DNA from: Gemmatimonadales bacterium | Lineage (GTDB): Bacteria > Gemmatimonadota > Gemmatimonadetes > Longimicrobiales > Gaopeijiaceae | Length of the DNA: 60,743 nucleotides | Assembly: GCA_007692665.1 (NCBI GenBank) | Contig: REBP01000090.1 | Coordinates: 1 to 60,743 of the forward strand | Direction of reading: 5' to 3' | Shown here: positions 1-60,743 of the stretch, in pieces | How the letters are laid out: each line of letters starts with the position of its first letter | How positions within the stretch are numbered: position 1 is the stretch's first letter | Notes under the pieces: model-generated | The model's input: only the letters and a program-made list of their open reading frames with translations | What the model was told of the DNA's origin: nothing | The model's database searches: none | Made by a program: the position numbers and the translations under genes

Positions 1-61
1 GGAGGGCCGAACGCCGGACTCGGCTCCGTCCGGGTCAGCTCCGCCCGTCCAGCTGGACCCG

Positions 62-97
62 CGGCCCGGCTCAGCTCCGTCCGGCCCGGCTCAGCTC
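62..97. repeat. Short direct repeat at the 3' end of rho
   Basis: A 16-base unit, CGGCCCGGCTCAGCTC, occurs at 62-77 and again at 82-97. The rho stop codon lies inside the first copy. Related GC-rich fragments continue toward position 20. No terminator hairpin with a T-run is visible downstream of rho. Confidence 0.6.
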
Positions 98-1210
98 GAG
101 CAGTTCGGCATTCGTCCGGGTGCGCTTCATGACGCCGAGCAGTTCGGACATGGCGTCGCTCGGGCTCGTACCCACGAACTGCCGACGCATCGCCCGGGAC
201 AGCACCAGGGCCTCGTCGGAGAGGAGAAGCTCCTCGCGGCGGGTGGCCGAGGCGGTGATGTCGATGGCCGGGAAGATCCTCCGGTCCGCGATGTCCCGGG
301 AGAGAACCAGTTCCGAGTTGCCCGTCCCCTTGAACTCCTCGAAGATCACCTGGTCCATGCGGGAGCCGGTGTCGACCAGGGCCGTGGCCACGATGGTCAG
401 GGAGCCGCCGCCCGGGACCTTGCGGGCGCTTCCGAGCAGCCGTTTGGGGCGCTCGAGGGCGGTGGCATCGAGCCCCCCGGACAGGGTCCGGCCGCTTCCT
501 TCGTCCACCTGGTTGTGGGCCCGGGCCAGGCGGGTGATGGAGTCCAGGATGATGACCACGTCCTGGCCCATCTCCACCAGCCTCCGTGCCCGCTCGATGG
601 TGATTTCCGCCAGCGCGACATGACGATCCGGCGGAAAGTCGAAGGAGGAGGAAATGACCTCCCCGAAGCCGCACATCTCCATCTCGGTGATCTCCTCCGG
701 ACGCTCGTCGATGAGCAGGAGGAGAAGCGTGCAGTCCGGGTGGTTCCGGGTGACACCCTCGGCGACGCGCTGAAGGATCGTGGTCTTTCCGGCCTTGGCC
801 GGTGCCACGATCATGGCGCGCTGACCCTTCCCGATGGGGCAGAACAGGTCGATGACCCGGTTCGTGTAGTCCGGTTGTCCACCGTGCCCCGAGATGTCGC
901 ACTCGAGGGTGAGCTGCTCGTCGGGATGGAGGGCGCCCATCCGATCGAAGACCGGGCGATTCCTGGCCTCCTCCGGATTCCGGTTGTTCACCAGGTCCAG
1001 GCGCTGGAGTGGGGGGGCTTTCCCGTTTCGGGGGCGCCCGCCCACGGTGCCCGAGAGTTCATCGCCCGTTCGGAGACCGAATCGGTTGATGAGCTTCCCG
1101 CTCACGTAGATGTCTTCGTTGGACGGGGTGTACCCCGCCTCCTTACGCCGAATAAAACCGGAGCCGCTGGAAAGCACTTCCAGCACACCGAGCCGTCGAT
1201 CGTTCGTCAC
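71..1210 (-). CDS. rho: Transcription termination factor Rho, short form
   Basis: Rho is the hexameric RNA helicase that ends transcription at rut sites. The 379-residue product has the cold-shock-like RNA-binding domain at about residues 8-75, Walker A APAKAGKTT at 136-144, Walker B DVVIILD at about 217-223, and the conserved C-terminal ATPase core. It starts with GTG. It lacks the helical Rho_N domain that precedes the RNA-binding domain in E. coli Rho (419 residues). The upstream frame is open to 1330 but offers no ATG, GTG or TTG, so the short N-terminus looks genuine. A promoter lies about 115 bases upstream. Identification is very secure; the exact start is fairly secure. Confidence 0.97.
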   Translation of the reverse strand: MTNDRRLGVLEVLSSGSGFIRRKEAGYTPSNEDIYVSGKLINRFGLRTGDELSGTVGGRPRNGKAPPLQRLDLVNNRNPEEARNRPVFDRMGALHPDEQLTLECDISGHGGQPDYTNRVIDLFCPIGKGQRAMIVAPAKAGKTTILQRVAEGVTRNHPDCTLLLLLIDERPEEITEMEMCGFGEVISSSFDFPPDRHVALAEITIERARRLVEMGQDVVIILDSITRLARAHNQVDEGSGRTLSGGLDATALERPKRLLGSARKVPGGGSLTIVATALVDTGSRMDQVIFEEFKGTGNSELVLSRDIADRRIFPAIDITASATRREELLLSDEALVLSRAMRRQFVGTSPSDAMSELLGVMKRTRTNAELLELSRAGRS

Positions 1211-1324
1211 GGTCTCTCGGGGAGGATGGAACCTTGGAAGGCGGATCCCGAGGCATGATCGTGCGCCGGGCCTGCGCCGGAACCCCGGGGAGCGGATGGG
1301 GTTCCCGGAAAAGCAACTCCATCT

Positions 1325-1353
1325 ACCCTACACTCCTTCGGCCTCGTGGACAA
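1325..1353 (-). promoter_or_regulatory. Probable rho promoter
   Basis: On the minus strand a -35 box TTGTCC (1348-1353) is followed by a 17-base spacer and a -10 box TAGGGT (1325-1330). Transcription would start near 1318, giving a leader of about 108 bases before the GTG of rho. Rho genes often have long regulated leaders, but I see no clear structure here. Confidence 0.5.
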
Positions 1354-1379
1354 GAGGGAGCCCGCCGGAAGCCCTGCCC

Positions 1380-1538
1380 ATGAAACCCCACCACCCACCC
1401 ACGCGCCCCGACGACGAGGCTGACCCCTCCCCTGCCGACGAGCCCCTCGCCGGCCCCTGGAGCCGACTTCTCCTGGTTTCCACGCCCTTTGTCCTGCTGC
1501 TGGTGCTCTTCCTCCTGGACCGCTGGGTGAGGGGGTAG
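1380..1538 (+). CDS. Small single-pass membrane protein, hypothetical
   Basis: A 52-residue open frame with an acidic, proline-rich N-terminus (about residues 3-27) and one strongly hydrophobic segment at about 31-47, ending in DRWVRG. The third codon position is mostly G or C, as in neighbouring real genes. It lies alone on the plus strand between rho and hutH, and converges on hutH. The ribosome-binding site is weak (GGAAG 9 bases upstream). The topology suggests a cytoplasmic N-terminus with one membrane helix. I do not recognise a family; it could be a chance frame, though the clean helix argues for a real small protein. Confidence 0.5.
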   Translation: MKPHHPPTRPDDEADPSPADEPLAGPWSRLLLVSTPFVLLLVLFLLDRWVRG

Positions 1539-1589
1539 CAGCGCCCCCGCGCTCCGCCCGACTCCACCGCTCCCGCCCGGCCGGCCGGG

Positions 1590-3134
1590 TCACAGCCCCG
1601 TCGTCAGGCCGTTCGTCACCAGCATCCGCACCGCCTCGAGGTCGGGGGCGGGGGGCCGATCCTCCTCCAGCCGGGCGACCCGGTCGCGGATCCGGGCGTG
1701 GATCCGCTCCAGCGGCGCACTCGTCCGCAGGGGTCGCCGGAAGTCGATGCCCTGTGCCGCCGCGAGGAGCTCGGCCGCCACGACCCGCTCGAAGAGGTCC
1801 ACGGAACGCAGCGCCTTCCGGGCCGCCGCCATCCCCATGGAGACATGGTCCTCCTGGCTCGCCGACGTGGAAACCGAATCCACCGACGCCGGGTGCGCGA
1901 GCACGCGCATCTCCGCCAGGAGGTCCACCACGGTGACCTGGAGAATCATGTAGCCGGAGCAGAGTCCCGGGTGGGGCGTCAGGAAGGCGGGAAGCCCGGA
2001 GAGGTCGGGGTTCAGCAGGCGCTCCAGGCGCCGCTCGCTCACCGAGGCCAGGTCCGTCATGGCGATGCACAGGAAGTCGAGGGCCTGGCTCACCACCTGG
2101 GCATGGAAGTTCCCGGCGCTCACGACCAGCTCCGCATCCGGGAAGATGAGCGGGTTGTCGGTGGCCGCGTTCGCTTCCCGCGCCAGGACCTCCTCGACGT
2201 AGCCCAGCACGCTCCGTCCGGCGCCGTGGACCTGGGGCATGCAGCGCAGGGAATACGCATCCTGGACCCGCAGGTCCCCGTGGCGGTGCGACTCGCGGAT
2301 CTCGGACCCCTGCAGGAGATCCCGGAGGCGCCGGGCGCTCTCCACCTGCCCCGGGTGAGGCCTGGCGGCGTGGACCTCGGCGCGAAAGGCCTCCGGCGTT
2401 CCCCGGAGCGCTTCCAGCGTCATGGCCCCCGCCACCTCCAGCGACTCGAGGGCACGGCGGGCACGCATGAAGGCCAGGATGCCCAGGCCGGTGGTGGCCT
2501 GCGTCCCGTTGATGAGGGCGAGCCCCTCCTTGGCCTCGAGGACCAGGGGGTCCAGCCCTTCCTTTTCCAGAAACGGCCCGGCATCCACCGCCGTCGCCCC
2601 CCCGCCCTCTGCATCCGGAAGCCGGAGAAACGCTCCCTCGCCCATGAGGGGGAGGGCCATGTGGGCCAGGGGCGCAAGGTCCCCGCTGGCTCCCACCGAC
2701 CCCGCCTCCGGAATGGCCGGGAGGAGGTCGCGGTTCAGAAACTCCACCAGCCGCTCCAGAACCTCCGTCCGGATCCCGGAGTGACCCCGGGCCAGGGCAT
2801 TCGCACGCAGGACGAGCATGACCCGGACCGCCTCGGGGGGCAGGAGGGTCCCGGTCCCTGCCGCGTGGCTCCGCAGGAGGTTCCGCTGGAGGGCGACCTG
2901 GTCCCCGGGGGAGATCGCCACCTCGGCGAGCCGCCCGAATCCCGTGGTGACCCCGTACACGACCTCTCCCGACGCCACCTTCCGGACCACGAGTTCCCGC
3001 GACCGGCGCACCGCGTGCATCGCGGCCTCCCCGACCCGGACCCGGACCATCCCACCGCCCCGGCTCACGGCCTCGACCTGCTCCAGCGTCAGCGCGTGGC
3101 CGTCCAGCACGAGTTCGATGGGGTCTTCCGGCAT
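1590..3134 (-). CDS. hutH: Histidine ammonia-lyase
   Basis: The enzyme deaminates L-histidine to urocanate, the first step of histidine use. It belongs to the aromatic amino acid lyase family, whose cofactor MIO forms from an Ala-Ser-Gly triad; that triad is at about residues 149-151 in GSVGASGDLAPLAH. The catalytic Tyr in YGVTTGFG (about 60) and the QEDHVSMG block typical of HutH rather than plant-type PAL are present. At about 514 residues it has the usual length. ATG at 3134 is preferred over GTG at 3140 because AGAGG lies seven bases before it. No other hut gene is in the window. It lies downstream of two tRNAs with a hairpin between. Confidence 0.93.
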   Translation of the reverse strand: MPEDPIELVLDGHALTLEQVEAVSRGGGMVRVRVGEAAMHAVRRSRELVVRKVASGEVVYGVTTGFGRLAEVAISPGDQVALQRNLLRSHAAGTGTLLPPEAVRVMLVLRANALARGHSGIRTEVLERLVEFLNRDLLPAIPEAGSVGASGDLAPLAHMALPLMGEGAFLRLPDAEGGGATAVDAGPFLEKEGLDPLVLEAKEGLALINGTQATTGLGILAFMRARRALESLEVAGAMTLEALRGTPEAFRAEVHAARPHPGQVESARRLRDLLQGSEIRESHRHGDLRVQDAYSLRCMPQVHGAGRSVLGYVEEVLAREANAATDNPLIFPDAELVVSAGNFHAQVVSQALDFLCIAMTDLASVSERRLERLLNPDLSGLPAFLTPHPGLCSGYMILQVTVVDLLAEMRVLAHPASVDSVSTSASQEDHVSMGMAAARKALRSVDLFERVVAAELLAAAQGIDFRRPLRTSAPLERIHARIRDRVARLEEDRPPAPDLEAVRMLVTNGLTTGL

Positions 3135-3182
3135 CGGCACGCCTCTGCTGGCGAGGGGGGGGTGACGCAGGCGGATGCAGCA

Positions 3183-3222
3183 GCGGCCCGTCGCGGAGAA
3201 TCCATCTCCACGAACGGGCCGC
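3183..3222 (-). terminator. Hairpin between tRNA-Cys and hutH
   Basis: On the minus strand GCGGCCCGT (3214-3222 complement) pairs with ACGGGCCGC (3183-3191), with an inner GGAGA/TCTCC helix. There is no T-run after it, so it could be a weak terminator, a processing boundary for the tRNA transcript, or an attenuator limiting read-through into hutH. Confidence 0.5.
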
Positions 3223-3230
3223 GAGCCGAG

Positions 3231-3258
3231 TGTGCTGCACGACAGCTGTGCTGCACGA
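3231..3258. repeat. 12-base direct repeat beside tRNA-Cys
   Basis: TGTGCTGCACGA occurs at 3231-3242 and 3247-3258, immediately beside the 3' end of the tRNA-Cys gene. Short repeats beside tRNA genes can mark old integration events, but no integrase or tRNA fragment is nearby. Confidence 0.5.
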
Positions 3259-3259
3259 G

Positions 3260-3330
3260 AGGCGCCGGTCGGAGTCGAACCGACGATCGAGGATTTGCAG
3301 TCCTCTGCCTTACCACTTGGCTACGGCGCC
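3260..3330 (-). tRNA. tRNA-Cys (anticodon GCA)
   Basis: Read on the minus strand the 71-base sequence folds as a cloverleaf: acceptor stem GGCGCCG with CGGCGCC, anticodon stem GAGGA/TCCTC enclosing CTGCAAA, and T-arm GTCGG-TTCGACT-CCGAC. The anticodon GCA is at 3296-3298. Base 73 is U, usual for tRNA-Cys. CCA is not encoded. Confidence 0.96.
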
Positions 3331-3386
3331 GAACGGAAAAGGGAAGGCCCCGACGCCCCAGGGCCGGGCCTCCCCTTGTCCGGGAG

Positions 3387-3459
<73 letters not shown>

Positions 3460-3771
3460 ATTCACTTTAGACCCCGGTGGGAAACCTCCGCCCGAGTCCA
3501 AATAGGCTACCCCGTCCGGGCCCACGTGTCAAGACTCCCCCGGCCGTTTCGGGACCCTCCCCGCGCGATGCGGCGACCCCCCGCGCCCTCTCCCCCTTCC
3601 ACGGTTCTCGTGCACCGCTTCCGACGGTATCTTTGGGTCCTGCGCGTCCTGCACGTCCTTCGCGTCGTGCGCGACACGCCAGTGCGGCTCGCGTGCCGCT
3701 GGACGGAGTCCGCGCCCGGCTCCCCGTCCGGACCCCACCCTCACACTCGAACCCACCTGGAGCGGGCCTTC
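3460..3771. other. 312-base gap: tRNA promoter, putative plus-strand promoter, short tandem repeat
   Basis: This divergent gap holds the tRNA promoter on the minus strand (3504-3532). On the plus strand it has a TATCTT box at 3628-3633 with a weak TTCTCG 17 bases upstream (3605-3610). Four near-copies of the 9-base unit GTCCTGCGC follow at 3637-3672. Nothing else convincing is seen. Confidence 0.5.
3504..3532 (-). promoter_or_regulatory. Strong promoter of tRNA-Gly/tRNA-Cys (hutH)
   Basis: A perfect -35 box TTGACA (3527-3532) and a -10 box TAGCCT (3504-3509) are separated by 17 bases. Transcription would begin about 40 bases before tRNA-Gly. No separate hutH promoter is evident, so hutH may depend on read-through. 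Confidence 0.75.
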
Positions 3772-5394
3772 ATGCCCTGCACCTCTCGCTGCACCGCCCG
3801 GATCCGTCGCGGCCCGGCGCCCTCCCGTCCCTCGGTGGCGGTCTTCGGGGGGCTCGCCCTGGCCCTCTCCACCCTCGTCCCCCCGGGAGCGCTGGAGGGC
3901 CAGCACACAGGCGACCTCGTCATCCCCCGGGGCGCGATCCTCGTGGAGGCCTTCGGGCTCTTCTCCCAGGCCGCCGAGCGCTTCGAGGCAGGAGGCCGGG
4001 TCCCCCTGGGTGTCGGGGCCTTCGATACGGGACTCGACCCCGCACGCTTCCCGGCCCTCGAGGCGGAGGAGGCCGTGCTCCGCACGCTGGTGGCGGACCC
4101 CTCCCTCGCCCTCCGCGCCGGCAGGTTCCGGAGCGTGCTCGAGATGAACGAGCAGCGCGTCCCGCTCCGCGTGGGGTACGGGCTCATGGACCGGCTCACC
4201 GTCGGGGTCACGGTGCCCCTCGTTCGCCGCCGCATGGACGCCCATCTCCAGGCCACGGGCGCCGGGGCCAACGTCGGCCAGAATCCGGCTGACTACAGCG
4301 GGACGGCCGCCGCCGTGGCCACGTTCCGGAGTGACGCCGCCGCTTCGCTCCAGGCCCTCCGGACCCGCGTGAACGAGCGTTGTGACGCGGAGGGCCCCTC
4401 GTCGGAGGCCTGCCTCGCAGGGCGCGCAGCCGAGTCGCGGGTCGGCGACTTCCTGGGTCAGCTGAACGAGGCCTGGGACACCCTCGACCTCTTCCCGCTG
4501 GTGGGCTCGACGGCGGGGGGCACGCTCCGGGCCCGCTGGACAGCGGCGCAGACCGACCTGGAGGCGTGGAACGTGGACGGTCCGGAAACCCTTCCGCTGG
4601 CCGTCCGGACCTCCCCTTCGACGCTCCGGCAGCAGCTCTCGGATCCCGTCTGGGGGGACGAGGGGTTCCCTGTCACCACCCCCGACGCCTTTCTCGTTCT
4701 GGGGGATGTGGAGATCCATGCCGTCCTCGGGCTCTTCGGCCAGGGCGCCTCGCAGGCGGGGGGGTCCCTCCCTGCCGAAGGCTTCCGGGTGCGAAGCGCC
4801 GTGGAGGGAACGCTTCGCCTGGCCACCGGGGTGGTGGATTCCTTCGCCGTCGTCACGCCCTCGGCGCCGCTGGCGGGGCACGGCGGTCTCGGGGTGCGGT
4901 GGGTCACCGACCTCCTCGTCGGCGAGCGGGCCGGCGTCCTCGTGGACCTGGGCTGGCAGGCGTTCTCCGAGGGCGAGGGGCGCATGCTGGCCTTCGACCC
5001 CGACAACGCGTGGAATCCCGACCTCGCCCGTGTGACCGCGCGGGGGACGCCGGGGGACCGGCTGCGCCTCGCCGTGACCCCCCGCTTCATCGTGGTTCCG
5101 GGGCTGTCGCTGGGCGCCGGCGTCGAGGTGATTCGCACCGGCGAAGGCCGGTGGACCGCCACCGCCACCGGTCAGCCCGGGGGTCAGCTCGCCCCGGAGC
5201 GCATGATCCCGTCGTGGAGCTCGCAGCAGGGCGTCGTCGAGCTCCGGTTCGCCGGGTGGGAGGAGCCCCTGGTCGGCGGCCTTCCCTTCCCCGTCGAGCT
5301 CTCCGTGCGGGGGGTGGCCGCGCTGAGCGGGTCGGGGGGCGCCCCGGTGGAACGCCGCCTCGAGATGGGCGCGCGGGTCCTCCGGCGTCGCTGA
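3772..5394 (+). CDS. Exported protein, possible outer-membrane protein, unknown function
   Basis: A 540-residue product with a basic N-terminus and a hydrophobic signal segment (about residues 22-43), followed by GQHTGDLVIPRG, consistent with export. The middle is Ala/Arg-rich with helical stretches (about 180-230). The C-terminal half has many alternating hydrophobic stretches with Gly-rich turns and ends in VLRRR, compatible with beta strands. The ATG at 3772 is chosen for its signal peptide and GGAGCGGG upstream; the open frame extends back across the tRNA genes and cannot all be coding. I recognise no family. It is transcribed alone and divergently from the tRNAs. Confidence 0.75.
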   Translation: MPCTSRCTARIRRGPAPSRPSVAVFGGLALALSTLVPPGALEGQHTGDLVIPRGAILVEAFGLFSQAAERFEAGGRVPLGVGAFDTGLDPARFPALEAEEAVLRTLVADPSLALRAGRFRSVLEMNEQRVPLRVGYGLMDRLTVGVTVPLVRRRMDAHLQATGAGANVGQNPADYSGTAAAVATFRSDAAASLQALRTRVNERCDAEGPSSEACLAGRAAESRVGDFLGQLNEAWDTLDLFPLVGSTAGGTLRARWTAAQTDLEAWNVDGPETLPLAVRTSPSTLRQQLSDPVWGDEGFPVTTPDAFLVLGDVEIHAVLGLFGQGASQAGGSLPAEGFRVRSAVEGTLRLATGVVDSFAVVTPSAPLAGHGGLGVRWVTDLLVGERAGVLVDLGWQAFSEGEGRMLAFDPDNAWNPDLARVTARGTPGDRLRLAVTPRFIVVPGLSLGAGVEVIRTGEGRWTATATGQPGGQLAPERMIPSWSSQQGVVELRFAGWEEPLVGGLPFPVELSVRGVAALSGSGGAPVERRLEMGARVLRRR

Positions 5395-5445
5395 CCGGCG
5401 TCGCGGACCGGCGTCGCGGACCGGCGTCGCGAGACCGGCGTCGGG
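5393..5445. repeat. 13-base tandem repeat between convergent genes
   Basis: The unit GACCGGCGTCGCG is repeated perfectly three times (5393-5431), followed by one base and a fourth partial copy. It fills the 52-base space between the exported-protein gene and recN. It has no clear hairpin, so it is a minisatellite rather than an obvious terminator. Confidence 0.75.
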
Positions 5446-5446
5446 C

Positions 5447-7108
5447 TCAGGAGCCCACCAGCAGCTCCCCGGCATGCCGCCGCGACGTCTCGGACTCGGG
5501 GTCGCCCCCGAGCATCCGCGCGATCTCGAGGACCCGTTCGTCGCCGTCGAGGGGGGTGACCCGCGTGGCCGCCACCCCCTCCTCCTCCACCTTCTCGACC
5601 CGAAAGTGTCGGGAGCCCCTGGCCGCCACCTGCGGCAGGTGGGTGATGACGAAGACCTGGTGGTGTTCGGCCACCCGTGCCAGCTTCCGCCCCACCGCCA
5701 CCGCCACCGTCCCCCCGATCCCGGCGTCCACCTCGTCGAACACGAGCGTGGGCACCCGGTCCACCCGGGCGAGGATCGTCTTCAGGGCGAGCATGACGCG
5801 GGACAGTTCCCCCCCCGACGCGATCTTCGCCAGCTCGGCGGGCTCGAACCCGGGGTTGAGGGACGCCAGGAACCGGACCCGCTCCCGCCCCCCCGCCCCC
5901 ACGACGGGGCGAGGCTCCAGGGCCACCTCGAAGCGCGCACCGGGCATCCCCAGCTCGGGGAGCAGCTCCCGGACCTCCGCCGCCAGCCGCTCGGCGCCCG
6001 CCGCCCGCAGGGCGGTGAGGGCCGCGGCCTCCTCCTCGAGGGCGGCCTGCGCCTGGGCCACGGCCCGGTCCAGCGCCCCCCGTGCCCGTTCGGCCCCGTC
6101 GAGCTCGTCAAGCTCCCGGGCCATGCCTTCGGCGGCAGCCCGGACGTCGGAGAGCGAGGGACCGAACTTCCGCTTGAGGCGGTGAAGCGCGTCCGAGCGC
6201 TCGCGGAGCGTCTCCGCGCGGCGCGGGTCCACCTCCACCTCGGAGGCATAGCTCCCGGCGCTCCGACCGGCCTCCGTGACCTGGTGAAACGCGCTCTCCA
6301 CGAGATCACGGAGTTCGGCGAGGCCCGGGTCCAGGCGGACCAGCCGGACCAGCCGGTCCCGGGCCTGGGCCAGGATCTCCGACGCCGCCCCCTCCCCGGC
6401 ATAGAGTGCCTCGTGGACTGCCGACGCCTCCCCGGCGAGTTCCTCCGCGTGGTCGGCCCGGGAGAGCTCCTCCTCCACGCGGGTGTCCTCCGCCTCCTCC
6501 GGAGAGACGCTCCGGATCTCCTCCAGCTGGAACCGGAGAAAATCCGCGCGCTGCTCCAGTTCGCGGGTGCGGGCATCCCGGGCCTCCAGCTCCGCCTGGA
6601 GCCGGGAAAGCTCCTGGTGGCGACGGCGGACCCGACCCGCAGCCCCGGCGGCCTCGGCGTGGGCGTCCAGGATCGTCCGCTGCTCGTCGGGGTCCAGCAG
6701 GGTCTGGTGGTCATGCTGGCCGTGGAGGTCGACAAGGGCCCGCCCGAAACTGCCGAGAACCCCTGCCGTGGCCGGAGACCCGTTGATCCAGGCCCGGTTT
6801 CGACCCTCCCGCTGCACTTCCCGGCGGAGGAGAAGGAGGCCGTCCTCGTCGGGGAGCCCCTGGAGTTCGAGCTGCTCATGCAGTTCGGGAAGCTCCGAGA
6901 TGTCGAAGACCGCCTCCACCAGCGCACGGTCCGCCCCCACCCGCACGGCCTCCGAGGAGGCCCGTTCTCCCAGCAGCAGGGAGAGCCCGCCCACCAGGAT
7001 GGACTTCCCCGCCCCGGTCTCCCCGGTCAGGACGTTCAGACCCGGTTCGAGGCGGAGGGTAAGGTCACGGAGGACGGCCAGGTCCCGGATGCGCAGTTCG
7101 AGGAGCAT
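5447..7108 (-). CDS. recN: DNA repair protein RecN
   Basis: RecN is an SMC-like ATPase that holds DNA ends together during double-strand break repair. The 553-residue protein has Walker A GETGAGKS at 29-36, a long central coiled-coil region (about 160-370), a LASGGELSRVMLALK-type signature and Walker B LVFDEVDAGIGG near 460-475. The length is normal for the family. The ATG at 7108 starts MLLELRIRDLAVL, the canonical N-terminus. It is the last gene of the pheS-to-recN run, 117 bases after nadK, and probably shares its transcript. No LexA-like box is evident. Confidence 0.96.
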   Translation of the reverse strand: MLLELRIRDLAVLRDLTLRLEPGLNVLTGETGAGKSILVGGLSLLLGERASSEAVRVGADRALVEAVFDISELPELHEQLELQGLPDEDGLLLLRREVQREGRNRAWINGSPATAGVLGSFGRALVDLHGQHDHQTLLDPDEQRTILDAHAEAAGAAGRVRRRHQELSRLQAELEARDARTRELEQRADFLRFQLEEIRSVSPEEAEDTRVEEELSRADHAEELAGEASAVHEALYAGEGAASEILAQARDRLVRLVRLDPGLAELRDLVESAFHQVTEAGRSAGSYASEVEVDPRRAETLRERSDALHRLKRKFGPSLSDVRAAAEGMARELDELDGAERARGALDRAVAQAQAALEEEAAALTALRAAGAERLAAEVRELLPELGMPGARFEVALEPRPVVGAGGRERVRFLASLNPGFEPAELAKIASGGELSRVMLALKTILARVDRVPTLVFDEVDAGIGGTVAVAVGRKLARVAEHHQVFVITHLPQVAARGSRHFRVEKVEEEGVAATRVTPLDGDERVLEIARMLGGDPESETSRRHAGELLVGS

Positions 7109-7225
7109 CTGGAAAGATGGTGGAAGTCCCGGGGCCCGGCCATGGGGATGCAGGCCCGCTCGGCCGACAGGAACCCCCGTCAGCCACCTGCCCTGCCTGC
7201 GCGCGGACGGTGGGGCGAGGGGCCC

Positions 7226-8152
7226 TCAGATCGCCCAGTTCAGCTTGCGCCGGAGGGTCTGGAAGAAGGTCTGCCCCGGGAACCGGACCAGGCGCACGCG
7301 ATGCGCGCCCTTCTGCACGATGACCCGGTCGTCGGGGGCCAGCGGCACCGCCTCCTGCCCGTCCGCCGTGATGACCAGTTCCTCGGCCCGGTCGAAGGCG
7401 TGGAGGGTGAGCCGCGTCTCCGCCGGGAGCACCAGGGGGCGCATGGCCATGGTGTGGGGGGAGATGGGTGTGACCACGAGCCCGTCCATGCTGGGGAAGA
7501 GCACCGGCCCCCCCGCCGACAGGGAATACGCCGTGGACCCGGTGGGGGTGGAGACGATGACCCCGTCGCCGGAGAAGCTGCCGATGGAATCCAGCTCTCC
7601 ATCCGGGCCGACGGCCATCTCCAGGCGGACCACCCGGGCCACGCCGCCCTTGTGGAGCACCAGGTCGTTCAGGGCCTGCACCCGGGCGCGCTCCCGGCCG
7701 TCCGCCCCGAAGACCACGCCCTCCAGGGTGAACCGGTCGTCCAGCAGCACGTTGCCGTCGAGAACCGCCTCGAGGCCGGTGGCGGCGTCCTCGGCGCCCA
7801 CGGCGGTGAGAAACCCGAGGTGCCCGAGGTTCACCCCGAGCACCGGGATCCCCGGTTCGCGCGTCCCGGCCGGATCGCCGGCGGCCATGACCATGCGGGC
7901 GCCCCGGAGAAGGGTGCCATCGCCGCCCAGCGTGACGAGGAGGTCCACGTCGGGAATCTGGCGAAGGGACCGGCAGGCGAGCCCCGCCGGCGCCGGGATG
8001 CCGACCTCCAGCTCGAGTTCGAGCCCGCGACGCTCGACAACCTCCGCCACGGCCTGAACGGCCGCGGTGACCTCGGGCGTGTGCCCGCGACCGACGAGAC
8101 CGATGCGCCGGATCGGGCCGGTGGCGGTGGTCGCGCCGGGGGTGGTCGTCAC
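7226..8152 (-). CDS. nadK: NAD kinase
   Basis: Phosphorylates NAD to NADP. The 308-residue product has the family motif GGDGT at about 76-80, the glycine-rich NxGxLGFL block (VNLGHLGFL) and the FSGDGVIVSTPTGSTAYSLSAGG-region signature of the NAD site. It starts at GTG 8152, whose last two bases overlap the TGA of dxs (GTGA), a sign of translational coupling. nadK next to recN is a common arrangement. An N-terminal threonine-rich tail of about 12 residues precedes the core, so a slightly later start cannot be excluded. Confidence 0.95.
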   Translation of the reverse strand: MTTTPGATTATGPIRRIGLVGRGHTPEVTAAVQAVAEVVERRGLELELEVGIPAPAGLACRSLRQIPDVDLLVTLGGDGTLLRGARMVMAAGDPAGTREPGIPVLGVNLGHLGFLTAVGAEDAATGLEAVLDGNVLLDDRFTLEGVVFGADGRERARVQALNDLVLHKGGVARVVRLEMAVGPDGELDSIGSFSGDGVIVSTPTGSTAYSLSAGGPVLFPSMDGLVVTPISPHTMAMRPLVLPAETRLTLHAFDRAEELVITADGQEAVPLAPDDRVIVQKGAHRVRLVRFPGQTFFQTLRRKLNWAI

Positions 8153-10128
8153 GCCGGGGAAGGGCCGTCGCCGGGTGCGCCCGGGCCCGCCGCCGCGTGG
8201 GCGCCGCCCAGGGCTCCGTTCCGGCTCTCGCCTGCGCCCCGCCCACGCAGGAGTCGTTGCGTCCGCGCGATGATGCCGTCCACATCCAGCCCCGCATCCT
8301 TCAGCAGGACCTTCCTCGAGCCGTGTTCGATGAACGCGTCCGGGAGCCCCAGCGTCCCCATGCGCTCCGGCACCGGGAGGCCGGGATCGTCCAGGATCTC
8401 GCGGGTCAGGAAGGCCCCGAACCCGTTGACGACGGTCCCTTCCTCGAGGGTGAGGACGGCCCGGTGCTCGACCAGGATCCGCCCCAGGAGCTCGCGGTCG
8501 TAGGGCTTCAGGAACCGGCAGTTCACCACCGACGCCTCGATCCCCTCTTCGGCCAGGCGCGCGGCGGCCTCCATGGCGGGGAGCACCATGGTTCCCACGG
8601 CGAGAAGCGCCACGTCGGAGCCTTGACGGAGCTGTTCCCAACGGCCTCGCTCCACCCCGGGAATGTCGGCCAGGGCCGGGACCTCGGCGGGGACGGCGTC
8701 GCGGGGGTACCGGATCGAGAAGGGCGCGTCGTTCGTCTCGAGGGCGTGGCGCAGGAGGGCCAGCATCTCGGTGCCGTCCTTGGGCGCGGTGACGACCATG
8801 CCGGGGATGCCCAGCATGTAGCTCAGGTCCAGCGCCCCGTGGTGGGTGGGGCCGTCCTCGCCGGCGATGCCCGCCCGGTCCAGGCAGAAGACCACCGGCA
8901 GGTTCTGGAGCGCCACGTCGTGGACGATGTTGTCGTAGCCGCGCTGCAGGAAGGTGGAGTAGATGGCCACCACAGGCTTGACCCCCCGGGTGGCGAGGCC
9001 CGCCGCGAAGGTCACGCCGTGACCCTCGGCGATGCCGACGTCGAAGTGCCGGGAGGGAAAGGCGCGGTCGAAGATGTCGGTGCTGGTGCCGCCGGGCATG
9101 CCGGCGGTGATGGCGACGATGCGGTCGTCCTCGCGGGCGAGCTGGGTCAGTCCCTCGCCGAAGACCTGCTGGTAGCGGGGGAGGCCGGCGACCTTCTTCG
9201 GGCCGGCGCCGGTGACCTTGTCGAAGGGCCCGGAGGCGTGCCACTTGACCGGGTCGGCCTCGGCGGGTGCGTACCCCTGGCCCTTGTTCGTCACCACGTG
9301 GACCAGGAGGGGGCCCTCCATGTCGCGGACACGCTCGAAGGTGTCCAGCAGGGCGTCCAGGTCGTGGCCGTCCACCGGCCCCACGTAGCGGAAGCCGAGC
9401 TCCTCGAAGAGCATGCCGGGGACGAGGAGGTGCTTGACCGACTCCTCGACACGCCCCGCAACGGCCTCCATGACCCCGGTGAGCGACCGCGGCCCCTTCC
9501 GGAGGAGCGACTTCACCTGGTCCCGCACCCGGTCGTACACGGGGTTCGTGAGGACCGAGGTGAGGTACTTGTTCATGGCCCCGACATTGGGGGCGATGGA
9601 CATGTCGTTGTCGTTCAGGACCACGATGAAGTCGCGGTCGGTGTGGCCGGCGTTGTTCAGCGCCTCGTAGGCGAGGCCGCATCCCATGGCGCCGTCGCCG
9701 ATGATGGCGACGACCTTCTCGTCGCCGCCCATGACGTCGCGGGCGGCGGCCATGCCCAGCGCCGCCGAGATGGAGGTGGCGGCGTGGCCGGCGCCGAAGG
9801 TGTCGTACTCGGATTCATCACGGCGGAGGAAGGGGGAGAGCCCGCGGTACTGGCGGATCGTCGGGAAGCGATCATTCCGGCCGGTGAGGATCTTGTGGAT
9901 GTAGGCCTGGTGACCCGTGTCCCACACCAGCTTGTCCTTCGGCGTCTCGAAGGCGTAGTGGAGCGCCACCGTGAGGTCGGCGACCCCGAGGCTCGCGCCG
10001 AAGTGGCCCCCGATGCCGGCGACAACGTCGATGTGCCGGTCCCGGAGTTCCCGGACCAGGGCCCTCAGTTCGTCGCGGGAGAAATCGCGGATGTCCGCGG
10101 GCCCCTGGATATGGTCAAGTCGTGCCAC
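8149..10128 (-). CDS. dxs: 1-deoxy-D-xylulose-5-phosphate synthase
   Basis: Condenses pyruvate and glyceraldehyde 3-phosphate, the first step of the MEP isoprenoid pathway, using thiamine diphosphate. The protein (about 659 residues) has the N-terminal DTGHQAYIHKI block, the TPP motif GDGAMGCG...NN, and the transketolase pyrimidine and C-terminal domains. The start is placed at GTG 10128 (VARLDHIQGP), with AGGAGA nine bases upstream; a longer frame begins at 10191 but adds residues not typical of Dxs. About 40 residues beyond the usual C-terminus are Ala/Gly/Pro-rich. It sits between ispA and nadK, supplying precursors to the prenyl synthase upstream. Confidence 0.96.
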   Translation of the reverse strand: MARLDHIQGPADIRDFSRDELRALVRELRDRHIDVVAGIGGHFGASLGVADLTVALHYAFETPKDKLVWDTGHQAYIHKILTGRNDRFPTIRQYRGLSPFLRRDESEYDTFGAGHAATSISAALGMAAARDVMGGDEKVVAIIGDGAMGCGLAYEALNNAGHTDRDFIVVLNDNDMSIAPNVGAMNKYLTSVLTNPVYDRVRDQVKSLLRKGPRSLTGVMEAVAGRVEESVKHLLVPGMLFEELGFRYVGPVDGHDLDALLDTFERVRDMEGPLLVHVVTNKGQGYAPAEADPVKWHASGPFDKVTGAGPKKVAGLPRYQQVFGEGLTQLAREDDRIVAITAGMPGGTSTDIFDRAFPSRHFDVGIAEGHGVTFAAGLATRGVKPVVAIYSTFLQRGYDNIVHDVALQNLPVVFCLDRAGIAGEDGPTHHGALDLSYMLGIPGMVVTAPKDGTEMLALLRHALETNDAPFSIRYPRDAVPAEVPALADIPGVERGRWEQLRQGSDVALLAVGTMVLPAMEAAARLAEEGIEASVVNCRFLKPYDRELLGRILVEHRAVLTLEEGTVVNGFGAFLTREILDDPGLPVPERMGTLGLPDAFIEHGSRKVLLKDAGLDVDGIIARTQRLLRGRGAGESRNGALGGAHAAAGPGAPGDGPSPA

Positions 10129-10292
10129 GCCTGTCGTCTCCTGTAGTGCTGCCACTGCGAGCGGTTCATGCCGGCGAACAAGATACCACATCCGGGGCCG
10201 GAGCGCCGCTCTCCCGTGCGGGCGGGGGGGGCGACCCTGCGCCGGCGCGGCAGGCGACCTTCGGATGCCACCGCGTCTACCCGGGCAACGCC

Positions 10293-11267
10293 TCAGCGAT
10301 CCCGTTCCACCACGTACCGGGCCAGCGCGACCAGGGCCGGCGACGCGACCCCGCCGTCGGCGAGGGCCTCGATCGCCTCCGCCACCAGCTTCCGGGCCTC
10401 GGCTCGGGCCCCCTCCACGCCCAGGTGACGCACGTAGGTGGACTTGTCGAGGGTGGCATCGGACGGGTTCTTTCCCAGCGCCTCGGCGCTGGCCGTGGCA
10501 TCCAGGATGTCGTCGGCCACCTGGAAGGCGAGGCCGATGGCCCGACCGTAGGCCTCGAGGGCCGCGAGGCGGGAGACCGGAGCCCGGGCGGCCAGCGCCC
10601 CCATGCGAAGGGACGCGGTGAGGAGGGCGCCGGTCTTGGCCCGGTGGAGCGCATCCAGCTCCTCCAGCCCCAGCGCCCTCCCTTCTCCCTCCAGGTCCAG
10701 CGCCTGCCCGCCCACCATCCCGCCGGCGCCGGCGGCGCGGGCGAGCGTCCGGAGAAGTTCCCGCCGATCCGGGTCGGGGAGGTTCATGCGGCCGGACGCC
10801 TCCCAGACCTCCAGTCCCGCCGCGGGGATGAGGGCGGCCCCGCCCAGCGTCGTGGCTTCCTCCCCCCAGGTCATGTGGGGCGTGGGAAGGCCTCGCCGGA
10901 GCGGCGCATTGTCCATGGAGGGGAGATCGTCGTGCATGAGGGAATAGGCATGAACCAGTTCCAGCGATGCGGCCACGGCGTAGATCGCCTCGTCGCCCGC
11001 CTCCCCGGCCGTCTCCCCAGCGGCCGCGTCGGCCGCCTGCGCCTCGACTGCGGACGCCCGCCAGGCCTCTACGCAGAGAATCGGCCGAAGGCGCTTTCCC
11101 CCGGTGGTCACGCCCTGGCGCACGGGTCCGCGAAGTGCCGCGTCCAACCGGGGCAGGACGCGCCCGAGCGCCGCCTCGAGAGCCACCTCCACCCGTGCTC
11201 GCTCGGCGTGGAGAAACCTGTCCAGGTCGAACGAGGGCTGCGCCTTCGCCTCCGATGCCGAGTTCAT
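10293..11267 (-). CDS. ispA: Short-chain polyprenyl diphosphate synthase (FPP/GGPP synthase)
   Basis: Head-to-tail prenyl elongation by a class I all-alpha enzyme. The 324-residue protein has GGKRLRP near 57-62, the first aspartate-rich motif DDLPSMD at about 113-119 and the second, VADDILD, near 250. The DDxxxxD spacing of the first motif is the form seen in bacterial FPP/GGPP synthases. It overlaps xseB by four bases (ATGA), and dxs follows after 164 bases. The xseA-xseB-ispA-dxs order is widespread in bacteria, supporting the symbol, though the product chain length cannot be read from sequence alone. Confidence 0.9.
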   Translation of the reverse strand: MNSASEAKAQPSFDLDRFLHAERARVEVALEAALGRVLPRLDAALRGPVRQGVTTGGKRLRPILCVEAWRASAVEAQAADAAAGETAGEAGDEAIYAVAASLELVHAYSLMHDDLPSMDNAPLRRGLPTPHMTWGEEATTLGGAALIPAAGLEVWEASGRMNLPDPDRRELLRTLARAAGAGGMVGGQALDLEGEGRALGLEELDALHRAKTGALLTASLRMGALAARAPVSRLAALEAYGRAIGLAFQVADDILDATASAEALGKNPSDATLDKSTYVRHLGVEGARAEARKLVAEAIEALADGGVASPALVALARYVVERDR

Positions 11268-11563
11268 GCGTCCCCGATCCCTTCGCCCTCGAACCGCCGG
11301 GTGCGGGTGTCGCCCTCTCCGCCCACCAGCTCTTCCACGCGGAGCTCCGCGCGGGCGAGAAGAGCCTCCGCCTCGCGGATGTGACGCACGCCCTCCTCGA
11401 AGAGCGCGAGTCCGGCCTCGAGTTCGGCCTCGCCGCCCTCGAGCTGGGCGACGATCTCGTCCAGGCGGCGGAGGCGGGTCTCGAGGGACGGTTCCTCGGA
11501 CGCGCCGGTGTCGGAGGCGCCGGTGTCGGTGAGGTCGGGACTGCGGTTCTGTTCGCGGGTCAT
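11264..11563 (-). CDS. xseB: Exodeoxyribonuclease VII small subunit
   Basis: A 99-residue protein. The helical core ETRLRRLDEIVAQLEGGE through RVEELV (about 28-82) is the conserved XseB fold, preceded by a variable acidic Thr/Ser-rich tail and followed by a short charged tail. XseB binds XseA to form the nuclease that degrades single-stranded DNA to oligonucleotides. It starts at ATG 11563 inside the stop of xseA (ATGA overlap), and its own stop overlaps the ispA start, so three genes are translationally linked. Confidence 0.93.
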   Translation of the reverse strand: MTREQNRSPDLTDTGASDTGASEEPSLETRLRRLDEIVAQLEGGEAELEAGLALFEEGVRHIREAEALLARAELRVEELVGGEGDTRTRRFEGEGIGDA

Positions 11564-12921
11564 GTGGGGTCGGCAGTGTTGGGGTCGGCAGTGGTCAGCG
11601 TCGGGTCGGGGGTCGCGCTCCCGGGGGCTGCGCGGTCCAGGGGGTCCTTCTCGATGCCGGTGACGCGGCACGCCACGAGGCTGTCGACGAGGCGAAGGGA
11701 GAAGTCGGGGTGGGCCCGGAAGTCGTCGGCGGTGCGGAGCACGCGTCCCTCCGGACTCCGGGGCACGGCGTATCCTCGGCGCAGGGTGGAGAGAGGCGAC
11801 AGGGCTTCCACCCGGGCCGCCAGCGTGGCGAGCCGGTCGCGGCGGCGGGCCACACGCTCCCGGGCCGCGCGTTCCATGCGCTCCCCCAGGCGATCCAGCG
11901 CCGCCCGCCGAGGCTCGAGGAGGCGCACGATGCCCCGGTCGAGCCGGTTTCCGGCCCGCTCCAGGCGCAGGCGGCGGCGCTCCACCTGTCCGCGAAGCCC
12001 GCGGGCCAGGCGGGGGCGGATCCGGGTGAGGACGTCGAGGAGGGCGGCGCCGTCGCGCACTGCCGCCTCGGCGGCCGCCGACGGCGTGGGCGCGCGGAAG
12101 TCCGCCACCAGGTCCGCGAGGGTCACGTCGGTCTCGTGGCCCACGGCGGAGATCACCGGAACCGGCGACGCGGCGATGGCGCGGAGCACCGGCTCCTCGT
12201 TGAAGGCCCAGAGGTCCTCGATGGAGCCGCCCCCCCGCCCCACGATGATGACGTCCACCTCGCCCGAGGCGGCGAGAATCCGGAGGGCTTCGGCCACTTC
12301 GGCGGACGCCCCCTCCCCCTGCACCCGGGCCCCCCGGAGGAGCACCCGGGTCCAGGGCGCCCGCCGGCGGATCACCGACAGGATGTCCCGGAAGGCGGCG
12401 CCGGTGGGCGAGGTCACCACCCCCACCGTCCGCGGGAAGCGCGGAAGGGGGCGTTTTCGGGCCGGGTCCAGGAGCCCCTCGGCCTCGAACTGCTTCCGGA
12501 GCCGCTCGAAGGCGAGCTTCCAGAGCCCCTCCTCCCCCTCGCCCGCAAGCTCCCGGACCACGAACTGGGTCTCCCCCCGGGCCTCGTAGAGCGTCACGGT
12601 GCCGTGGACCCGGACCTTCATTCCCTCGTCGGGATCCATGGGGAGGCGGGAGGCCGCCGGGCGCCACATGACGCAGCGCAGCTGGGCGCGGTCGTCCTTG
12701 AGCGTGAAATAGCAGTGCCCGGAGCGGGCCCGGGTCCAGTTCGCCACCTCGCCGGAGATCCAGAGCGCCGGGAGCGTGTCCTCGAGGAGGGCCCGGAGCG
12801 CCGAGTTGATCTCGGAGACCGTCCAGACCTGGGGAGCCGGTACCGGCTCCGGGCCAGCAGCGGGCTCCGGGTCTGCGGCGGCGGCGCTGAAGAGGTCCAG
12901 CTCCGTGTCCTCTTCGCTCAC
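11560..12921 (-). CDS. xseA: Exodeoxyribonuclease VII large subunit
   Basis: The 453-residue subunit has the N-terminal OB-fold (about 32-130, VSEINSALRALLE...WISGEVANW), the central nuclease domain with GVVTSPTGAAFRDIL and VGRGGGSIEDLWAFN, then the long coiled-coil C-terminal part rich in Arg and Leu. It begins with GTG overlapping the folD stop (GTGA). An acidic low-complexity lead of about 30 residues precedes the OB-fold. Both subunits being adjacent supports an intact enzyme. Confidence 0.95.
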   Translation of the reverse strand: MSEEDTELDLFSAAAADPEPAAGPEPVPAPQVWTVSEINSALRALLEDTLPALWISGEVANWTRARSGHCYFTLKDDRAQLRCVMWRPAASRLPMDPDEGMKVRVHGTVTLYEARGETQFVVRELAGEGEEGLWKLAFERLRKQFEAEGLLDPARKRPLPRFPRTVGVVTSPTGAAFRDILSVIRRRAPWTRVLLRGARVQGEGASAEVAEALRILAASGEVDVIIVGRGGGSIEDLWAFNEEPVLRAIAASPVPVISAVGHETDVTLADLVADFRAPTPSAAAEAAVRDGAALLDVLTRIRPRLARGLRGQVERRRLRLERAGNRLDRGIVRLLEPRRAALDRLGERMERAARERVARRRDRLATLAARVEALSPLSTLRRGYAVPRSPEGRVLRTADDFRAHPDFSLRLVDSLVACRVTGIEKDPLDRAAPGSATPDPTLTTADPNTADPT

Positions 12922-13862
12922 GCGGGGTCCGTCCCGGCGCCGGATGCGGGGTCTGCCGCGGAAGCCGTCCCGGCCCCGCTCTCCTGCCGGATGGATTCGG
13001 CCGCCTGCACCGTGTTCGACAGGAGCGTGGCGATGGTCATGGGTCCGACCCCGCCGGGCACCGGGGTGATGGCGCCTGCGACCTCCCGGACGCCGTCAAA
13101 GTCCACGTCGCCCACCAGGCGGTACCCGCGCTCGGTGGAAGCGTCCTCCACCCGGTTCACCCCCACGTCCACGACCACGGCGCCGGGCCTGACCATGTCG
13201 GCGGTGACGGTCCCGGGTCGGCCGACCGCGACGATGAGGATGTCGGCCAGCCGCGTCACGGCGCCGAGGTCCGGTGTCCGCGAATGCGCGATGGTCACCG
13301 TCGCATCCCCCCCCTTCCCCCTTCGCAGGAGCAGCGAAGCCATGGGCCGCCCCACGATGTTCGACCGGCCCACGATGACCACGTGCTTCCCCGCCGGATC
13401 GTGCCCGGCACGGAGGAGGAGTTCCACGATGCCCCGGGGCGTGCAGGGGGCGAGCACGTCGGTGGCGCCCACCGCCAGGCGTCCCACGTTCACCGGGTGG
13501 AATCCGTCCACGTCCTTTTCGGGAAGGATGGCCTCGAGAATCGCGGTCTCGTCCACGTGGCGGGGGAGCGGAAGCTGCACCAGGATCCCGTGGATGCCGG
13601 GATCGGCGTTCAGCCCCTCCACGACGCCGAGGAGTTCGTCGTGGGAGACGTCTTCCGGGAGGTCGATCTGGCGCGAGTGGATGCCCACTTCCACGGCGGC
13701 CCGGTTCTTCATGCCCACGTAGGCGCGGCTCGCCGGGTCATCGCCCACGAGGACGGTGGCGAGCCCGGGGACCTGCCCTTCCGGCAGCCGGGCCACCTGC
13801 GCCTTCAGCTCGGCCCGGAGGGTGCGGGCAACGTCGGTTCCTGAAATGATTTCCGCCGGCAT
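12918..13862 (-). CDS. folD: Bifunctional methylene-tetrahydrofolate dehydrogenase/cyclohydrolase FolD
   Basis: Interconverts methylene-, methenyl- and formyl-tetrahydrofolate. The 314-residue protein shows the catalytic YVGMKNRAAVEVGI region (Tyr and Lys about 48-52), the QLPLPRHV motif and the NADP-binding VIVGRSNIVGRP block. The length exceeds the usual 280-290 because of an Ala/Gly/Ser/Pro-rich tail of about 25 residues. It lies directly between rny and xseA; folD beside xseA is a common bacterial pairing. Confidence 0.96.
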   Translation of the reverse strand: MPAEIISGTDVARTLRAELKAQVARLPEGQVPGLATVLVGDDPASRAYVGMKNRAAVEVGIHSRQIDLPEDVSHDELLGVVEGLNADPGIHGILVQLPLPRHVDETAILEAILPEKDVDGFHPVNVGRLAVGATDVLAPCTPRGIVELLLRAGHDPAGKHVVIVGRSNIVGRPMASLLLRRGKGGDATVTIAHSRTPDLGAVTRLADILIVAVGRPGTVTADMVRPGAVVVDVGVNRVEDASTERGYRLVGDVDFDGVREVAGAITPVPGGVGPMTIATLLSNTVQAAESIRQESGAGTASAADPASGAGTDPA

Positions 13863-13922
13863 GGCGGTCAGCTCCTGTCTGGGGTGTTCGGCTGGGGGTC
13901 CGGCCGGGGGTCCCGGCTGGTG

Positions 13923-15500
13923 CTATCGGGCGAAGTCCACGGCCCGGGTCTCGCGGATCACCACGACCTTGATCTGGCCGGGGTACTGCAGTTCCTCCTC
14001 GAAGCGCCGGGCCACCCGCTCGGAAATGCGCGACATCTCCTCGTCGGAGACCTTGTCGGGCTCCACCATGACCCGGACCTCGCGGCCGGCCTGAACGGCG
14101 AAGCAGCGCTCCACCCCGGGGTACTCGAGGGCGATGGCCTCCAGCCGCTCGAGCCGCTTCACGTAGGTCTCGAACATCTCCCGGCGGGCGCCGGGCCGGG
14201 ACCCGGAAATGGCGTCGGCGGCGGTGACCAGGAAGGCCTCCACGAACCGGTGGGGCTCCTCGTCGTGGTGGGCCCGGATGGCGTTCAGGACCACGTCGGG
14301 CTCGCCGTGCTTCGTGCAGAGGGCGTGGCCCAGCTCCACGTGCGTGCCCTCGTGGTCGTGGGTCATCCCCTTCCCCACGTCGTGCAGGAGCCCGGCGCGC
14401 TTGGCGAGCTGGATGTCGGCCCCGAGTTCGGCGGCCATCATCCCCGCCAGCCGGGCCACTTCCTTCGAATGCGTGAGCTGGTTCTGGCCGTACGAGGTGC
14501 GGAAGCGCAGTCGCCCCAGGACCTTCACCACCTCGGGGTGGACCCCGTGGATGCCCAGGTCGTAGAGGGCCTGCTCCGCGGCCTCGCGCATGCCGTCCTC
14601 CACCTCGGACCGGGACTTCTCCACCACCTCCTCGATGCGGCCCGGGTGGATCCGGCCGTCCTCGATGAGCTTCTCCATGGCGATGCGCGCGATCTCGCGG
14701 CGCACCGGGTCGAAGCCGGAGAGGACCACCGCCTCGGGGGTGTCGTCGATGATCACGTCGATCCCCGTGGCCTGCTCGAACGCCCGGATGTTCCGTCCCT
14801 CGCGCCCGATGATGCGGCCCTTCATGTCGTCGGAGGGGAGCTGGACCGCCGACACCGTGGCCTGCTGGGTCTCCTCGGCGGCCATGCGCTGGATGGCAAG
14901 CGCGATGATCTTCTTCGCCTCCCGCTGGGCATCCCGCTGGGCCTCCTCCCGGATCTCCCGGAGCTTGTGGGCCGCCTCGGCCCGGGCCTCGTCCTCGAGT
15001 TCGGCGTTCAGGCGCTGCAGGGCTTCGGCGGAGGTGAGCCCGGCCAGCGACTCGATCCGTGCACGGGCCTCCGCCTCGGACGAATCCACGACCTTCTCCC
15101 TCGCATCCAGGAGACCCTCCCGGACGCGCAGGGCATCGGCCCGCGCCTCCTGCCCCGAATCCCGTTCGTTCAGCAGGTCGAACTTCCGGTCCAGGGCGTC
15201 GGAGCGCTCCTCCATGCGACGTTCGGCCCGCTCCACCTCCTCCCGGCGCCGGGCCTCCTCCCGCTCCCAGTTCTCACGGAGGCGGACGGCCTCCTCCCGA
15301 CCGGAGAGTTCCCCGGCCTTCCGAAGGGTCTCGGCCTCCTCCTTCGCGCGCTCGATGATCCTCCCGGCCTCGTCCCGGCCCTCGGCGCGCTCCTGCTCGC
15401 GGCGGGTCAGTTCACGGCGGCGGCCCAGCACATGGCCAAGCACCAGGCCGATGAGCAGGGCAACCACCGCGGCGACCGCCAGTGCCAGCGGGGAATCCAT
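13923..15500 (-). CDS. rny: Ribonuclease Y
   Basis: A membrane-anchored endoribonuclease that starts mRNA decay. The 525-residue protein has an N-terminal membrane helix (about 5-24), a long charged coiled coil (about 28-200), a KH domain containing GREGRNIRAFEQATG, and an HD domain with HDVGKGMTHD and the following HVELGHA block. This is the canonical order and length. The promoter and hairpins at 15505-15609 suggest it can be transcribed separately from zapA upstream. Confidence 0.97.
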   Translation of the reverse strand: MDSPLALAVAAVVALLIGLVLGHVLGRRRELTRREQERAEGRDEAGRIIERAKEEAETLRKAGELSGREEAVRLRENWEREEARRREEVERAERRMEERSDALDRKFDLLNERDSGQEARADALRVREGLLDAREKVVDSSEAEARARIESLAGLTSAEALQRLNAELEDEARAEAAHKLREIREEAQRDAQREAKKIIALAIQRMAAEETQQATVSAVQLPSDDMKGRIIGREGRNIRAFEQATGIDVIIDDTPEAVVLSGFDPVRREIARIAMEKLIEDGRIHPGRIEEVVEKSRSEVEDGMREAAEQALYDLGIHGVHPEVVKVLGRLRFRTSYGQNQLTHSKEVARLAGMMAAELGADIQLAKRAGLLHDVGKGMTHDHEGTHVELGHALCTKHGEPDVVLNAIRAHHDEEPHRFVEAFLVTAADAISGSRPGARREMFETYVKRLERLEAIALEYPGVERCFAVQAGREVRVMVEPDKVSDEEMSRISERVARRFEEELQYPGQIKVVVIRETRAVDFAR

Positions 15501-15507
15501 GTAAGCT

Positions 15508-15609
15508 CTCCAGAATCGGGCAGGTCGAAGTGCCCGAGAATATTCTCAGGGGTAGGGTTCCATCGCAGGATGGAGACTCAGAATAGGAACCTCGGCCCCC
15601 CGGGGGCAA
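15508..15609 (-). promoter_or_regulatory. rny promoter and structured leader
   Basis: A -35 box TTGCCC (15604-15609) and a -10 box TATTCT (15580-15585) are 18 bases apart. The leader that follows contains TCCATC-GCAG-GATGGA-type pairing, a perfect 12-base palindrome GAGAATATTCTC, and a 7-base-pair hairpin TCGGGCA...TGCCCGA just before GGAGAG of the rny ribosome-binding site. The structures may control rny translation or mRNA stability. Confidence 0.45.
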
Positions 15610-15626
15610 GCGAAGCCCTCCACCCG

Positions 15627-15929
15627 TCACGAATCCCCCAGCTCCTCCTCGATGCGCCGGGCCAGGTTCGTCGAGCGGGACGCCACTTCCTTGCGGAGGC
15701 GATCCAGCTCCTCCCGGGTCTCGAAGTACCGGTCCGTCATGGCGAGGGCGGCAAGGATCACGGCCCGGTGGCCCTCCACCAGTCCCGACATCTCGCGGAT
15801 CTCGCGGATGCGCTGGTCCAGGAAGGCGGCGCAGGCCCGTGTGTACTCCGGGTCCGCGGAGGAGCGGAGGACATGTTCCTCGCCGGCAATCCGCACCGTC
15901 ACCGTGCTCTTCTTCGGGGCCTCGCTCAC
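15627..15929 (-). CDS. zapA: Cell division protein ZapA
   Basis: A 100-residue protein that crosslinks FtsZ filaments at the division ring. The N-terminal part VTVRIAGEEHVLRSSADPEY is the typical ZapA beta-rich head, followed by a long helix (about 45-95) that forms the coiled coil. It starts with GTG overlapping the stop of the preceding coiled-coil gene. The position between pheT and rny matches many bacteria. Family identification is good despite the short length. Confidence 0.9.
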   Translation of the reverse strand: MSEAPKKSTVTVRIAGEEHVLRSSADPEYTRACAAFLDQRIREIREMSGLVEGHRAVILAALAMTDRYFETREELDRLRKEVASRSTNLARRIEEELGDS

Positions 15930-16234
15930 GATTGCTCCTCCATGAACCGAATCCGCGCCAGGAGCCGGTCCACCCCCTCCCGGCTCTCCTCGATGCGCTC
16001 CCGCAGCTCCGCGTTCTCCGCAACCAGCTCGCGGCTTGCCCGCTGGAGGTCGGCGGGGTCCACATCGCCCTTCGTGAAGCGGCGAAGGAGCGTTTCCACC
16101 TCGGTCACCCGGACCTCGGCGCGCTCGCTCCGTTCCCGAAGTGCCTCGACCTCCGCGAGCAGCCGCCCCACCGCGCCCTCGAGGCGAAGCAGCGCCTGTC
16201 GCTCGACCGTCTCACCCTCCCCGGATGCGGACAC
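15926..16234 (-). CDS. Small coiled-coil protein, ZapB-like position
   Basis: A 102-residue, highly charged protein that is almost all helix, with heptad-like Leu/Val spacing across about residues 12-98. It starts with GTG inside the end of pheT (23-base overlap), and its stop overlaps the zapA start. A small coiled-coil gene just before zapA is common, and such proteins are often annotated as ZapB or as hypothetical. I infer a role with ZapA in division but see no specific motif. Confidence 0.7.
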   Translation of the reverse strand: MSASGEGETVERQALLRLEGAVGRLLAEVEALRERSERAEVRVTEVETLLRRFTKGDVDPADLQRASRELVAENAELRERIEESREGVDRLLARIRFMEEQS

Positions 16235-18722
16235 CGATCTCCTCCCTGAGCGCTCGAGTCACCTGTTCCATGGCTCCATCCACCTCCGTATCGGTGAGGG
16301 AGCGTCCGTCGGCGCGGAACCGGAGGCGGATCGCGATGGACCGCATCCCCGGCTCGACGCCCTTCCCCATGTAGACGTCGAAGATCTCCACGCCTCGAAG
16401 GAGCGAACCCCCGTTCGACCGTGCCAGCGCCACCACCTTCGCGGCGGGGAGCGGGTCCGGCACGAGGAGGGCCAGGTCGCGCTCTACCCCGGGGTGGGTC
16501 GGAAGCGACCGAACCCTCGGGATCGGGCGAGGTGCCGGCTCCACGGGAAGCGTGATCTCGAGGCCCCACACGGCCCCCGCCCAGGGGGGCAGGTCCAGCC
16601 GGGCTGGATCCACACGTCCCCCCGTGCCCACCACCGCTCCGGTGGCATCCACGACCTCGAACACCTCCCCCGCCACGAACCCCGGCGCCGAGCCGCCCCC
16701 GGCCAGGGGGCGGACCGCGTGGCCGTTCGCGGTCGCGTGAGCCGCCGTGCCGCCTGCCGCGTCCCCCGGGACCAGCCCTCCGATGGCCTCCGTCAGCCCC
16801 TTCAGTTCCCACGCATCCACCGCGCCGGCGTCACCGGTCCAGTGCCCCGGGGCCCGGCTCCCGTGAAGCACGAGGGCCAGGTGCGTCCGTTCCGAGGGGA
16901 GCGCCCCGGCCTCCGCGGACGACCGGAAGACCGTCCCCAGCTCGAAGAGCCGAACGTCGCGATTTCCCCGGGCCAGGTTGTATTCAACGCGGCGAAGGAG
17001 GGCCGGCACGAGGGCGCTCCGTAGCCACCCCTCCTCGGCCGAGACCGGGTTCATGACCGCCACCTCCCCTTCCCCGCGGGGGGCGAAGGCCGGCGTCTGC
17101 GCCTCGAGAAGCCCCCGCCCCGACAGAAAGGACCGGAGCCCGTCCTCCAGCGCGAAGAGGGGGTGATCCGGCACCGTGCCCGGGCGGTACGGCGCGAGGG
17201 CGTCGGGGAAGCGGTCGTACCCGTGCCGCCGGGCGATCTCCTCGATGAGGTCCACCTCCCGGGTCACGTCCCAGCTCCGCCATCCGGGCACCTCCACCTC
17301 CAGCATCTCGGCATCATGCTGCTCCACCCCGAAACCCAGCGGCGTCAGGAGTCCCCTGACCTGGTCGGCGTCGAAGGGAATGCCGAGGAGCCGCGCGATG
17401 CGGGGGATGCGAAGGGGCACGCGGGGCCGATCGGACCGGGCCGCGCCCGCGTCCAGTACCGGGCCCTCGGGGGTGCCGCCTGCGGTGGCGACGACGAGGT
17501 CGGCACAGCGCCGGAGTGCCCGCTCGAGGCCGTCGGGGTCCACGCCCCGCTCGAACCGGTACGAGGCGTCGGTGGAGAGGCCCAGCGCCTTCCGGGTCGC
17601 CCGGATGGGCCCCGGCGCGAAGAGCGCGCACTCGAGAAGGATGTCCGTGGTGCCCGCCGAGACCTCCGAAGCCTCGCCGCCCATGACCCCGGCCACCGCC
17701 AGGGGCGTATCGGCATCGCAGATCGCGAGCATGTCCGGGGTCAGCTTCCGCTCCACCCCGTCCAGCGTCCGGAGGGTCTCGCCGTCGCGGGCGCGGCGCA
17801 CGACGATCTCCCCGCCCCCGATGCGCGCCAGGTCGAAGGCGTGCAGGGGCTGCCCCGTCTCGAGGAGGACGTAGTTCGTCACGTCCACCACGTTGTTGAT
17901 GGGCCGGGCGCCCACGGCCCGGAGCCTGGCCTGGAGCCAGGCCGGCGAGGGACCCACGCGGATCCCGCGGATCACGAGCCCCAGGTACCGCGGGCACCGT
18001 TCCAGGTCCTCGATCCGTACGGCGACACCCGGCTCGCCACCGCCGGCGGCTGGTCCTGCCTCCGCCGGGAGGCCGCCCTCGGCGCCCTCCCCGGCCTGGC
18101 CGCCCTCCAACGCCTGGCTCGCGCCCCCCGGCACCGGGGGCTCCACCAGGGACGCGTCCCCTCCCTTCGCCAGCTCCCGGGCGATGCCCCGGTGCGACAG
18201 GAGGTCCGGCCGGTTCGAGGTGACTTCCACATCGAGTCGGACATCGTCCAGTCCCAGCGTCCCCACCAGCGGGGCGCCGGGCTGTACCGACGGATCTGCG
18301 GGGTCCAGGCGGAGCTCCATGAGCCCGTCCTTGCCGCGGCCCAGCCCGAGTTCGATCTCGGAGCAGAGCATCCCCTCCGACACTTCGCCGCGGAGCTTCG
18401 CCTTTCGGATCTGCATGCCCCCGGGGAGCGTGGCCCCCACAGGAGCGAGCGGATACCATGCTCCGGCCTCCACGTTGGGGGCGCCGCACACCACCTGCAC
18501 GATGCCCGCGCCCCCATCCACCTGGCAGACCCGGAGCCGATCCGCGTTCGGGTGGGGGCGGACTTCGGTGACCTTCGCCACGACGATGCCATCCAGCCCC
18601 TCGGAGAGACGCTGAATGTCCTCCACCGGGAATCCCAGCGCGGTGAGGCGCTCGGCGAGGGCGTCCGGCGTGCCCTCGAGGTCCGGAGCCAGGGACTGGA
18701 GCCAGCGGTAGGAGATGTTCAT
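16212..18722 (-). CDS. pheT: Phenylalanyl-tRNA synthetase beta subunit
   Basis: Together with PheS forms the heterotetramer that charges tRNA-Phe. The 836-residue subunit has the N-terminal tRNA-binding OB domain (about 40-150, VVAKVTEVRPHPNADRLRVC), the B3/B4 editing region, the B5 domain and a C-terminal ferredoxin-like anticodon-binding domain with RFRADGRSLTDTEVD. A Gly/Ala/Glu-rich insert of about 35 residues lies near 200-235. The start overlaps the pheS stop (ATGA). Confidence 0.96.
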   Translation of the reverse strand: MNISYRWLQSLAPDLEGTPDALAERLTALGFPVEDIQRLSEGLDGIVVAKVTEVRPHPNADRLRVCQVDGGAGIVQVVCGAPNVEAGAWYPLAPVGATLPGGMQIRKAKLRGEVSEGMLCSEIELGLGRGKDGLMELRLDPADPSVQPGAPLVGTLGLDDVRLDVEVTSNRPDLLSHRGIARELAKGGDASLVEPPVPGGASQALEGGQAGEGAEGGLPAEAGPAAGGGEPGVAVRIEDLERCPRYLGLVIRGIRVGPSPAWLQARLRAVGARPINNVVDVTNYVLLETGQPLHAFDLARIGGGEIVVRRARDGETLRTLDGVERKLTPDMLAICDADTPLAVAGVMGGEASEVSAGTTDILLECALFAPGPIRATRKALGLSTDASYRFERGVDPDGLERALRRCADLVVATAGGTPEGPVLDAGAARSDRPRVPLRIPRIARLLGIPFDADQVRGLLTPLGFGVEQHDAEMLEVEVPGWRSWDVTREVDLIEEIARRHGYDRFPDALAPYRPGTVPDHPLFALEDGLRSFLSGRGLLEAQTPAFAPRGEGEVAVMNPVSAEEGWLRSALVPALLRRVEYNLARGNRDVRLFELGTVFRSSAEAGALPSERTHLALVLHGSRAPGHWTGDAGAVDAWELKGLTEAIGGLVPGDAAGGTAAHATANGHAVRPLAGGGSAPGFVAGEVFEVVDATGAVVGTGGRVDPARLDLPPWAGAVWGLEITLPVEPAPRPIPRVRSLPTHPGVERDLALLVPDPLPAAKVVALARSNGGSLLRGVEIFDVYMGKGVEPGMRSIAIRLRFRADGRSLTDTEVDGAMEQVTRALREEIGVRIRGG

Positions 18723-19834
18723 CGGTCGGCGAACTGGCTGAGGAAGCGGACGTCGTTCTCGAAGAAGGCCCGGATGTCCGGGATCCCGTACTTGAGCATG
18801 CCGATGCGTCCGGGGCCCATGCCGAAGGCGAAGCCCGTGTAGCGCTCGGGGTCGATGCCGCAGGCCTCGAAGACGGCGGGGTCCACCATGCCGGCGCCCA
18901 TGATCTCGAGCCAGTCGGTCTCCCGCTCCACCCCGTCTTCGTCGGTGTAGACCCGCTTCACGTCCACCTCGGCGGAGGGCTCGGTGAAGGGGAAGAAGGA
19001 GGGCCGGAAGCGGATCTGGGTGCCCGGTCCCCAGTAGCGCCGGGCGAACTCGGCGAGGGTCGCCTTCAGGTCGACGAAGGAGATGCCCTCGTCCACGACG
19101 AGACCCTCGAGCTGGAGGAAGGCGGGCGCGTGGGTAGGGTCGTAGGTGTCCCTCCGGTAGACCATGCCCGGCGCGAGGATGCGGATGGGCGGCTCGTGGT
19201 CCTGCATCACCCGGACCTGAACCGGCGAGGTGTGGCTCCGGAGGAGATTCCCGCCCTTCAGGTAGAGCGTGTCCTGTTCATCGGCCGCCGGATGGTCCAG
19301 GGGCGTGTTCAGGGCCTCGAAGTTGTACCACTCGGTCTCGGCCTCGGGACCCCGGGCGCGGGTGAAGCCCATGCCGCGGAAGATCTCCCAGAGTTCGTCC
19401 ACGACCAGCGTGATGGGGTGCCGACCGCCGGGAAAGGTCGTGCGCCCCGGAAGGGTGAGATCGAGAACGCCGCGCCGGGTCCCTGGCCCCTGGCCCCCGT
19501 CGCCCGCGGGGGAGCTGCCGGTCCTGTCCCGGACGGGTGCAGCGGGCCCCGCTTCGTTTCCGCTGCCCGTCCCCGCAAACTCACCCGCCCGGGCGTCGAG
19601 CGCCTCCTCCAGGGCGGCCTTCACGCGATTGGCCTCCGCCCCGAGCGCCGGCCGATCCTCCGCGGGGATCTCTCCGACGCGACGGAGCACCCCGGAGATG
19701 CGCCCCTCCTTCCTTCCGAGGTAACGCACACGAACGGTCTCGAGTTCTCCGGGGCCGGAGGCGTCAGACACCGCGGACAGGGCCTCGTCGCCGAGGGCAT
19801 GGAGCGCGTCGATCAGGGATTGGGTCCCGCTCAT
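18719..19834 (-). CDS. pheS: Phenylalanyl-tRNA synthetase alpha subunit
   Basis: The catalytic subunit for phenylalanine activation. The product is 371 residues from ATG 19834 (MSGTQSLIDALHALG). It has the N-terminal coiled coil and the class II core with motif 2 region HTSPVQVRVM, FRPSFFPFTEPSAEVDV and the C-terminal GFAFGMGPGRIGMLKYGI block. A Gly/Pro/Ala-rich insert of about 40 residues (near 90-130) separates the coiled coil from the core. The frame is open upstream to 20125, but the conserved start is at 19834. Confidence 0.96.
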   Translation of the reverse strand: MSGTQSLIDALHALGDEALSAVSDASGPGELETVRVRYLGRKEGRISGVLRRVGEIPAEDRPALGAEANRVKAALEEALDARAGEFAGTGSGNEAGPAAPVRDRTGSSPAGDGGQGPGTRRGVLDLTLPGRTTFPGGRHPITLVVDELWEIFRGMGFTRARGPEAETEWYNFEALNTPLDHPAADEQDTLYLKGGNLLRSHTSPVQVRVMQDHEPPIRILAPGMVYRRDTYDPTHAPAFLQLEGLVVDEGISFVDLKATLAEFARRYWGPGTQIRFRPSFFPFTEPSAEVDVKRVYTDEDGVERETDWLEIMGAGMVDPAVFEACGIDPERYTGFAFGMGPGRIGMLKYGIPDIRAFFENDVRFLSQFADR

Positions 19835-20164
19835 ACCTCGAGCCTTCGGTTGATGGGGGGTGAGCGCCGCAGCCGCGCACCGCGGTCTCGCGCGGCGAGG
19901 CATGCGCCGAGCCATGCGGTGAGCCATGCGGCCAGGGTGGCGCAGGCCCCGAGACGCGTTCTGCGGGGCGCGGAGCAGCCCGTATTCTAAGCCCTGCCGG
20001 CCGCGCCCGTACAGTCCCGGACCCCTGCAGCCCGAAGATTCCCCGTCGCTGGCGACGCGGGGAGCGGCCGACCAACGCACACGAGGCCTCCGGGACGAAC
20101 CCGGAAGCCTCGGTGTGGACCTCACGTTCGGACGCCGGGCCAGAGACCCGGCGCCGGCAGATCA
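19835..20164. other. 330-base gap upstream of pheS
   Basis: The gap holds the rplT-distal hairpin (20082-20112), a weaker hairpin around 20041-20062, a likely pheS -10 box TAGAAT (complement at 19984-19989) with no good -35, and three near-copies of the 12-base unit GAGCCATGCGGT at 19897-19932. No T-box-like conserved element or short Phe-rich leader peptide was recognised. Confidence 0.45.
20082..20112 (-). terminator. Hairpin terminator after rplT
   Basis: A 13-base-pair stem (CGAGGCTTCCGGG with CCCGGAGGCCTCG, one G-T pair) encloses a 5-base loop, 50 bases past the rplT stop. The T-run is lacking, as often in GC-rich genomes. It probably separates infC-rpmI-rplT from pheS-pheT. Confidence 0.6.
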
Positions 20165-20527
20165 TCAGTTCGCCTCGAGGGCTCCCTTGGCCTGTGCGGC
20201 CAGCGCGCCGAATGCGGCGGCATCGTGCACCGCCAGGTCGGCGAGTGCCTTCCGGTCCAGTTCGATCTCGGCCTTCTTCAGGCCATCCATCATTCTGGAG
20301 TAGGAGAGGCCGTTCTGCCGGGCAGCAGCGTTGATCCGGGTAATCCAGAGACTGCGGAAGTTGCGCTTCTTCTTCTTCCGGTCCCGGTAAGCGTGCTGCC
20401 AACCCTTCTCCACCGCATCCTTCGCGGTGCGATACAGTTTCTTCCGACCGCCAAAATACCCCTTGGCAACCTTGAGAACCTTCTTCTTCCGATCCTTGCG
20501 GGCCGGTGCTCCAGTTGAACGCGGCAT
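20165..20527 (-). CDS. rplT: 50S ribosomal protein L20
   Basis: A 120-residue basic protein with the invariant [21 protein letters not shown]-terminal region and [10 protein letters not shown] core. L20 is needed early in 50S assembly and in several bacteria represses its own operon by binding leader RNA. It is the last gene of infC-rpmI-rplT, 18 bases after rpmI. Length and sequence are canonical. Confidence 0.98.
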
Positions 20528-20545
20528 TATTCGACTCCTTCTTCC

Positions 20546-20743
20546 TTACAAGCTGGGAACGAGCCGGTTCATCCGACCCTCGTCCGCCTTGGAGACGACC
20601 GTGGCCTGCCGGAGGCGGCGCTTACGCTTGGTGGACTTCTTGGTGAGAATGTGGCTCTTGTTTGCGCGCCGGCGCCGAAGCTTCCCGGTCCCGGTGCGCT
20701 TGAGGCGCTTCGCAGCCGCCCTGTTCGTCTTCATCTTCGGCAT
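20546..20743 (-). CDS. rpmI: 50S ribosomal protein L35
   Basis: A 65-residue basic protein starting [18 protein letters not shown], the canonical L35 N-terminus, so the ATG at 20743 is used rather than the longer open frame. A GGAGTGAATCGG ribosome-binding region precedes it. It lies between infC and rplT in the conserved order. Confidence 0.97.
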
Positions 20744-20789
20744 GATCCGATTCACTCCTTCCGTACAGCGACTACCCCTCCGTCGGGAC

Positions 20790-21308
20790 TTACTTGTCCT
20801 TGAGCGGAGCAATCACCATGAACATGGTTCGACCCTCCCGGGTCGGTGCACTCTCGATTTTCCCCAGGTCCTCGACCGCTGCCGAGACCCGGTTCAGCAC
20901 GTCGATGCCCAGCTCCGGGTGCGAGAGCTGACGTCCCCGGAACATCATCGTGACCTTCACCTTGTCACCCTCTTCCAGGAAGCGGCGGACATGGCGGGTC
21001 TTGAATTCAAAGTCGTGGTCCTCGATCCCGGGCCGATACTTGACCTCCTTGACCGAGACGGTGTGCTGCCTCTTCCGTGCCTCCCGGGCCTTCCGCTGCT
21101 CCTCGTACCGGTACTTCCCGTAGTCCATCAGCTTGCAAACGGGCGGGCGAGCCTCCGGAGCTACCTCGACGAGGTCGAGCCCGGCCACATCGGCGCGCTG
21201 CTTGGCATCATCCAGAGAAATAATGCCCACCTGTTCCCCGTCGGCCCCGATGAGACGAACGGGACTGATCCGGATCTGGTCGTTGACGCGGACCCTCTGT
21301 TCCTTGAT
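20790..21308 (-). CDS. infC: Translation initiation factor IF-3, ATC start codon
   Basis: IF-3 keeps 30S subunits free and proofreads the start codon. The product is 172 residues: N-domain [21 protein letters not shown], linker, and C-domain with [16 protein letters not shown]. No ATG, GTG or TTG precedes the conserved N-terminus; instead ATC at 21306-21308 follows GGAGG with eight bases between. This is the known IF-3 autoregulatory design (AUU/AUC start, discriminated against by IF-3 itself). A GTG at 21230 would remove about 26 conserved residues and is rejected. The long leader adds a second likely control. Confidence 0.95.
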
Positions 21309-21351
21309 GGCTCGTCCCTCCAGTCAGCGTTCGGAAGCGGATACCGAACAT

Positions 21352-21385
21352 AAAGAAAAGCGGCCCGTTCCAACGAAGGGGCCGC
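21352..21385 (-). terminator. Intrinsic terminator (attenuator) in the infC leader
   Basis: On the minus strand GCGGCCC and GGGCCGC (21379-21385 and 21360-21366) form a 7-base-pair stem followed directly by TTTTCTTT (21352-21359), a classical intrinsic terminator. It is 44 bases upstream of the infC start and about 120 bases after the promoter, so it would stop transcription before infC unless relieved. Confidence 0.7.
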
Positions 21386-21392
21386 AAGAGCG

Positions 21393-21425
21393 CCAGGCCT
21401 CGGTCCTCAAGGACCGCTCGCCTGG
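21393..21425 (-). promoter_or_regulatory. Second leader hairpin upstream of the infC attenuator
   Basis: CCAGGC...GCCTGG closes an inner CGGTCC-TTGA-GGACCG hairpin, only eight bases before the attenuator stem. In L20 or L20-like leaders a structure upstream of the terminator binds the ribosomal protein; this element is a candidate for that role, but I cannot match it to a known leader class by eye. Confidence 0.5.
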
Positions 21426-21509
21426 CTTCCGGGACCCGACGGCGTCTCCGCCGACAGGGCGGGCCGATAGGTGGAGGGAACTCCCTCGCTTCCGCATTTT
21501 TCTGCTTCC

Positions 21510-21537
21510 AAGATAGCCGCGTCCCGAGCCGAGTCAA
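21510..21537 (-). promoter_or_regulatory. infC-rpmI-rplT promoter
   Basis: A -35 box TTGACT (21532-21537) is followed by 16 bases and a -10 box TATCTT (21510-21515). Transcription from about 21503 gives a leader of nearly 200 bases before the ATC of infC. The promoter is 61 bases from the end of the insertion sequence, so it is native rather than IS-borne. Confidence 0.7.
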
Positions 21538-21597
21538 CCCTGGACAGCACTGGAGGATGGGGTTTGGGAGGGCGGGACCGGTGCTTCGACCGACTCG

Positions 21598-21627
21598 TGT
21601 TCTGTTCGCACGATCTGTGGGGTCCCG
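21598..21627 (+). repeat. Left terminal inverted repeat of the IS
   Basis: Begins TGTTCTGTTC and continues with GA and TGTGGGG at the same spacing as the complement of the right end. Confidence 0.65.
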
Positions 21628-21720
21628 CTTCGCCATGGGAGTGCCCCCCGTCCCTGCCGATCATCGATCCATGCGCGGGGTTTCCGCCCGCGTCCTCGAA
21701 GCCTGACCGGGAGGGAAATC

Positions 21721-22827
21721 ATGATTTTAGATTCGCCACGCCCAGATGCCGCACCAGCCGACCCGACGGCCGACCCGACCGCCGACTCGGCGGCCGACCC
21801 CAGGGAGGGACTTCGACACGCCCTCCACGTGGCCCGCCTTTCAAGGGGAACGATCGCTCCCCCTGGATGCGGGCCCGCACGCCCGGCCTGTCCCCGGTGC
21901 GGCTCGCAGAGGGTCCACCGCTGGGGTTCCTTCTCCGGACGACAGCGCCATCGCTGCATGCACTGTGGCAGGAGCTTCAGTGACTTCACGGGTAGCCCGT
22001 TCTGGCACTCCCGAAAAGTCGGCTCATGGCTGCCCTACCTCGACTGCATGACCGTGGGCTGCCCCCTTCGGATGGCAGCGCGACATTGTGGGGTCTCGCT
22101 CGCGACGGCGTTCCGGCGGCGGCACCACATCCTTCGCTGGGGAGCCCTGCATGGTCCAGCCTCCCCCATTCTCCGAGGGGTCGTCGGCCTTGAGGAGGTC
22201 CGAATTCCCGAGTCCTTCAAGGGCTCCCGGAACCTGCCGCGAGCGCCGCGATCCCATGCGGTCCCCTGGGGGAAGAGGACGATCGCGGGGCGTCGTTCCC
22301 TTGTTCTCCTTCTCCACTCCGTTCGTTGCACCCGCGCTGCCTGGCCCCTGGTCAGGGGACACGCCGAGTCGTGCGGGGTGTTCGATCGCCGACCGGATCC
22401 GATTCTCCTCCGCGCTACCCTCCGAGCGGTCGTGCACCCCGGATCCGTGGTGCACGCCTCGGTTCACCGTCCGTGGACGGGCTGGCCAGGTCACACCCCC
22501 CCCACCCGAACACGACTTGCGCGACGGCGGGGCGGGATCCGGCACGACCTCGCCGCAGAGGTCAGCAGGCAAGCCCTGGATGCCGCGCGTGGCGCCCGGA
22601 ACCTCCGGCAGCGCCTCCGGAGCTGGCTACCCCGCTTCCGAGGGATCGCGACGAGACACCTTCCCGCCTACCTCCTCTGGTTCAGCGCCTGGTCCCACGC
22701 CTTCCCGAACGAAGGACGGGTGGGAACCCACCCGCCCGAGGAGAGTCCGGGCCACGGTGGCGGCATGCACGGTGGGGGACTTCGCCTCCTCGCAGTTCTC
22801 CTGACACCGGCGGAGGCGGACCCGTGA
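21721..22827 (+). CDS. IS1595/ISXO2-like transposase, probably inactive
   Basis: A 368-residue frame starting at ATG with GGGAGG upstream. Residues 57-82 form a zinc ribbon (CPRC...CMHC), and 95-140 match the IS1595-type WxxR...M..G.P.R.AA...GVS..TAFR.RH region. SFKGSR (165-170) and a C-terminal block around RLRSWLPRFRGIATRHLPAYLLW are also family-like. The first catalytic Asp of the DDE domain appears replaced by Glu (GLEEV where DET is expected), and the second catalytic block is not recognisable in this frame. The middle is probably decayed or frameshifted even though the frame stays open. Confidence 0.65.
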   Translation: MILDSPRPDAAPADPTADPTADSAADPREGLRHALHVARLSRGTIAPPGCGPARPACPRCGSQRVHRWGSFSGRQRHRCMHCGRSFSDFTGSPFWHSRKVGSWLPYLDCMTVGCPLRMAARHCGVSLATAFRRRHHILRWGALHGPASPILRGVVGLEEVRIPESFKGSRNLPRAPRSHAVPWGKRTIAGRRSLVLLLHSVRCTRAAWPLVRGHAESCGVFDRRPDPILLRATLRAVVHPGSVVHASVHRPWTGWPGHTPPTRTRLARRRGGIRHDLAAEVSRQALDAARGARNLRQRLRSWLPRFRGIATRHLPAYLLWFSAWSHAFPNEGRVGTHPPEESPGHGGGMHGGGLRLLAVLLTPAEADP

Positions 22828-22865
22828 GGCCTCGCTCCGGCCGCGCCCCGAGTCGCCCCATCTTC

Positions 22866-22895
22866 CGGCCCCCCACATTTCCCGAGAACAGAACA
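22866..22895 (+). repeat. Right terminal inverted repeat of the IS
   Basis: The sequence ending GAGAACAGAACA is the inverted partner of the left end and contains CCCCACA in the matching position. Confidence 0.65.
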
Positions 22896-22934
22896 TGATT
22901 AAGGAGAATATGCCCAAGCCTGCAGGGGGAGGAT

Positions 22935-22960
22935 TCCAGGCATGTCGGTGGCGGCCTGGA
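22935..22960 (-). terminator. Weak hairpin downstream of thrS
   Basis: TCCAGGC and GCCTGGA form a 7-base-pair stem with a 12-base loop about 45 bases past the thrS stop. There is no T-run; termination here is only a guess. Confidence 0.3.
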
Positions 22961-23003
22961 GCGCCGTCGGCTCAGCCGGGGGACACAGTTCGCTCGAGGG
23001 GCT

Positions 23004-24926
23004 TCAGCCGGATCCGCGGGTCCGGATCTCCTCCCGCACCTGGTCCGCAAAGACTCGACGGTCCAGGACCTCCTGCTTGCGTCCCCCGCCCCGCCGGCGG
23101 ACCGCCACGGTCCCGTTCTCCACTTCCCGCTCCCCCATTACGCCCATGTAGGGAACCTTCCGCATTTCTGCCTCGCGGATGCGGTAATTGAGGGACTCGC
23201 GGTCGTGCAGCGATGCCCGGATGCCCTGGGAGCGGAGTTCGGCGACGTAGGCGGATGCCGGCTCGGAGAACTGTTCCGAGATTGGAAGGATCCGGACCTG
23301 TTCCGGGGAGAGCCAGACGGGGAAGGCTCCGGCATAGTGCTCCACGAGACCTCCGACGAAGCGCTCCATCGAACCCACGAGGACGCGGTGAAGCATGACC
23401 GGGCGATGCCGCTCGTTGTCCTCGCCGATGTATTCCATGCCGAACCGCTCCGGGAGATTGAAGTCGAGCTGGACGGTCGGGCCCTGCCACTTGCGGCCGA
23501 TGGCATCGATGAGCTTGAAGTCGAGCTTGGGTCCGTAAAAGGCACCCCCGCCCTCGTCGACGTCGAAGGGGAGGCCGCGGCTTTCCAGAACGGTGCGCAG
23601 CTGTCCGATGGCGTGATCCCAGACCTCCTCGGACCCCATGGCCTTCTCGGGCCGGGTCGCAAGCTCGATGGTGTAGGGGTAGCCAAAGGTCGTCAGCATC
23701 TCGTCCACCAGGTCGAGGAGCGCCTCGATCTCCGAAGGTACCTGGTCTTCTGTGCAGAAGACGTGGGCGTCGTCCTGGGTGAACCCTCGCACCCGCAGCA
23801 TCCCGTGGAGCACCCCGCTCCGCTCGTAACGGTAGACCGTTCCAAACTCTGCGTAGCGAATCGGAAGATCCCGGTAGGACCGCTGACCGGCCTGGTAGAT
23901 GCAGATGTGGCCGGGGCAGTTCATGGGCTTGGCGCGGTACCGGGCGCCCTCGATCTCCATGGCTCCGAACATGTTCTCCTGGAAGTTCTCCAGGTGCCCG
24001 GAGATTTCGAAGAGTCGCTCGCTCATCACGTGAGGGGTATAGACGAGTTCGTACCCGTGTCGAAGGATGAGCTCCTTTTCGTAGTCCTCGATCTCGTTGC
24101 GCACGATGGCGCCGGCCGGCTGCCACAGGATGAGCCCGGATCCAACCCGGGCATCCACGGCAAAGAGGTCGAGCTGCCGCCCCAGCACCCGGTGGTCGCG
24201 CTTCTTCGCTTCCTCCAGGCGCTCCAGGTGAGCGGCCAGGTCGGCATCCTTGAAGAAGGCGGTTCCGTAGATGCGCTGGAGCATCTGGCGGGTTTCGTCG
24301 CCCCGCCAGTACGCCCCGGCAGCGGAGAGGAGCTTCACGTGCTGGAGACGTCCGGTCGACGGGACATGCGGTCCGCGGCACAGGTCCAGGAAGGGACCAT
24401 CGCGATAGACGGTGATGGTCTCACCGTCGGCAAATTCCTCCAGGCGCTCGAGCTTGAGCGCGTCGTCCCGAAACAGCTCCCGGGCGCGAACCTTGTCCAC
24501 GACTTCGCGCTCGAACGGGAAATCCGCGTCGATGACGGCCTGGATCTCGGCCTCGAAGGTCTCGAGGTCCTCCGGGGTGAATGGCTCGTCGACCCCGAAG
24601 TCGTAGTAGAACCCGTCCTCGATGGCGGGTCCGAACCCGATCTGAGCTTCCGGTCTCAGCCGCCGCACCGCCGTCGCCAGCACGTGGGCCGCCGAGTGCC
24701 GGAGAAGCCCAAGGGCTTCCGGATCCCGCTCGGTAATGAGGCGGAGGGACGCCGACTGCGGGAGTGGTCGGTGCAGGTCGACCAACTCTCCGTCCACCAC
24801 TGCGGCCAGCGCCGCCCGGGCCAGCCCGGGTCCGATGGCGGCGGCGGCGTCGTAGGCAGAAGCGGCAGCGGGCAGATCGATGACCTTCCCGTCGGGAAGG
24901 GTTACGTGAACGGAATCGGAGGCCAT
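23004..24926 (-). CDS. thrS: Threonyl-tRNA synthetase
   Basis: Charges tRNA-Thr. The 640-residue protein starts MASDSVHVTLPDGKVIDLP with the TGS domain (about 5-65), then the editing domain (HSAAHVLATAVRRL, residues 75-225), the class II core with zinc ligands in MNCPGHICIY and HRVLVGSMERF, and the C-terminal anticodon-binding domain. The frame is open to 25088, but homologues begin at this ATG, and the promoter at 25007-25036 excludes the longer form. In many bacteria thrS is directly followed by infC; here the IS lies between them. Confidence 0.97.
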   Translation of the reverse strand: MASDSVHVTLPDGKVIDLPAAASAYDAAAAIGPGLARAALAAVVDGELVDLHRPLPQSASLRLITERDPEALGLLRHSAAHVLATAVRRLRPEAQIGFGPAIEDGFYYDFGVDEPFTPEDLETFEAEIQAVIDADFPFEREVVDKVRARELFRDDALKLERLEEFADGETITVYRDGPFLDLCRGPHVPSTGRLQHVKLLSAAGAYWRGDETRQMLQRIYGTAFFKDADLAAHLERLEEAKKRDHRVLGRQLDLFAVDARVGSGLILWQPAGAIVRNEIEDYEKELILRHGYELVYTPHVMSERLFEISGHLENFQENMFGAMEIEGARYRAKPMNCPGHICIYQAGQRSYRDLPIRYAEFGTVYRYERSGVLHGMLRVRGFTQDDAHVFCTEDQVPSEIEALLDLVDEMLTTFGYPYTIELATRPEKAMGSEEVWDHAIGQLRTVLESRGLPFDVDEGGGAFYGPKLDFKLIDAIGRKWQGPTVQLDFNLPERFGMEYIGEDNERHRPVMLHRVLVGSMERFVGGLVEHYAGAFPVWLSPEQVRILPISEQFSEPASAYVAELRSQGIRASLHDRESLNYRIREAEMRKVPYMGVMGEREVENGTVAVRRRGGGRKQEVLDRRVFADQVREEIRTRGSG

Positions 24927-25006
24927 GTACCTGGAGTTCTGCAGAGGGAAGGGGATGGGTGGTCGAGAGCGGGCTCCGGACGCCCCGTGGCGCGCTCGAA
25001 GCCCGG

Positions 25007-25036
25007 AGACTAATGCCGTCGGCTCGGGGGGGTCAA
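25007..25036 (-). promoter_or_regulatory. thrS promoter
   Basis: A -35 box TTGACC (25031-25036), 18-base spacer and -10 box TAGTCT (25007-25012) precede a leader of about 75 bases. The leader is too short for a standard T-box and has no recognised one. Confidence 0.55.
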
Positions 25037-25062
25037 CGTCGAGCCAGCGAACCGAACGAAGG

Positions 25063-25100
25063 ACAACCGAACGACAACCGAACGACAACCAAACGACAAC
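25063..25100. repeat. 11-base tandem repeat after the groEL terminator
   Basis: The unit ACAACCGAACG is repeated about three and a half times with one change (25063-25100). On the minus strand this is GT-rich sequence directly after the groEL terminator stem and just upstream of the thrS promoter. Confidence 0.75.
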
Positions 25101-25131
25101 GGGGTGGGGCGCACTGGCGCCCCACCCCGTT
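25098..25131 (-). terminator. groES-groEL terminator
   Basis: A perfect 15-base-pair stem (AACGGGGTGGGGCGC with its complement) closes a 4-base loop, 53 bases past the groEL stop. The sequence after it on the minus strand, GTTGTCGTTTGGTTGTC, is T-rich for this genome. Confidence 0.85.
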
Positions 25132-25183
25132 TCGCATCACCGCACGGCCGCTCGGCGGCGTGCGGATCGGGCTCGACCGAGCG

Positions 25184-26914
<1,731 letters not shown>

Positions 26915-26934
26915 CTATCGAGGGATGTCGGCGG

Positions 26935-27231
26935 TCAGCCGAGAACCGCGAGGATGTCGGACTCACGGAGGATGAGGTACTCCTCACCGTCCACCGTCAC
27001 CTCGGTGCCGCTGTACTTCCCGTAGAGGATCGTGTCGCCGGCCTTCACGTCGGGGGCCAGGCGCTCGCCCTGCTCGGAGAGCTTTCCGGGGCCCACGGCC
27101 ATGACCTTGCCCTGCTGGGGCTTTTCCTTGGCGGTGTCCGGAATGTAGAGCCCGCTCGAGGTCTGCGTTGCCTGCTCGATCGCCTGCACGACCACCCGGT
27201 CGTGAAGAGGCTTGATCTTGTCTGCTGCCAT
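26935..27231 (-). CDS. groES: Co-chaperonin GroES
   Basis: The 10 kDa lid of the chaperonin, 98 residues from ATG 27231 ([16 protein letters not shown]), with GGAGG seven bases upstream. It has the mobile-loop region (about 17-32, [11 protein letters not shown]) and the [17 protein letters not shown] core. A slightly longer frame is rejected because homologues start at KIKPL-type sequence. It is the first gene of the groESL operon. Confidence 0.98.
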
Positions 27232-27279
27232 CGTGGATCCTCCGTGTAACACATGGATTTCTGTCCGGTTGCGAAGGTG

Positions 27280-27306
27280 TTAGCACTCATTGTGAGCGAG
27301 TGCTAA
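27280..27306 (-). promoter_or_regulatory. CIRCE operator (HrcA binding site)
   Basis: The sequence is an exact TTAGCACTC-N9-GAGTGCTAA inverted repeat, the established operator of the heat-shock repressor HrcA. It sits between the promoter and groES, about 50 bases before the start. hrcA itself is not in the window. Confidence 0.98.
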
Positions 27307-27319
27307 CAACCTGGATGCA

Positions 27320-27347
27320 AACCTAGTGGGGACGCGGCAAAAGTCAA
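27320..27347 (-). promoter_or_regulatory. groES-groEL promoter
   Basis: A -35 box TTGACT (27342-27347), 16-base spacer and -10 box TAGGTT (27320-27325) place the start site near the upstream edge of the CIRCE element, so bound HrcA would block initiation. Confidence 0.65.
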
Positions 27348-27388
27348 CGGCCGGAGGGGACGCAGGGGGGCCTCCCGCGCCCGGATTC

Positions 27389-28462
27389 TCAGCTGCGCGC
27401 GATCTCTTCCATGCGTCGAACCCCTTCGAGCCCCACGATTGCATGCACCACTTCCTCGGCCAGCTTCTCCGGGAACCAGAAGCCGAGGGCGGCCAGGTCG
27501 TGGAAGGACGCCCGGGCCTCGGCATAGGCACGTTCGAGGACGGCCCGGGCGGAGTCCCGGAACCGGGCTTCCACGACGCCGGGCTCTGCCGCCGCCCCTG
27601 CCTGGAGTTCGGCCAGCGCCGCCTTTTCCGTGGGAGACCCGTGGTGATGGACCTGGGCCACGAGGAGATTGTGGGAGCGGCGGCCCACGTCGAACTCGAA
27701 GTCGGTGAGGTCATCCACGATCTGGAACGCCGTACCCAGACGGGCCACCGCCGGCTCGGCCGCAAGGACCCGGTCCCGGACCTCTCCCGTCTCGAGCACC
27801 GCGGGGGGTACGAAGGCGAGGGCGAAGAGCGCCCCCCCCCGCACGCGGTGGACCCGCTCGATCATCGCTTCGGGATGAGGAACTTCGTCCACGCCGCCCT
27901 CCTCGGATCCCTCGAGCCTGCCGATCATCGACATGAGGTCGAGGAGTCCCTTGAGCACCTCGTCTCCACCCTCGGGCGTCGCCTCTCCCGCCTCGATCAT
28001 CCGGTCGAGGGCCCGGCGGATCAGGCGCTCGAAGCACATGAGCTGGAGAATGGAGAGGAACCGGGCGCCCTTCCCGGTCCGGAGCGGAAGGAGGCTCTTC
28101 GCCTGCTCGTCAAAGATGTTGTCGGCCGCCGTGATCGTCCCCTTCACGCAGAAATTCACCTCGGCGTAGGCGTCCAGGCGACTGGCCGGGATCCCCAGGG
28201 ACTCGAAGAGCGACCGGAACAGGACGAGGAAGAAGTATTCCTGAAGGAACGGAAGGGACGCCAGTCCCTCCATGCGGCCGTCTTCCGGAATCTCCGGCAT
28301 CGCGTCGAGAAAGGACGGGTCGATGAGGGCGCCCAGGTCCTCGTGAATCCTTCGCACCGCCCGGGCCTGGGAAGCAAGGGCCGGGGCCAGGCGCTCCATG
28401 ATGCCCTCCTCCTCGAGAAGCTGGACGGCGGCGACAGAGCGAAAGACCGGAGACAGTGTCAT
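27389..28462 (-). CDS. Divergent polyprenyl-synthase-like (class I isoprenoid) protein
   Basis: A 357-residue, mostly helical protein with two aspartate-rich motifs at the right separation for the isoprenoid-synthase fold: DNIFDE at about 114-119 (DN in place of the usual DD) and DDLTDFEFD at about 250-258. The N-terminal 100 residues and the spacing differ from the true prenyl synthase encoded at 10293-11267. It is the last gene of the tatD-to-coaX run, 42 bases after coaX. Known relatives are annotated only as class I isoprenoid enzymes. The substrate is unknown; loss of one Asp in the first motif may change or remove the usual chemistry. Confidence 0.75.
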   Translation of the reverse strand: MTLSPVFRSVAAVQLLEEEGIMERLAPALASQARAVRRIHEDLGALIDPSFLDAMPEIPEDGRMEGLASLPFLQEYFFLVLFRSLFESLGIPASRLDAYAEVNFCVKGTITAADNIFDEQAKSLLPLRTGKGARFLSILQLMCFERLIRRALDRMIEAGEATPEGGDEVLKGLLDLMSMIGRLEGSEEGGVDEVPHPEAMIERVHRVRGGALFALAFVPPAVLETGEVRDRVLAAEPAVARLGTAFQIVDDLTDFEFDVGRRSHNLLVAQVHHHGSPTEKAALAELQAGAAAEPGVVEARFRDSARAVLERAYAEARASFHDLAALGFWFPEKLAEEVVHAIVGLEGVRRMEEIARS

Positions 28463-28504
28463 GGAAATCGCAGGTTCGGGGAAATGCGCATCACGCCGAG
28501 CGAA

Positions 28505-29353
28505 TCACGCGGGCAGAGGCTGGTCAGCCTTCGAATCTAGCCCCGAAGCCGAGGGGCTGCCACGCTCCGCAGCCATCGCCTCCAGGTGTCCCCCCGCCAG
28601 TTCCAGCCCGACCAGCGTAAGCCAGGGTTCGACCCGGTCCATGGTGGAGGAATGGGGCGCGAGCAGGCCCGCAAGCCCCCCGGTCCCCACGACGAGGGCC
28701 TCGGGGCGCCCCCACTCCGCTCGGATGCGGCGAACGATTCCGTCCATGGCGTCCACGGCGGAGTGGAAGATGCCGGACTGGAGGCAGCTCTCGGTCCGGC
28801 GCCCGATGACCCGTTCCGGAGGCTGGAACGCCACGCGGGGGAGCATGGCCGTGCGACTCTCCAGCCACTCCTGCCCCGCCTGGATACCCGGGGCAATCAC
28901 GCCTCCCACGAAGACCGCGTCCGCGGTGATGCAGTCATAGGTGGTCGCGGTCCCCAGGTCCACGACGATGGTGTCCCGGGCATAGAGATGTGCGGCCGCC
29001 AGCGTGTTCACGATGCGGTCCGCGCCCACGGTGCGGGGTTCCTCCACGTCGAGGCGAATGGGAAGACGGGTCCCTCCCTCCGCTCCCCCCACCACGTGCA
29101 CCGTCCCGTCGACCAGTCGCCCCAGCGCCACCCGGAGCAGATCGGTGTGGGCGGGCACCACCGACCCCACGACCCCGCGCACCAGCGAGGGCGTCCCGGC
29201 ATCGGCGAGGAATGCCCGGAGGAGAAGCACCAGTTCGTCGGCCGTGCGCCGGGGCGCGGTGGCATACCGCCAGCTCCGCGACGGCTGGAGCGCGCCGGGC
29301 TCGAACAGCCCCACCACCGACTCGGTATTCCCCACATCCACGACAACGTGCAT
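28505..29353 (-). CDS. coaX: Type III pantothenate kinase
   Basis: Phosphorylates pantothenate, the first committed step of coenzyme A synthesis. The 282-residue product starts MHVVVDVGNTESVVGLF (phosphate-binding DxGNT at 6-10) and has the VGADRIVNTLAA and VVDLGTATTYD blocks of the ASKHA fold. The ATG at 29353 follows GGAGG. Type III kinases are common partners of birA, and here birA is 14 bases upstream. Confidence 0.95.
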   Translation of the reverse strand: MHVVVDVGNTESVVGLFEPGALQPSRSWRYATAPRRTADELVLLLRAFLADAGTPSLVRGVVGSVVPAHTDLLRVALGRLVDGTVHVVGGAEGGTRLPIRLDVEEPRTVGADRIVNTLAAAHLYARDTIVVDLGTATTYDCITADAVFVGGVIAPGIQAGQEWLESRTAMLPRVAFQPPERVIGRRTESCLQSGIFHSAVDAMDGIVRRIRAEWGRPEALVVGTGGLAGLLAPHSSTMDRVEPWLTLVGLELAGGHLEAMAAERGSPSASGLDSKADQPLPA

Positions 29354-29367
29354 CGGTCCTCCCCTCT

Positions 29368-30282
29368 TCAGATCCATCGGACCCGGCCCGCCCGGACCGG
29401 GACCACGTCCCCGCGCCCGCCCGCGGCTTGTCCGGTCCCGGCAGGCTGCAGCGACGCTTCCTCCTGCGCTTCCACCAGCAGCGCGCCGTCGTCCCCTACC
29501 CCGCGAACCACCCCCCGGGGTCCCGGCGTCACTTCCACGAGGGTACCCGGGAGGAGGTCCCGGGCCTCCCAGGCCGCCCGGAGCCTGCCCTCCAGCCGGG
29601 CCGGGGGGGGGTCGACCAGGTGGCGGAGGGCCCGAACGAGGTGGCGGGCGAGTTCGGAGGGGAGGACCGGCTCGCCCAGAAGCGTCTCGAGATCGGCGGC
29701 GGGAAACTCCCGGACCCCGCCGGCCGGCCCGGGTCCCACGCCGGAAGGGAGCGGATGCAGGGCGGCGCGAAGATTCACCCCCACTCCCGCCACGATGCCG
29801 CCGGCACCGCCCCCCTCCCCGCCCCCGGCGACCTCGCAGAGGATGCCGGCCAGCTTGCCCACCCCCGTGCCGCCGGGCGCCACCACCATCACGTCGTTCG
29901 GCCACTTGAGGCCCACCTGGCCACCCGGCCTGCCGCCGCCGCCGCCGCCGCCCCCGCCCTCGCCCCCGAGCCGCTCCACCGCTTCCGCCACCGCCACCCC
30001 GACGGCCAGCGTGGCCACCCCCGGTGGGCCGCCCGGAGGCATGGGGAGGAGAACCGAGATCCAGAGCCCGGCCCCCCCTTCGGATCGCCAGCTCCGCCCC
30101 TCCCGACCGCGCCCGGCGCGCTGGGCATGGGCGACCACCGTCGTGAAGGGTGGTGTCCCCCCGGTGGCGAGAGCGCGCAGCCGGGTATTCGTCGAGTCCA
30201 CCTCCTCGAGAAGCTCGAGCCGGGGTACCCCCAGGACCTCGGCCCACCCCCCCGCATCCCGCCCTTCCCACCCCGGAATCAT
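29368..30282 (-). CDS. birA: Biotin-[acetyl-CoA-carboxylase] ligase
   Basis: Attaches biotin to carrier proteins via biotinyl-AMP. The 304-residue protein has STN (30-32), the GRGREGRSW ATP-binding loop (57-65), KWPNDV (126-131) and a C-terminal SH3-like domain. The N-terminal repressor helix-turn-helix of E. coli BirA is absent, so it is a class I, ligase-only form. A run of glycines (about 106-121), encoded by GGC repeats, sits just before the KWPND motif. The start overlaps the uppP stop (ATGA). Confidence 0.93.
   Translation of the reverse strand: MIPGWEGRDAGGWAEVLGVPRLELLEEVDSTNTRLRALATGGTPPFTTVVAHAQRAGRGREGRSWRSEGGAGLWISVLLPMPPGGPPGVATLAVGVAVAEAVERLGGEGGGGGGGGGRPGGQVGLKWPNDVMVVAPGGTGVGKLAGILCEVAGGGEGGGAGGIVAGVGVNLRAALHPLPSGVGPGPAGGVREFPAADLETLLGEPVLPSELARHLVRALRHLVDPPPARLEGRLRAAWEARDLLPGTLVEVTPGPRGVVRGVGDDGALLVEAQEEASLQPAGTGQAAGGRGDVVPVRAGRVRWI
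29932..29952. repeat. Trinucleotide (GCC)7 tract inside birA
   Basis: Seven perfect GCC units on the plus strand encode part of a poly-glycine run next to the KWPND active-site motif. Length changes would stay in frame. Confidence 0.8.
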
Positions 30283-31073
30283 GTGCCGGCGAAGGACAGC
30301 CAGAGGAGGAAGGCCACCCCCGCCGCCCAGCAGTACGCGGCGAAGGCCGGGAACGACCGGTTCCTGAGCATGGCCACGAAGGTCCGGATTGCGAGGACTC
30401 CCACCACGGCCGCCACCACCGCCGCCGCCGCCAGTGGGACCGCGCCGATCTCTGCCGCGCCCTCCGACAGGTCGGGAATGGCGAGGACGGCGGCGCCGCC
30501 GATGGCCGGAATCGACAGGAGGAAGGAGAAGGCCGCCGCCTCCACCGGGCGCATTCCGAGCCACAGCGCCGTCACCACCGTGGTGCCGGAGCGGGAGATC
30601 CCCGGCGTGAGGGCCACGCACTGGGCGAGCCCGATGAGGATCGCCACCCGCCACCCCAGCCGGGTCTCCAGGGGCCGGCGGAGCGGCCACCTCGAGCTGA
30701 AGAGGATGGCCCCCGTGACCAGGAGCGCCACCCCCACCACCCGGGGGTCCTGGAAGAGCCCCGCGACCGCGTCTCCGAACGCGAGCCCCACCACGGCCAC
30801 CGGGAGCGTGGCCACCGCCAGGTACCCGATGTAGCGCCAGGCGTCGGCGGACCGCTCGACGAGGGCCCCCCGGGCCAGCGCCAGGATCCGCTCCCGGTAT
30901 ACCACCAGCACCGAGAGGAGCGTCGCCACGTGCACGATGACCTCGAAGAGGATCCCCGGAAGCTCGAGCCCCAGGAGGGCCTGGCCCATGACCAGGTGCC
31001 CCGACGACGACACCGGCAGGAACTCCGTCGCACCCTGGAGCGCACCCAGGAAGATCGCTTCCCAGAAGGTCAC
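30279..31073 (-). CDS. uppP: Undecaprenyl-diphosphatase
   Basis: A multi-pass membrane enzyme that recycles the lipid carrier of cell-wall synthesis and can give bacitracin resistance. The 264-residue protein has the two signature regions QGATEFLPVSSSGHL (13-27) and PGISRSGTTV, with about eight membrane segments. It starts with GTG overlapping the bshA stop (GTGA). Length and motifs are canonical. Confidence 0.96.
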   Translation of the reverse strand: MTFWEAIFLGALQGATEFLPVSSSGHLVMGQALLGLELPGILFEVIVHVATLLSVLVVYRERILALARGALVERSADAWRYIGYLAVATLPVAVVGLAFGDAVAGLFQDPRVVGVALLVTGAILFSSRWPLRRPLETRLGWRVAILIGLAQCVALTPGISRSGTTVVTALWLGMRPVEAAAFSFLLSIPAIGGAAVLAIPDLSEGAAEIGAVPLAAAAVVAAVVGVLAIRTFVAMLRNRSFPAFAAYCWAAGVAFLLWLSFAGT

Positions 31074-32236
31074 GCGGACGCCTCCGGGGGCGCATCGCCC
31101 GGACCCGTATCACCCCCGGCGATGATCCGCTCGTACCAGTCCTCGTAGACCGGCACGATCCGCTCCACCGAGAAGCGGTCCACCGCCACGCTCCGCGCCG
31201 CCTCGCTCGCCCGCTTCCACCGCGCCTCGTCGGTGAGAAACTCGAGGGCCGCGTCCCCCATCCCCTCGGCATCGCCCACCGGGAGGAGCGCCCCGGCCTC
31301 GGGGGTCACCACCTCCGGGATCCCCCCGGTGTTCGAGGCCACCACGGGCACCCCGCACGCCATCGCCTCCAGCGCCGCCAGCCCGAAGGACTCGGACTCG
31401 GAGGGGAGGAGGAAGAGGTCGGCGCAGGAGAGAAGCTCCTCCACCGCCGCGTGCTTGCCGAGGAAAAGCACTTGGTCCGCCACGCCCAGTTCCTCCGCCC
31501 GCTGCACCGCCCGAGGCCGCTCGGGGCCGTCGCCCACCATGACCAGGCGCGCCGGTATCCGGTGGGCCACCCGGGCAAAGGCCCGCACCACGTCCTCCAC
31601 CCGCTTCACCGCCCGGAAGTTGGACACGTGCATGAGGATCTTCTCCCCGCCCGGGGCCAGCAGGGCCCGGTGGCAGGGCTCGAGCCCCGGCCGGTAGCGC
31701 GCCGTGTCGATGAAGTTCGGGATCACCTCGATGCGCCGCCGGTCCACGTCGAAGTTCTCCTCCGTCTCGCGGCGCAGGTAGCTCGACACCGCCGACAGCC
31801 CGTCGGACCTGAGGATCGAGAACCGCGTGATGCTCTTGAACGACGGGTGCTGCCCCACCAGCGTGATGTCGGTCCCGTGAAGCGTCGTCACGATCCGCGG
31901 GCCCTTCGCCCCCTCCAGCATCTCCCGGGCGATCCAGGCCGAGGCCGCGTGAGGGATCGCGTAGTGCACGTGCACGATGTCCAGGTCGTGGGTCCGTGCC
32001 ACCTCGTGGAGCGCCACCGCAAGCGCCAGCGAGTACGGCGGGTGCTCGAAGAGGGGGTACTGGTCCATTTCCACCTCGTGGAAGTACACCCGTTCCCTGA
32101 AGCCGACGAGGCGAAAGGGCTGGTCGTACGACACGAAGTGGACCTCGTGGCCCCGCTGGGCGAGTTCGAGCCCCAGCTCGGTGGCCACGGCGCCGGACCC
32201 TCCGTAGGTGGGGTAGCAGGTGATGCCGATCTTCAC
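31070..32236 (-). CDS. bshA: N-acetyl-alpha-D-glucosaminyl L-malate synthase (bacillithiol)
   Basis: A GT4-family glycosyltransferase that joins UDP-GlcNAc to L-malate, the first step of bacillithiol synthesis. The 388-residue protein begins VKIGITCYPTYGGSGAVATELG, the BshA hallmark, and ends with the GT4 EX7E block ESESFGLAALEAMACG. The GTG at 32236 follows GAGGT and overlaps the miaA stop (GTGA). bshB and bshC are not in the window. Closely related glycosyltransferases exist, but the N-terminal signature is specific. Confidence 0.9.
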   Translation of the reverse strand: MKIGITCYPTYGGSGAVATELGLELAQRGHEVHFVSYDQPFRLVGFRERVYFHEVEMDQYPLFEHPPYSLALAVALHEVARTHDLDIVHVHYAIPHAASAWIAREMLEGAKGPRIVTTLHGTDITLVGQHPSFKSITRFSILRSDGLSAVSSYLRRETEENFDVDRRRIEVIPNFIDTARYRPGLEPCHRALLAPGGEKILMHVSNFRAVKRVEDVVRAFARVAHRIPARLVMVGDGPERPRAVQRAEELGVADQVLFLGKHAAVEELLSCADLFLLPSESESFGLAALEAMACGVPVVASNTGGIPEVVTPEAGALLPVGDAEGMGDAALEFLTDEARWKRASEAARSVAVDRFSVERIVPVYEDWYERIIAGGDTGPGDAPPEASA

Positions 32237-33228
32237 GACGGGACCTCGGTTGCAGGTTCGGATTTGGATGCGGAGGCCTCGCCTCCAGGCGGCCCGGTCC
32301 CCCACCAGCGGAGCACCGTGTCGACCTGGGCGGCCGGGGGGAGGAGGGCGTCGAGTTCCAGGACCCCGGGGGGCAGCTGGTGCCGGAACCAGGTCTCCTG
32401 GCGGCGGGCGTAGGCGCGGGTGGCCTGCTGGACCCGGGCCACCGCTGCTTCCAGCGAGTCCTTCCCCAGCAGCACGTCGGCGGCCTCGCGGTAGCCGGTG
32501 CCGGTCATCCCCGGGTCGTCGGGGGTGGCGCCGCCCCGGAGGAGCCGGTCCACCTCGGCCAGCAGGCCCCCGTCGAACATGCCCTGGGCCCGGGCATCGA
32601 TGCGCGCCACGTTCTCGGCCCTCGGGAGGACCAGCCGGACGATGCGGGCGGGAACGGGTGCGGCCTCCGGGGGTGCGTGGGCGTGCCACCACGAGAGCGG
32701 CCGGCCGGTGAGGAGCGCCACCTCCAGCGTGCGGACCATGCGCTGGGGTCCCCCGGCCCGGGCCAGCGCCGCCCGCTCCGGGTCCAGGCGCTCCACCCAG
32801 CGGGAGAGCTCCTCCCGGGGGAGCGCGTCGAGGGCGGCCTGGAGCTCCAGCCGGCGCTCCGGGTCCATGGGCGGCTCCCGGAAGACGGGCGCGAGGAGGG
32901 CCTTCAGGAAGAACCCCGTCCCGCCCACGAGCATGGGGAGGCGGCCCCGGCCCCGGATCTCCCGGATCCACCCCCGGGCGTCCCGGGCGAAGCGCCCCGC
33001 CGAGTAGCGCTCCCCCGGGTCCACGAGGTCCAGGCCGTGGTGCGGCACCCGGCTCCGCTCCGCCGGCGTCACCTTGGCCGTGCCGATGTCCATCCCCCGG
33101 TAGACCTGCCGGGAGTCCATGGAGATGATCTCCCCGTCCAGCGCCTCCGCCAGCGGGAGCGACAGCGCCGTCTTTCCCGACGCCGTCGGGCCCACGATGG
33201 CGAGGACAGCCTCGCTGGCCTCGTTCAT
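32233..33228 (-). CDS. miaA: tRNA dimethylallyltransferase
   Basis: Transfers a dimethylallyl group to A37 of tRNAs reading UNN codons. The 331-residue protein has the P-loop GPTASGKTAL (12-21), the DSRQVYRGMDIGTAK block and GTGYREA near the C-terminus. It overlaps mutL by four bases. mutL-miaA adjacency is conserved in many bacteria, including E. coli. Confidence 0.96.
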   Translation of the reverse strand: MNEASEAVLAIVGPTASGKTALSLPLAEALDGEIISMDSRQVYRGMDIGTAKVTPAERSRVPHHGLDLVDPGERYSAGRFARDARGWIREIRGRGRLPMLVGGTGFFLKALLAPVFREPPMDPERRLELQAALDALPREELSRWVERLDPERAALARAGGPQRMVRTLEVALLTGRPLSWWHAHAPPEAAPVPARIVRLVLPRAENVARIDARAQGMFDGGLLAEVDRLLRGGATPDDPGMTGTGYREAADVLLGKDSLEAAVARVQQATRAYARRQETWFRHQLPPGVLELDALLPPAAQVDTVLRWWGTGPPGGEASASKSEPATEVPS

Positions 33229-35099
33229 CGACCGAACTTCCGTTCCAGCTCTCCCCGCGAGAGGCGCACCGTGGTGGGCCGCCCGTGCACGTCGTGAAAG
33301 GGGAGCCGGGTGGCGAAGAGCTGGTCGAAGAGCTCCTGGATCTCGCGGGGGTCCAGCGCCTGCCCGGCCTTGATGGCCGCCTTGCAGGCGAAGCTCATGG
33401 CCAGGCGTTCGTGCTGGTTCCGGGCGGATCGCACGAGCTCCGAGCCGTGGGTCAGCTCGTCGATCATCTCGCGGAAGACCTTCTCCGCATCGAAGTAGGG
33501 GTGCGGGTTCGGCACGGCCTGGAGGATCACCGTCCCCTCCCCGAAGGCCTCGACCTCGAAGCCGGCACGGTGGAGGAGCCCCTTCAGGTCGTCCACCATG
33601 CGCACCTCGGCGGGGGTGAGGCGGATCGTCAGGGGGAAGAGCAGGTGCTGGCTCTCCTCCACGCTCCCGTCGAAGCGCGTCATGAGGCGCTCGAAGAGGA
33701 TGCGCTCGTGGGCGGCGTGCTGGTCGATGAGGAGGAGCCCGTCGCGGACCTCGGCCAGGATCCAGCTCTGGTGGACCTGCCAGAGCCGGGGACGCTGGAA
33801 TCCCTCCACCTCCACCGGGTGGGTCAGCGTTCCGTCGGCGGTGTCGACGCTGGCGGCGTCGGCGCGAGCGGCCTCGCCGCGATCGGTATCGGCGCGAGCG
33901 GCATCGGCGCCTGCCCCGGTCACCGGCGACGACACGAGGAACGTCATCTGCTCGTCGGCCTCCATGGCCACGGCCCGCGCCTGGACCCCGCGCGGTCCCC
34001 CGGACCTGTCCGGGGGCCCCGGCGCGCCGTCACCGAACCGCCCCGGCGAGCGCTCGCGCACGGGGAGGAAGGGGCGGGCGGGCGTCTCGTCCAGCGTCGC
34101 GGCGCTCGCTTCCCCCTCCAGCGCCGTGCGTACGGCCTCTTCCACGGCCCGTTCCACGGCGCCCCGGTCGTGGAAGCGGACCTCGGCCTTCGTGGGGTGG
34201 ACGTTCACATCCACGGATCCCCGCGGCACGTCCAGGAAGAGGAAGACCCAGGGACGGTGATCGGGGGGAATGGTGGTGCGGTACCCCCGGTCGGCGGCCC
34301 GGAGCACGGCGGGATCCCGGAAGGGCCGGCCGTCCACGAAGAGGTGGGCCCGCCGGAAACCCGGACGGACCCGGTCCGGACGCTGCACCACCCCCCGCAG
34401 GGTGAAGCCCTCCGCCTCGTGCTCGAGGACCAGGAGTTCCCCCGCCGCATCCTCTCCCCAGATCGCCGCGATCCGCCCCACCACGTCGGAGGTGGCGGGG
34501 AGGTCCAGCAGCGTCCGACCGTCGGAGGTGAGGAGGATCGAGACCTTCTCGTTGGCGAGGGCCAGCGGGATGAGGGCGTCGTTCACCGCCCGGGTCTCGG
34601 TAGCCGGCGGCCGGAGGAAACGGGCCCGGGCGGGGGCGTTGAAGAACAGGCGTTCCACGACGACCGTGGTCCCGGGGGTCCGTGCGTGATCCTCCACCAC
34701 GGTCACCGTGCCGCCCCTGGCGAGGAGGCGCGTGCCCGCCGTGGCACCCCGAAGGCAGGTCTCGAGGGAGAGCCGCGAAACGGAGGCGATGGACGGAAGG
34801 GCCTCGCCGCGGAACCCGAAGCTCCGGATGCCCCGAAGGTCATCGGCGGCGCCGATCTTGGAGGTGGCGTGGCGGTCCAGGGCCAGCAGCGCGTCCTCCC
34901 GGCCCATCCCCGAGCCATCGTCCGACACGCGGATTTCCCGCTTCCCACCCGAGCCCAGGTGAACCTCCACGCGGGTGGCGCCTGCGTCGAGGGCGTTTTC
35001 CACCAGCTCCTTCACCACCGAAGCCGGACGCTCCACGACCTCTCCCGCGGCGATCTGGTTCGCCACGACGTCGGGAAGGACGTGGATGGTACGGGACAT
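33225..35099 (-). CDS. mutL: DNA mismatch repair protein MutL
   Basis: Couples mismatch recognition to excision. The 624-residue protein starts MSRTIHVLPDVVANQIAAGEV and has the GHKL ATPase motifs VKELVENALDAGA, DDGSGM and GFRGEAL. The C-terminal dimerization domain contains DQHAAHERILFE, the metal-binding endonuclease motif of MutL proteins in bacteria without MutH, so this MutL is predicted to nick DNA itself. A low-complexity Ala/Asp/Arg linker (about 385-425) separates the domains. The ATG at 35099 is chosen by homology; the frame is open much further upstream. Confidence 0.96.
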   Translation of the reverse strand: MSRTIHVLPDVVANQIAAGEVVERPASVVKELVENALDAGATRVEVHLGSGGKREIRVSDDGSGMGREDALLALDRHATSKIGAADDLRGIRSFGFRGEALPSIASVSRLSLETCLRGATAGTRLLARGGTVTVVEDHARTPGTTVVVERLFFNAPARARFLRPPATETRAVNDALIPLALANEKVSILLTSDGRTLLDLPATSDVVGRIAAIWGEDAAGELLVLEHEAEGFTLRGVVQRPDRVRPGFRRAHLFVDGRPFRDPAVLRAADRGYRTTIPPDHRPWVFLFLDVPRGSVDVNVHPTKAEVRFHDRGAVERAVEEAVRTALEGEASAATLDETPARPFLPVRERSPGRFGDGAPGPPDRSGGPRGVQARAVAMEADEQMTFLVSSPVTGAGADAARADTDRGEAARADAASVDTADGTLTHPVEVEGFQRPRLWQVHQSWILAEVRDGLLLIDQHAAHERILFERLMTRFDGSVEESQHLLFPLTIRLTPAEVRMVDDLKGLLHRAGFEVEAFGEGTVILQAVPNPHPYFDAEKVFREMIDELTHGSELVRSARNQHERLAMSFACKAAIKAGQALDPREIQELFDQLFATRLPFHDVHGRPTTVRLSRGELERKFGR

Positions 35100-35140
35100 G
35101 GGCGTGTCGGTGGCTCCGGTCGGGTTCGTCGGTGGGACGT

Positions 35141-35986
35141 TCAGTCGGCAGGCAGGTCGAAGAAACGGACGGCGGCGGCGGTGGTGGATTCCTCCACCTC
35201 CAGGGGCGTCGTGCCACGGAGTTCCGCCACCCGGTCCCGGATGAGCGGCACGAAGGCCGGCTCGTTCCGCTTCCCCCGGTGGGGGATGGGGGCCAGGTAG
35301 GGTCCATCCGTCTCCAGAAAGTAGCGGCCTGCGGGCACCTGCTGAACCGCCTCGATTCCGTCGAAGCTCCGGAAGGTGACGATCCCGGTGAACGAGACGT
35401 GCCAGCCGGCGTCCAGGGCGGTCTCGAGAAGACCGAGGTGCCCGGGAAAGCAGTGAAGCACCCCGCGGATGCCGGCCTCCCCGGCCTCGCGCACCCGGGG
35501 GATCATCTCGTCCTCGGCCGCGCGGCAGTGCACCACCACCGGGAGGCCGGACTCCCCCGCCACCAGGAGCTGTCGGTCGAACCAGCGGAACTGGGTGTCC
35601 CGGGGGGCGAAATCGTAGTGGAAGTCCAGTCCGCATTCGCCCACGGCCACGACACCGGGGTGGTCCAGGAGCGCGCGAAGCCGGTCCAGGACATGGCGGA
35701 CCTCGCCGTCGTGGTCCGGGCCGTCGGGAAGATGGCCCACCTCGTGGGGATGGATGCCGGCCGTTGCGAAGATCCGGGGCACGCGCCCCTCGGGCGACGC
35801 ATCGCCCCCCCTGCCGGACCCCGGCGGCGCCTCCGTCCATCCGGCCAGCTCCGCCGCGTCATCCAGGTGGGAGGCAATGCTCACCACCCGGGTCACGCCG
35901 GCGTCATGGGCCCGGGCCAGCACCGCATCCAGGTCCTCGCGGAAGCGCTCGTGGCTCAGGTGGCAGTGGGTATCGATGAGGGGCAT
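35141..35986 (-). CDS. tatD: TatD-family metal-dependent DNase
   Basis: A TIM-barrel hydrolase of the amidohydrolase superfamily, 281 residues. It starts MPLIDTHCHLSHERF (metal-binding HxH at 7-9), with GECGLDFHYD, a VVVHCR histidine and the ETDGPYLAP aspartate at the expected spacing. These enzymes act in DNA fragmentation, repair or quality control. It is the first gene of the eight-gene run. The ATG is only five bases past a TATCTT box, suggesting a leaderless transcript. Confidence 0.93.
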   Translation of the reverse strand: MPLIDTHCHLSHERFREDLDAVLARAHDAGVTRVVSIASHLDDAAELAGWTEAPPGSGRGGDASPEGRVPRIFATAGIHPHEVGHLPDGPDHDGEVRHVLDRLRALLDHPGVVAVGECGLDFHYDFAPRDTQFRWFDRQLLVAGESGLPVVVHCRAAEDEMIPRVREAGEAGIRGVLHCFPGHLGLLETALDAGWHVSFTGIVTFRSFDGIEAVQQVPAGRYFLETDGPYLAPIPHRGKRNEPAFVPLIRDRVAELRGTTPLEVEESTTAAAVRFFDLPAD

Positions 35987-35991
35987 GGGGG

Positions 35992-35997
35992 AAGATA
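35992..35997 (-). promoter_or_regulatory. -10 box of tatD, probably leaderless
   Basis: TATCTT is followed by five C residues and then the ATG of tatD, placing the expected transcription start at the A of the start codon. The -35 region (near 36015-36020, CTGTCT) is poor. The same TATCTT box occurs at the infC promoter. Confidence 0.5.
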
Positions 35998-36088
35998 CCC
36001 TCCGGAGCGGGTCGAGACAGGGTGTCCGTGCGAGACGGGCTGCGCGGGAGCCCGCGGTACCCCCGAGGGCAACGACCGGACAGCGAAA

Positions 36089-36122
36089 CGCCCCCGGGGG
36101 TCGGCTGGACTCCCCGGGGGCG
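36089..36122 (-). terminator. Terminator after secF
   Basis: An 11-base-pair stem CGCCCCCGGGG/CCCCGGGGGCG with a 12-base loop lies 18 bases past the secF stop and is followed by GTTTCGC on the minus strand. It isolates secDF from the tatD operon. Confidence 0.8.
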
Positions 36123-36139
36123 CGTTCCCTTCGAACCGG

Positions 36140-37111
36140 TCAGACCGGGATCGCCGTCTTCTCGGCGGTGGGCCTTCCGGACTTCTTCTTGGGCTTGTCG
36201 GTCTTCACCCAGCGCTGCTGGATCTCGATCAGTGCCGGCGAGGCCACGAAGATCGAGGAGTACGTTCCGATCACCACACCCAGGATCAGCACGATGGTGA
36301 AGTCCCGGATCACCGCGCCGCCCAGGATGAGGAGCGAGCAGAGCACCGCCAGCGTGGTCATGGAGGTCAGCACGGTACGGGGAAGAACCTCGTTGATGGA
36401 CCTGTCCGTGAGCTTGATCGGGTCCTCCCGACGGCCACCCTTCTTGTTCAGGTTCTCCCGGATCCGGTCGAACACGACGATGGTGTCGTTCAGGGAGTAC
36501 CCGACGACGGTCAGGATCGCCGCCACCGTGGGGAGGGAGATCTCCACGCGGAAGAGCGCGAGGAACCCCAGCGTGATCAGGATGTCATGGGCCGTCGCGA
36601 GGATGGACGCCAGGCCGAACCGGAATTCGAAGCGGAAGGCGATGTAGAGGAGCGTCAGCAGGAACGAGAAGAGAATCGCCAGCGCCGCCTGCGTGGTCAG
36701 CTCCTCCCCGATCTTCGGTCCCACGACCTCGGTTCGAACGACCTGGTACGCGCCGAGCCCGGATGCGTCGAGCTGGGCGCGGATGCCCCGCGCCACCACG
36801 TCCAGGTCCGCCGTGTCCTCCGGAAGGGGAGCCCGGATCGTGAACTCGTTCTCCGCCCCGAACCGCGTGATCGCCGGTGCCTGTGCGCCACCCAGGGCGG
36901 CCCGGACGTCACCCGCCGTCACCTCGCCCTCGAACTGCACCTGCACCAGCGTCCCGCCGGTGAAGTCGACGCCGTAGTCCAGAAAACTCCCCAGCGTCGC
37001 GATGTTGAACAACATGGCGGCGAACCCGATGGCGAGGGCGGCGGCGGAAACCACGTAGGCCTTCCGACGCTTGGGGAGAAACTCGAAATGTGCATCCTTG
37101 AAGAAACGCAT
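36140..37111 (-). CDS. secF: Protein translocase subunit SecF
   Basis: The partner of SecD in proton-driven pulling of exported proteins. The 323-residue protein has an N-terminal membrane helix, the periplasmic P1-like region beginning VDFTGGTLVQVQF, and five further helices containing GYSLNDTIVVFDRIREN (the SecF signature). A lysine-rich tail of about 20 residues ends it. It lies 13 bases after secD and is clearly co-transcribed. Confidence 0.97.
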   Translation of the reverse strand: MRFFKDAHFEFLPKRRKAYVVSAAALAIGFAAMLFNIATLGSFLDYGVDFTGGTLVQVQFEGEVTAGDVRAALGGAQAPAITRFGAENEFTIRAPLPEDTADLDVVARGIRAQLDASGLGAYQVVRTEVVGPKIGEELTTQAALAILFSFLLTLLYIAFRFEFRFGLASILATAHDILITLGFLALFRVEISLPTVAAILTVVGYSLNDTIVVFDRIRENLNKKGGRREDPIKLTDRSINEVLPRTVLTSMTTLAVLCSLLILGGAVIRDFTIVLILGVVIGTYSSIFVASPALIEIQQRWVKTDKPKKKSGRPTAEKTAIPV

Positions 37112-37124
37112 TGTCCGGTCGTCC

Positions 37125-38837
37125 TCAGATGCTGATGGTGTCCTGGGCCCGCTTGTTCCTGATGTAGAACAGGTACAGGGTCCGGGTCACGAACAGGGCG
37201 GTGAAGAAGGAGGCGATGATCCCGATGGTCAGCGTCACGGCGAACCCGCGAACGGGGCCGGTGCCGAACTGGAAGAGAATCAGCGCGGTAATGAGGGTCG
37301 TGAGGTTGGCGTCGACGATGGCCGAGAGGGCGTTTCCGAACCCCTCGTCCACCGCCGTGCGAACCGCTCGACCGGCATCCACCTCTTCACGGATGCGTTC
37401 GAAGATCAGGACATTGGCATCCACCGCCATCCCGATGGAAAGGATGAGGCCCGCGATCCCCGGAACCGTGAGGGTCGCCCCGATGGCGGCGAGCCCCCCC
37501 ATGACCAGGATCACGTACACGGTGAGCGCCACCACCGCCAGCACACCGGACATCCGGTAGTAGGCGATCATGATGAGGACGACCAGGAGGAGCCCGATGA
37601 TCCCGGCGATCTGCCCCTGGTCGATGGAATCCTGCCCCAGCGACGGACCCACCGTACGCTCCTCCATGATGCGAAGGGGCGCGGGAAGCGCACCGGCCCG
37701 GAGGACCATGGCAAGGTCGCGGGCTTCGTCCATGGCCGCGCCGCCGAGCTCGATCTGGCCCCGCTGGCGGATCTCGCCCCGGACCACCGGAGCGCTGACC
37801 ACGTCGTTGTCCAGCACGATGGCGATGCGTTCGCCGATGTTGGCCCCGGTGGTACGGCCGAAGTTGCGTCCGCCGGCGCGGGAGAGGCCGAAGGTCACGA
37901 CGGGCTGGTTCGTCTGCTGGTCGCGAATGGCCTGCGCCGTCTCGAGTTCGTCACCGGCAAGGAAAGCCTCGCCTTCGAGCAGGAACAGCTCGCGGTAGGT
38001 CCGACCTCCGAGCGCCGTCGGCTGCCAGCCGAAGTGCAGGGAAAGGGAGTTCAGCCGCCCTCGCGGCAGCACGCCCCGAACCTCCGGCATCTGCAGGAAC
38101 ATGCGGGCCACCGGGTAGTCCTCCGTGGACACCAGGAAGGCGCCGTCCCCGCCGGAGAGGAGGAGCGAGGTGAAGGGACGCAGCGTCCGCTCGTCATCGC
38201 TCAGTTCGGCTTCCGGATCCTCGGCCTCTTCCGCCACGACGGGCGGGTCCTGCTGGAGGATCGGGTCCGGCGAGGGGTCCGCGGCCGGGTCAGGTGCGGC
38301 GCCCGGGGGGGTATCGGCGGGGGCTCCGCCTCCGAAGATCAGGTCCTCGACACCGCCATCCGGCGCCGTCTGGGCCCGCCCGAGTGCGCGGAGCGAATCG
38401 ACCCCAAGGGCCACGACAATGGCTCGGTCGATCCGAGCCAGGTAGGGCTCGACCTGGCTCAGGGGGCGGACCAGCCTGAACTCGAGGAGCGCCGTGGTTC
38501 CGACGATCTCCTTGGCCCGTTCCTCGTCGGTGACACCGGCGAGCTCCACGATGAGCCGGTCCTGACCGACCTTCTGGATCAGCGGCTCCTCGACGCCGAG
38601 CTCATCGACCCGGTTCCGGAGCACCCGCTCGGACTGGCTGATGAGGTCGGACTTGACGTCCATCGGGATGAGGTTTTCCGGATCGTCGATTTCGAGGACA
38701 AGGTGCATGCCCCCCTGGAGATCGAGCCCCAGCTTGATCGGTGAGCCGGTCGCCTCGTAGTTCTGGTACAGGTACCAGCCGGAGGCGAGGACCACGGCCA
38801 GGATCACGAAGATCCGTGCGCGAATGGACTTGAACAT
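37125..38837 (-). CDS. secD: Protein translocase subunit SecD
   Basis: A membrane protein of 570 residues with a first helix (about 8-25), LGLDLQGGMHLVLEID (periplasmic P1 start), a large periplasmic domain, and six membrane helices including GMAVDANVLIFERIREE. A Pro/Asp/Ala-rich insert at about 165-205 enlarges the periplasmic domain. SecD precedes SecF as usual. yajC is not upstream. Confidence 0.97.
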   Translation of the reverse strand: MFKSIRARIFVILAVVLASGWYLYQNYEATGSPIKLGLDLQGGMHLVLEIDDPENLIPMDVKSDLISQSERVLRNRVDELGVEEPLIQKVGQDRLIVELAGVTDEERAKEIVGTTALLEFRLVRPLSQVEPYLARIDRAIVVALGVDSLRALGRAQTAPDGGVEDLIFGGGAPADTPPGAAPDPAADPSPDPILQQDPPVVAEEAEDPEAELSDDERTLRPFTSLLLSGGDGAFLVSTEDYPVARMFLQMPEVRGVLPRGRLNSLSLHFGWQPTALGGRTYRELFLLEGEAFLAGDELETAQAIRDQQTNQPVVTFGLSRAGGRNFGRTTGANIGERIAIVLDNDVVSAPVVRGEIRQRGQIELGGAAMDEARDLAMVLRAGALPAPLRIMEERTVGPSLGQDSIDQGQIAGIIGLLLVVLIMIAYYRMSGVLAVVALTVYVILVMGGLAAIGATLTVPGIAGLILSIGMAVDANVLIFERIREEVDAGRAVRTAVDEGFGNALSAIVDANLTTLITALILFQFGTGPVRGFAVTLTIGIIASFFTALFVTRTLYLFYIRNKRAQDTISI

Positions 38838-38905
38838 GGGCGAGGAAACCGTCGCTCGGAGGAATCCGGGGCGGGTCCGGAATGGAGCCTGCCGTTGAGC
38901 CCCCT

Positions 38906-38934
38906 AACTTCGCAGGGGGGTCGTGGGGTGTCAA
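38906..38934 (-). promoter_or_regulatory. Possible secDF promoter
   Basis: A perfect -35 box TTGACA (38929-38934) is followed after 17 bases by a poor -10, GAAGTT (38906-38911). The position about 70-95 bases before secD is reasonable. A CCCCCC/GGGGG hairpin overlaps the -10 and could also mark the end of the upstream gene. Confidence 0.4.
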
Positions 38935-38986
38935 TTCACCGCGTTGTACACCGCAGGCACCGGCACGGCACGCCCGGCGCGCGACC

Positions 38987-41080
38987 TCAGAGCGCGGAGC
39001 GGCGCAGGATTGCCCGGACCCGGGCCAGGAAGCGGTTGGCCTGCATCTCCTTCGTGAGGTAGTCGTCCGCACCCGCCTCCAGAATCTCGGCCTCGGCTTC
39101 CTCCCCCTCCTTCCCCGTACGGACCAGGACGGGGATGGCCATGGTGTCCACCGCTCCACGGATCCACCGCAGGAGTTCCCTGCCGTCCATGCGGGGCATG
39201 AGCAGGTCCAGGATGAGAAGCGACCAGTCCGGATCGTGGACGAGGATGTCCTTTGCCTTCTGTCCGTCCTCCACGGTTCGCACCTCGTAGCCCTCTGCCT
39301 GGAGGAGCGTGGACATCATGAGCCGGGCCTCCTCCTCGTCGTCGACGATGAGGATCCGGGGCGGGCCCTTCCGCTCCTCGGCTTCCTCGTGGTCCTGCAT
39401 CTGCCCGATGACGCGCTCCACTTCCACCAGCGTGGTTCGTCCCTGGGTGACCCAGTTCACCGCCACGTCCTTCAGGGTCCGCATGCCACCCTGGATTGCG
39501 AGACGCTGCAGCGTGGCATGCCCCTTCCGGAGCTCGATGGCTTCCTGGATCCGGGCGTCGAAGATCATGACTTCCTGGACCGGCAGGCGCCCCCGGTACC
39601 CCGTGAAGCCGCACTCCGAGCACCCGACGGCGCGCACCACCGGATCGGTCTCGTAGGCCTTCCGGAGCCGTTCCTCCTCCTCCGTGAAGCTCCCGCGAAC
39701 CGGCTCCGCGCACGCCGGGCATACCTGCCGGAGAAGACGCTGCGCCAGGGCACCGCGGAGCGCCGAGGCCACCGTGGAATGCTGGAGCCCCAGGTCCGCC
39801 AGCCGCGCCACGGCCGATACCGCGTCGTTGGCGTGAACCGTGGCGAGGACCAGGTGCCCGGTGAGCGCGGCCTGTGCCGCCGTCTCCGCCGTTTCCTTGT
39901 CGCGGATCTCTCCCACCAGGATGATGTCCGGGTCCTGACGGAGAATCGCCCGGAGCGCCGACGCGAAGGTCATCCCCTGCTTCTTCTCGACCTGGGTCTG
40001 GGTGATGGCCGGCAGGTCGTACTCCACCGGGTCCTCCACGGTCATGATGTTGACCTTGCCGTCCGCCAGTTCCCGGAGCGCACCGTAGAGCGTCGTGGTC
40101 TTCCCCGAGCCGGTGGGGCCGGTGACGAGGACAACGCCCTCGCGGTGCCGGAGGAGTTCCCTGAACCGCTTCAGCTCGTATTCAGGGATGTGGAGATCCT
40201 CGAGGGTCTGGTTCTGGGTCGAGTCGAGGATCCGGATGACGCACTTCTCCGCCCCCCCTGCCGGGAGCGTGGAGATGCGGAGATCGTAGGCCTGGCCGCG
40301 CACGCGGACCCGGGCCTTCCCGTCCTGCGGGCGCAGCCGGTCGGTGATGTCCAGCTTGCCCGTGATCTTGATCCGGGAGATGACCCGGTTCATGGCGATC
40401 ATGGGGAGTTCCATGTGGGAGCGGAGCACGCCGTCCACGCGGATCCGCACCTTCCCCTTCTCCCGGCCGGGCTCGATGTGGATGTCCGAGGCTCCCGCCT
40501 CGATGGCCTCCCGGATGATCAGGTTCGTCACCTGGATCACCGGTCCCGATTCCGCGTCCTCCTCCGAAACCGAATCGGGCCCCTGATCCTCCAGAAAGTC
40601 GACCTCCTCCTGCTGGCGGTTGCTTCCGGCGGTCAGGCCCTCGAGGAGGGATTCCAGCGCCGAGTCGTTCGCGAAGCCCCCGTCCAGGGCACTGCGAATC
40701 TCGCCCGGGGATGCCACCTGGAAGACCACGGATCGCCCGGAGGCAAACGCCAGCGACCGTTCCGCATCCAGGTCGGTGGGATCGCAGGTGGCCACCGTGA
40801 GCTGACGGTCGGTCTGGGCGACGGGGAAGATGTGGAACTTCCGCGCCACCGTTTCCGGAACGCTTTCTGCCGCGGCGCGATCGGCGGCGCCCAGGTCGGC
40901 CACCTCGAGGCGGAAGTGTCCCGCCACGATGGTCGCCAGCTGCCGGTCGTTGATGCCCAGGGACTTCGTGACCTTGCTCCACGCATCGCGCACCGAGGTC
41001 GACGGGGCGATCGCCGGTCGGTCGGCGGCCTGCACGCCGGCGCGCTCCGCTACCCTGAAAAGCCAGTGGGCCGAACTCAC
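38987..41080 (-). CDS. GspE/PilB-type secretion ATPase fused to a response-regulator receiver domain
   Basis: A 697-residue fusion. Residues 30-150 form a MshEN-like N-domain. The ATPase follows, with SDIHIEP (198-204), Walker A GPTGSGKT (321-328), Walker B IILVGEIRD (386-394) and the zinc-site cysteines C454, C457, C487 and C490. A linker leads to a complete CheY-like receiver domain (about 575-695) with acidic pair D580/D581, phospho-acceptor D625 in LILDLLMP, T655 and K677. It would power type IV pilus or type II secretion assembly, with phosphorylation control added. GTG 41080 follows AGGAG; an open extension to 41188 is less likely. No other pilus genes are nearby. Confidence 0.9.
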   Translation of the reverse strand: MSSAHWLFRVAERAGVQAADRPAIAPSTSVRDAWSKVTKSLGINDRQLATIVAGHFRLEVADLGAADRAAAESVPETVARKFHIFPVAQTDRQLTVATCDPTDLDAERSLAFASGRSVVFQVASPGEIRSALDGGFANDSALESLLEGLTAGSNRQQEEVDFLEDQGPDSVSEEDAESGPVIQVTNLIIREAIEAGASDIHIEPGREKGKVRIRVDGVLRSHMELPMIAMNRVISRIKITGKLDITDRLRPQDGKARVRVRGQAYDLRISTLPAGGAEKCVIRILDSTQNQTLEDLHIPEYELKRFRELLRHREGVVLVTGPTGSGKTTTLYGALRELADGKVNIMTVEDPVEYDLPAITQTQVEKKQGMTFASALRAILRQDPDIILVGEIRDKETAETAAQAALTGHLVLATVHANDAVSAVARLADLGLQHSTVASALRGALAQRLLRQVCPACAEPVRGSFTEEEERLRKAYETDPVVRAVGCSECGFTGYRGRLPVQEVMIFDARIQEAIELRKGHATLQRLAIQGGMRTLKDVAVNWVTQGRTTLVEVERVIGQMQDHEEAEERKGPPRILIVDDEEEARLMMSTLLQAEGYEVRTVEDGQKAKDILVHDPDWSLLILDLLMPRMDGRELLRWIRGAVDTMAIPVLVRTGKEGEEAEAEILEAGADDYLTKEMQANRFLARVRAILRRSAL

Positions 41081-41209
41081 ATCACTCTCCTCGCTACTGC
41101 CGAAAAACGTCGGGAAACTCGGGACCGTGCCCGGCTGGATGCCGGGGACCCCTTTCGCCGGCAAAGCTAACGGGGCGCCTGAGGCCACGGGAGGGCAGGC
41201 CCCCGGAGG

Positions 41210-42322
41210 TCACCGGACCATGAGGTGCCGGGCGGCCTCGCGGCCCAGGGGGGTGAGGTCCAGGCGCCCGTCTCCACTCCGGGTCAGGAGCCCCTCCCGC
41301 TCGGCATGTCGCGCCACCCGCAGCGCAAAGTCGTCGGACCACCGCAGGTGTTCGGGGAGGTGACCCAGGCGGTTTTCCTCCGGGGCACGTGGCGTGCCTT
41401 CGTGGTTCAGCAGGTGGATCGAGAGCATGAGCCCCGCGAACTCCACGCGCTGCCTCCGCCGGACGACGAGCCGTGCCAGCACGCCCCGGTCCGGCGCGAG
41501 GAGAAGAGCCCCCGTGAAGAGGACGCCGGTGGCCACGGCCATGCACCCGGCAATGGAGGCGTCGAGCCAGAGCGCGACCTGGAACCCGAGGAGCGCCGAC
41601 GCGGCCGCGAAGACCGCCGACAGCAGGAGGAGGAGGGGGAGCCGGTGCGTGAGGAGTCGGGCCGCGGCGGGCGGCGCGATCATCAGCGCCACCACCAGGA
41701 TCGAGCCCACCGCGTCGAAGGCCCCCACGGCGGTGACGGACACCGTCGACATGAAGGCGTACTGGACCACGGCCGGGGAGAACCCGAGGGCCGCCGAGAG
41801 GCCCCGGTCGAAGGTGGACAGCTTGAGCTCCTTGTAGAAGAGCCCCAGGAATGCCGCGTTCAGGAGGAGAATCGCGCCCATGACCCAGAGCGTCTTCGGT
41901 CCCAGGTCGACCCCGTTCCAGCTGAAGCGCCGGAGGGGGGCGAAGGCGAGCTCCCCCAGGAGAACGGCATCCACGTCGAGGTGAACATCGCCGGCGTGCC
42001 GGGCGATGAGGAGGACGGCCACCGAGAAGAGCGCCGGGAAGACGAGGGCAATGGCGGCGTCCTCCTTGACCCGCCGCGTCGCGTGAAGGGCCTCCACGAG
42101 GGCCACCGTCACGACGCCGGTGACCGCGGCTGCGAGGATCAGGACCGGGGAGGCCAGGTCCCGGACCCAGAAGAAGGCCAGCACGATCCCGAGGAGGATG
42201 GAGTGGGAGATGGCATCGGAGAGGAGGGCCATGCGGCGCAGCACGAGGAAGCACCCCGGGAGCGCGCACGCGACCGCCACCACGACGGCCATGATCTGGA
42301 CTTCCAGGTCCATGGCCGTCAT
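41210..42322 (-). CDS. Metal ABC transporter permease with C-terminal winged-helix-like extension (second permease)
   Basis: A 370-residue protein. Residues 1-285 are an ABC-3 family permease (eight or nine helices, MALLSDAISHSILLG, ELKLSTFD) of the ZnuB/MntB/TroC/TroD type. Residues about 292-370 are an added domain with helix-turn-helix and wing character: WSDDFALRVARHAEREGLLTRS then GRLDLTPLGREAARH, like the DNA-binding half of iron-dependent repressors. It overlaps the other permease gene (ATGA) and ends the operon. The permease assignment is firm; DNA binding by the tail is inferred. Confidence 0.88.
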   Translation of the reverse strand: MTAMDLEVQIMAVVVAVACALPGCFLVLRRMALLSDAISHSILLGIVLAFFWVRDLASPVLILAAAVTGVVTVALVEALHATRRVKEDAAIALVFPALFSVAVLLIARHAGDVHLDVDAVLLGELAFAPLRRFSWNGVDLGPKTLWVMGAILLLNAAFLGLFYKELKLSTFDRGLSAALGFSPAVVQYAFMSTVSVTAVGAFDAVGSILVVALMIAPPAAARLLTHRLPLLLLLSAVFAAASALLGFQVALWLDASIAGCMAVATGVLFTGALLLAPDRGVLARLVVRRRQRVEFAGLMLSIHLLNHEGTPRAPEENRLGHLPEHLRWSDDFALRVARHAEREGLLTRSGDGRLDLTPLGREAARHLMVR

Positions 42323-43551
42323 GCCGGAACCTCCGGGCTGCCGGGTTCGGCGGGCTCCCCGGGGCCGGGGCGTGGACCGACGCCGGTCTCCAGGAGCTGG
42401 CGGGCCCGAATCCGCCCGGCCTCGGTGATCGCCCAGTGTCGGTCGGACGAGGCCCCGGGAAGCCGGCCGGCCGCGTGCTCCGCCCTGTCCCCTTCGGTGT
42501 GGACCGCCCATCCGCGCGCCTCGAGGGACCGGAGGCTCGCGCTGACGCCCCGCTCCCTCCCGGACATGGCCTGGAGCGTGGCCACCGGGTGGGGGTGCCC
42601 CGGCTCGACGTGCTGCCGGGAGAGGGCATAGAGGTCCATGAGCATGGCATCGGCCCGGATCCGCCGACGCACCCGGGCCGACCGGAGCATCTCGGCCACG
42701 AGCCCCCGACGGGGTGCCGCCAGCAGGGAGAAGGCCACGACGGCGCTCGCCACGAGCACGATGGTGGGGCCCGTGGGCACCCCCCGGGCCGTGGCGCTGA
42801 TCGCCGCGCCGGTAACGCCGGCCCCGGCCCCGATGACGGCGGCAAGGAGGACCATCGTCCGAAGGGAATCGGTCCACTGCCGCGCCGCCGCCGCCGGGGC
42901 CACGACGAGCGCGCTCATGAGCACGACGCCGACCATCTGGAGTCCCAGCACGATGGCGACCACGAGGAGACCCGTGAGGAGGAAGTCGACGCGCCGGAGC
43001 GGGAGGCCCAGGGCCGTGGCATAGTCCGGGTCGAAGGTCAGGAGCTTGAACTCCTTCCAGAACAGGATCGTGATGAGCCCGGCCACGCTCCCCACCCCCG
43101 CGACGAGGGCCACGTCCCCGGGGAGCACGGTGGCGGCCTGGCCGAAGAGGAAGGTGTCGAGCCCCGCCTGCCTGGCGTCGGGCCGTCCCTGCACCCAGGT
43201 CAGGAGGACCATGCCGAAGCCGAAGAAGACCGAGAGCACGATGCCCAGCGCCGTGTCCTCGGGAAGGCGCCCTCCTCGCACGATGGCCATGACCGCCAGC
43301 GTCCCGATCCACCCGGCGATGCCGGCACCCAGCACGAGCACGGGGGTGGCACGGGAGCCGGTGAGCACGAAGGCGAGGACGATGCCCGGGAGGGCGGCGT
43401 GGGAGATGGCGTCGCCGAGCAGGCTCTGCTGCCGAAGCACGGCGAAACACCCGAGCGCTCCGGCAAGCGCACCCAGGACGGCCGCGCCCAGTGCAACGGT
43501 ACGCAGGGTGAAGTCGAAGAGGAGCCCGTGAAGGAGGTCCGGGAGGCTCAT
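42319..43551 (-). CDS. Metal ABC transporter permease with C-terminal winged-helix extension (first permease, YtgCR-like)
   Basis: A 410-residue protein: ABC-3 permease at about 1-285 ([33 protein letters not shown]), then a soluble domain (about 295-390) with a helix-turn-helix-like [13 protein letters not shown] and a wing/helix [13 protein letters not shown], then a Pro/Gly/Glu tail. In Chlamydia the equivalent gene ytgCR encodes a permease fused to a DtxR-like repressor. Here the extension lacks the His-rich dimerization and metal-binding half of full DtxR proteins. Its stop overlaps the next permease; its start overlaps the ATPase (ATGA). Confidence 0.88.
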
Positions 43552-44384
43552 GGCGGCGGGGCATCCTCCGGGCGGCCGGTCGCGGGCCGGCCGGTCGCGG
43601 GCGCCGGGCGTTCGGTGACGGCCTGGAGGAAGGGCACCCGACCGCCGTAGCAGGTCCGGAGATTCGCTTCGGTGAAGACTTCCTGCACCGGCCCGGACGC
43701 GATGCGCCGAACGTTCAGGAGGACCACGTCGTCGAAGTACTCGGGCACGCTCTGGAGCGCATGGTGCACCGCGATGACCGTGTCTCCCCGCGCCCGGAGG
43801 TCGCCGAGCACTTCCACGATGGCCGCCTCGGTCCGGGCGTCCACGCCCTGGAACGGTTCGTCCATCAGGTAGATGGGCGCATCCTGGACCAGGGCGCGGG
43901 CCAGGAACACCCGTTGCTGCTGCCCCCCCGAGAGCTGACGGATCTGCCGTCCCTCGAAGGCTTCCATCCCTACCTTCCCCAGCGCCTCCATGGCCGCCGC
44001 CCGCTCCCGCCGTCCCGGTCGGCGAATCCACCCCAGTCGCCCGTAGGTTCCCATCGTCACCACGTCGAGGACCGAGGTCGGAAAGTCCCAGTCCACCGAC
44101 CCCCGCTGGGGCACATAGGCCACCGACCGTCGTCCCTCGCGCACCGGCTGCCCGAGGATGCGAATCCGCCCCGCAGCCGGGCGCACCAGTCCCAGGATCG
44201 ACTGGATCAGCGTCGTCTTCCCCGCCCCGTTCGGCCCCACGATGGCCGTGAGCACGCCCTTCCTGAACGCCACGTCCACATCCCAGAGCACAGGCTGCTC
44301 CCGATAGGCCACGGTGAGGTCATTCACCTCGATGGCCGCGCCGGAGGCATCACCGCGGCGGGCCCCCCGGTCAGCGCGCTCCAC
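43548..44384 (-). CDS. Metal ABC transporter ATP-binding protein
   Basis: A 278-residue ABC ATPase with Walker [11 protein letters not shown]-loop [12 protein letters not shown], signature LSGGQQQRV and Walker [17 protein letters not shown] after the Q-loop is typical of the Mn/Zn/Fe group (MntB, TroB, ZnuC-like). The GTG at 44384 lies 14 bases inside the end of the binding-protein gene. The C-terminal 30 residues are Pro/Ala-rich. It energizes the two permeases that follow. Confidence 0.94.
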
Positions 44385-45345
44385 CCAGCGCCCCCACGAT
44401 GGTCGTCACATTGTGGCGCACCATCCCCGCGTAGGTCCCCTCGGGGGTGCCGGCACTCCCCATGGCATCGGAGTAGAGGGTGCCCCCGATCTCCACCGAG
44501 CCCCCCCGGGCCAGAACCGCCCGCCGCACGGCTTCCACCGTGCGGGTGGGAATCGAACTCTCGACAAAGAGTGCCGGGATCTCCCGCTCCAGCAGGAAGG
44601 CCGCCAGCTCCTGCACGTCGGCGGCGCCGGCCTCGGTCACGGTGGACAGACCCTGGAGTCCCCGGACCTCCACATCATAGGCCCGCCCGAAGTAGTTGAA
44701 GGCGTCATGGGCGGTGACCAGCACGCGAAGGTCGGCGGGGATGCGCGCCACCTCCTCCCGAACCCACGCGTCCAGCTCCTCCATCTCCGCATCCAGCGCC
44801 GTGTGGCGCTCCCGGTAGTGGGCCTCGCCCTCGGGATCCACGTCGAGGAGGGCGTTCAGGATCGTGCCGGCGGCGATGCGCCAGAGGCTCACGTCGGACC
44901 AGACGTGGGGATCGAAGGACCCCTCGAATTCCTGGGGCGCAAGGAGGCGGTCCCGCGGAATGTCCGCGGTGACGGCCCGCGTGGGGACCCGGTCGCCCAT
45001 CTCCTCCAGGACCTCCCCGAGGGCGGCCTCCAGGAAGAGCCCGTTGTAGAGCACGAGGTCCGCCGACGTGAGGGCTCGGAGGTCGCCCGCTCCCGCACGG
45101 TAGAGATGGGGATCCACCCCCGGACCCATGAGGCCCTGCACCGAGACCCGGTCGCCGCCGATCCGCTCGACCAGGTCGGTGATCATTCCGATGGTGCTCA
45201 CCACCCGCAGGGGCTCACCCTCGACACGCTCCGGCCGGTCCCCCCCTCCGCATCCCCAGGAGAAAAGGATGAACAGGAGGATGAGGGACGGGGCGAAGGG
45301 GGCGCCGGGGCTCAGCGACGAATGGAAAGGGCGGCGTCGGGTCAT
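44371..45345 (-). CDS. Metal-binding lipoprotein of a Mn/Zn/Fe ABC transporter (TroA/MntC-like)
   Basis: A 324-residue substrate-binding protein. The hydrophobic signal ends at FSWGC, a lipobox, so it is probably membrane-anchored. Cluster A-1 metal-site residues fit: His in GVDPHLY, His in FDPHVWSD, an acidic residue in the FVESSIPT region and Asp in LYSDAMG. There is no long His-rich loop as in many ZnuA proteins, which favours manganese or iron over zinc, but metal choice cannot be settled. It is the first gene of the operon and lies just downstream of a DtxR-like operator. Confidence 0.92.
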
Positions 45346-45455
45346 GGGGACCGGGTGTGGAGGGGAGCGGGGGAAGCCGGGTCCGCAGAGCCGGGAGAAG
45401 GCCCATCGCGGACACCGGGTTGCCCCTTGCGTGACGGGGCGCCCGTCGGCGATGA

Positions 45456-45474
45456 TTTAGTCCAGCCTAATTCT
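45456..45474 (-). promoter_or_regulatory. Putative DtxR/MntR-family operator
   Basis: TTAGTCCAGCCTAATT matches the DtxR/IdeR site TTAGGTTAGCCTAACC at most positions and retains the TTAG...CTAA inverted half-sites. It overlaps the -10 box of the transporter promoter, where a repressor would act. It could also influence the divergent SCO gene 130 bases away. Confidence 0.6.
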
Positions 45475-45498
45475 CATTTCGCTATCTTCCGGCGTCAA
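45470..45498 (-). promoter_or_regulatory. Promoter of the metal ABC transporter operon
   Basis: A -35 box TTGACG (45493-45498), 17-base spacer and -10 box GAGAAT (45470-45475) give a start near 45463 and a leader of about 118 bases. The putative DtxR-type operator covers the -10 and start site. On the opposite strand TATCTT at 45483-45488 may be the -10 of the SCO gene. Confidence 0.6.
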
Positions 45499-45598
45499 GG
45501 GTTCCGCCCGAAACGGTGCGCGACCGAACCCGGTCACGGGGCGCGTACCCGGTGCTACCACGCGCGACCCTCCCCCCTGCCCTTCTCCCGTCCCCATC

Positions 45599-46300
45599 AT
45601 GGTTCGACGCGTCCTCCAGGTCGTCACCGGCATCCTCGCGGGGCTGGCCATCGTGGCGGTGATCGTGCTGCTCACCCCCCCGCCCTCCGGGCCCGTGGAA
45701 TGGGACGGCGCCTCGGCGCCGCCCGAGCCCTACCCCGCCCCACCGCTGGAGCTTGCCGACCTGGACGGCAACACGGTGAACCTGGCGAGCTTCCGGGGAC
45801 GCACCACCGTCGTCTTCTTCGGCTACTCGAACTGCCCCGACGTCTGCCCCGCCACGCTCCTGAACCTGAGCGGCGTGCTGGAGGGGTTCTCCGCCCGCGA
45901 GGCGGACCGGATCCGGGTGGTCTTCGTGACGCTGGATCCGGAGCGCGACACGCCGGAGCGCCTCCGCAGCTGGCTCGCCAACTTCCACCCATCGATCCAG
46001 CCCCTGACGGGAGAGCAGGAGGACATCTGGCTCCAGGCCTACCGGTGGGGCGTGCACGCCTCCATCTCTGCCCGGCCCGCCTCCGAAGACGACCCCCATG
46101 CGCATCACCACGACCCCGGCGCCTCGGGGCTTCCCGAGGGGCTGGACCGGGTCGTGACGGCCGGGGCGCCGGGGGCCTACAGCGTGGAGCATTCGACGCG
46201 TTCCTTCGTGCTCGACCGCCAGGGGCGCATCGTGCTCTTCCTGGCACCGTTCCAGGGCGCGGAGTCCATGGCCACCGACCTCCGACGGGTCATGCGGTGA
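45599..46300 (+). CDS. SCO1/SenC-family copper chaperone
   Basis: SCO proteins deliver copper to, or reduce thiols of, the CuA centre of cytochrome oxidase and of nitrous oxide reductase. The 233-residue protein has one N-terminal membrane anchor (about 5-25) and a thioredoxin-like domain with copper-binding CPDVC (C79, C83) and the conserved His in VEHSTRSFVLD. An extra His-rich loop (DDPHAHHHD, about 160-170) may bind metal. It is the first gene of a four-gene plus-strand cluster; its TGA overlaps the next GTG. Confidence 0.92.
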   Translation: MVRRVLQVVTGILAGLAIVAVIVLLTPPPSGPVEWDGASAPPEPYPAPPLELADLDGNTVNLASFRGRTTVVFFGYSNCPDVCPATLLNLSGVLEGFSAREADRIRVVFVTLDPERDTPERLRSWLANFHPSIQPLTGEQEDIWLQAYRWGVHASISARPASEDDPHAHHHDPGASGLPEGLDRVVTAGAPGAYSVEHSTRSFVLDRQGRIVLFLAPFQGAESMATDLRRVMR

Positions 46301-46704
46301 GACGGTCGTGTCGGGGCGGACTCCTGCTCCTCCTGCTTGCGGCGGGCCTCGCCCTGCCCGGCTGCCGCGGTGACGCCGCCGGCGAGCTGCAGGGCTTCCG
46401 CCTCGACGTGGCCACGGCCCCCACCCCTCCGGTGACCGGCCCGAGCCGGATCGTCCTCACCCTGAGCGAGGCGGGCAGCCGGGTGGAGGGGGCCACCATT
46501 CGCCTCGAGGGGACGATGACCCATGCCGGCATGGTTCCCGTGGTCCGCGACGCCTCCCCCGAGGGGGGCGGGCGCTACCGCGTGGACGACTTCGAATTCA
46601 CCATGGGAGGCGACTGGATCCTTCGCGCCCACGTGACCCTCCCCGACGGACGCACCGGAACGCTGGAGCGGGACATCCGGGTCATCACCTCCCCGGACCG
46701 CTGA
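46297..46704 (+). CDS. YtkA/FixH-like lipoprotein
   Basis: A 135-residue product from GTG 46297, coupled to the SCO gene (GTGA). The signal ends at LALPGC, a lipobox, so it should be a lipoprotein. The mature part (about 25-135) is a beta-rich domain with THAGMVPV and GGDWILRAHVTLPDGR, like the YtkA/FixH immunoglobulin-like domains found beside copper-oxidase maturation genes. A periplasmic role in metal-centre assembly is inferred from family and neighbours. Confidence 0.75.
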   Translation: MRRSCRGGLLLLLLAAGLALPGCRGDAAGELQGFRLDVATAPTPPVTGPSRIVLTLSEAGSRVEGATIRLEGTMTHAGMVPVVRDASPEGGGRYRVDDFEFTMGGDWILRAHVTLPDGRTGTLERDIRVITSPDR

Positions 46705-46708
46705 AGCG

Positions 46709-48355
46709 GTGAGGGACCTGCTCCGGGCGCCGGTTCTCGGCCCGTTCCTCCGGTGGCGACACGCCCGCACCACCCTCCAGGCCCTCTCGCTGGTCCTGGC
46801 TGCCGCCATCCTTCTCGACGGATGGTTCGGCCCGCAGGTCGCCCCGATGAACCTGGCCGGGGTGGTCCCCTGGGTTCACTGGCGAGGGTTCGTGGTTCTC
46901 GCGCTCCTCGTCGTGGGCAACCTCTTCTGCATGGCCTGCCCCTTCATGCTCCCCCGCAGGCTCGCGAAGCGTTTCCTCCCGGCACGGTGGAACTGGCCGG
47001 CCCCGCTTCGCTCCAAGTGGCTGGCGGTGGGCCTCCTCGTGCTCTTCTTCTGGGCGTACGAAGCCTTCTCCCTCTGGTCGAGCCCCTGGCTCACCGCATG
47101 GGTGGCGGGGGCCTATTTCCTCGGGGCCTTCGTCGTGGACGGGTTCTTCAGGGGTGCCGCCTTCTGCCGGTACGTGTGCCCCATCGGGCAGTTCCACTTC
47201 GTGAACGGCATGGTGTCGCCCTTCGAGGTCAGGGTCCGGGATGCGGAGGTATGCAGTCGCTGCGAAACGAAGGACTGCATCCGCGGGCGCTACCGGACGC
47301 CCGGGCCCGCGGCAGCGGCGGCGGCCCTGGGAACGCCCGCAGCGGAGGTGCAGGCCGCAGGGTCCCCGGCCGAGGGCTGGTTCGGGCGGCCCCTGCAGCC
47401 GGACCCGGCCACCGGTCGCCTGGCCCTCGCCGGCCAGCTCCCGTCTCCCGGGCGCGGGGCCTCCGGTGCCCCCCGGCGGCCCTCCCGCCAGGTGCCGTCG
47501 TCCGGGCAGGCCCACGGCCGGGCGGGTCTCCTCCAGAGCGGATGCGAACTCGCCCTCTACCTCCCCCGCAAGGAGGGGAACCTGGACTGCACCTTCTGCA
47601 TGGAATGCATCCAGGCCTGTCCCCACGACAACATCGGCATCCTCTCCCGTTCTCCCCTTCGGGACACGACGGCGGGTGGCGTGCGCTCCGGCGTCGGCCG
47701 AATCCAGCAGCGCCCGGATCTCGCTGCCCTCGCCCTGCTCCTGGTCTTCGGCGCCTTCCTGAACGCCTTCGGCATGGTGGAGCCGGTCTTCCGACTGCAG
47801 CGGTGGACATCGGAAGTGCTCGGGGTGACCTCCCGGGCGGGGGTGCTGGCCGTCTTCTTCGCCGTGGGCCTCGGGGTCGTGCCGGCGCTCCTGACGGGGA
47901 TCACGGCCTGGACGAGCCGGGTCCTTGCCGGGGGGACCGACGCGCTGGTGGAGCGCGCCGGGCGCTACGCATGGGCGCTCGTTCCGCTAGGCTTCGGGAT
48001 GTGGACCGCCCACTACCTCTATCACCTCCTCATCGGAGGACTGACGCTGGTCCCGGTGCTGCAGCAGTACCTCAGGGACCTGGGGGTGCCGGCGGGAGCG
48101 CCGGAGTGGGGGCTCGGCCCGGTGGTGCCCGAGTCCTGGCTTTTCCCGCTGGAACTGGTGTTCCTCCAGGGCGGCCTCCTGCTGACCCTCCTGGCGACGT
48201 GGCACATCGCCCTCGGCACCGAGGGGGGACGGCAGCGTGCCGTCCGGGCCTTCCTCCCCTGGGCTGTCCTGGCGACGGGACTTGCGGCGGCGGGGATCTG
48301 GCTCCTCCTTCAACCGATGGAAATGCGGGGAACCTTCCTTGCCCCGGGACTCTGA
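46709..48355 (+). CDS. CcoG/NapH-like 4Fe-4S membrane protein
   Basis: A 548-residue membrane protein with about nine helices and several cysteine motifs: CMACP (about 74-78), CRYVCP, CSRCETKDC, and the ferredoxin-type CTFCMECIQACP. These are expected to bind two 4Fe-4S clusters, as in CcoG (cupric reductase for cbb3 oxidase), NapH and NosR-like proteins. An 85-residue Pro/Gly/Ala-rich stretch splits the cysteine region (about 195-280). GTG starts four bases after the previous stop. Electron transfer for copper handling or respiratory enzyme assembly is inferred. Confidence 0.85.
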   Translation: MRDLLRAPVLGPFLRWRHARTTLQALSLVLAAAILLDGWFGPQVAPMNLAGVVPWVHWRGFVVLALLVVGNLFCMACPFMLPRRLAKRFLPARWNWPAPLRSKWLAVGLLVLFFWAYEAFSLWSSPWLTAWVAGAYFLGAFVVDGFFRGAAFCRYVCPIGQFHFVNGMVSPFEVRVRDAEVCSRCETKDCIRGRYRTPGPAAAAAALGTPAAEVQAAGSPAEGWFGRPLQPDPATGRLALAGQLPSPGRGASGAPRRPSRQVPSSGQAHGRAGLLQSGCELALYLPRKEGNLDCTFCMECIQACPHDNIGILSRSPLRDTTAGGVRSGVGRIQQRPDLAALALLLVFGAFLNAFGMVEPVFRLQRWTSEVLGVTSRAGVLAVFFAVGLGVVPALLTGITAWTSRVLAGGTDALVERAGRYAWALVPLGFGMWTAHYLYHLLIGGLTLVPVLQQYLRDLGVPAGAPEWGLGPVVPESWLFPLELVFLQGGLLLTLLATWHIALGTEGGRQRAVRAFLPWAVLATGLAAAGIWLLLQPMEMRGTFLAPGL

Positions 48356-48474
48356 TCCCGGTCACGCCGCGGGCGCCCGGGCCCGGTCACCTTCCGGGCC
48401 CCGTCCATGCCACGACCACATTCATGTCCGCGTTTCGTCCCACCCGGACCCCGATCCCGGAAGCTCCCCCGCCC

Positions 48475-49116
48475 ATGTCCCTCCGCCACCCCCGAGTCCG
48501 CCCCCTCGTGAGCTGCGCCGGCCTCGTCGGCCTGGTGACCTTCCTCCTGCTCTGGCCCGTGCCCGGCCCCCTGTCGGGGCCGATTCCCGGCCCCCTGCCG
48601 GGCACGCTGGCCGGCCCCATCGCCGGACCGGTCGAGGCGCTGGCCAACGGGGGGACGCTTCGGCTCGCCAACGTCCCCATGGGCGCCTACCTGGTCTCCG
48701 TCTTCACCGACCCGACGCCGGTGCGGCCCGACTCCCTGGACGTGAGCGTGCTCGTGGTGAACCGCACCGGGGGGGAAGTCGTGGACGGTCTCGATGTCCG
48801 GGTTCGCACCCGTCACCTCGGCGGGGCGGTCGCCGACGACGAACGGAGGGCGACCCGGGAACAGGCGGACGACCCTCGGTACTATGCGGCCAAGTTCGGA
48901 CTGGGCGCGGAGGGGGAGTGGGAGATCCGCGTCGTCGTGGAGGGCCCGGAGGGCTCCGGGGACGCGGGATTCCAGGTCAGGGCGCGGGATCGGGGATTGC
49001 TCGGACACCCCCTCGTCCTGGTCGTCCTGGCGCTCCTCCCCCTTGTCCTGGTGGGCGGATGGATCGTCCTTCAGTCGAACGGCACGACCAGCGTCAGCCG
49101 AGACGCTTCTCGATGA
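48475..49116 (+). CDS. Exported protein with C-terminal membrane helix, unknown
   Basis: A 213-residue product: signal-like segment (about 12-28), a Pro/Gly-rich repeated stretch (PGPLSGPIPGPLPG), a beta-rich middle domain (about 55-165) and a C-terminal helix (about 180-200). The middle resembles small immunoglobulin-like domains, similar in style to the YtkA-like protein earlier in the cluster, but I recognise no family. The start could be ATG 48424 or 48475; the latter is closer to the signal peptide. The gene's 3' end overlaps the BlaI-type gene by 23 bases, tail to tail. Confidence 0.65.
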   Translation: MSLRHPRVRPLVSCAGLVGLVTFLLLWPVPGPLSGPIPGPLPGTLAGPIAGPVEALANGGTLRLANVPMGAYLVSVFTDPTPVRPDSLDVSVLVVNRTGGEVVDGLDVRVRTRHLGGAVADDERRATREQADDPRYYAAKFGLGAEGEWEIRVVVEGPEGSGDAGFQVRARDRGLLGHPLVLVVLALLPLVLVGGWIVLQSNGTTSVSRDASR

Positions 49117-49465
49117 GGCTCCGCATCCGCTCGAGGTCCTCCCGCTGAAGTTCACGGTCGGACACGAGCTGGGTCAGGAGCTCCTCCGGGGAGTCGGCGA
49201 AAAGCTTCCGGAGGAGGCGATTCAGGTGACTTTCGCGGGCCTGGACTCGCTCCACGAGGGGCAGGTAGCGGTAGGCGCGGCCCTCCTCCTCGTGGTCCAC
49301 GAACCCCTTTTCCTCCAGGGTGCGGAGAATGGTCAGCACGGTGGTATAGGCCAGTTCGTCGCGGATCCGATCCTTGACCTCGGCCACCGTCCCCGTCCCG
49401 TGGTCCCACAGGACGTTCATCACATCGAGCTCCCGCTCCGTGAAAATCGGTTCGTTCGCGGACAC
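49094..49465 (-). CDS. BlaI/MecI/CopY-family transcriptional regulator
   Basis: A 123-residue winged-helix repressor from GTG 49465 (VSANEPIFTERELDVMNVLWDHG). It has the family core VLTILRTLEEKGFVDHEEEGRAYRYLP and a C-terminal dimerization helix region. The CopY metal-binding CxC motif is absent. Members control beta-lactam resistance (BlaI), copper export (CopY) or, in many phyla, genes for M56 peptidases and respiratory proteins. There is no BlaR1-type sensor beside it. It converges on the SCO/iron-sulfur cluster. The longer frame to 49570 covers the promoter and is rejected. Confidence 0.9.
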   Translation of the reverse strand: MSANEPIFTERELDVMNVLWDHGTGTVAEVKDRIRDELAYTTVLTILRTLEEKGFVDHEEEGRAYRYLPLVERVQARESHLNRLLRKLFADSPEELLTQLVSDRELQREDLERMRSLIEKRLG

Positions 49466-49520
49466 GCTGTCCCCCGGGTTCTCGTCCTGGACACGAGCGG
49501 CGAGCCGCGTCCTGCTGCAA

Positions 49521-49548
49521 GGTATACTCTCCCGGCGGCCCCGGTCAA
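49521..49548 (-). promoter_or_regulatory. Promoter of the BlaI-type regulator
   Basis: A -35 box TTGACC (49543-49548), 16-base spacer and -10 box TATACC (49521-49526) precede a leader of about 50 bases. A GTATAC palindrome covers the -10 and could serve autoregulation. Confidence 0.65.
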
Positions 49549-49631
49549 ACGATAGGACTCGTTGTCCCACCTTCGCCCCGGTCTGGCGCCCTTCGGCCCT
49601 GCCGGTCGGCGAGGTGCAGCGGCGGACGGGT

Positions 49632-50819
49632 TCAGGGGTCCGAACCCACCAGCACCTCGACGCGGGACGCGGACTCGAGGGCCCGGGCCCGGGCCTCGGC
49701 TACCGTGCCTCCGCGGGCCAGCGTGATCCCCATCCTCCGGAACGGCCACGCCCGGGGCTTGCCGAAGATGCGCAGCTGGGCCGTCTCCACCTCGAGGGCG
49801 CGGTCCACCCCGTCGTACCCGCGCACGGGACCCTCCCGGTCCGCCAGGATCACCGCCGAGGCCGAGGGGCCCGCATAGGACAGGACCGGGATCGGGATGC
49901 CGAGGATCGCACGGACGTGGAGGTCGAACTGCGACAGGTCCTGGGAAATCATCGTGACCATCCCGGTGTCGTGGGGCCGGGGCGAGAGTTCGGAGAAGAC
50001 CACGTCGTCGTCGGTGATGAAGAACTCCACGCCGAAGACTCCGGCACCGCCCAGTCGGGCCGTCACGGCCCGGGCCATCTTCTCGGCCGTGCGCACCACT
50101 TCCGGATCGAGTCCGGCCGGCATCCAGGATTCCCGGTAGTCCCCCTGTTCCTGCCGGTGGCCGATGGGCTCGACGAACCGGGTGGTGCCGTCCCGTTCCC
50201 GGATCGTGAGCAGCGTGATCTCGGTGTGAAACGGGATGAACTCCTCCACGATCACGCGGGACTGATCGCCCCTGCGACCCTCGAGGGCGGCGTTCCACGC
50301 CGCCTCCACCTTCGTGGATCCGGTGACAACCGTCTGCCCCTTCCCGGAGGACGACATGACCGGCTTGACCACGCAGGGATACCCGATGGCGTCACAGGCG
50401 GCGAGGAGTCCGTCCGGATCGTCGGCGAAGGCAAAGCCGGCGGTCCTGAGGCCCAGTTCACCGGCAGCCAGTTCCCGTATGGCCTGCCGGTCCATCGTCA
50501 TCCAGGTGGCCTCGGCGGTGGGAACCACGTTGAACCCCTCGGCCTCCAGTTCCCGGAGCTTCTCGGTTCGGATGGCCTCCACCTCCGGGACGATGAAATC
50601 CGGGGCATGCCGGCGGACCACCTCCTCGAGCGCGTCTCCGTCCAGCATGGGGAACACCTCGGAGGCATGGGCCACCTGCATGGCAGGAGCACCGGCATAG
50701 CGGTCCGCCGCGATGACACGAACCCCCATCCGCTGGGCGGCAATGGCGACCTCCTTGCCCAGTTCGCCGGAGCCGAGCAGGAGGAGCGTTCGGGGAAGCT
50801 GGGGCGTGGGGGCGGCCAT
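49632..50819 (-). CDS. purT: Formate-dependent phosphoribosylglycinamide formyltransferase
   Basis: Makes formyl-GAR in purine synthesis from formate and ATP without folate. The 395-residue ATP-grasp protein has LLLGSGELGKEVAIAAQR at the N-terminus, VVKPVMSSSGKGQ in the ATP site, and EFFITDDDVVFSELSPRPHDTGMVTM. The length matches PurT (392 in E. coli). The ATG at 50819 is supported by homology. It is divergent from murB and appears to be transcribed alone. Confidence 0.96.
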   Translation of the reverse strand: MAAPTPQLPRTLLLLGSGELGKEVAIAAQRMGVRVIAADRYAGAPAMQVAHASEVFPMLDGDALEEVVRRHAPDFIVPEVEAIRTEKLRELEAEGFNVVPTAEATWMTMDRQAIRELAAGELGLRTAGFAFADDPDGLLAACDAIGYPCVVKPVMSSSGKGQTVVTGSTKVEAAWNAALEGRRGDQSRVIVEEFIPFHTEITLLTIRERDGTTRFVEPIGHRQEQGDYRESWMPAGLDPEVVRTAEKMARAVTARLGGAGVFGVEFFITDDDVVFSELSPRPHDTGMVTMISQDLSQFDLHVRAILGIPIPVLSYAGPSASAVILADREGPVRGYDGVDRALEVETAQLRIFGKPRAWPFRRMGITLARGGTVAEARARALESASRVEVLVGSDP

Positions 50820-51062
50820 GGGATCGTCCTTGACGGGGGCTGGGGGCTCGGGCCGGGGCTCACGGGTCGCCCCCGGTGCCCTCGCGATGGAACCTCCGGA
50901 AGGTACAGGGTGTCAGCCCCCGGGGAAATCGGGTATCTTCGCGGCGCCCCGGCCGCGCGCTCCCCCTCGGTCGCCGCGGGGCGGGGGTCCCGGTCCTGCC
51001 GCTGTCCGGACGCCCGTGTCCACCCGGTCCCTCGCCGTCCTTCCACTGCAGATGACGCCCTC
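50820..51062. other. 243-base divergent gap, purT/murB
   Basis: The gap contains TATCTT on the plus strand at 50934-50939, a likely murB -10 with a poor TGTCAG -35 17 bases upstream. On the minus strand CTGACA (complement near 50912-50917) may be a -35 for purT, but no good -10 follows. The rest is GC-rich without recognisable structure. Confidence 0.35.
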
Positions 51063-52049
51063 TTGACCGAACGCGATCCTCTCCCTGCCACGTCATCCGA
51101 TTCCTTCGACGCCGACGGCTTCCACGCCCGGCTGGGCCCGCTCCTGGGGGGGCTCCGGATTCGCCGCAGCCACCCCCTGGCACGGCTCACGACGTTCCGC
51201 ATCGGGGGGCCCGCGGACCTGTTCGTCGAAGCACGGACCCCGGAAGAACTGGCCCGAACCGTGACGGCTGCACGGGAACTCGGCACCCCGTACTTCCTTC
51301 TCGGGGAGGGCGCGAACATCCTGGTCAGCGACGAGGGCATCCGCGGCCTGGTCATCCACTCGAAAGCCGACGGCATCGAGTTCCTCCCCGGCGGCAGGGT
51401 CCGGGCCGCCGCAGGCGTCCGGGTCTTCCCCGACCTCATCGTCGAGACGGTGCGACGGGGGCTCGGCGGGCTCCACCACTTCGTGGGGATTCCCTCGTCG
51501 GTGGGGGGCGCGCTCTGGCAGAACCTCCACTTCCTCTCCCCCGCGCCGGAGCGGGACCGCACGGTCTTCATCGAGGAGGTCCTCGAGTCGGCCGAGATCC
51601 TGACGGTGGAAGGCGAACACCGGACCGTGGGGGTCGAGTACTTCGAATTCGGGTACGACGACTCCATCCTCCACCGCCGCCCCGATGTCGTCCTCTCGGC
51701 CACCTTCCGCCTCGAGCCCACGCCCGAGGCCGAGCTCCGCCGCGTGATGACCGAAAACCTCCGGTGGCGGGACGACCGGCATCCGGACCTGTGGCTCTAC
51801 CCCTCCGCAGGGTCGATCTTCCAGAAGATCGAGGGGATCGGGGCCGGACGCCTCATCGACCAGTGCGGCCTGAAGGGACACGTGCACGGCGCGGCGGGAA
51901 TCTTCCACCGCCATGCGAACATCATCGTGAACCTGGGGGGCGCCACCGCGGCGGAGGTCCTCCACCTCATCCACCTGGCGCGGGACACCGTGTTCCGGGA
52001 GACGGGCCACGAACTCGTTCCCGAAATCGGGCTCATCGGCGAGTTCTGA
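51063..52049 (+). CDS. murB: UDP-N-acetylenolpyruvoylglucosamine reductase
   Basis: Reduces UDP-GlcNAc-enolpyruvate to UDP-MurNAc in peptidoglycan synthesis, using FAD. The protein is about 328 residues from TTG 51063. It shows TTFRIGGPADLFVEA, the FAD region LGEGANILVSDEGIRGLVI, GIPSSVGGALWQN (an unusual version of the GIPGTVGGA block), the catalytic Ser in YPSAGSIFQK and the C-terminal Glu in VPEIGLIG. No ATG or GTG precedes the core, and the TTG has no good ribosome-binding site, so the start is uncertain by some 15 residues. Confidence 0.9.
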   Translation: MTERDPLPATSSDSFDADGFHARLGPLLGGLRIRRSHPLARLTTFRIGGPADLFVEARTPEELARTVTAARELGTPYFLLGEGANILVSDEGIRGLVIHSKADGIEFLPGGRVRAAAGVRVFPDLIVETVRRGLGGLHHFVGIPSSVGGALWQNLHFLSPAPERDRTVFIEEVLESAEILTVEGEHRTVGVEYFEFGYDDSILHRRPDVVLSATFRLEPTPEAELRRVMTENLRWRDDRHPDLWLYPSAGSIFQKIEGIGAGRLIDQCGLKGHVHGAAGIFHRHANIIVNLGGATAAEVLHLIHLARDTVFRETGHELVPEIGLIGEF

Positions 52050-52110
52050 CGCGAGTGGTGGGACTGGAGGAACGGGCGGGATGGCGCAGGAACGTCCGCC
52101 GCCCCGGCCT

Positions 52111-52515
52111 TCAGGATCCGGGACCGCCGGGGAGGATGCCCCCGTGCCACCCGAACCAGCTTCCCACCGTCCACAGGATCACGGTCACATGCGTGGCCAG
52201 CAGGAACCCCAGGGCCACCCGCGGCAGGCTTCGGTGCTCGATCCCGAGGTTCTTCCAGGTCAGCCATGCGGGGAACACCGCGAGCCAGCCCATGCGGGGG
52301 AGGAGGTATTCGGCGAGGATCGGAAAGGTGTCGACGATGACCGACTCCTCGGGCATCCCCCCGGCGGCCCGGACGACGATGCGGGTCAGGAGCGGCACGA
52401 GCACCATGACGTAGGGGAACAGAAAGAGGGAATTCACGAAAAAGAGGCCACCCTCCCGGGTCTCGATCCAGGGGCCGTCCGCAGGCGTCGGGGTGGGCGA
52501 TTCGGCAGTCTTCAT
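52111..52515 (-). CDS. Small multi-pass membrane protein, hypothetical
   Basis: A 134-residue product from ATG 52515. It has three hydrophobic segments, at about 22-48 (FFVNSLFLFPYVMVLVPLL), 68-88 and 98-122, and a Pro/Gly-rich C-terminal tail. I recognise no family. It lies 67 bases after the LON-domain gene and may be the last gene of the MATE-lipoprotein-LON run. Confidence 0.65.
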   Translation of the reverse strand: MKTAESPTPTPADGPWIETREGGLFFVNSLFLFPYVMVLVPLLTRIVVRAAGGMPEESVIVDTFPILAEYLLPRMGWLAVFPAWLTWKNLGIEHRSLPRVALGFLLATHVTVILWTVGSWFGWHGGILPGGPGS

Positions 52516-52582
52516 GAGGCGAAATCCGGGAGTGGGTCCGGGCGGCGGGCGCCGGCACGGTATCGATGCGACGTCGGAGGCA

Positions 52583-53302
52583 TCAGGGCCCCTGCGTGGG
52601 GTCACCCGCGGCCAGCGCGTCCCGGAGCAGCGCGTCGATCCGGTCGAGCCGGGCAGGCTCCTGCGTCAGGGAGAGGAGGCCATGCTGCCACATGGGATCG
52701 GTCTGGATCAGCGAGGCCACCCGGAAGGATACCTCCTCGGCGGGATCCATGGGAGGGATGGCCTCCACCTCGTCACCGGGGAGACCCAGGCGATCAACGA
52801 CCACCTCGAGGAGCGAAAGCGTCTGCTGTCGCCGCCTCATCAGGGCCTCTTCCCGGGACCCGGCGTCAGGTACCCGGGGGCGGGTCCCGCCCTCCCCGTC
52901 CCCGTTGCCCTGCCCCGAAAGGTCGAAGCCCGGCCCGGTGCCCGGCTCCGGGCCCGGGTCGTCGTCCCCGTCCGTCATGGTCTCCACCAGGGCCTCGTGG
53001 TACTTCGTGTCCGACTCGATGCCGTCCACGATGCGGAACCGCTCGATGCCGCTGGCCAGCAGAAGGGACCGGCCATCGGGAAGGATCCGGAATTCGCCGA
53101 TCTCGGCCACCGTACCCACGCGGCCCGGCGTCCGTTCGAAGGGCCCCAGGCGGTCGGGGTCGTGGTAGAGGAGTCCGAAGCGTCGGTCGTATTCGATGCA
53201 CCGGGCCACCATCTGCCGGTACCGGGGCTCGAAGATGTGGAGGGGGGTCACTGCCCCCGGGAAGAGGACCACGGGGAGCGGAAAGAGAGGAAGACGTCGC
53301 AT
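52583..53302 (-). CDS. LON substrate-binding domain protein
   Basis: A 239-residue protein that starts MRRLPLFPLPVVLFPGAVTPLHIFEPRYRQMV, the hallmark of the N-terminal domain of Lon protease. No AAA ATPase or protease domain follows. Free-standing LON-domain proteins are widespread; their biochemical role is unclear, perhaps binding unfolded peptides. A disordered acidic Gly/Pro insert (about 108-145) breaks the domain. It is 37 bases after the zincin lipoprotein gene. Confidence 0.9.
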   Translation of the reverse strand: MRRLPLFPLPVVLFPGAVTPLHIFEPRYRQMVARCIEYDRRFGLLYHDPDRLGPFERTPGRVGTVAEIGEFRILPDGRSLLLASGIERFRIVDGIESDTKYHEALVETMTDGDDDPGPEPGTGPGFDLSGQGNGDGEGGTRPRVPDAGSREEALMRRRQQTLSLLEVVVDRLGLPGDEVEAIPPMDPAEEVSFRVASLIQTDPMWQHGLLSLTQEPARLDRIDALLRDALAAGDPTQGP

Positions 53303-53339
53303 GATTCGCCGAACCCTCCCGGCGCCCCGAGGTTCCCCT

Positions 53340-54980
53340 TCAGCGGTTCCCCTCGCCGGTCCCGGGACCGGACCCGGGACCGGCGTCCGGACCCGGTGCG
53401 GGATCGTCCCTGTCCAGCTGAAGCTCCCGCCAGAGCACGGCCATCCCGCCTGTTGTGCCGACCCCCCATTCGCCGCTGGGCCGGAGCCCCGGGACCACCC
53501 ACCGAACCTCGGGCCCTCCGCCGATTCGGAGGGTCACCCGCTCCCCCTGCAGGGCGAGCTCCAGCAGGACGGGCGTTCCGCCGAACTCGCCCACGGGGAA
53601 CCCTCCGGTCCCGTCCTCCCGCCGTGCCTCCCCCGGTGCCGGCGGCTCCCCGTCGCCCAGCCCACCCTGGGCCTCCGGCACGTCCGGGCCCCTCCACGGT
53701 CGAGGAAGGGCGTCGGACTGGAGGGGAACCCGCACGAGCCGGGGGGCCGCACCCATGCCGACGGCCACACCCACCGCGTCGCCGTCCAGGGCCCCGTCCC
53801 GAACCCCGAGGACCAGCAGCAGACCGCTCCCGGAGGCCCGTCCCGATCCCACTGGCTCCGCCACCGCCCGGAGTCGGACTCCCGCGGGCGGGGGAGTGGG
53901 TTCGGTTTCCCGCGGATGCCAGAGGAGAGGGTCGAGACTCACGGCAAGCTGGAGGAGGCCGCTCGGGGTCCACCCCGCACTCCGTCGCAGCTCGACCCAG
54001 GCCACCTCTTCGGCCGAGATGACCTCGCGGATGCGGGCATCCAGGGTATCGAGGGTCGCGGAATCGAAGCGCGCCTCGAAGCGGTCCGCCACCGAGGCCC
54101 TCGTCCATCCGGCAGGAGGGCGTGGCCCGGCGATTTCGCGGAGAAATTCACGCGTCCGCCCCCGGAAGGGCTCCTCGAGAAGGACGCCCACGAAGGCGGC
54201 CCAGACCGCGTACCGGGTGGCGAGGGGAAGGTGGTCCAGGTCACTCCGAATCAGCGTGGCTGCGGAAGGAAATCCCCCCGCACGGAGTAGCCGGGCCCGG
54301 GCATGGCGCTGGCTGTGCAGCCAGGGTTCCCCGAGCCGGCCCTCGGTCCGGGCGGGCCCCGCGGCGGAGAGCGCTTCCGCCCACCCCTCCTCGGCGTGAG
54401 AGGCGATCCCTTCCGAGACCCATGACGGCCAGCTCGCGTCCCGAGCCAGCGCGTAGGTCACCAGGTGGGCCGCCTCGTGGACCACGAGGCGCTCCCCCTG
54501 GAAGCCGGGTCCGAACCGCTCCCAGCGCCGGGGATCGGGAGACCCTTCCGCCAGGATGTGGGCGCTGCGGGAGCGCTGGTGGGAGAAGGCCTGCTGCCGG
54601 GCGAACCTCCCGGAAGCCAGCCGCCGGTCCGCCCGAAGAAACGGCGCCTCGGAAGCGTAGAGCCGGATGCGGAGATTCCGCTCGCCGTCGAGGACGGAGG
54701 GGGCCGCATCGGGCGCCACGCCGAACCACACCGCCACCGAGTCCCGGGTCCGGCCCAGGTCTGCCAGCAGCTCGGCGGCACGGGGCCCGCACCCCGGGTC
54801 ACAGCGAAGCTCGAATCCTTCCCCGCGGATGCGCTCCCCGGGCCCGCCGCGCACCTCGCATCCCGCGAACAGGAGCGCGGCGGCGGCGAGCACGCCCACG
54901 CACAGGCGCCCGGGCGTCCGAACGCCGTCGGTCAGGGCGCCGGTTCTCGGGACGCCGCTTCCTGGAACCCCGGGACGCAT
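53340..54980 (-). CDS. Lipoprotein with gluzincin (peptidase MA-like) domain
   Basis: A 546-residue product with a signal ending at LLFAGC (Cys41 lipobox). Residues 60-280 resemble the peptidase MA-like zincin fold: HEAAH at 168-172 and WVSEGIASHAEEGW with Glu190 as likely third zinc ligand. The C-terminal half (about 330-546) is a beta-rich region with low-complexity inserts, like a concanavalin-type domain (GGGPEVRWVVPGLRPSGEWG). A cell-surface or periplasmic metallopeptidase is inferred. It starts two bases after the MATE stop and is co-transcribed with it. Confidence 0.75.
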   Translation of the reverse strand: MRPGVPGSGVPRTGALTDGVRTPGRLCVGVLAAAALLFAGCEVRGGPGERIRGEGFELRCDPGCGPRAAELLADLGRTRDSVAVWFGVAPDAAPSVLDGERNLRIRLYASEAPFLRADRRLASGRFARQQAFSHQRSRSAHILAEGSPDPRRWERFGPGFQGERLVVHEAAHLVTYALARDASWPSWVSEGIASHAEEGWAEALSAAGPARTEGRLGEPWLHSQRHARARLLRAGGFPSAATLIRSDLDHLPLATRYAVWAAFVGVLLEEPFRGRTREFLREIAGPRPPAGWTRASVADRFEARFDSATLDTLDARIREVISAEEVAWVELRRSAGWTPSGLLQLAVSLDPLLWHPRETEPTPPPAGVRLRAVAEPVGSGRASGSGLLLVLGVRDGALDGDAVGVAVGMGAAPRLVRVPLQSDALPRPWRGPDVPEAQGGLGDGEPPAPGEARREDGTGGFPVGEFGGTPVLLELALQGERVTLRIGGGPEVRWVVPGLRPSGEWGVGTTGGMAVLWRELQLDRDDPAPGPDAGPGSGPGTGEGNR

Positions 54981-54982
54981 CG

Positions 54983-56365
54983 TCAGTCCTCCATGACAAG
55001 GCGCCGGAGTTCCCGTCCCATCCGGTGGCGCACCCGGAGGACCAGGAGGACGCACACGGCGGCCAGCCCTCCGGCGAGCCCCCACCAGAGTCCTGCGGCG
55101 CCCCATCCCAGGCCGAATCCCAGGAAGAGGGAGAACGGGATTCCCAGGACCCAGAAACCGAGGATGTTGATCCACATGGGCGCCCGGGTGTCGCCCACCC
55201 CGCGGAGCACCCCCGCCGCCACGGCCTGCACCCCGTCAAAGACCTGGAAGACCCCGGCAATGGGAAGGAGCAGGACCACCACCGCCAGAACCCCGGCGTC
55301 GTCGGTGTAGAGGCGGCCGAAAAAGGAGGGAACGAGCAGGAAGAGCGCCGCGGTCACGACCATGAAGCCCACCCCGAGCATGAGCGCCGCCCCGGCGGAG
55401 CGCCGCGCGCCGTCGGCGTTTCCGCTCCCCACCTCCTGCCCCACCCGGACGGCGGCCGCGGCGGCGATGCCCACCGGCACCATGAAGGTGAAGGCCACGA
55501 GGTTCATGGCGACCTGGTGCGCCGCCATCGTCGTGGTGCCCACCCAGCCCATGAAGATGCCGATGGCCGCGAAGGCCCCGAACTCGAGCTGGAACTGGGC
55601 ACCGATGGGAGCGCCGAGACGAAGCATGCGGCCCATGGGCGCGGCGCGGAAGATGCCCCTTCGCACCGGGCGAAGATAGCCGCGAAGGAGCTGCCAGCTC
55701 ACGACCAGGAGCATGCCGGCCATGAACCAGCGTGAAAGGGAGGAGGCCATGGCCGACCCCACGGCCCCGAGCCGGGGCGCACCCAGGTTTCCCCAGATCA
55801 GCATCCAGTTGAGCCCCGCATTCAGGACGTTGGCTGCCACGATGGTCCACACGATGGGGGCGATGCGTGCCATCCCCTGGAGCGTCTGGCGGAGCACCAC
55901 GAACCAGTAGAACGGGAGGGTGCCGGGGATCGACCAGAGGGCGTAGCCGGCGGCGATGGGAATGACCTCCAGGGGCTGACGGGCCAGAAGGAAGAGGGGT
56001 GCGGCCGGGACAAGTGCGAACCCCGCCACCACCCCCAGAACCGTCGCCAGGATCGTTCCGCGCTGGAGCGCCCGGGCGGCACCCTCCCGGTCCCCCGCTC
56101 CCACGGCCTGGGCCACCAGGGGGTCCAGTGCCATGAGGAGTCCCATGCCGAACACCACGACGACGAAGAAGTAGAGGTTGCCCAGGGCCACCGCCGCCAG
56201 GTCCTCGGGGGAGACCCGCCCGACCATGAGCGTGTCCACCACCCCCATGGCCATGATCCCGACCTGGACCACCGCCACGGGAAGGGCCAGGCGCACCACC
56301 GCCGCCACGTCGGCGCGCCCCGGTCGGAGGAGCACGCGAAAGGAAACCCTGGGAGGGGCGTTCAT
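54983..56365 (-). CDS. MATE-family multidrug/toxin efflux transporter
   Basis: A 460-residue protein with 12 predicted membrane helices in two similar halves. VQVGIMAMGVVDTLMVGRVSPEDLAAVALGN is the conserved first-helix region of NorM/DinF-like MATE proteins, and the second half has GAPIGAQFQLEFGAFAA. MATE carriers export cationic drugs or metabolites using sodium or proton gradients. The substrate cannot be read from sequence. It heads a run with the zincin lipoprotein, LON and small membrane protein genes. Confidence 0.93.
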   Translation of the reverse strand: MNAPPRVSFRVLLRPGRADVAAVVRLALPVAVVQVGIMAMGVVDTLMVGRVSPEDLAAVALGNLYFFVVVVFGMGLLMALDPLVAQAVGAGDREGAARALQRGTILATVLGVVAGFALVPAAPLFLLARQPLEVIPIAAGYALWSIPGTLPFYWFVVLRQTLQGMARIAPIVWTIVAANVLNAGLNWMLIWGNLGAPRLGAVGSAMASSLSRWFMAGMLLVVSWQLLRGYLRPVRRGIFRAAPMGRMLRLGAPIGAQFQLEFGAFAAIGIFMGWVGTTTMAAHQVAMNLVAFTFMVPVGIAAAAAVRVGQEVGSGNADGARRSAGAALMLGVGFMVVTAALFLLVPSFFGRLYTDDAGVLAVVVLLLPIAGVFQVFDGVQAVAAGVLRGVGDTRAPMWINILGFWVLGIPFSLFLGFGLGWGAAGLWWGLAGGLAAVCVLLVLRVRHRMGRELRRLVMED

Positions 56366-56446
56366 CGGGAAAAACCGAATGGCGGGGAGAAGGGAGGGAC
56401 CGCAGGGACGGGTCGCCGGCGGAAGCGACCGCCCGGGCAGGCGCGA

Positions 56447-56475
56447 ATGCTAACCGACCCTTCCCCGGACCTCAA
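56447..56475 (-). promoter_or_regulatory. Promoter of the MATE gene cluster
   Basis: A -35 box TTGAGG (56470-56475), 17-base spacer and -10 box TAGCAT (56447-56452) lie about 80 bases before the MATE start. Confidence 0.5.
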
Positions 56476-56499
56476 CGGCGAAGGACCCGGAGGGTCCGC

Positions 56500-57066
56500 T
56501 CAGGCGGTCCCCCGGGTTGTCCCGTTCCCACCCTCCCCCCGCTCGCCGTCGCCCGACTCGTCGTCCCCGGGATCGAGGTCGGCGAACTCTCCATCGGCGG
56601 GAACCGGCCCCCCCATCCGCGCCGAAACCCCGGGCGTCAGCGGTTGACGCCCGGCAAACCCCCCGTCCAGCTCGTGCCAGCTCCGGATCCGGTTTTCACC
56701 CCGCTTCCAGCAGAGGAACACCCACCGGCCGTCCAGCGTCGACGGGAAGTCGACGAGGCCGTGCTCGAGGCCCCCCGGAGGGACCCGCACCCCGAGCGGC
56801 ATGAGGCGGGCCGAGACCAGGGCGTCGATGCGGTGGAGGGTGTCGCGCACCGCGGTCCGCTCGGCGAGGAACTCCTTCCGGTCGGGGTTCCCGGGCTTCG
56901 AGAGGTCCCGGCCCCAGAGCACGTCGAGGATCTGGATCCGGTCCAGGTGCGCGGCCAGCGCCCGCTGGTGCTCGTCCAGGTCCCCGAACACCCCTTCCAG
57001 CGCCGGTACGAGGGCATTCGCCTCGCCGACCGTGAACGCACGCTGGAAGGGGGCGGCCTCGTCCAT
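56500..57066 (-). CDS. DUF2203-family protein
   Basis: A 188-residue protein. The N-terminal FQRAFTVGEANALVPALEGVFGDL is characteristic of DUF2203, followed by a helical section and a conserved C-terminal half with GLVDFPSTLDGRWVFLCWKRGE and ISWHELDGGF-like (RSWHELDGGFAGRQPL). A low-complexity acidic Gly tail follows. Function is unknown; in other bacteria the family occurs beside varied genes. It begins two bases from the M14 peptidase stop, suggesting co-transcription with it. Confidence 0.85.
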   Translation of the reverse strand: MDEAAPFQRAFTVGEANALVPALEGVFGDLDEHQRALAAHLDRIQILDVLWGRDLSKPGNPDRKEFLAERTAVRDTLHRIDALVSARLMPLGVRVPPGGLEHGLVDFPSTLDGRWVFLCWKRGENRIRSWHELDGGFAGRQPLTPGVSARMGGPVPADGEFADLDPGDDESGDGERGEGGNGTTRGTA

Positions 57067-57067
57067 G

Positions 57068-59821
57068 TCAGGGCACTCCCGCTCCATGGATCGCATTGAA
57101 GAAGAGCTTGTACGTGCCGGTGGGCTGTGCCCGGAACTGCGGGCGGAAGCCGATGATCACCGCCGAGCCCGAGCCCACCGGTGCATGCACCACGGCGGCA
57201 CGACCTGCCAGGTGCGCATCCCCCCCCAGTTCCCACCCGCTCATGAGGAGGTCCGACGAGGCGTAGCTCGCCACCACGTTCGCCCGGCCCGTGTCGGTGA
57301 CCTCGAACCCCCGGGATCCCTGGAAGAAGGCCGCGCCCTCGTCCGGCATGCCGAAGGCCACCGGGTGGCTCGCGTCGAACTCCGTCCGGAGCAGGGAGCC
57401 CGGGATGAAGAAGTCCGAGTTCGAGAGCCCCGCCGTGACGTTTCGCACGGGGAGGTTCAGCGCCTGGATGGCAAAGTCCGAGGCCCCGTCGAAGGCGACG
57501 AGCGTGCCCCCGGCCTCGACCCAGCTGCGCAGGCTGGCCATCCCCTCGTTGCCCACGCCCCCGGTGAAGCCCGGCGGGCGGGAGCCCTCGGCGTGCCCGC
57601 TCACGATGGACCCCGCGCCCTGGTCGGTGAAGAGGATCACGTCGTACCCCGAGAGGTCGCCCCGGATGTCGGCGTTCCGGAGGGTGTCCACCTGGAACTC
57701 GAACTCCCGGAGCACGTAGCGGGTCCACCCCTCGTCCATGTTGGCGGTCCAGGGCATGTAGAGCCCCACGCGGGGCGCCCGGAGCCGCTCCACCTCACCG
57801 GCGGCGATGCCCTCGGAAGGTGCCGATCCCAGCCCGGCCGGGGCGAGCCCCAGCGATTCCGTCAGCGACCGCATGAACTCGGGCGTGGCCCCGCCCCCCT
57901 TCTCCACGAGGAAGGCACCCGGCGCACCCAGGTCTCCGAGTTCGGGGGTGGCGGCGTGATTCCGGTGCACGGCGGCCCCGGCGGCCAGGAGCCGGTTCAC
58001 CGCGAGCCGCGAGTCGTTCCGGGTGGCGGGAAGCGCCCATCCCCACTCGGCGTCGGCAAAGCGGGGAGACGGTACGGGCACGACATCCACGGCTTCGGCC
58101 CGGGCCTCGAAGGGGGCCTCCACCCGGTGCACGTCCACCCCCATGGCCATGGAAATCGTCCACCCGGACAGCCCGCCGTAGGGGGGCTCCGGGGGCCCGC
58201 CGGGGTACTGCTCCCGGTTCGGGTGCTCGTGACGCTCCAGCAGGTCCATGAGGTGGGCCCGGAAGGCCTGCCCGGCGTAGGCGATGTAGGTGCCCTCGGG
58301 GTACTCCCGCGCACCCTGCGGCCCCTCGGCCCGGAAGGGGGCGGTGGCCCGGTGCACCTCCACGCCCCCCCGCCGGAGCACGTTCAGGAGCTCCACCGCC
58401 TCGCCGGCGTCCCGCTGCGAGCCCAGGTCCACCACGTAGGCGAAGGGCCCGCCCTCCTGCCCCGCCTCGATCTGCCACTTCCCCATCCGCCAGATGTTGA
58501 AGAGCCAGTCCTCGCGGAGCCGCGACCCGATGTCCAGCGCCCCCATCGAGCTCTCGAAGTGGTAGGCCACGGCGTCGGCCAGCGTGGCCCACCCGCCCTC
58601 CCAGGGGTTCGCGTAGTAGACCGACGGCTCCTGTGCCGAGATCCGGTGGCTCCCCGAGCCGAAGGCCTCCGGGAGGCCCTCCGGGTCATGGTACTGCGGC
58701 GTGGCCGAGGCGTGCCCGACCTCGGAGAGGAGCCCCACCATGTTGTGGAAGTAGGGGGCCGTCCGCATCCCGCCGTTCCACCACATGGTGAACGACATGC
58801 GCGACACGACACCGGGCATCTGCCGCTCCTCGAGGCGCTTCGCCATGTGCTCGCCCACCATGTTCACCCCCCGCACCACAAGCGGCGGGATGTGGGGGTT
58901 CACCGGGTCCGCAAAGGGCGGAATGAAGATGCGCGCCGGAAACGGGGCGGTCTGATGGTGATTGAAGACGATCTGCGGATACCAGGTCTCGTAGAGCTGC
59001 TCGGCAATGGCCCGGCTCTCCGCCTGCCGGAACATGAACCAGTCCCGGTTGATGTCGTGCCCCACGTACTCGTGGTAGACCTCGGGCGGTCCCGTCGTCT
59101 CCCAGTCCGTGCCCAGGTTCTCGCGGTACCAGTTCACCACGACCTCGTGGCCGTCGGGATTCATCTGGGGCACGAGGAGGAGGATCACGTCGTCGCGGAT
59201 GCGGCGGGTCTCGGCCGATTCGTCGGTGGCCAGGTACCAGGCCAGGAGCGGGCCGTGCTGCGCGTGGGCCACCTCGGTGGAGTGGAGCCCGTTGTCGATC
59301 CACACGATGGCCTTCCCCTCCTCCGCCAGCCGCCGCGCCTCGGCCTCGTCCACGTCGTGGGCCCGGGCCAGCCGCCGCGCGATGTCCCGCCACCGGTCCA
59401 GCTGCCCCAGGTTTTCCTCCGACGAGATGAAGACCAGGTGGATCGGGTTGTCCCGGAAGGTGCGGCCGATCTCGATCCTCTGCACCCGCGGGCTCGCCGC
59501 CGCCAGCTGCCCGTAGTAATCCTCGAGCTGCGCCAGGTCGGCCAGCTCGTAGTCGTCGCCCGGGTGGAAGCCGAAGACGTGGGCCGGGTGCGGCACGCCA
59601 CCGGGAACCGGCTCGGGGGCCGGGGCCAGCGCCGGGGTCGCACTCCTGGGAACCGCGCTCTGCCGGTCCTGCGGCCGGACCTGGTCGGCGCCGGCCTGCT
59701 GGGCGGAGCCGGCTCCGGGGGCCAGCGCGAAGGCTCCGAAGACAAGGATCGGGAGGAGAGATGCGACGCGGTTCAGGCGGAGGGTCGCAGGCAGTGCGGA
59801 GCGGAGGTTCGGGTCGATCAC
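57068..59821 (-). CDS. Secreted M14-family zinc carboxypeptidase
   Basis: A 917-residue exported protein. The signal peptide (about 15-40) ends near GSAQQ. The M14 domain (about 85-400) has the zinc ligands H180 and E183 in GLHSTEVA, Asn-Arg substrate binders in HDINRDW (258-259) and a third-ligand His in VFNHHQ (about 288). The C-terminal 450 residues are a less conserved region with a glutamine-amidotransferase-like segment (VILFTDQGAGS...LRSWVEAGGTLVAFDG). It probably degrades peptides outside the cytoplasm. The start is GTG 59821; an ATG is not available near the signal peptide. Confidence 0.9.
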   Translation of the reverse strand: MIDPNLRSALPATLRLNRVASLLPILVFGAFALAPGAGSAQQAGADQVRPQDRQSAVPRSATPALAPAPEPVPGGVPHPAHVFGFHPGDDYELADLAQLEDYYGQLAAASPRVQRIEIGRTFRDNPIHLVFISSEENLGQLDRWRDIARRLARAHDVDEAEARRLAEEGKAIVWIDNGLHSTEVAHAQHGPLLAWYLATDESAETRRIRDDVILLLVPQMNPDGHEVVVNWYRENLGTDWETTGPPEVYHEYVGHDINRDWFMFRQAESRAIAEQLYETWYPQIVFNHHQTAPFPARIFIPPFADPVNPHIPPLVVRGVNMVGEHMAKRLEERQMPGVVSRMSFTMWWNGGMRTAPYFHNMVGLLSEVGHASATPQYHDPEGLPEAFGSGSHRISAQEPSVYYANPWEGGWATLADAVAYHFESSMGALDIGSRLREDWLFNIWRMGKWQIEAGQEGGPFAYVVDLGSQRDAGEAVELLNVLRRGGVEVHRATAPFRAEGPQGAREYPEGTYIAYAGQAFRAHLMDLLERHEHPNREQYPGGPPEPPYGGLSGWTISMAMGVDVHRVEAPFEARAEAVDVVPVPSPRFADAEWGWALPATRNDSRLAVNRLLAAGAAVHRNHAATPELGDLGAPGAFLVEKGGGATPEFMRSLTESLGLAPAGLGSAPSEGIAAGEVERLRAPRVGLYMPWTANMDEGWTRYVLREFEFQVDTLRNADIRGDLSGYDVILFTDQGAGSIVSGHAEGSRPPGFTGGVGNEGMASLRSWVEAGGTLVAFDGASDFAIQALNLPVRNVTAGLSNSDFFIPGSLLRTEFDASHPVAFGMPDEGAAFFQGSRGFEVTDTGRANVVASYASSDLLMSGWELGGDAHLAGRAAVVHAPVGSGSAVIIGFRPQFRAQPTGTYKLFFNAIHGAGVP

Positions 59822-60195
59822 GGAGTGGACTCCGGTGGGGGCGCAGGGATCAGGCGGGCCCCGCGGTCCGGCGGGAGCCGGAGGCGAGGGCTTCTTCGAA
59901 CGGACGAACAGGTGGCACCATACGCGGGAACCGTGGGGGCCGTCAAACGGGAGGCGACCCCCCGAGGCCCCTGTCGGGCCGCGATCGGGCGCGGCGTGGG
60001 CGCGGCGAGGGTTCTGCGTGAGTCCGGAGTGAGTCCGGCGCAGCGCACTTCGGGGATCCGCGTCGCCGATGCCGGGTATGAGTTACGGCTGGAGATCGAG
60101 CGGGACCCATTGGGTGTGCAGAGGCGAGTCCGAGGCCCTCGATTCACGCGGTTCCGTCTTCAACCCACCCCATTTCTTTCTGCCCCGCTGGCCGT
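59822..60195. other. 374-base divergent gap, M14 peptidase/GNAT
   Basis: The gap holds the M14 promoter (59917-59946). No convincing plus-strand promoter or ribosome-binding site for the acetyltransferase gene was found, and no RNA gene or repeat is visible. Confidence 0.5.
59917..59946 (-). promoter_or_regulatory. Promoter of the M14 peptidase gene
   Basis: A -35 box TTGACG (59941-59946), 18-base spacer and -10 box TATGGT (59917-59922) give a leader of about 90 bases before the GTG start. Confidence 0.6.
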
Positions 60196-60743
60196 ATGCC
60201 TCCCCACCCCGTGCTCACCGTGAACCGAACCGACCGCACCCCGACCCCGCCCGACGAGGGAGAGGGGGCGCAGGCGTCGGTCCTGGTCCGGAAGGCGTGC
60301 CTCGCCGATGTCCCCGAGCTCCTCCGCATCTCCCACGCCATCTACGGGGATCGGGGGTCGTGGAAGGCTCCGGAGCTCCGTCTCCACCAGGAGGTCTTCC
60401 CCGACGGGCAGTTCGTGGCCGAGGAGGTGGAGACCGGGCGGGTCCTCGGCATGGCGGTTTCCCTCGTCGTGTCCGCCGACGAGTGGCCTCTCGAGGTTCC
60501 GTGGCGGGTCATCACGGACAACGGGCGGCTGACCACGCACACCGACGCCGGCGACACGCTCTACGCCGCCGGCGTCGCCGTGGATCCGGCGGCCCGCGGC
60601 ATGGGCGTGGGCTCGGCGATCTACCGGGGCCGGGAGGCGCTTGCCCTCGAGCTGGGACTCCGCCGGATCCGTGCCGGCGCCCGCATCCCCGGGTACGGGC
60701 CTCTAGCCGACCGGATGAGCCCCGAGGCCTACGTCGAGGAAGT
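60196..60743 (+). CDS. GNAT-family acetyltransferase, truncated by the window end
   Basis: The frame from ATG 60196 is open to the end (182 codons). After a 28-residue Pro/Thr/Glu-rich lead it reads VLVRKACLADVPELLRISHAIYG, a GNAT N-terminus, and later AAGVAVDPAARGMGVGSAIYRGREAL, the acetyl-CoA-binding VxPxxRGxGxG motif. The following ARIPGYGPLADRMSPEAYVEE resembles GNAT domains found alone or fused to nitrilase-like hydrolases; the missing 3' end prevents a choice. The start is uncertain because no ribosome-binding site is visible. Confidence 0.8.
   Translation, partial: MPPHPVLTVNRTDRTPTPPDEGEGAQASVLVRKACLADVPELLRISHAIYGDRGSWKAPELRLHQEVFPDGQFVAEEVETGRVLGMAVSLVVSADEWPLEVPWRVITDNGRLTTHTDAGDTLYAAGVAVDPAARGMGVGSAIYRGREALALELGLRRIRAGARIPGYGPLADRMSPEAYVEE

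Follow-up and report, generated by a model that had tools for sequence, protein, structure and literature searches.

A secretion-type ATPase of a Gemmatimonadales bacterium carries its own receiver domain at the C-terminus. Sequence comparison indicates that this fusion is real, old and kept over much of the class; because of this, and of its repeated pairing with signaling genes, direct switching of such a motor by phosphorylation is probable in these bacteria. The gene (38987–41080, minus strand) is located in the analyzed window, i.e., the whole stretch of 60,743 nucleotides (contig REBP01000090.1, assembly GCA_007692665.1), and encodes an MshEN-T2SSE-REC fusion protein of 697 aa. On balance, we lean toward reading it as a signal-gated accessory motor of the GspE/PilB type, whose input has moved from c-di-GMP to Asp phosphorylation and whose platform is shared.

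The gene starts with the GTG at 41080 and its stop ends at 38987. The frame is open further, up to a GTG at 41188, which would give a form of 733 aa. The start at 41080 is preferred, since the alignments of the orthologues begin at approximately residue 38–41 of the 733-aa form and a ribosome-binding-like run, GAGGAGAG (41085–41092, minus strand), lies just 5′ of it. The source assembly consists of 258 contigs and is 95% complete.

In the 733-aa numbering, Pfam places MshEN at 94–169 (E = 2e-15), T2SSE at 211–592 (E = 4e-120) and Response_reg at 612–725 (E = 8e-25). In the 697-aa form used hereafter, and always on the minus strand, these correspond to an MshEN domain at residues 58–133 (40682–40909), a GspE/PilB-type ATPase domain at residues 175–556 (39413–40558) and a receiver (REC) domain from residue 576 to the C-terminus (38990–39355). 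The preliminary description had proposed a secretion ATPase joined to a receiver within 697 residues, which Pfam supports; the MshEN domain and the strand had been left unmentioned. The protein belongs to the T2SSE superfamily (PilT/VirB11-like), with 401 bits against the Pfam cut-off of 24.9 and with the motifs present. The ATPase domain includes the Walker A motif GPTGSGKTT (residues 321–329, 40094–40120), the Walker B region DPDIILVGEIRD with the catalytic Glu (residues 383–394, 39899–39934), intact Asp and His boxes, and a zinc-binding CxxC...CxxC formed by C454, C457, C487 and C490 (39611–39721). The receiver has the acidic pair D580/D581, the predicted phospho-acceptor D625 (codon at 39206–39208), the switch residue T655 and K677, all five at the positions listed for them in the preliminary description (D616/D617/D661/T691/K713 in the 733-aa form). 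An AlphaFold2 prediction for the window protein with one relative had a mean pLDDT of 40, which is too low to show how the REC domain packs.

The protein thus resembles PilB and GspE in its MshEN-type N-terminal domain, T2SSE core, Walker A and B motifs, Asp and His boxes and zinc cysteines. It differs from them in the additional C-terminal REC, in its placement in a separate clade, in the lack of a pil or gsp operon around it, and in its equivalog scores, which fall below the curated cut-offs for both GspE (TIGR02533, 497 bits against 630) and PilB (TIGR02538, 459 bits against 676).

Close matches to the window protein (E ≤ 1e-109) were found in 192 of the 395 sampled genomes of the phylum, and among the first 60 relatives the canonical ATPases stay outside this threshold. 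The members whose domains were checked one by one come from these searches. The fusion was read in 28 loci of clade A, the window included. Clade B consists of paralogues approximately 50% identical to the window protein, and clades C, D and E contain more distant fusions from other families of the class. The unrooted T2SSE tree has 80 rows, of which 60 carry REC. In it, the 16 canonical ATPases that have no REC, i.e., PilB, GspE and related proteins, form one clade with 100/100 support, apart from the REC-bearing ones. Outside this canonical clade all rows carry REC with four exceptions: L059 has PAS-GGDEF in place of REC, L142 runs out at a contig end, the tail of L119_3 is REC-like but degenerate, and L124 is without REC. 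This distribution fits a single old fusion event, after which REC was lost or replaced a few times, but an unrooted tree is no proof of it. In a limited look outside the phylum by plasmid tblastn, none of 608 records covered 80% of the query. The exceptional L059 protein (L059:1139-3838) joins a secretion-type ATPase to a PAS-GGDEF part that resembles a diguanylate cyclase, in which the GGDEF signature looks altered.

The loci of the family are rich in two-component genes. In clade A, a same-strand two-component neighbor is present in 20 of the 28 loci, against 20 of the 191 control genes of the same loci. In each of these 20 loci the partner is a REC-GGDEF gene directly upstream of the ATPase gene, and 8 of the 20 pairs overlap by 4 bp. 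Similarly, 13 of the 17 clade B loci have such a neighbor (control 11/101), here a gene for a hybrid kinase, an Hpt or an MshEN-REC protein, and so do all three clade E loci (control 0/16). Across the loci, the partners of the fusion are REC-GGDEF, HK-REC-REC(-Hpt) and Hpt proteins, with the HisKA, HATPase, REC, REC and Hpt domains of the neighbors confirmed by Pfam. None of the ten clade D loci has a two-component neighbor. In L107, L113 and L115 the clade D gene has a large neighbor that is weakly similar to DUF5686, and in L108 and L115 a NUDIX gene is among the neighbors; this clade seems to be tied to another gene context. A 239-aa MshEN-REC protein without the ATPase is encoded in L121 (7381-8100), where its gene is flanked by that of a hybrid kinase and that of the ATPase fusion; it may be a competitor or an adaptor.

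In the window, the gene is placed between the operon of a Znu-type metal ABC transporter, upstream, and secD, secF, tatD and mutL. The ABC-3 metal permease gene (41210–42322, minus strand) occupies the upstream position where most orthologues have the REC-GGDEF gene. No two-component gene was found beside the ATPase gene in the examined locus, and no pilus genes were found near it. The description of the gene as standing alone is consequently correct for the window's genome and a small lineage around it, and misleading for the family, with its REC-GGDEF, kinase and Hpt neighbors. The REC-GGDEF neighbor is missing from the window as well as from the four loci closest to it (L042, L043, L139 and L140), and these five form a supported clade. 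It is best read as lost in this lineage, since the sister pair of the clade (L044 and L045) has it and a full-length homologue was not found elsewhere in the window's genome. Two Hpt matches exist in that genome, both on other contigs. Among the REC-GGDEF proteins of L044, L047, L128 and other clade A loci, the pseudo-receivers are eroding, while the GGDEF motif persists for the most part, as does the RxxD inhibitory site.

The gene had also been placed directly upstream of secDF, and secD (37125–38837, minus strand), 149 bases downstream, and secF are indeed found there. A functional tie to secDF was considered and set aside, because this neighborhood is kept in most clade A loci and absent from the other clades; the link looks like one of mere position. 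Elsewhere in the window, an ORF at 49614–52049 (plus strand) encodes a protein of 811 aa whose C-terminal part, from approximately residue 535, is of the MurB type and whose first 530 residues have no Pfam match. Genes for tRNA-Cys and tRNA-Gly lie at 3259–3459 (minus strand), and Rfam detected no other family above threshold in the window.

The N-terminal domain of the fusions differs from that of several canonical PilBs of these genomes in a c-di-GMP motif. Wang et al. (2016) defined the 24-residue c-di-GMP motif of MshEN domains (RLGxx...Q) together with a relaxed form for searches (PMC5013675). The relaxed form matches neither the window protein nor any other REC-bearing ATPase of the set, with the caution of these authors that imperfect motifs may still bind c-di-GMP (PMC5013675). 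It matches three ATPases of the set without REC, including two encoded in the genome of the window, and also 5 of 11 other canonical ATPases. Because the motif is absent from the fusions and present in several canonical ATPases, it seems that the fusions gave up the usual c-di-GMP input and acquired an input through phosphorylation. Another GspE/PilB-type ATPase of the window's genome (L071:8321-10057, contig C48) has the c-di-GMP motif and a C-terminal double zinc ribbon, and its gene is followed by those of a histidine kinase and an NtrC-type regulator.

The closest solved receivers to the window REC are PleD and RpaA. Receivers of the OmpR/PhoB type pair through their alpha4-beta5-alpha5 face (PMC2586830, PMC4511772). 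On the corresponding face of the fusions, where the dimer is predicted, the alignment shows the pairs D672-R694 and D673-R687 to be nearly invariant in clades A–C. The latter is presumably the equivalent of D101-R115 of PhoB, as mapped through the RpaA alignment and general knowledge. In the same clades, E663-R683 replaces the usual Lys-Glu pair, i.e., the salt bridge is charge-reversed, and clade D is without R683. The reversed pair could prevent pairing with the ordinary regulators of the cell. A precedent for activation from the C-terminus is the EpsE-Hcp1 fusion, in which forced GspE hexamers raised the ATPase activity and still supported secretion (PMC5061722). This result makes a C-terminal domain that pairs upon phosphorylation plausible as an on-switch for the fusion.

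From these data we infer phosphorylation, an effect of it on assembly or ATPase activity, and an action on a pilus or secretion platform. The fusion would be a motor ATPase of the GspE/PilB type from a separate lineage, in which the regulatory input would have moved from c-di-GMP, the MshEN motif being lost, to Asp phosphorylation of the C-terminal REC. A histidine kinase/Hpt phosphorelay would phosphorylate D625, and the phosphorylated receivers would pair via their alpha4-beta5-alpha5 faces. This pairing would gather the subunits and favor the active hexamer, or shift the conformation. The motor would then drive pilin or endopilin assembly on the PilC/GspF platform that it has in common with an ordinary PilB or GspE, and its role would be that of an accessory, signal-gated motor.

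The distribution of platform proteins is relevant to the last step. One T2SSF protein is encoded in the window's genome; its gene belongs to a type II secretion locus of contig C196, together with GspK-, GspD- and GspE-type genes. Contig C202 ends within a canonical PilB-type gene, and the assembly may therefore lack pil genes; due to this contig break the single platform of this genome was set aside as weak on its own in favor of genomes in a single contig. Two such genomes, G005 and G231, have one T2SSF each, next to canonical pilB-/pilT-type genes and with the fusion elsewhere, against at least two extension-type ATPases, the fusion among them. Most fusion-bearing genomes have a platform protein, and its absence from 12 of the 192 genomes with a close match is not clearly different from that in the genomes without one (22/203, counted from the tables). 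The fusion, if a motor, probably shares its platform with the canonical ATPase, by analogy with TfpB and PilB of Acinetobacter (PMC11656802). In G288, a genome with hardly any platform-protein signal, a clade A ATPase fragment with an in-frame TGA (G288:C1:18141-19202) is probably a decaying copy.

The main rival to the motor is a pure signaling protein, in which phosphorelay output would use the ATPase fold as an oligomeric platform dependent on nucleotide, and pilins would no longer be moved. It ranks first among the alternatives because two proteins without Walker A keep REC and because one genome with the fusion is without a detected platform. The two proteins, L061:7641-9725 and L062:7258-9360, have the MshEN-T2SSE-REC order and are apparently ATPase-dead relatives: Walker A and other catalytic motifs are lost and the receiver is intact, with DDDTK kept. 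The genome is G174 (97% complete), which has intact fusions and no T2SSF match; in G006 (94% complete), where the degenerate form is the remaining fusion, no T2SSF was found either. The PAS-GGDEF of L059 in the place of REC, the MshEN-REC protein without the ATPase in L121, and the report of Myxococcus PilB as a signaling protein (PMC5544727) also agree with a signaling role. However, the catalytic Lys, Glu and His are kept in all but two of the REC-bearing sequences covering the region, the window protein being among those that keep them, and the zinc cysteines in nearly all; a mere scaffold would need neither. Moreover, the degenerate pair sits on very long branches of the T2SSE tree. A role in signaling alone is less likely than that of a motor, although it deserves to be kept in mind.

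It is still less likely that the receiver determines the place of the motor, e.g., the cell pole or a complex partner, instead of its ATPase activity or assembly. Two-component regulators do position pilus machinery elsewhere, as in PdeR/FimX/PilB and the Myxococcus regulators (PMC11656802, PMC3441718), but no localization partner was found adjoining the gene, and the conserved residues of the dimer face point to self-association.

It is very improbable that the receiver serves as a phosphate sink or is purely a structural tail. The quintet of REC residues was scored in 62 rows: DDDTK is found in 55, EDDTK in four and DDDTE in one, and the other two rows are gapped and have no recognized REC. 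The phospho-acceptor Asp is present in every complete homologous REC, and the homologues without it, which would have implied a structural domain according to the preliminary description, did not appear. In three comparisons dN/dS was 0.12–0.22 for REC against 0.08–0.15 for the T2SSE ATPase, i.e., purifying selection on REC resembles that on the ATPase. The receivers of the adjacent REC-GGDEF proteins serve as an internal control, since about half of them have lost the Asp and nearly all the acidic pair. Receivers that are not needed thus decay at these loci, and the conservation of the ATPase-REC is not mere inheritance from a slow-changing locus. No kinase adjoins the window gene, as expected for a sink or a tail, but this decay, together with the conservation of the switch Thr, the Lys, the Asp and the dimer face over deep divergence, argues against both. 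Direct phosphorylation of the motor, as proposed in the preliminary description, is the best-supported reading, suggested by the kept Asp, the purifying selection and the signaling neighbors of most clade A and B homologues.

An error of sequencing or assembly joining an ATPase gene to a response-regulator gene, also considered in the preliminary description, can practically be dismissed, because the junction recurs in the same frame in an independent named assembly, the Gemmatimonadetes MAG SKNW01000013.1, and in dozens of other REC-bearing T2SSE proteins from independent genomes of the class. This MAG, with 83% identity, is the nearest named relative and the single true relative in the scan of public genome contigs, where two further matches cover REC alone.

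Known two-component control of type IV pili acts through transcription, second messengers and adaptor proteins. In the available text of a 2024 review of PilB control, the word "receiver" is absent and response regulators appear as separate proteins (PMC11656802). The same text describes TfpB of Acinetobacter, a second extension ATPase beside PilB with one pilus machine for both (PMC11656802). The fusion is proposed to be similarly an added extension ATPase sharing a platform with PilB; unlike it, TfpB has no REC reported in that text, and in this comparison a score of 426 for the window protein falls short of the cut-off of 850. With the MshE-type c-di-GMP ATPases, as presented in the accessible parts of PMC5013675, the fusion has in common the N-terminal domain order and the idea of a signal-gated pilus or secretion motor, but it is without the c-di-GMP motif and its input appears to be phosphorylation. 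An association of MshEN with REC on one protein was reported in 2016, e.g., in Bd2402 of Bdellovibrio, and no T2SSE motor ATPase with a C-terminal REC is described in those parts (PMC5013675). The window REC has the same alpha4-beta5-alpha5 dimer-face positions as PleD and the OmpR/PhoB-type receivers, whereas its output is a motor ATPase, its location is C-terminal and one salt bridge is charge-reversed. EpsE-Hcp1 similarly has an association-promoting C-terminal domain and raised GspE ATPase activity (PMC5061722), but it is artificial and constitutive, and the REC of the fusion would be signal-dependent.

None of the papers searched describes a T2SSE motor that has a receiver at its C-terminus, and the domain combination may well be listed already in automated databases. 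The parts are known, and their joining into a conserved, phosphorelay-linked motor family appears to be undescribed so far. A motor of this kind, with the receiver in the same chain, would allow direct and fast control of a secretion ATPase by phosphorylation to be tested on a single purified protein. If true, it would also help to explain why extension ATPases outnumber platform proteins in these genomes. We suggest tentatively that much of one class of Gemmatimonadota has a family of pilus/secretion motor ATPases which are themselves response regulators, and that phosphorylation of the motor subunit by a phosphorelay, rather than transcription or an adaptor, may set whether a second, signal-gated motor takes over a shared pilus or secretion platform.
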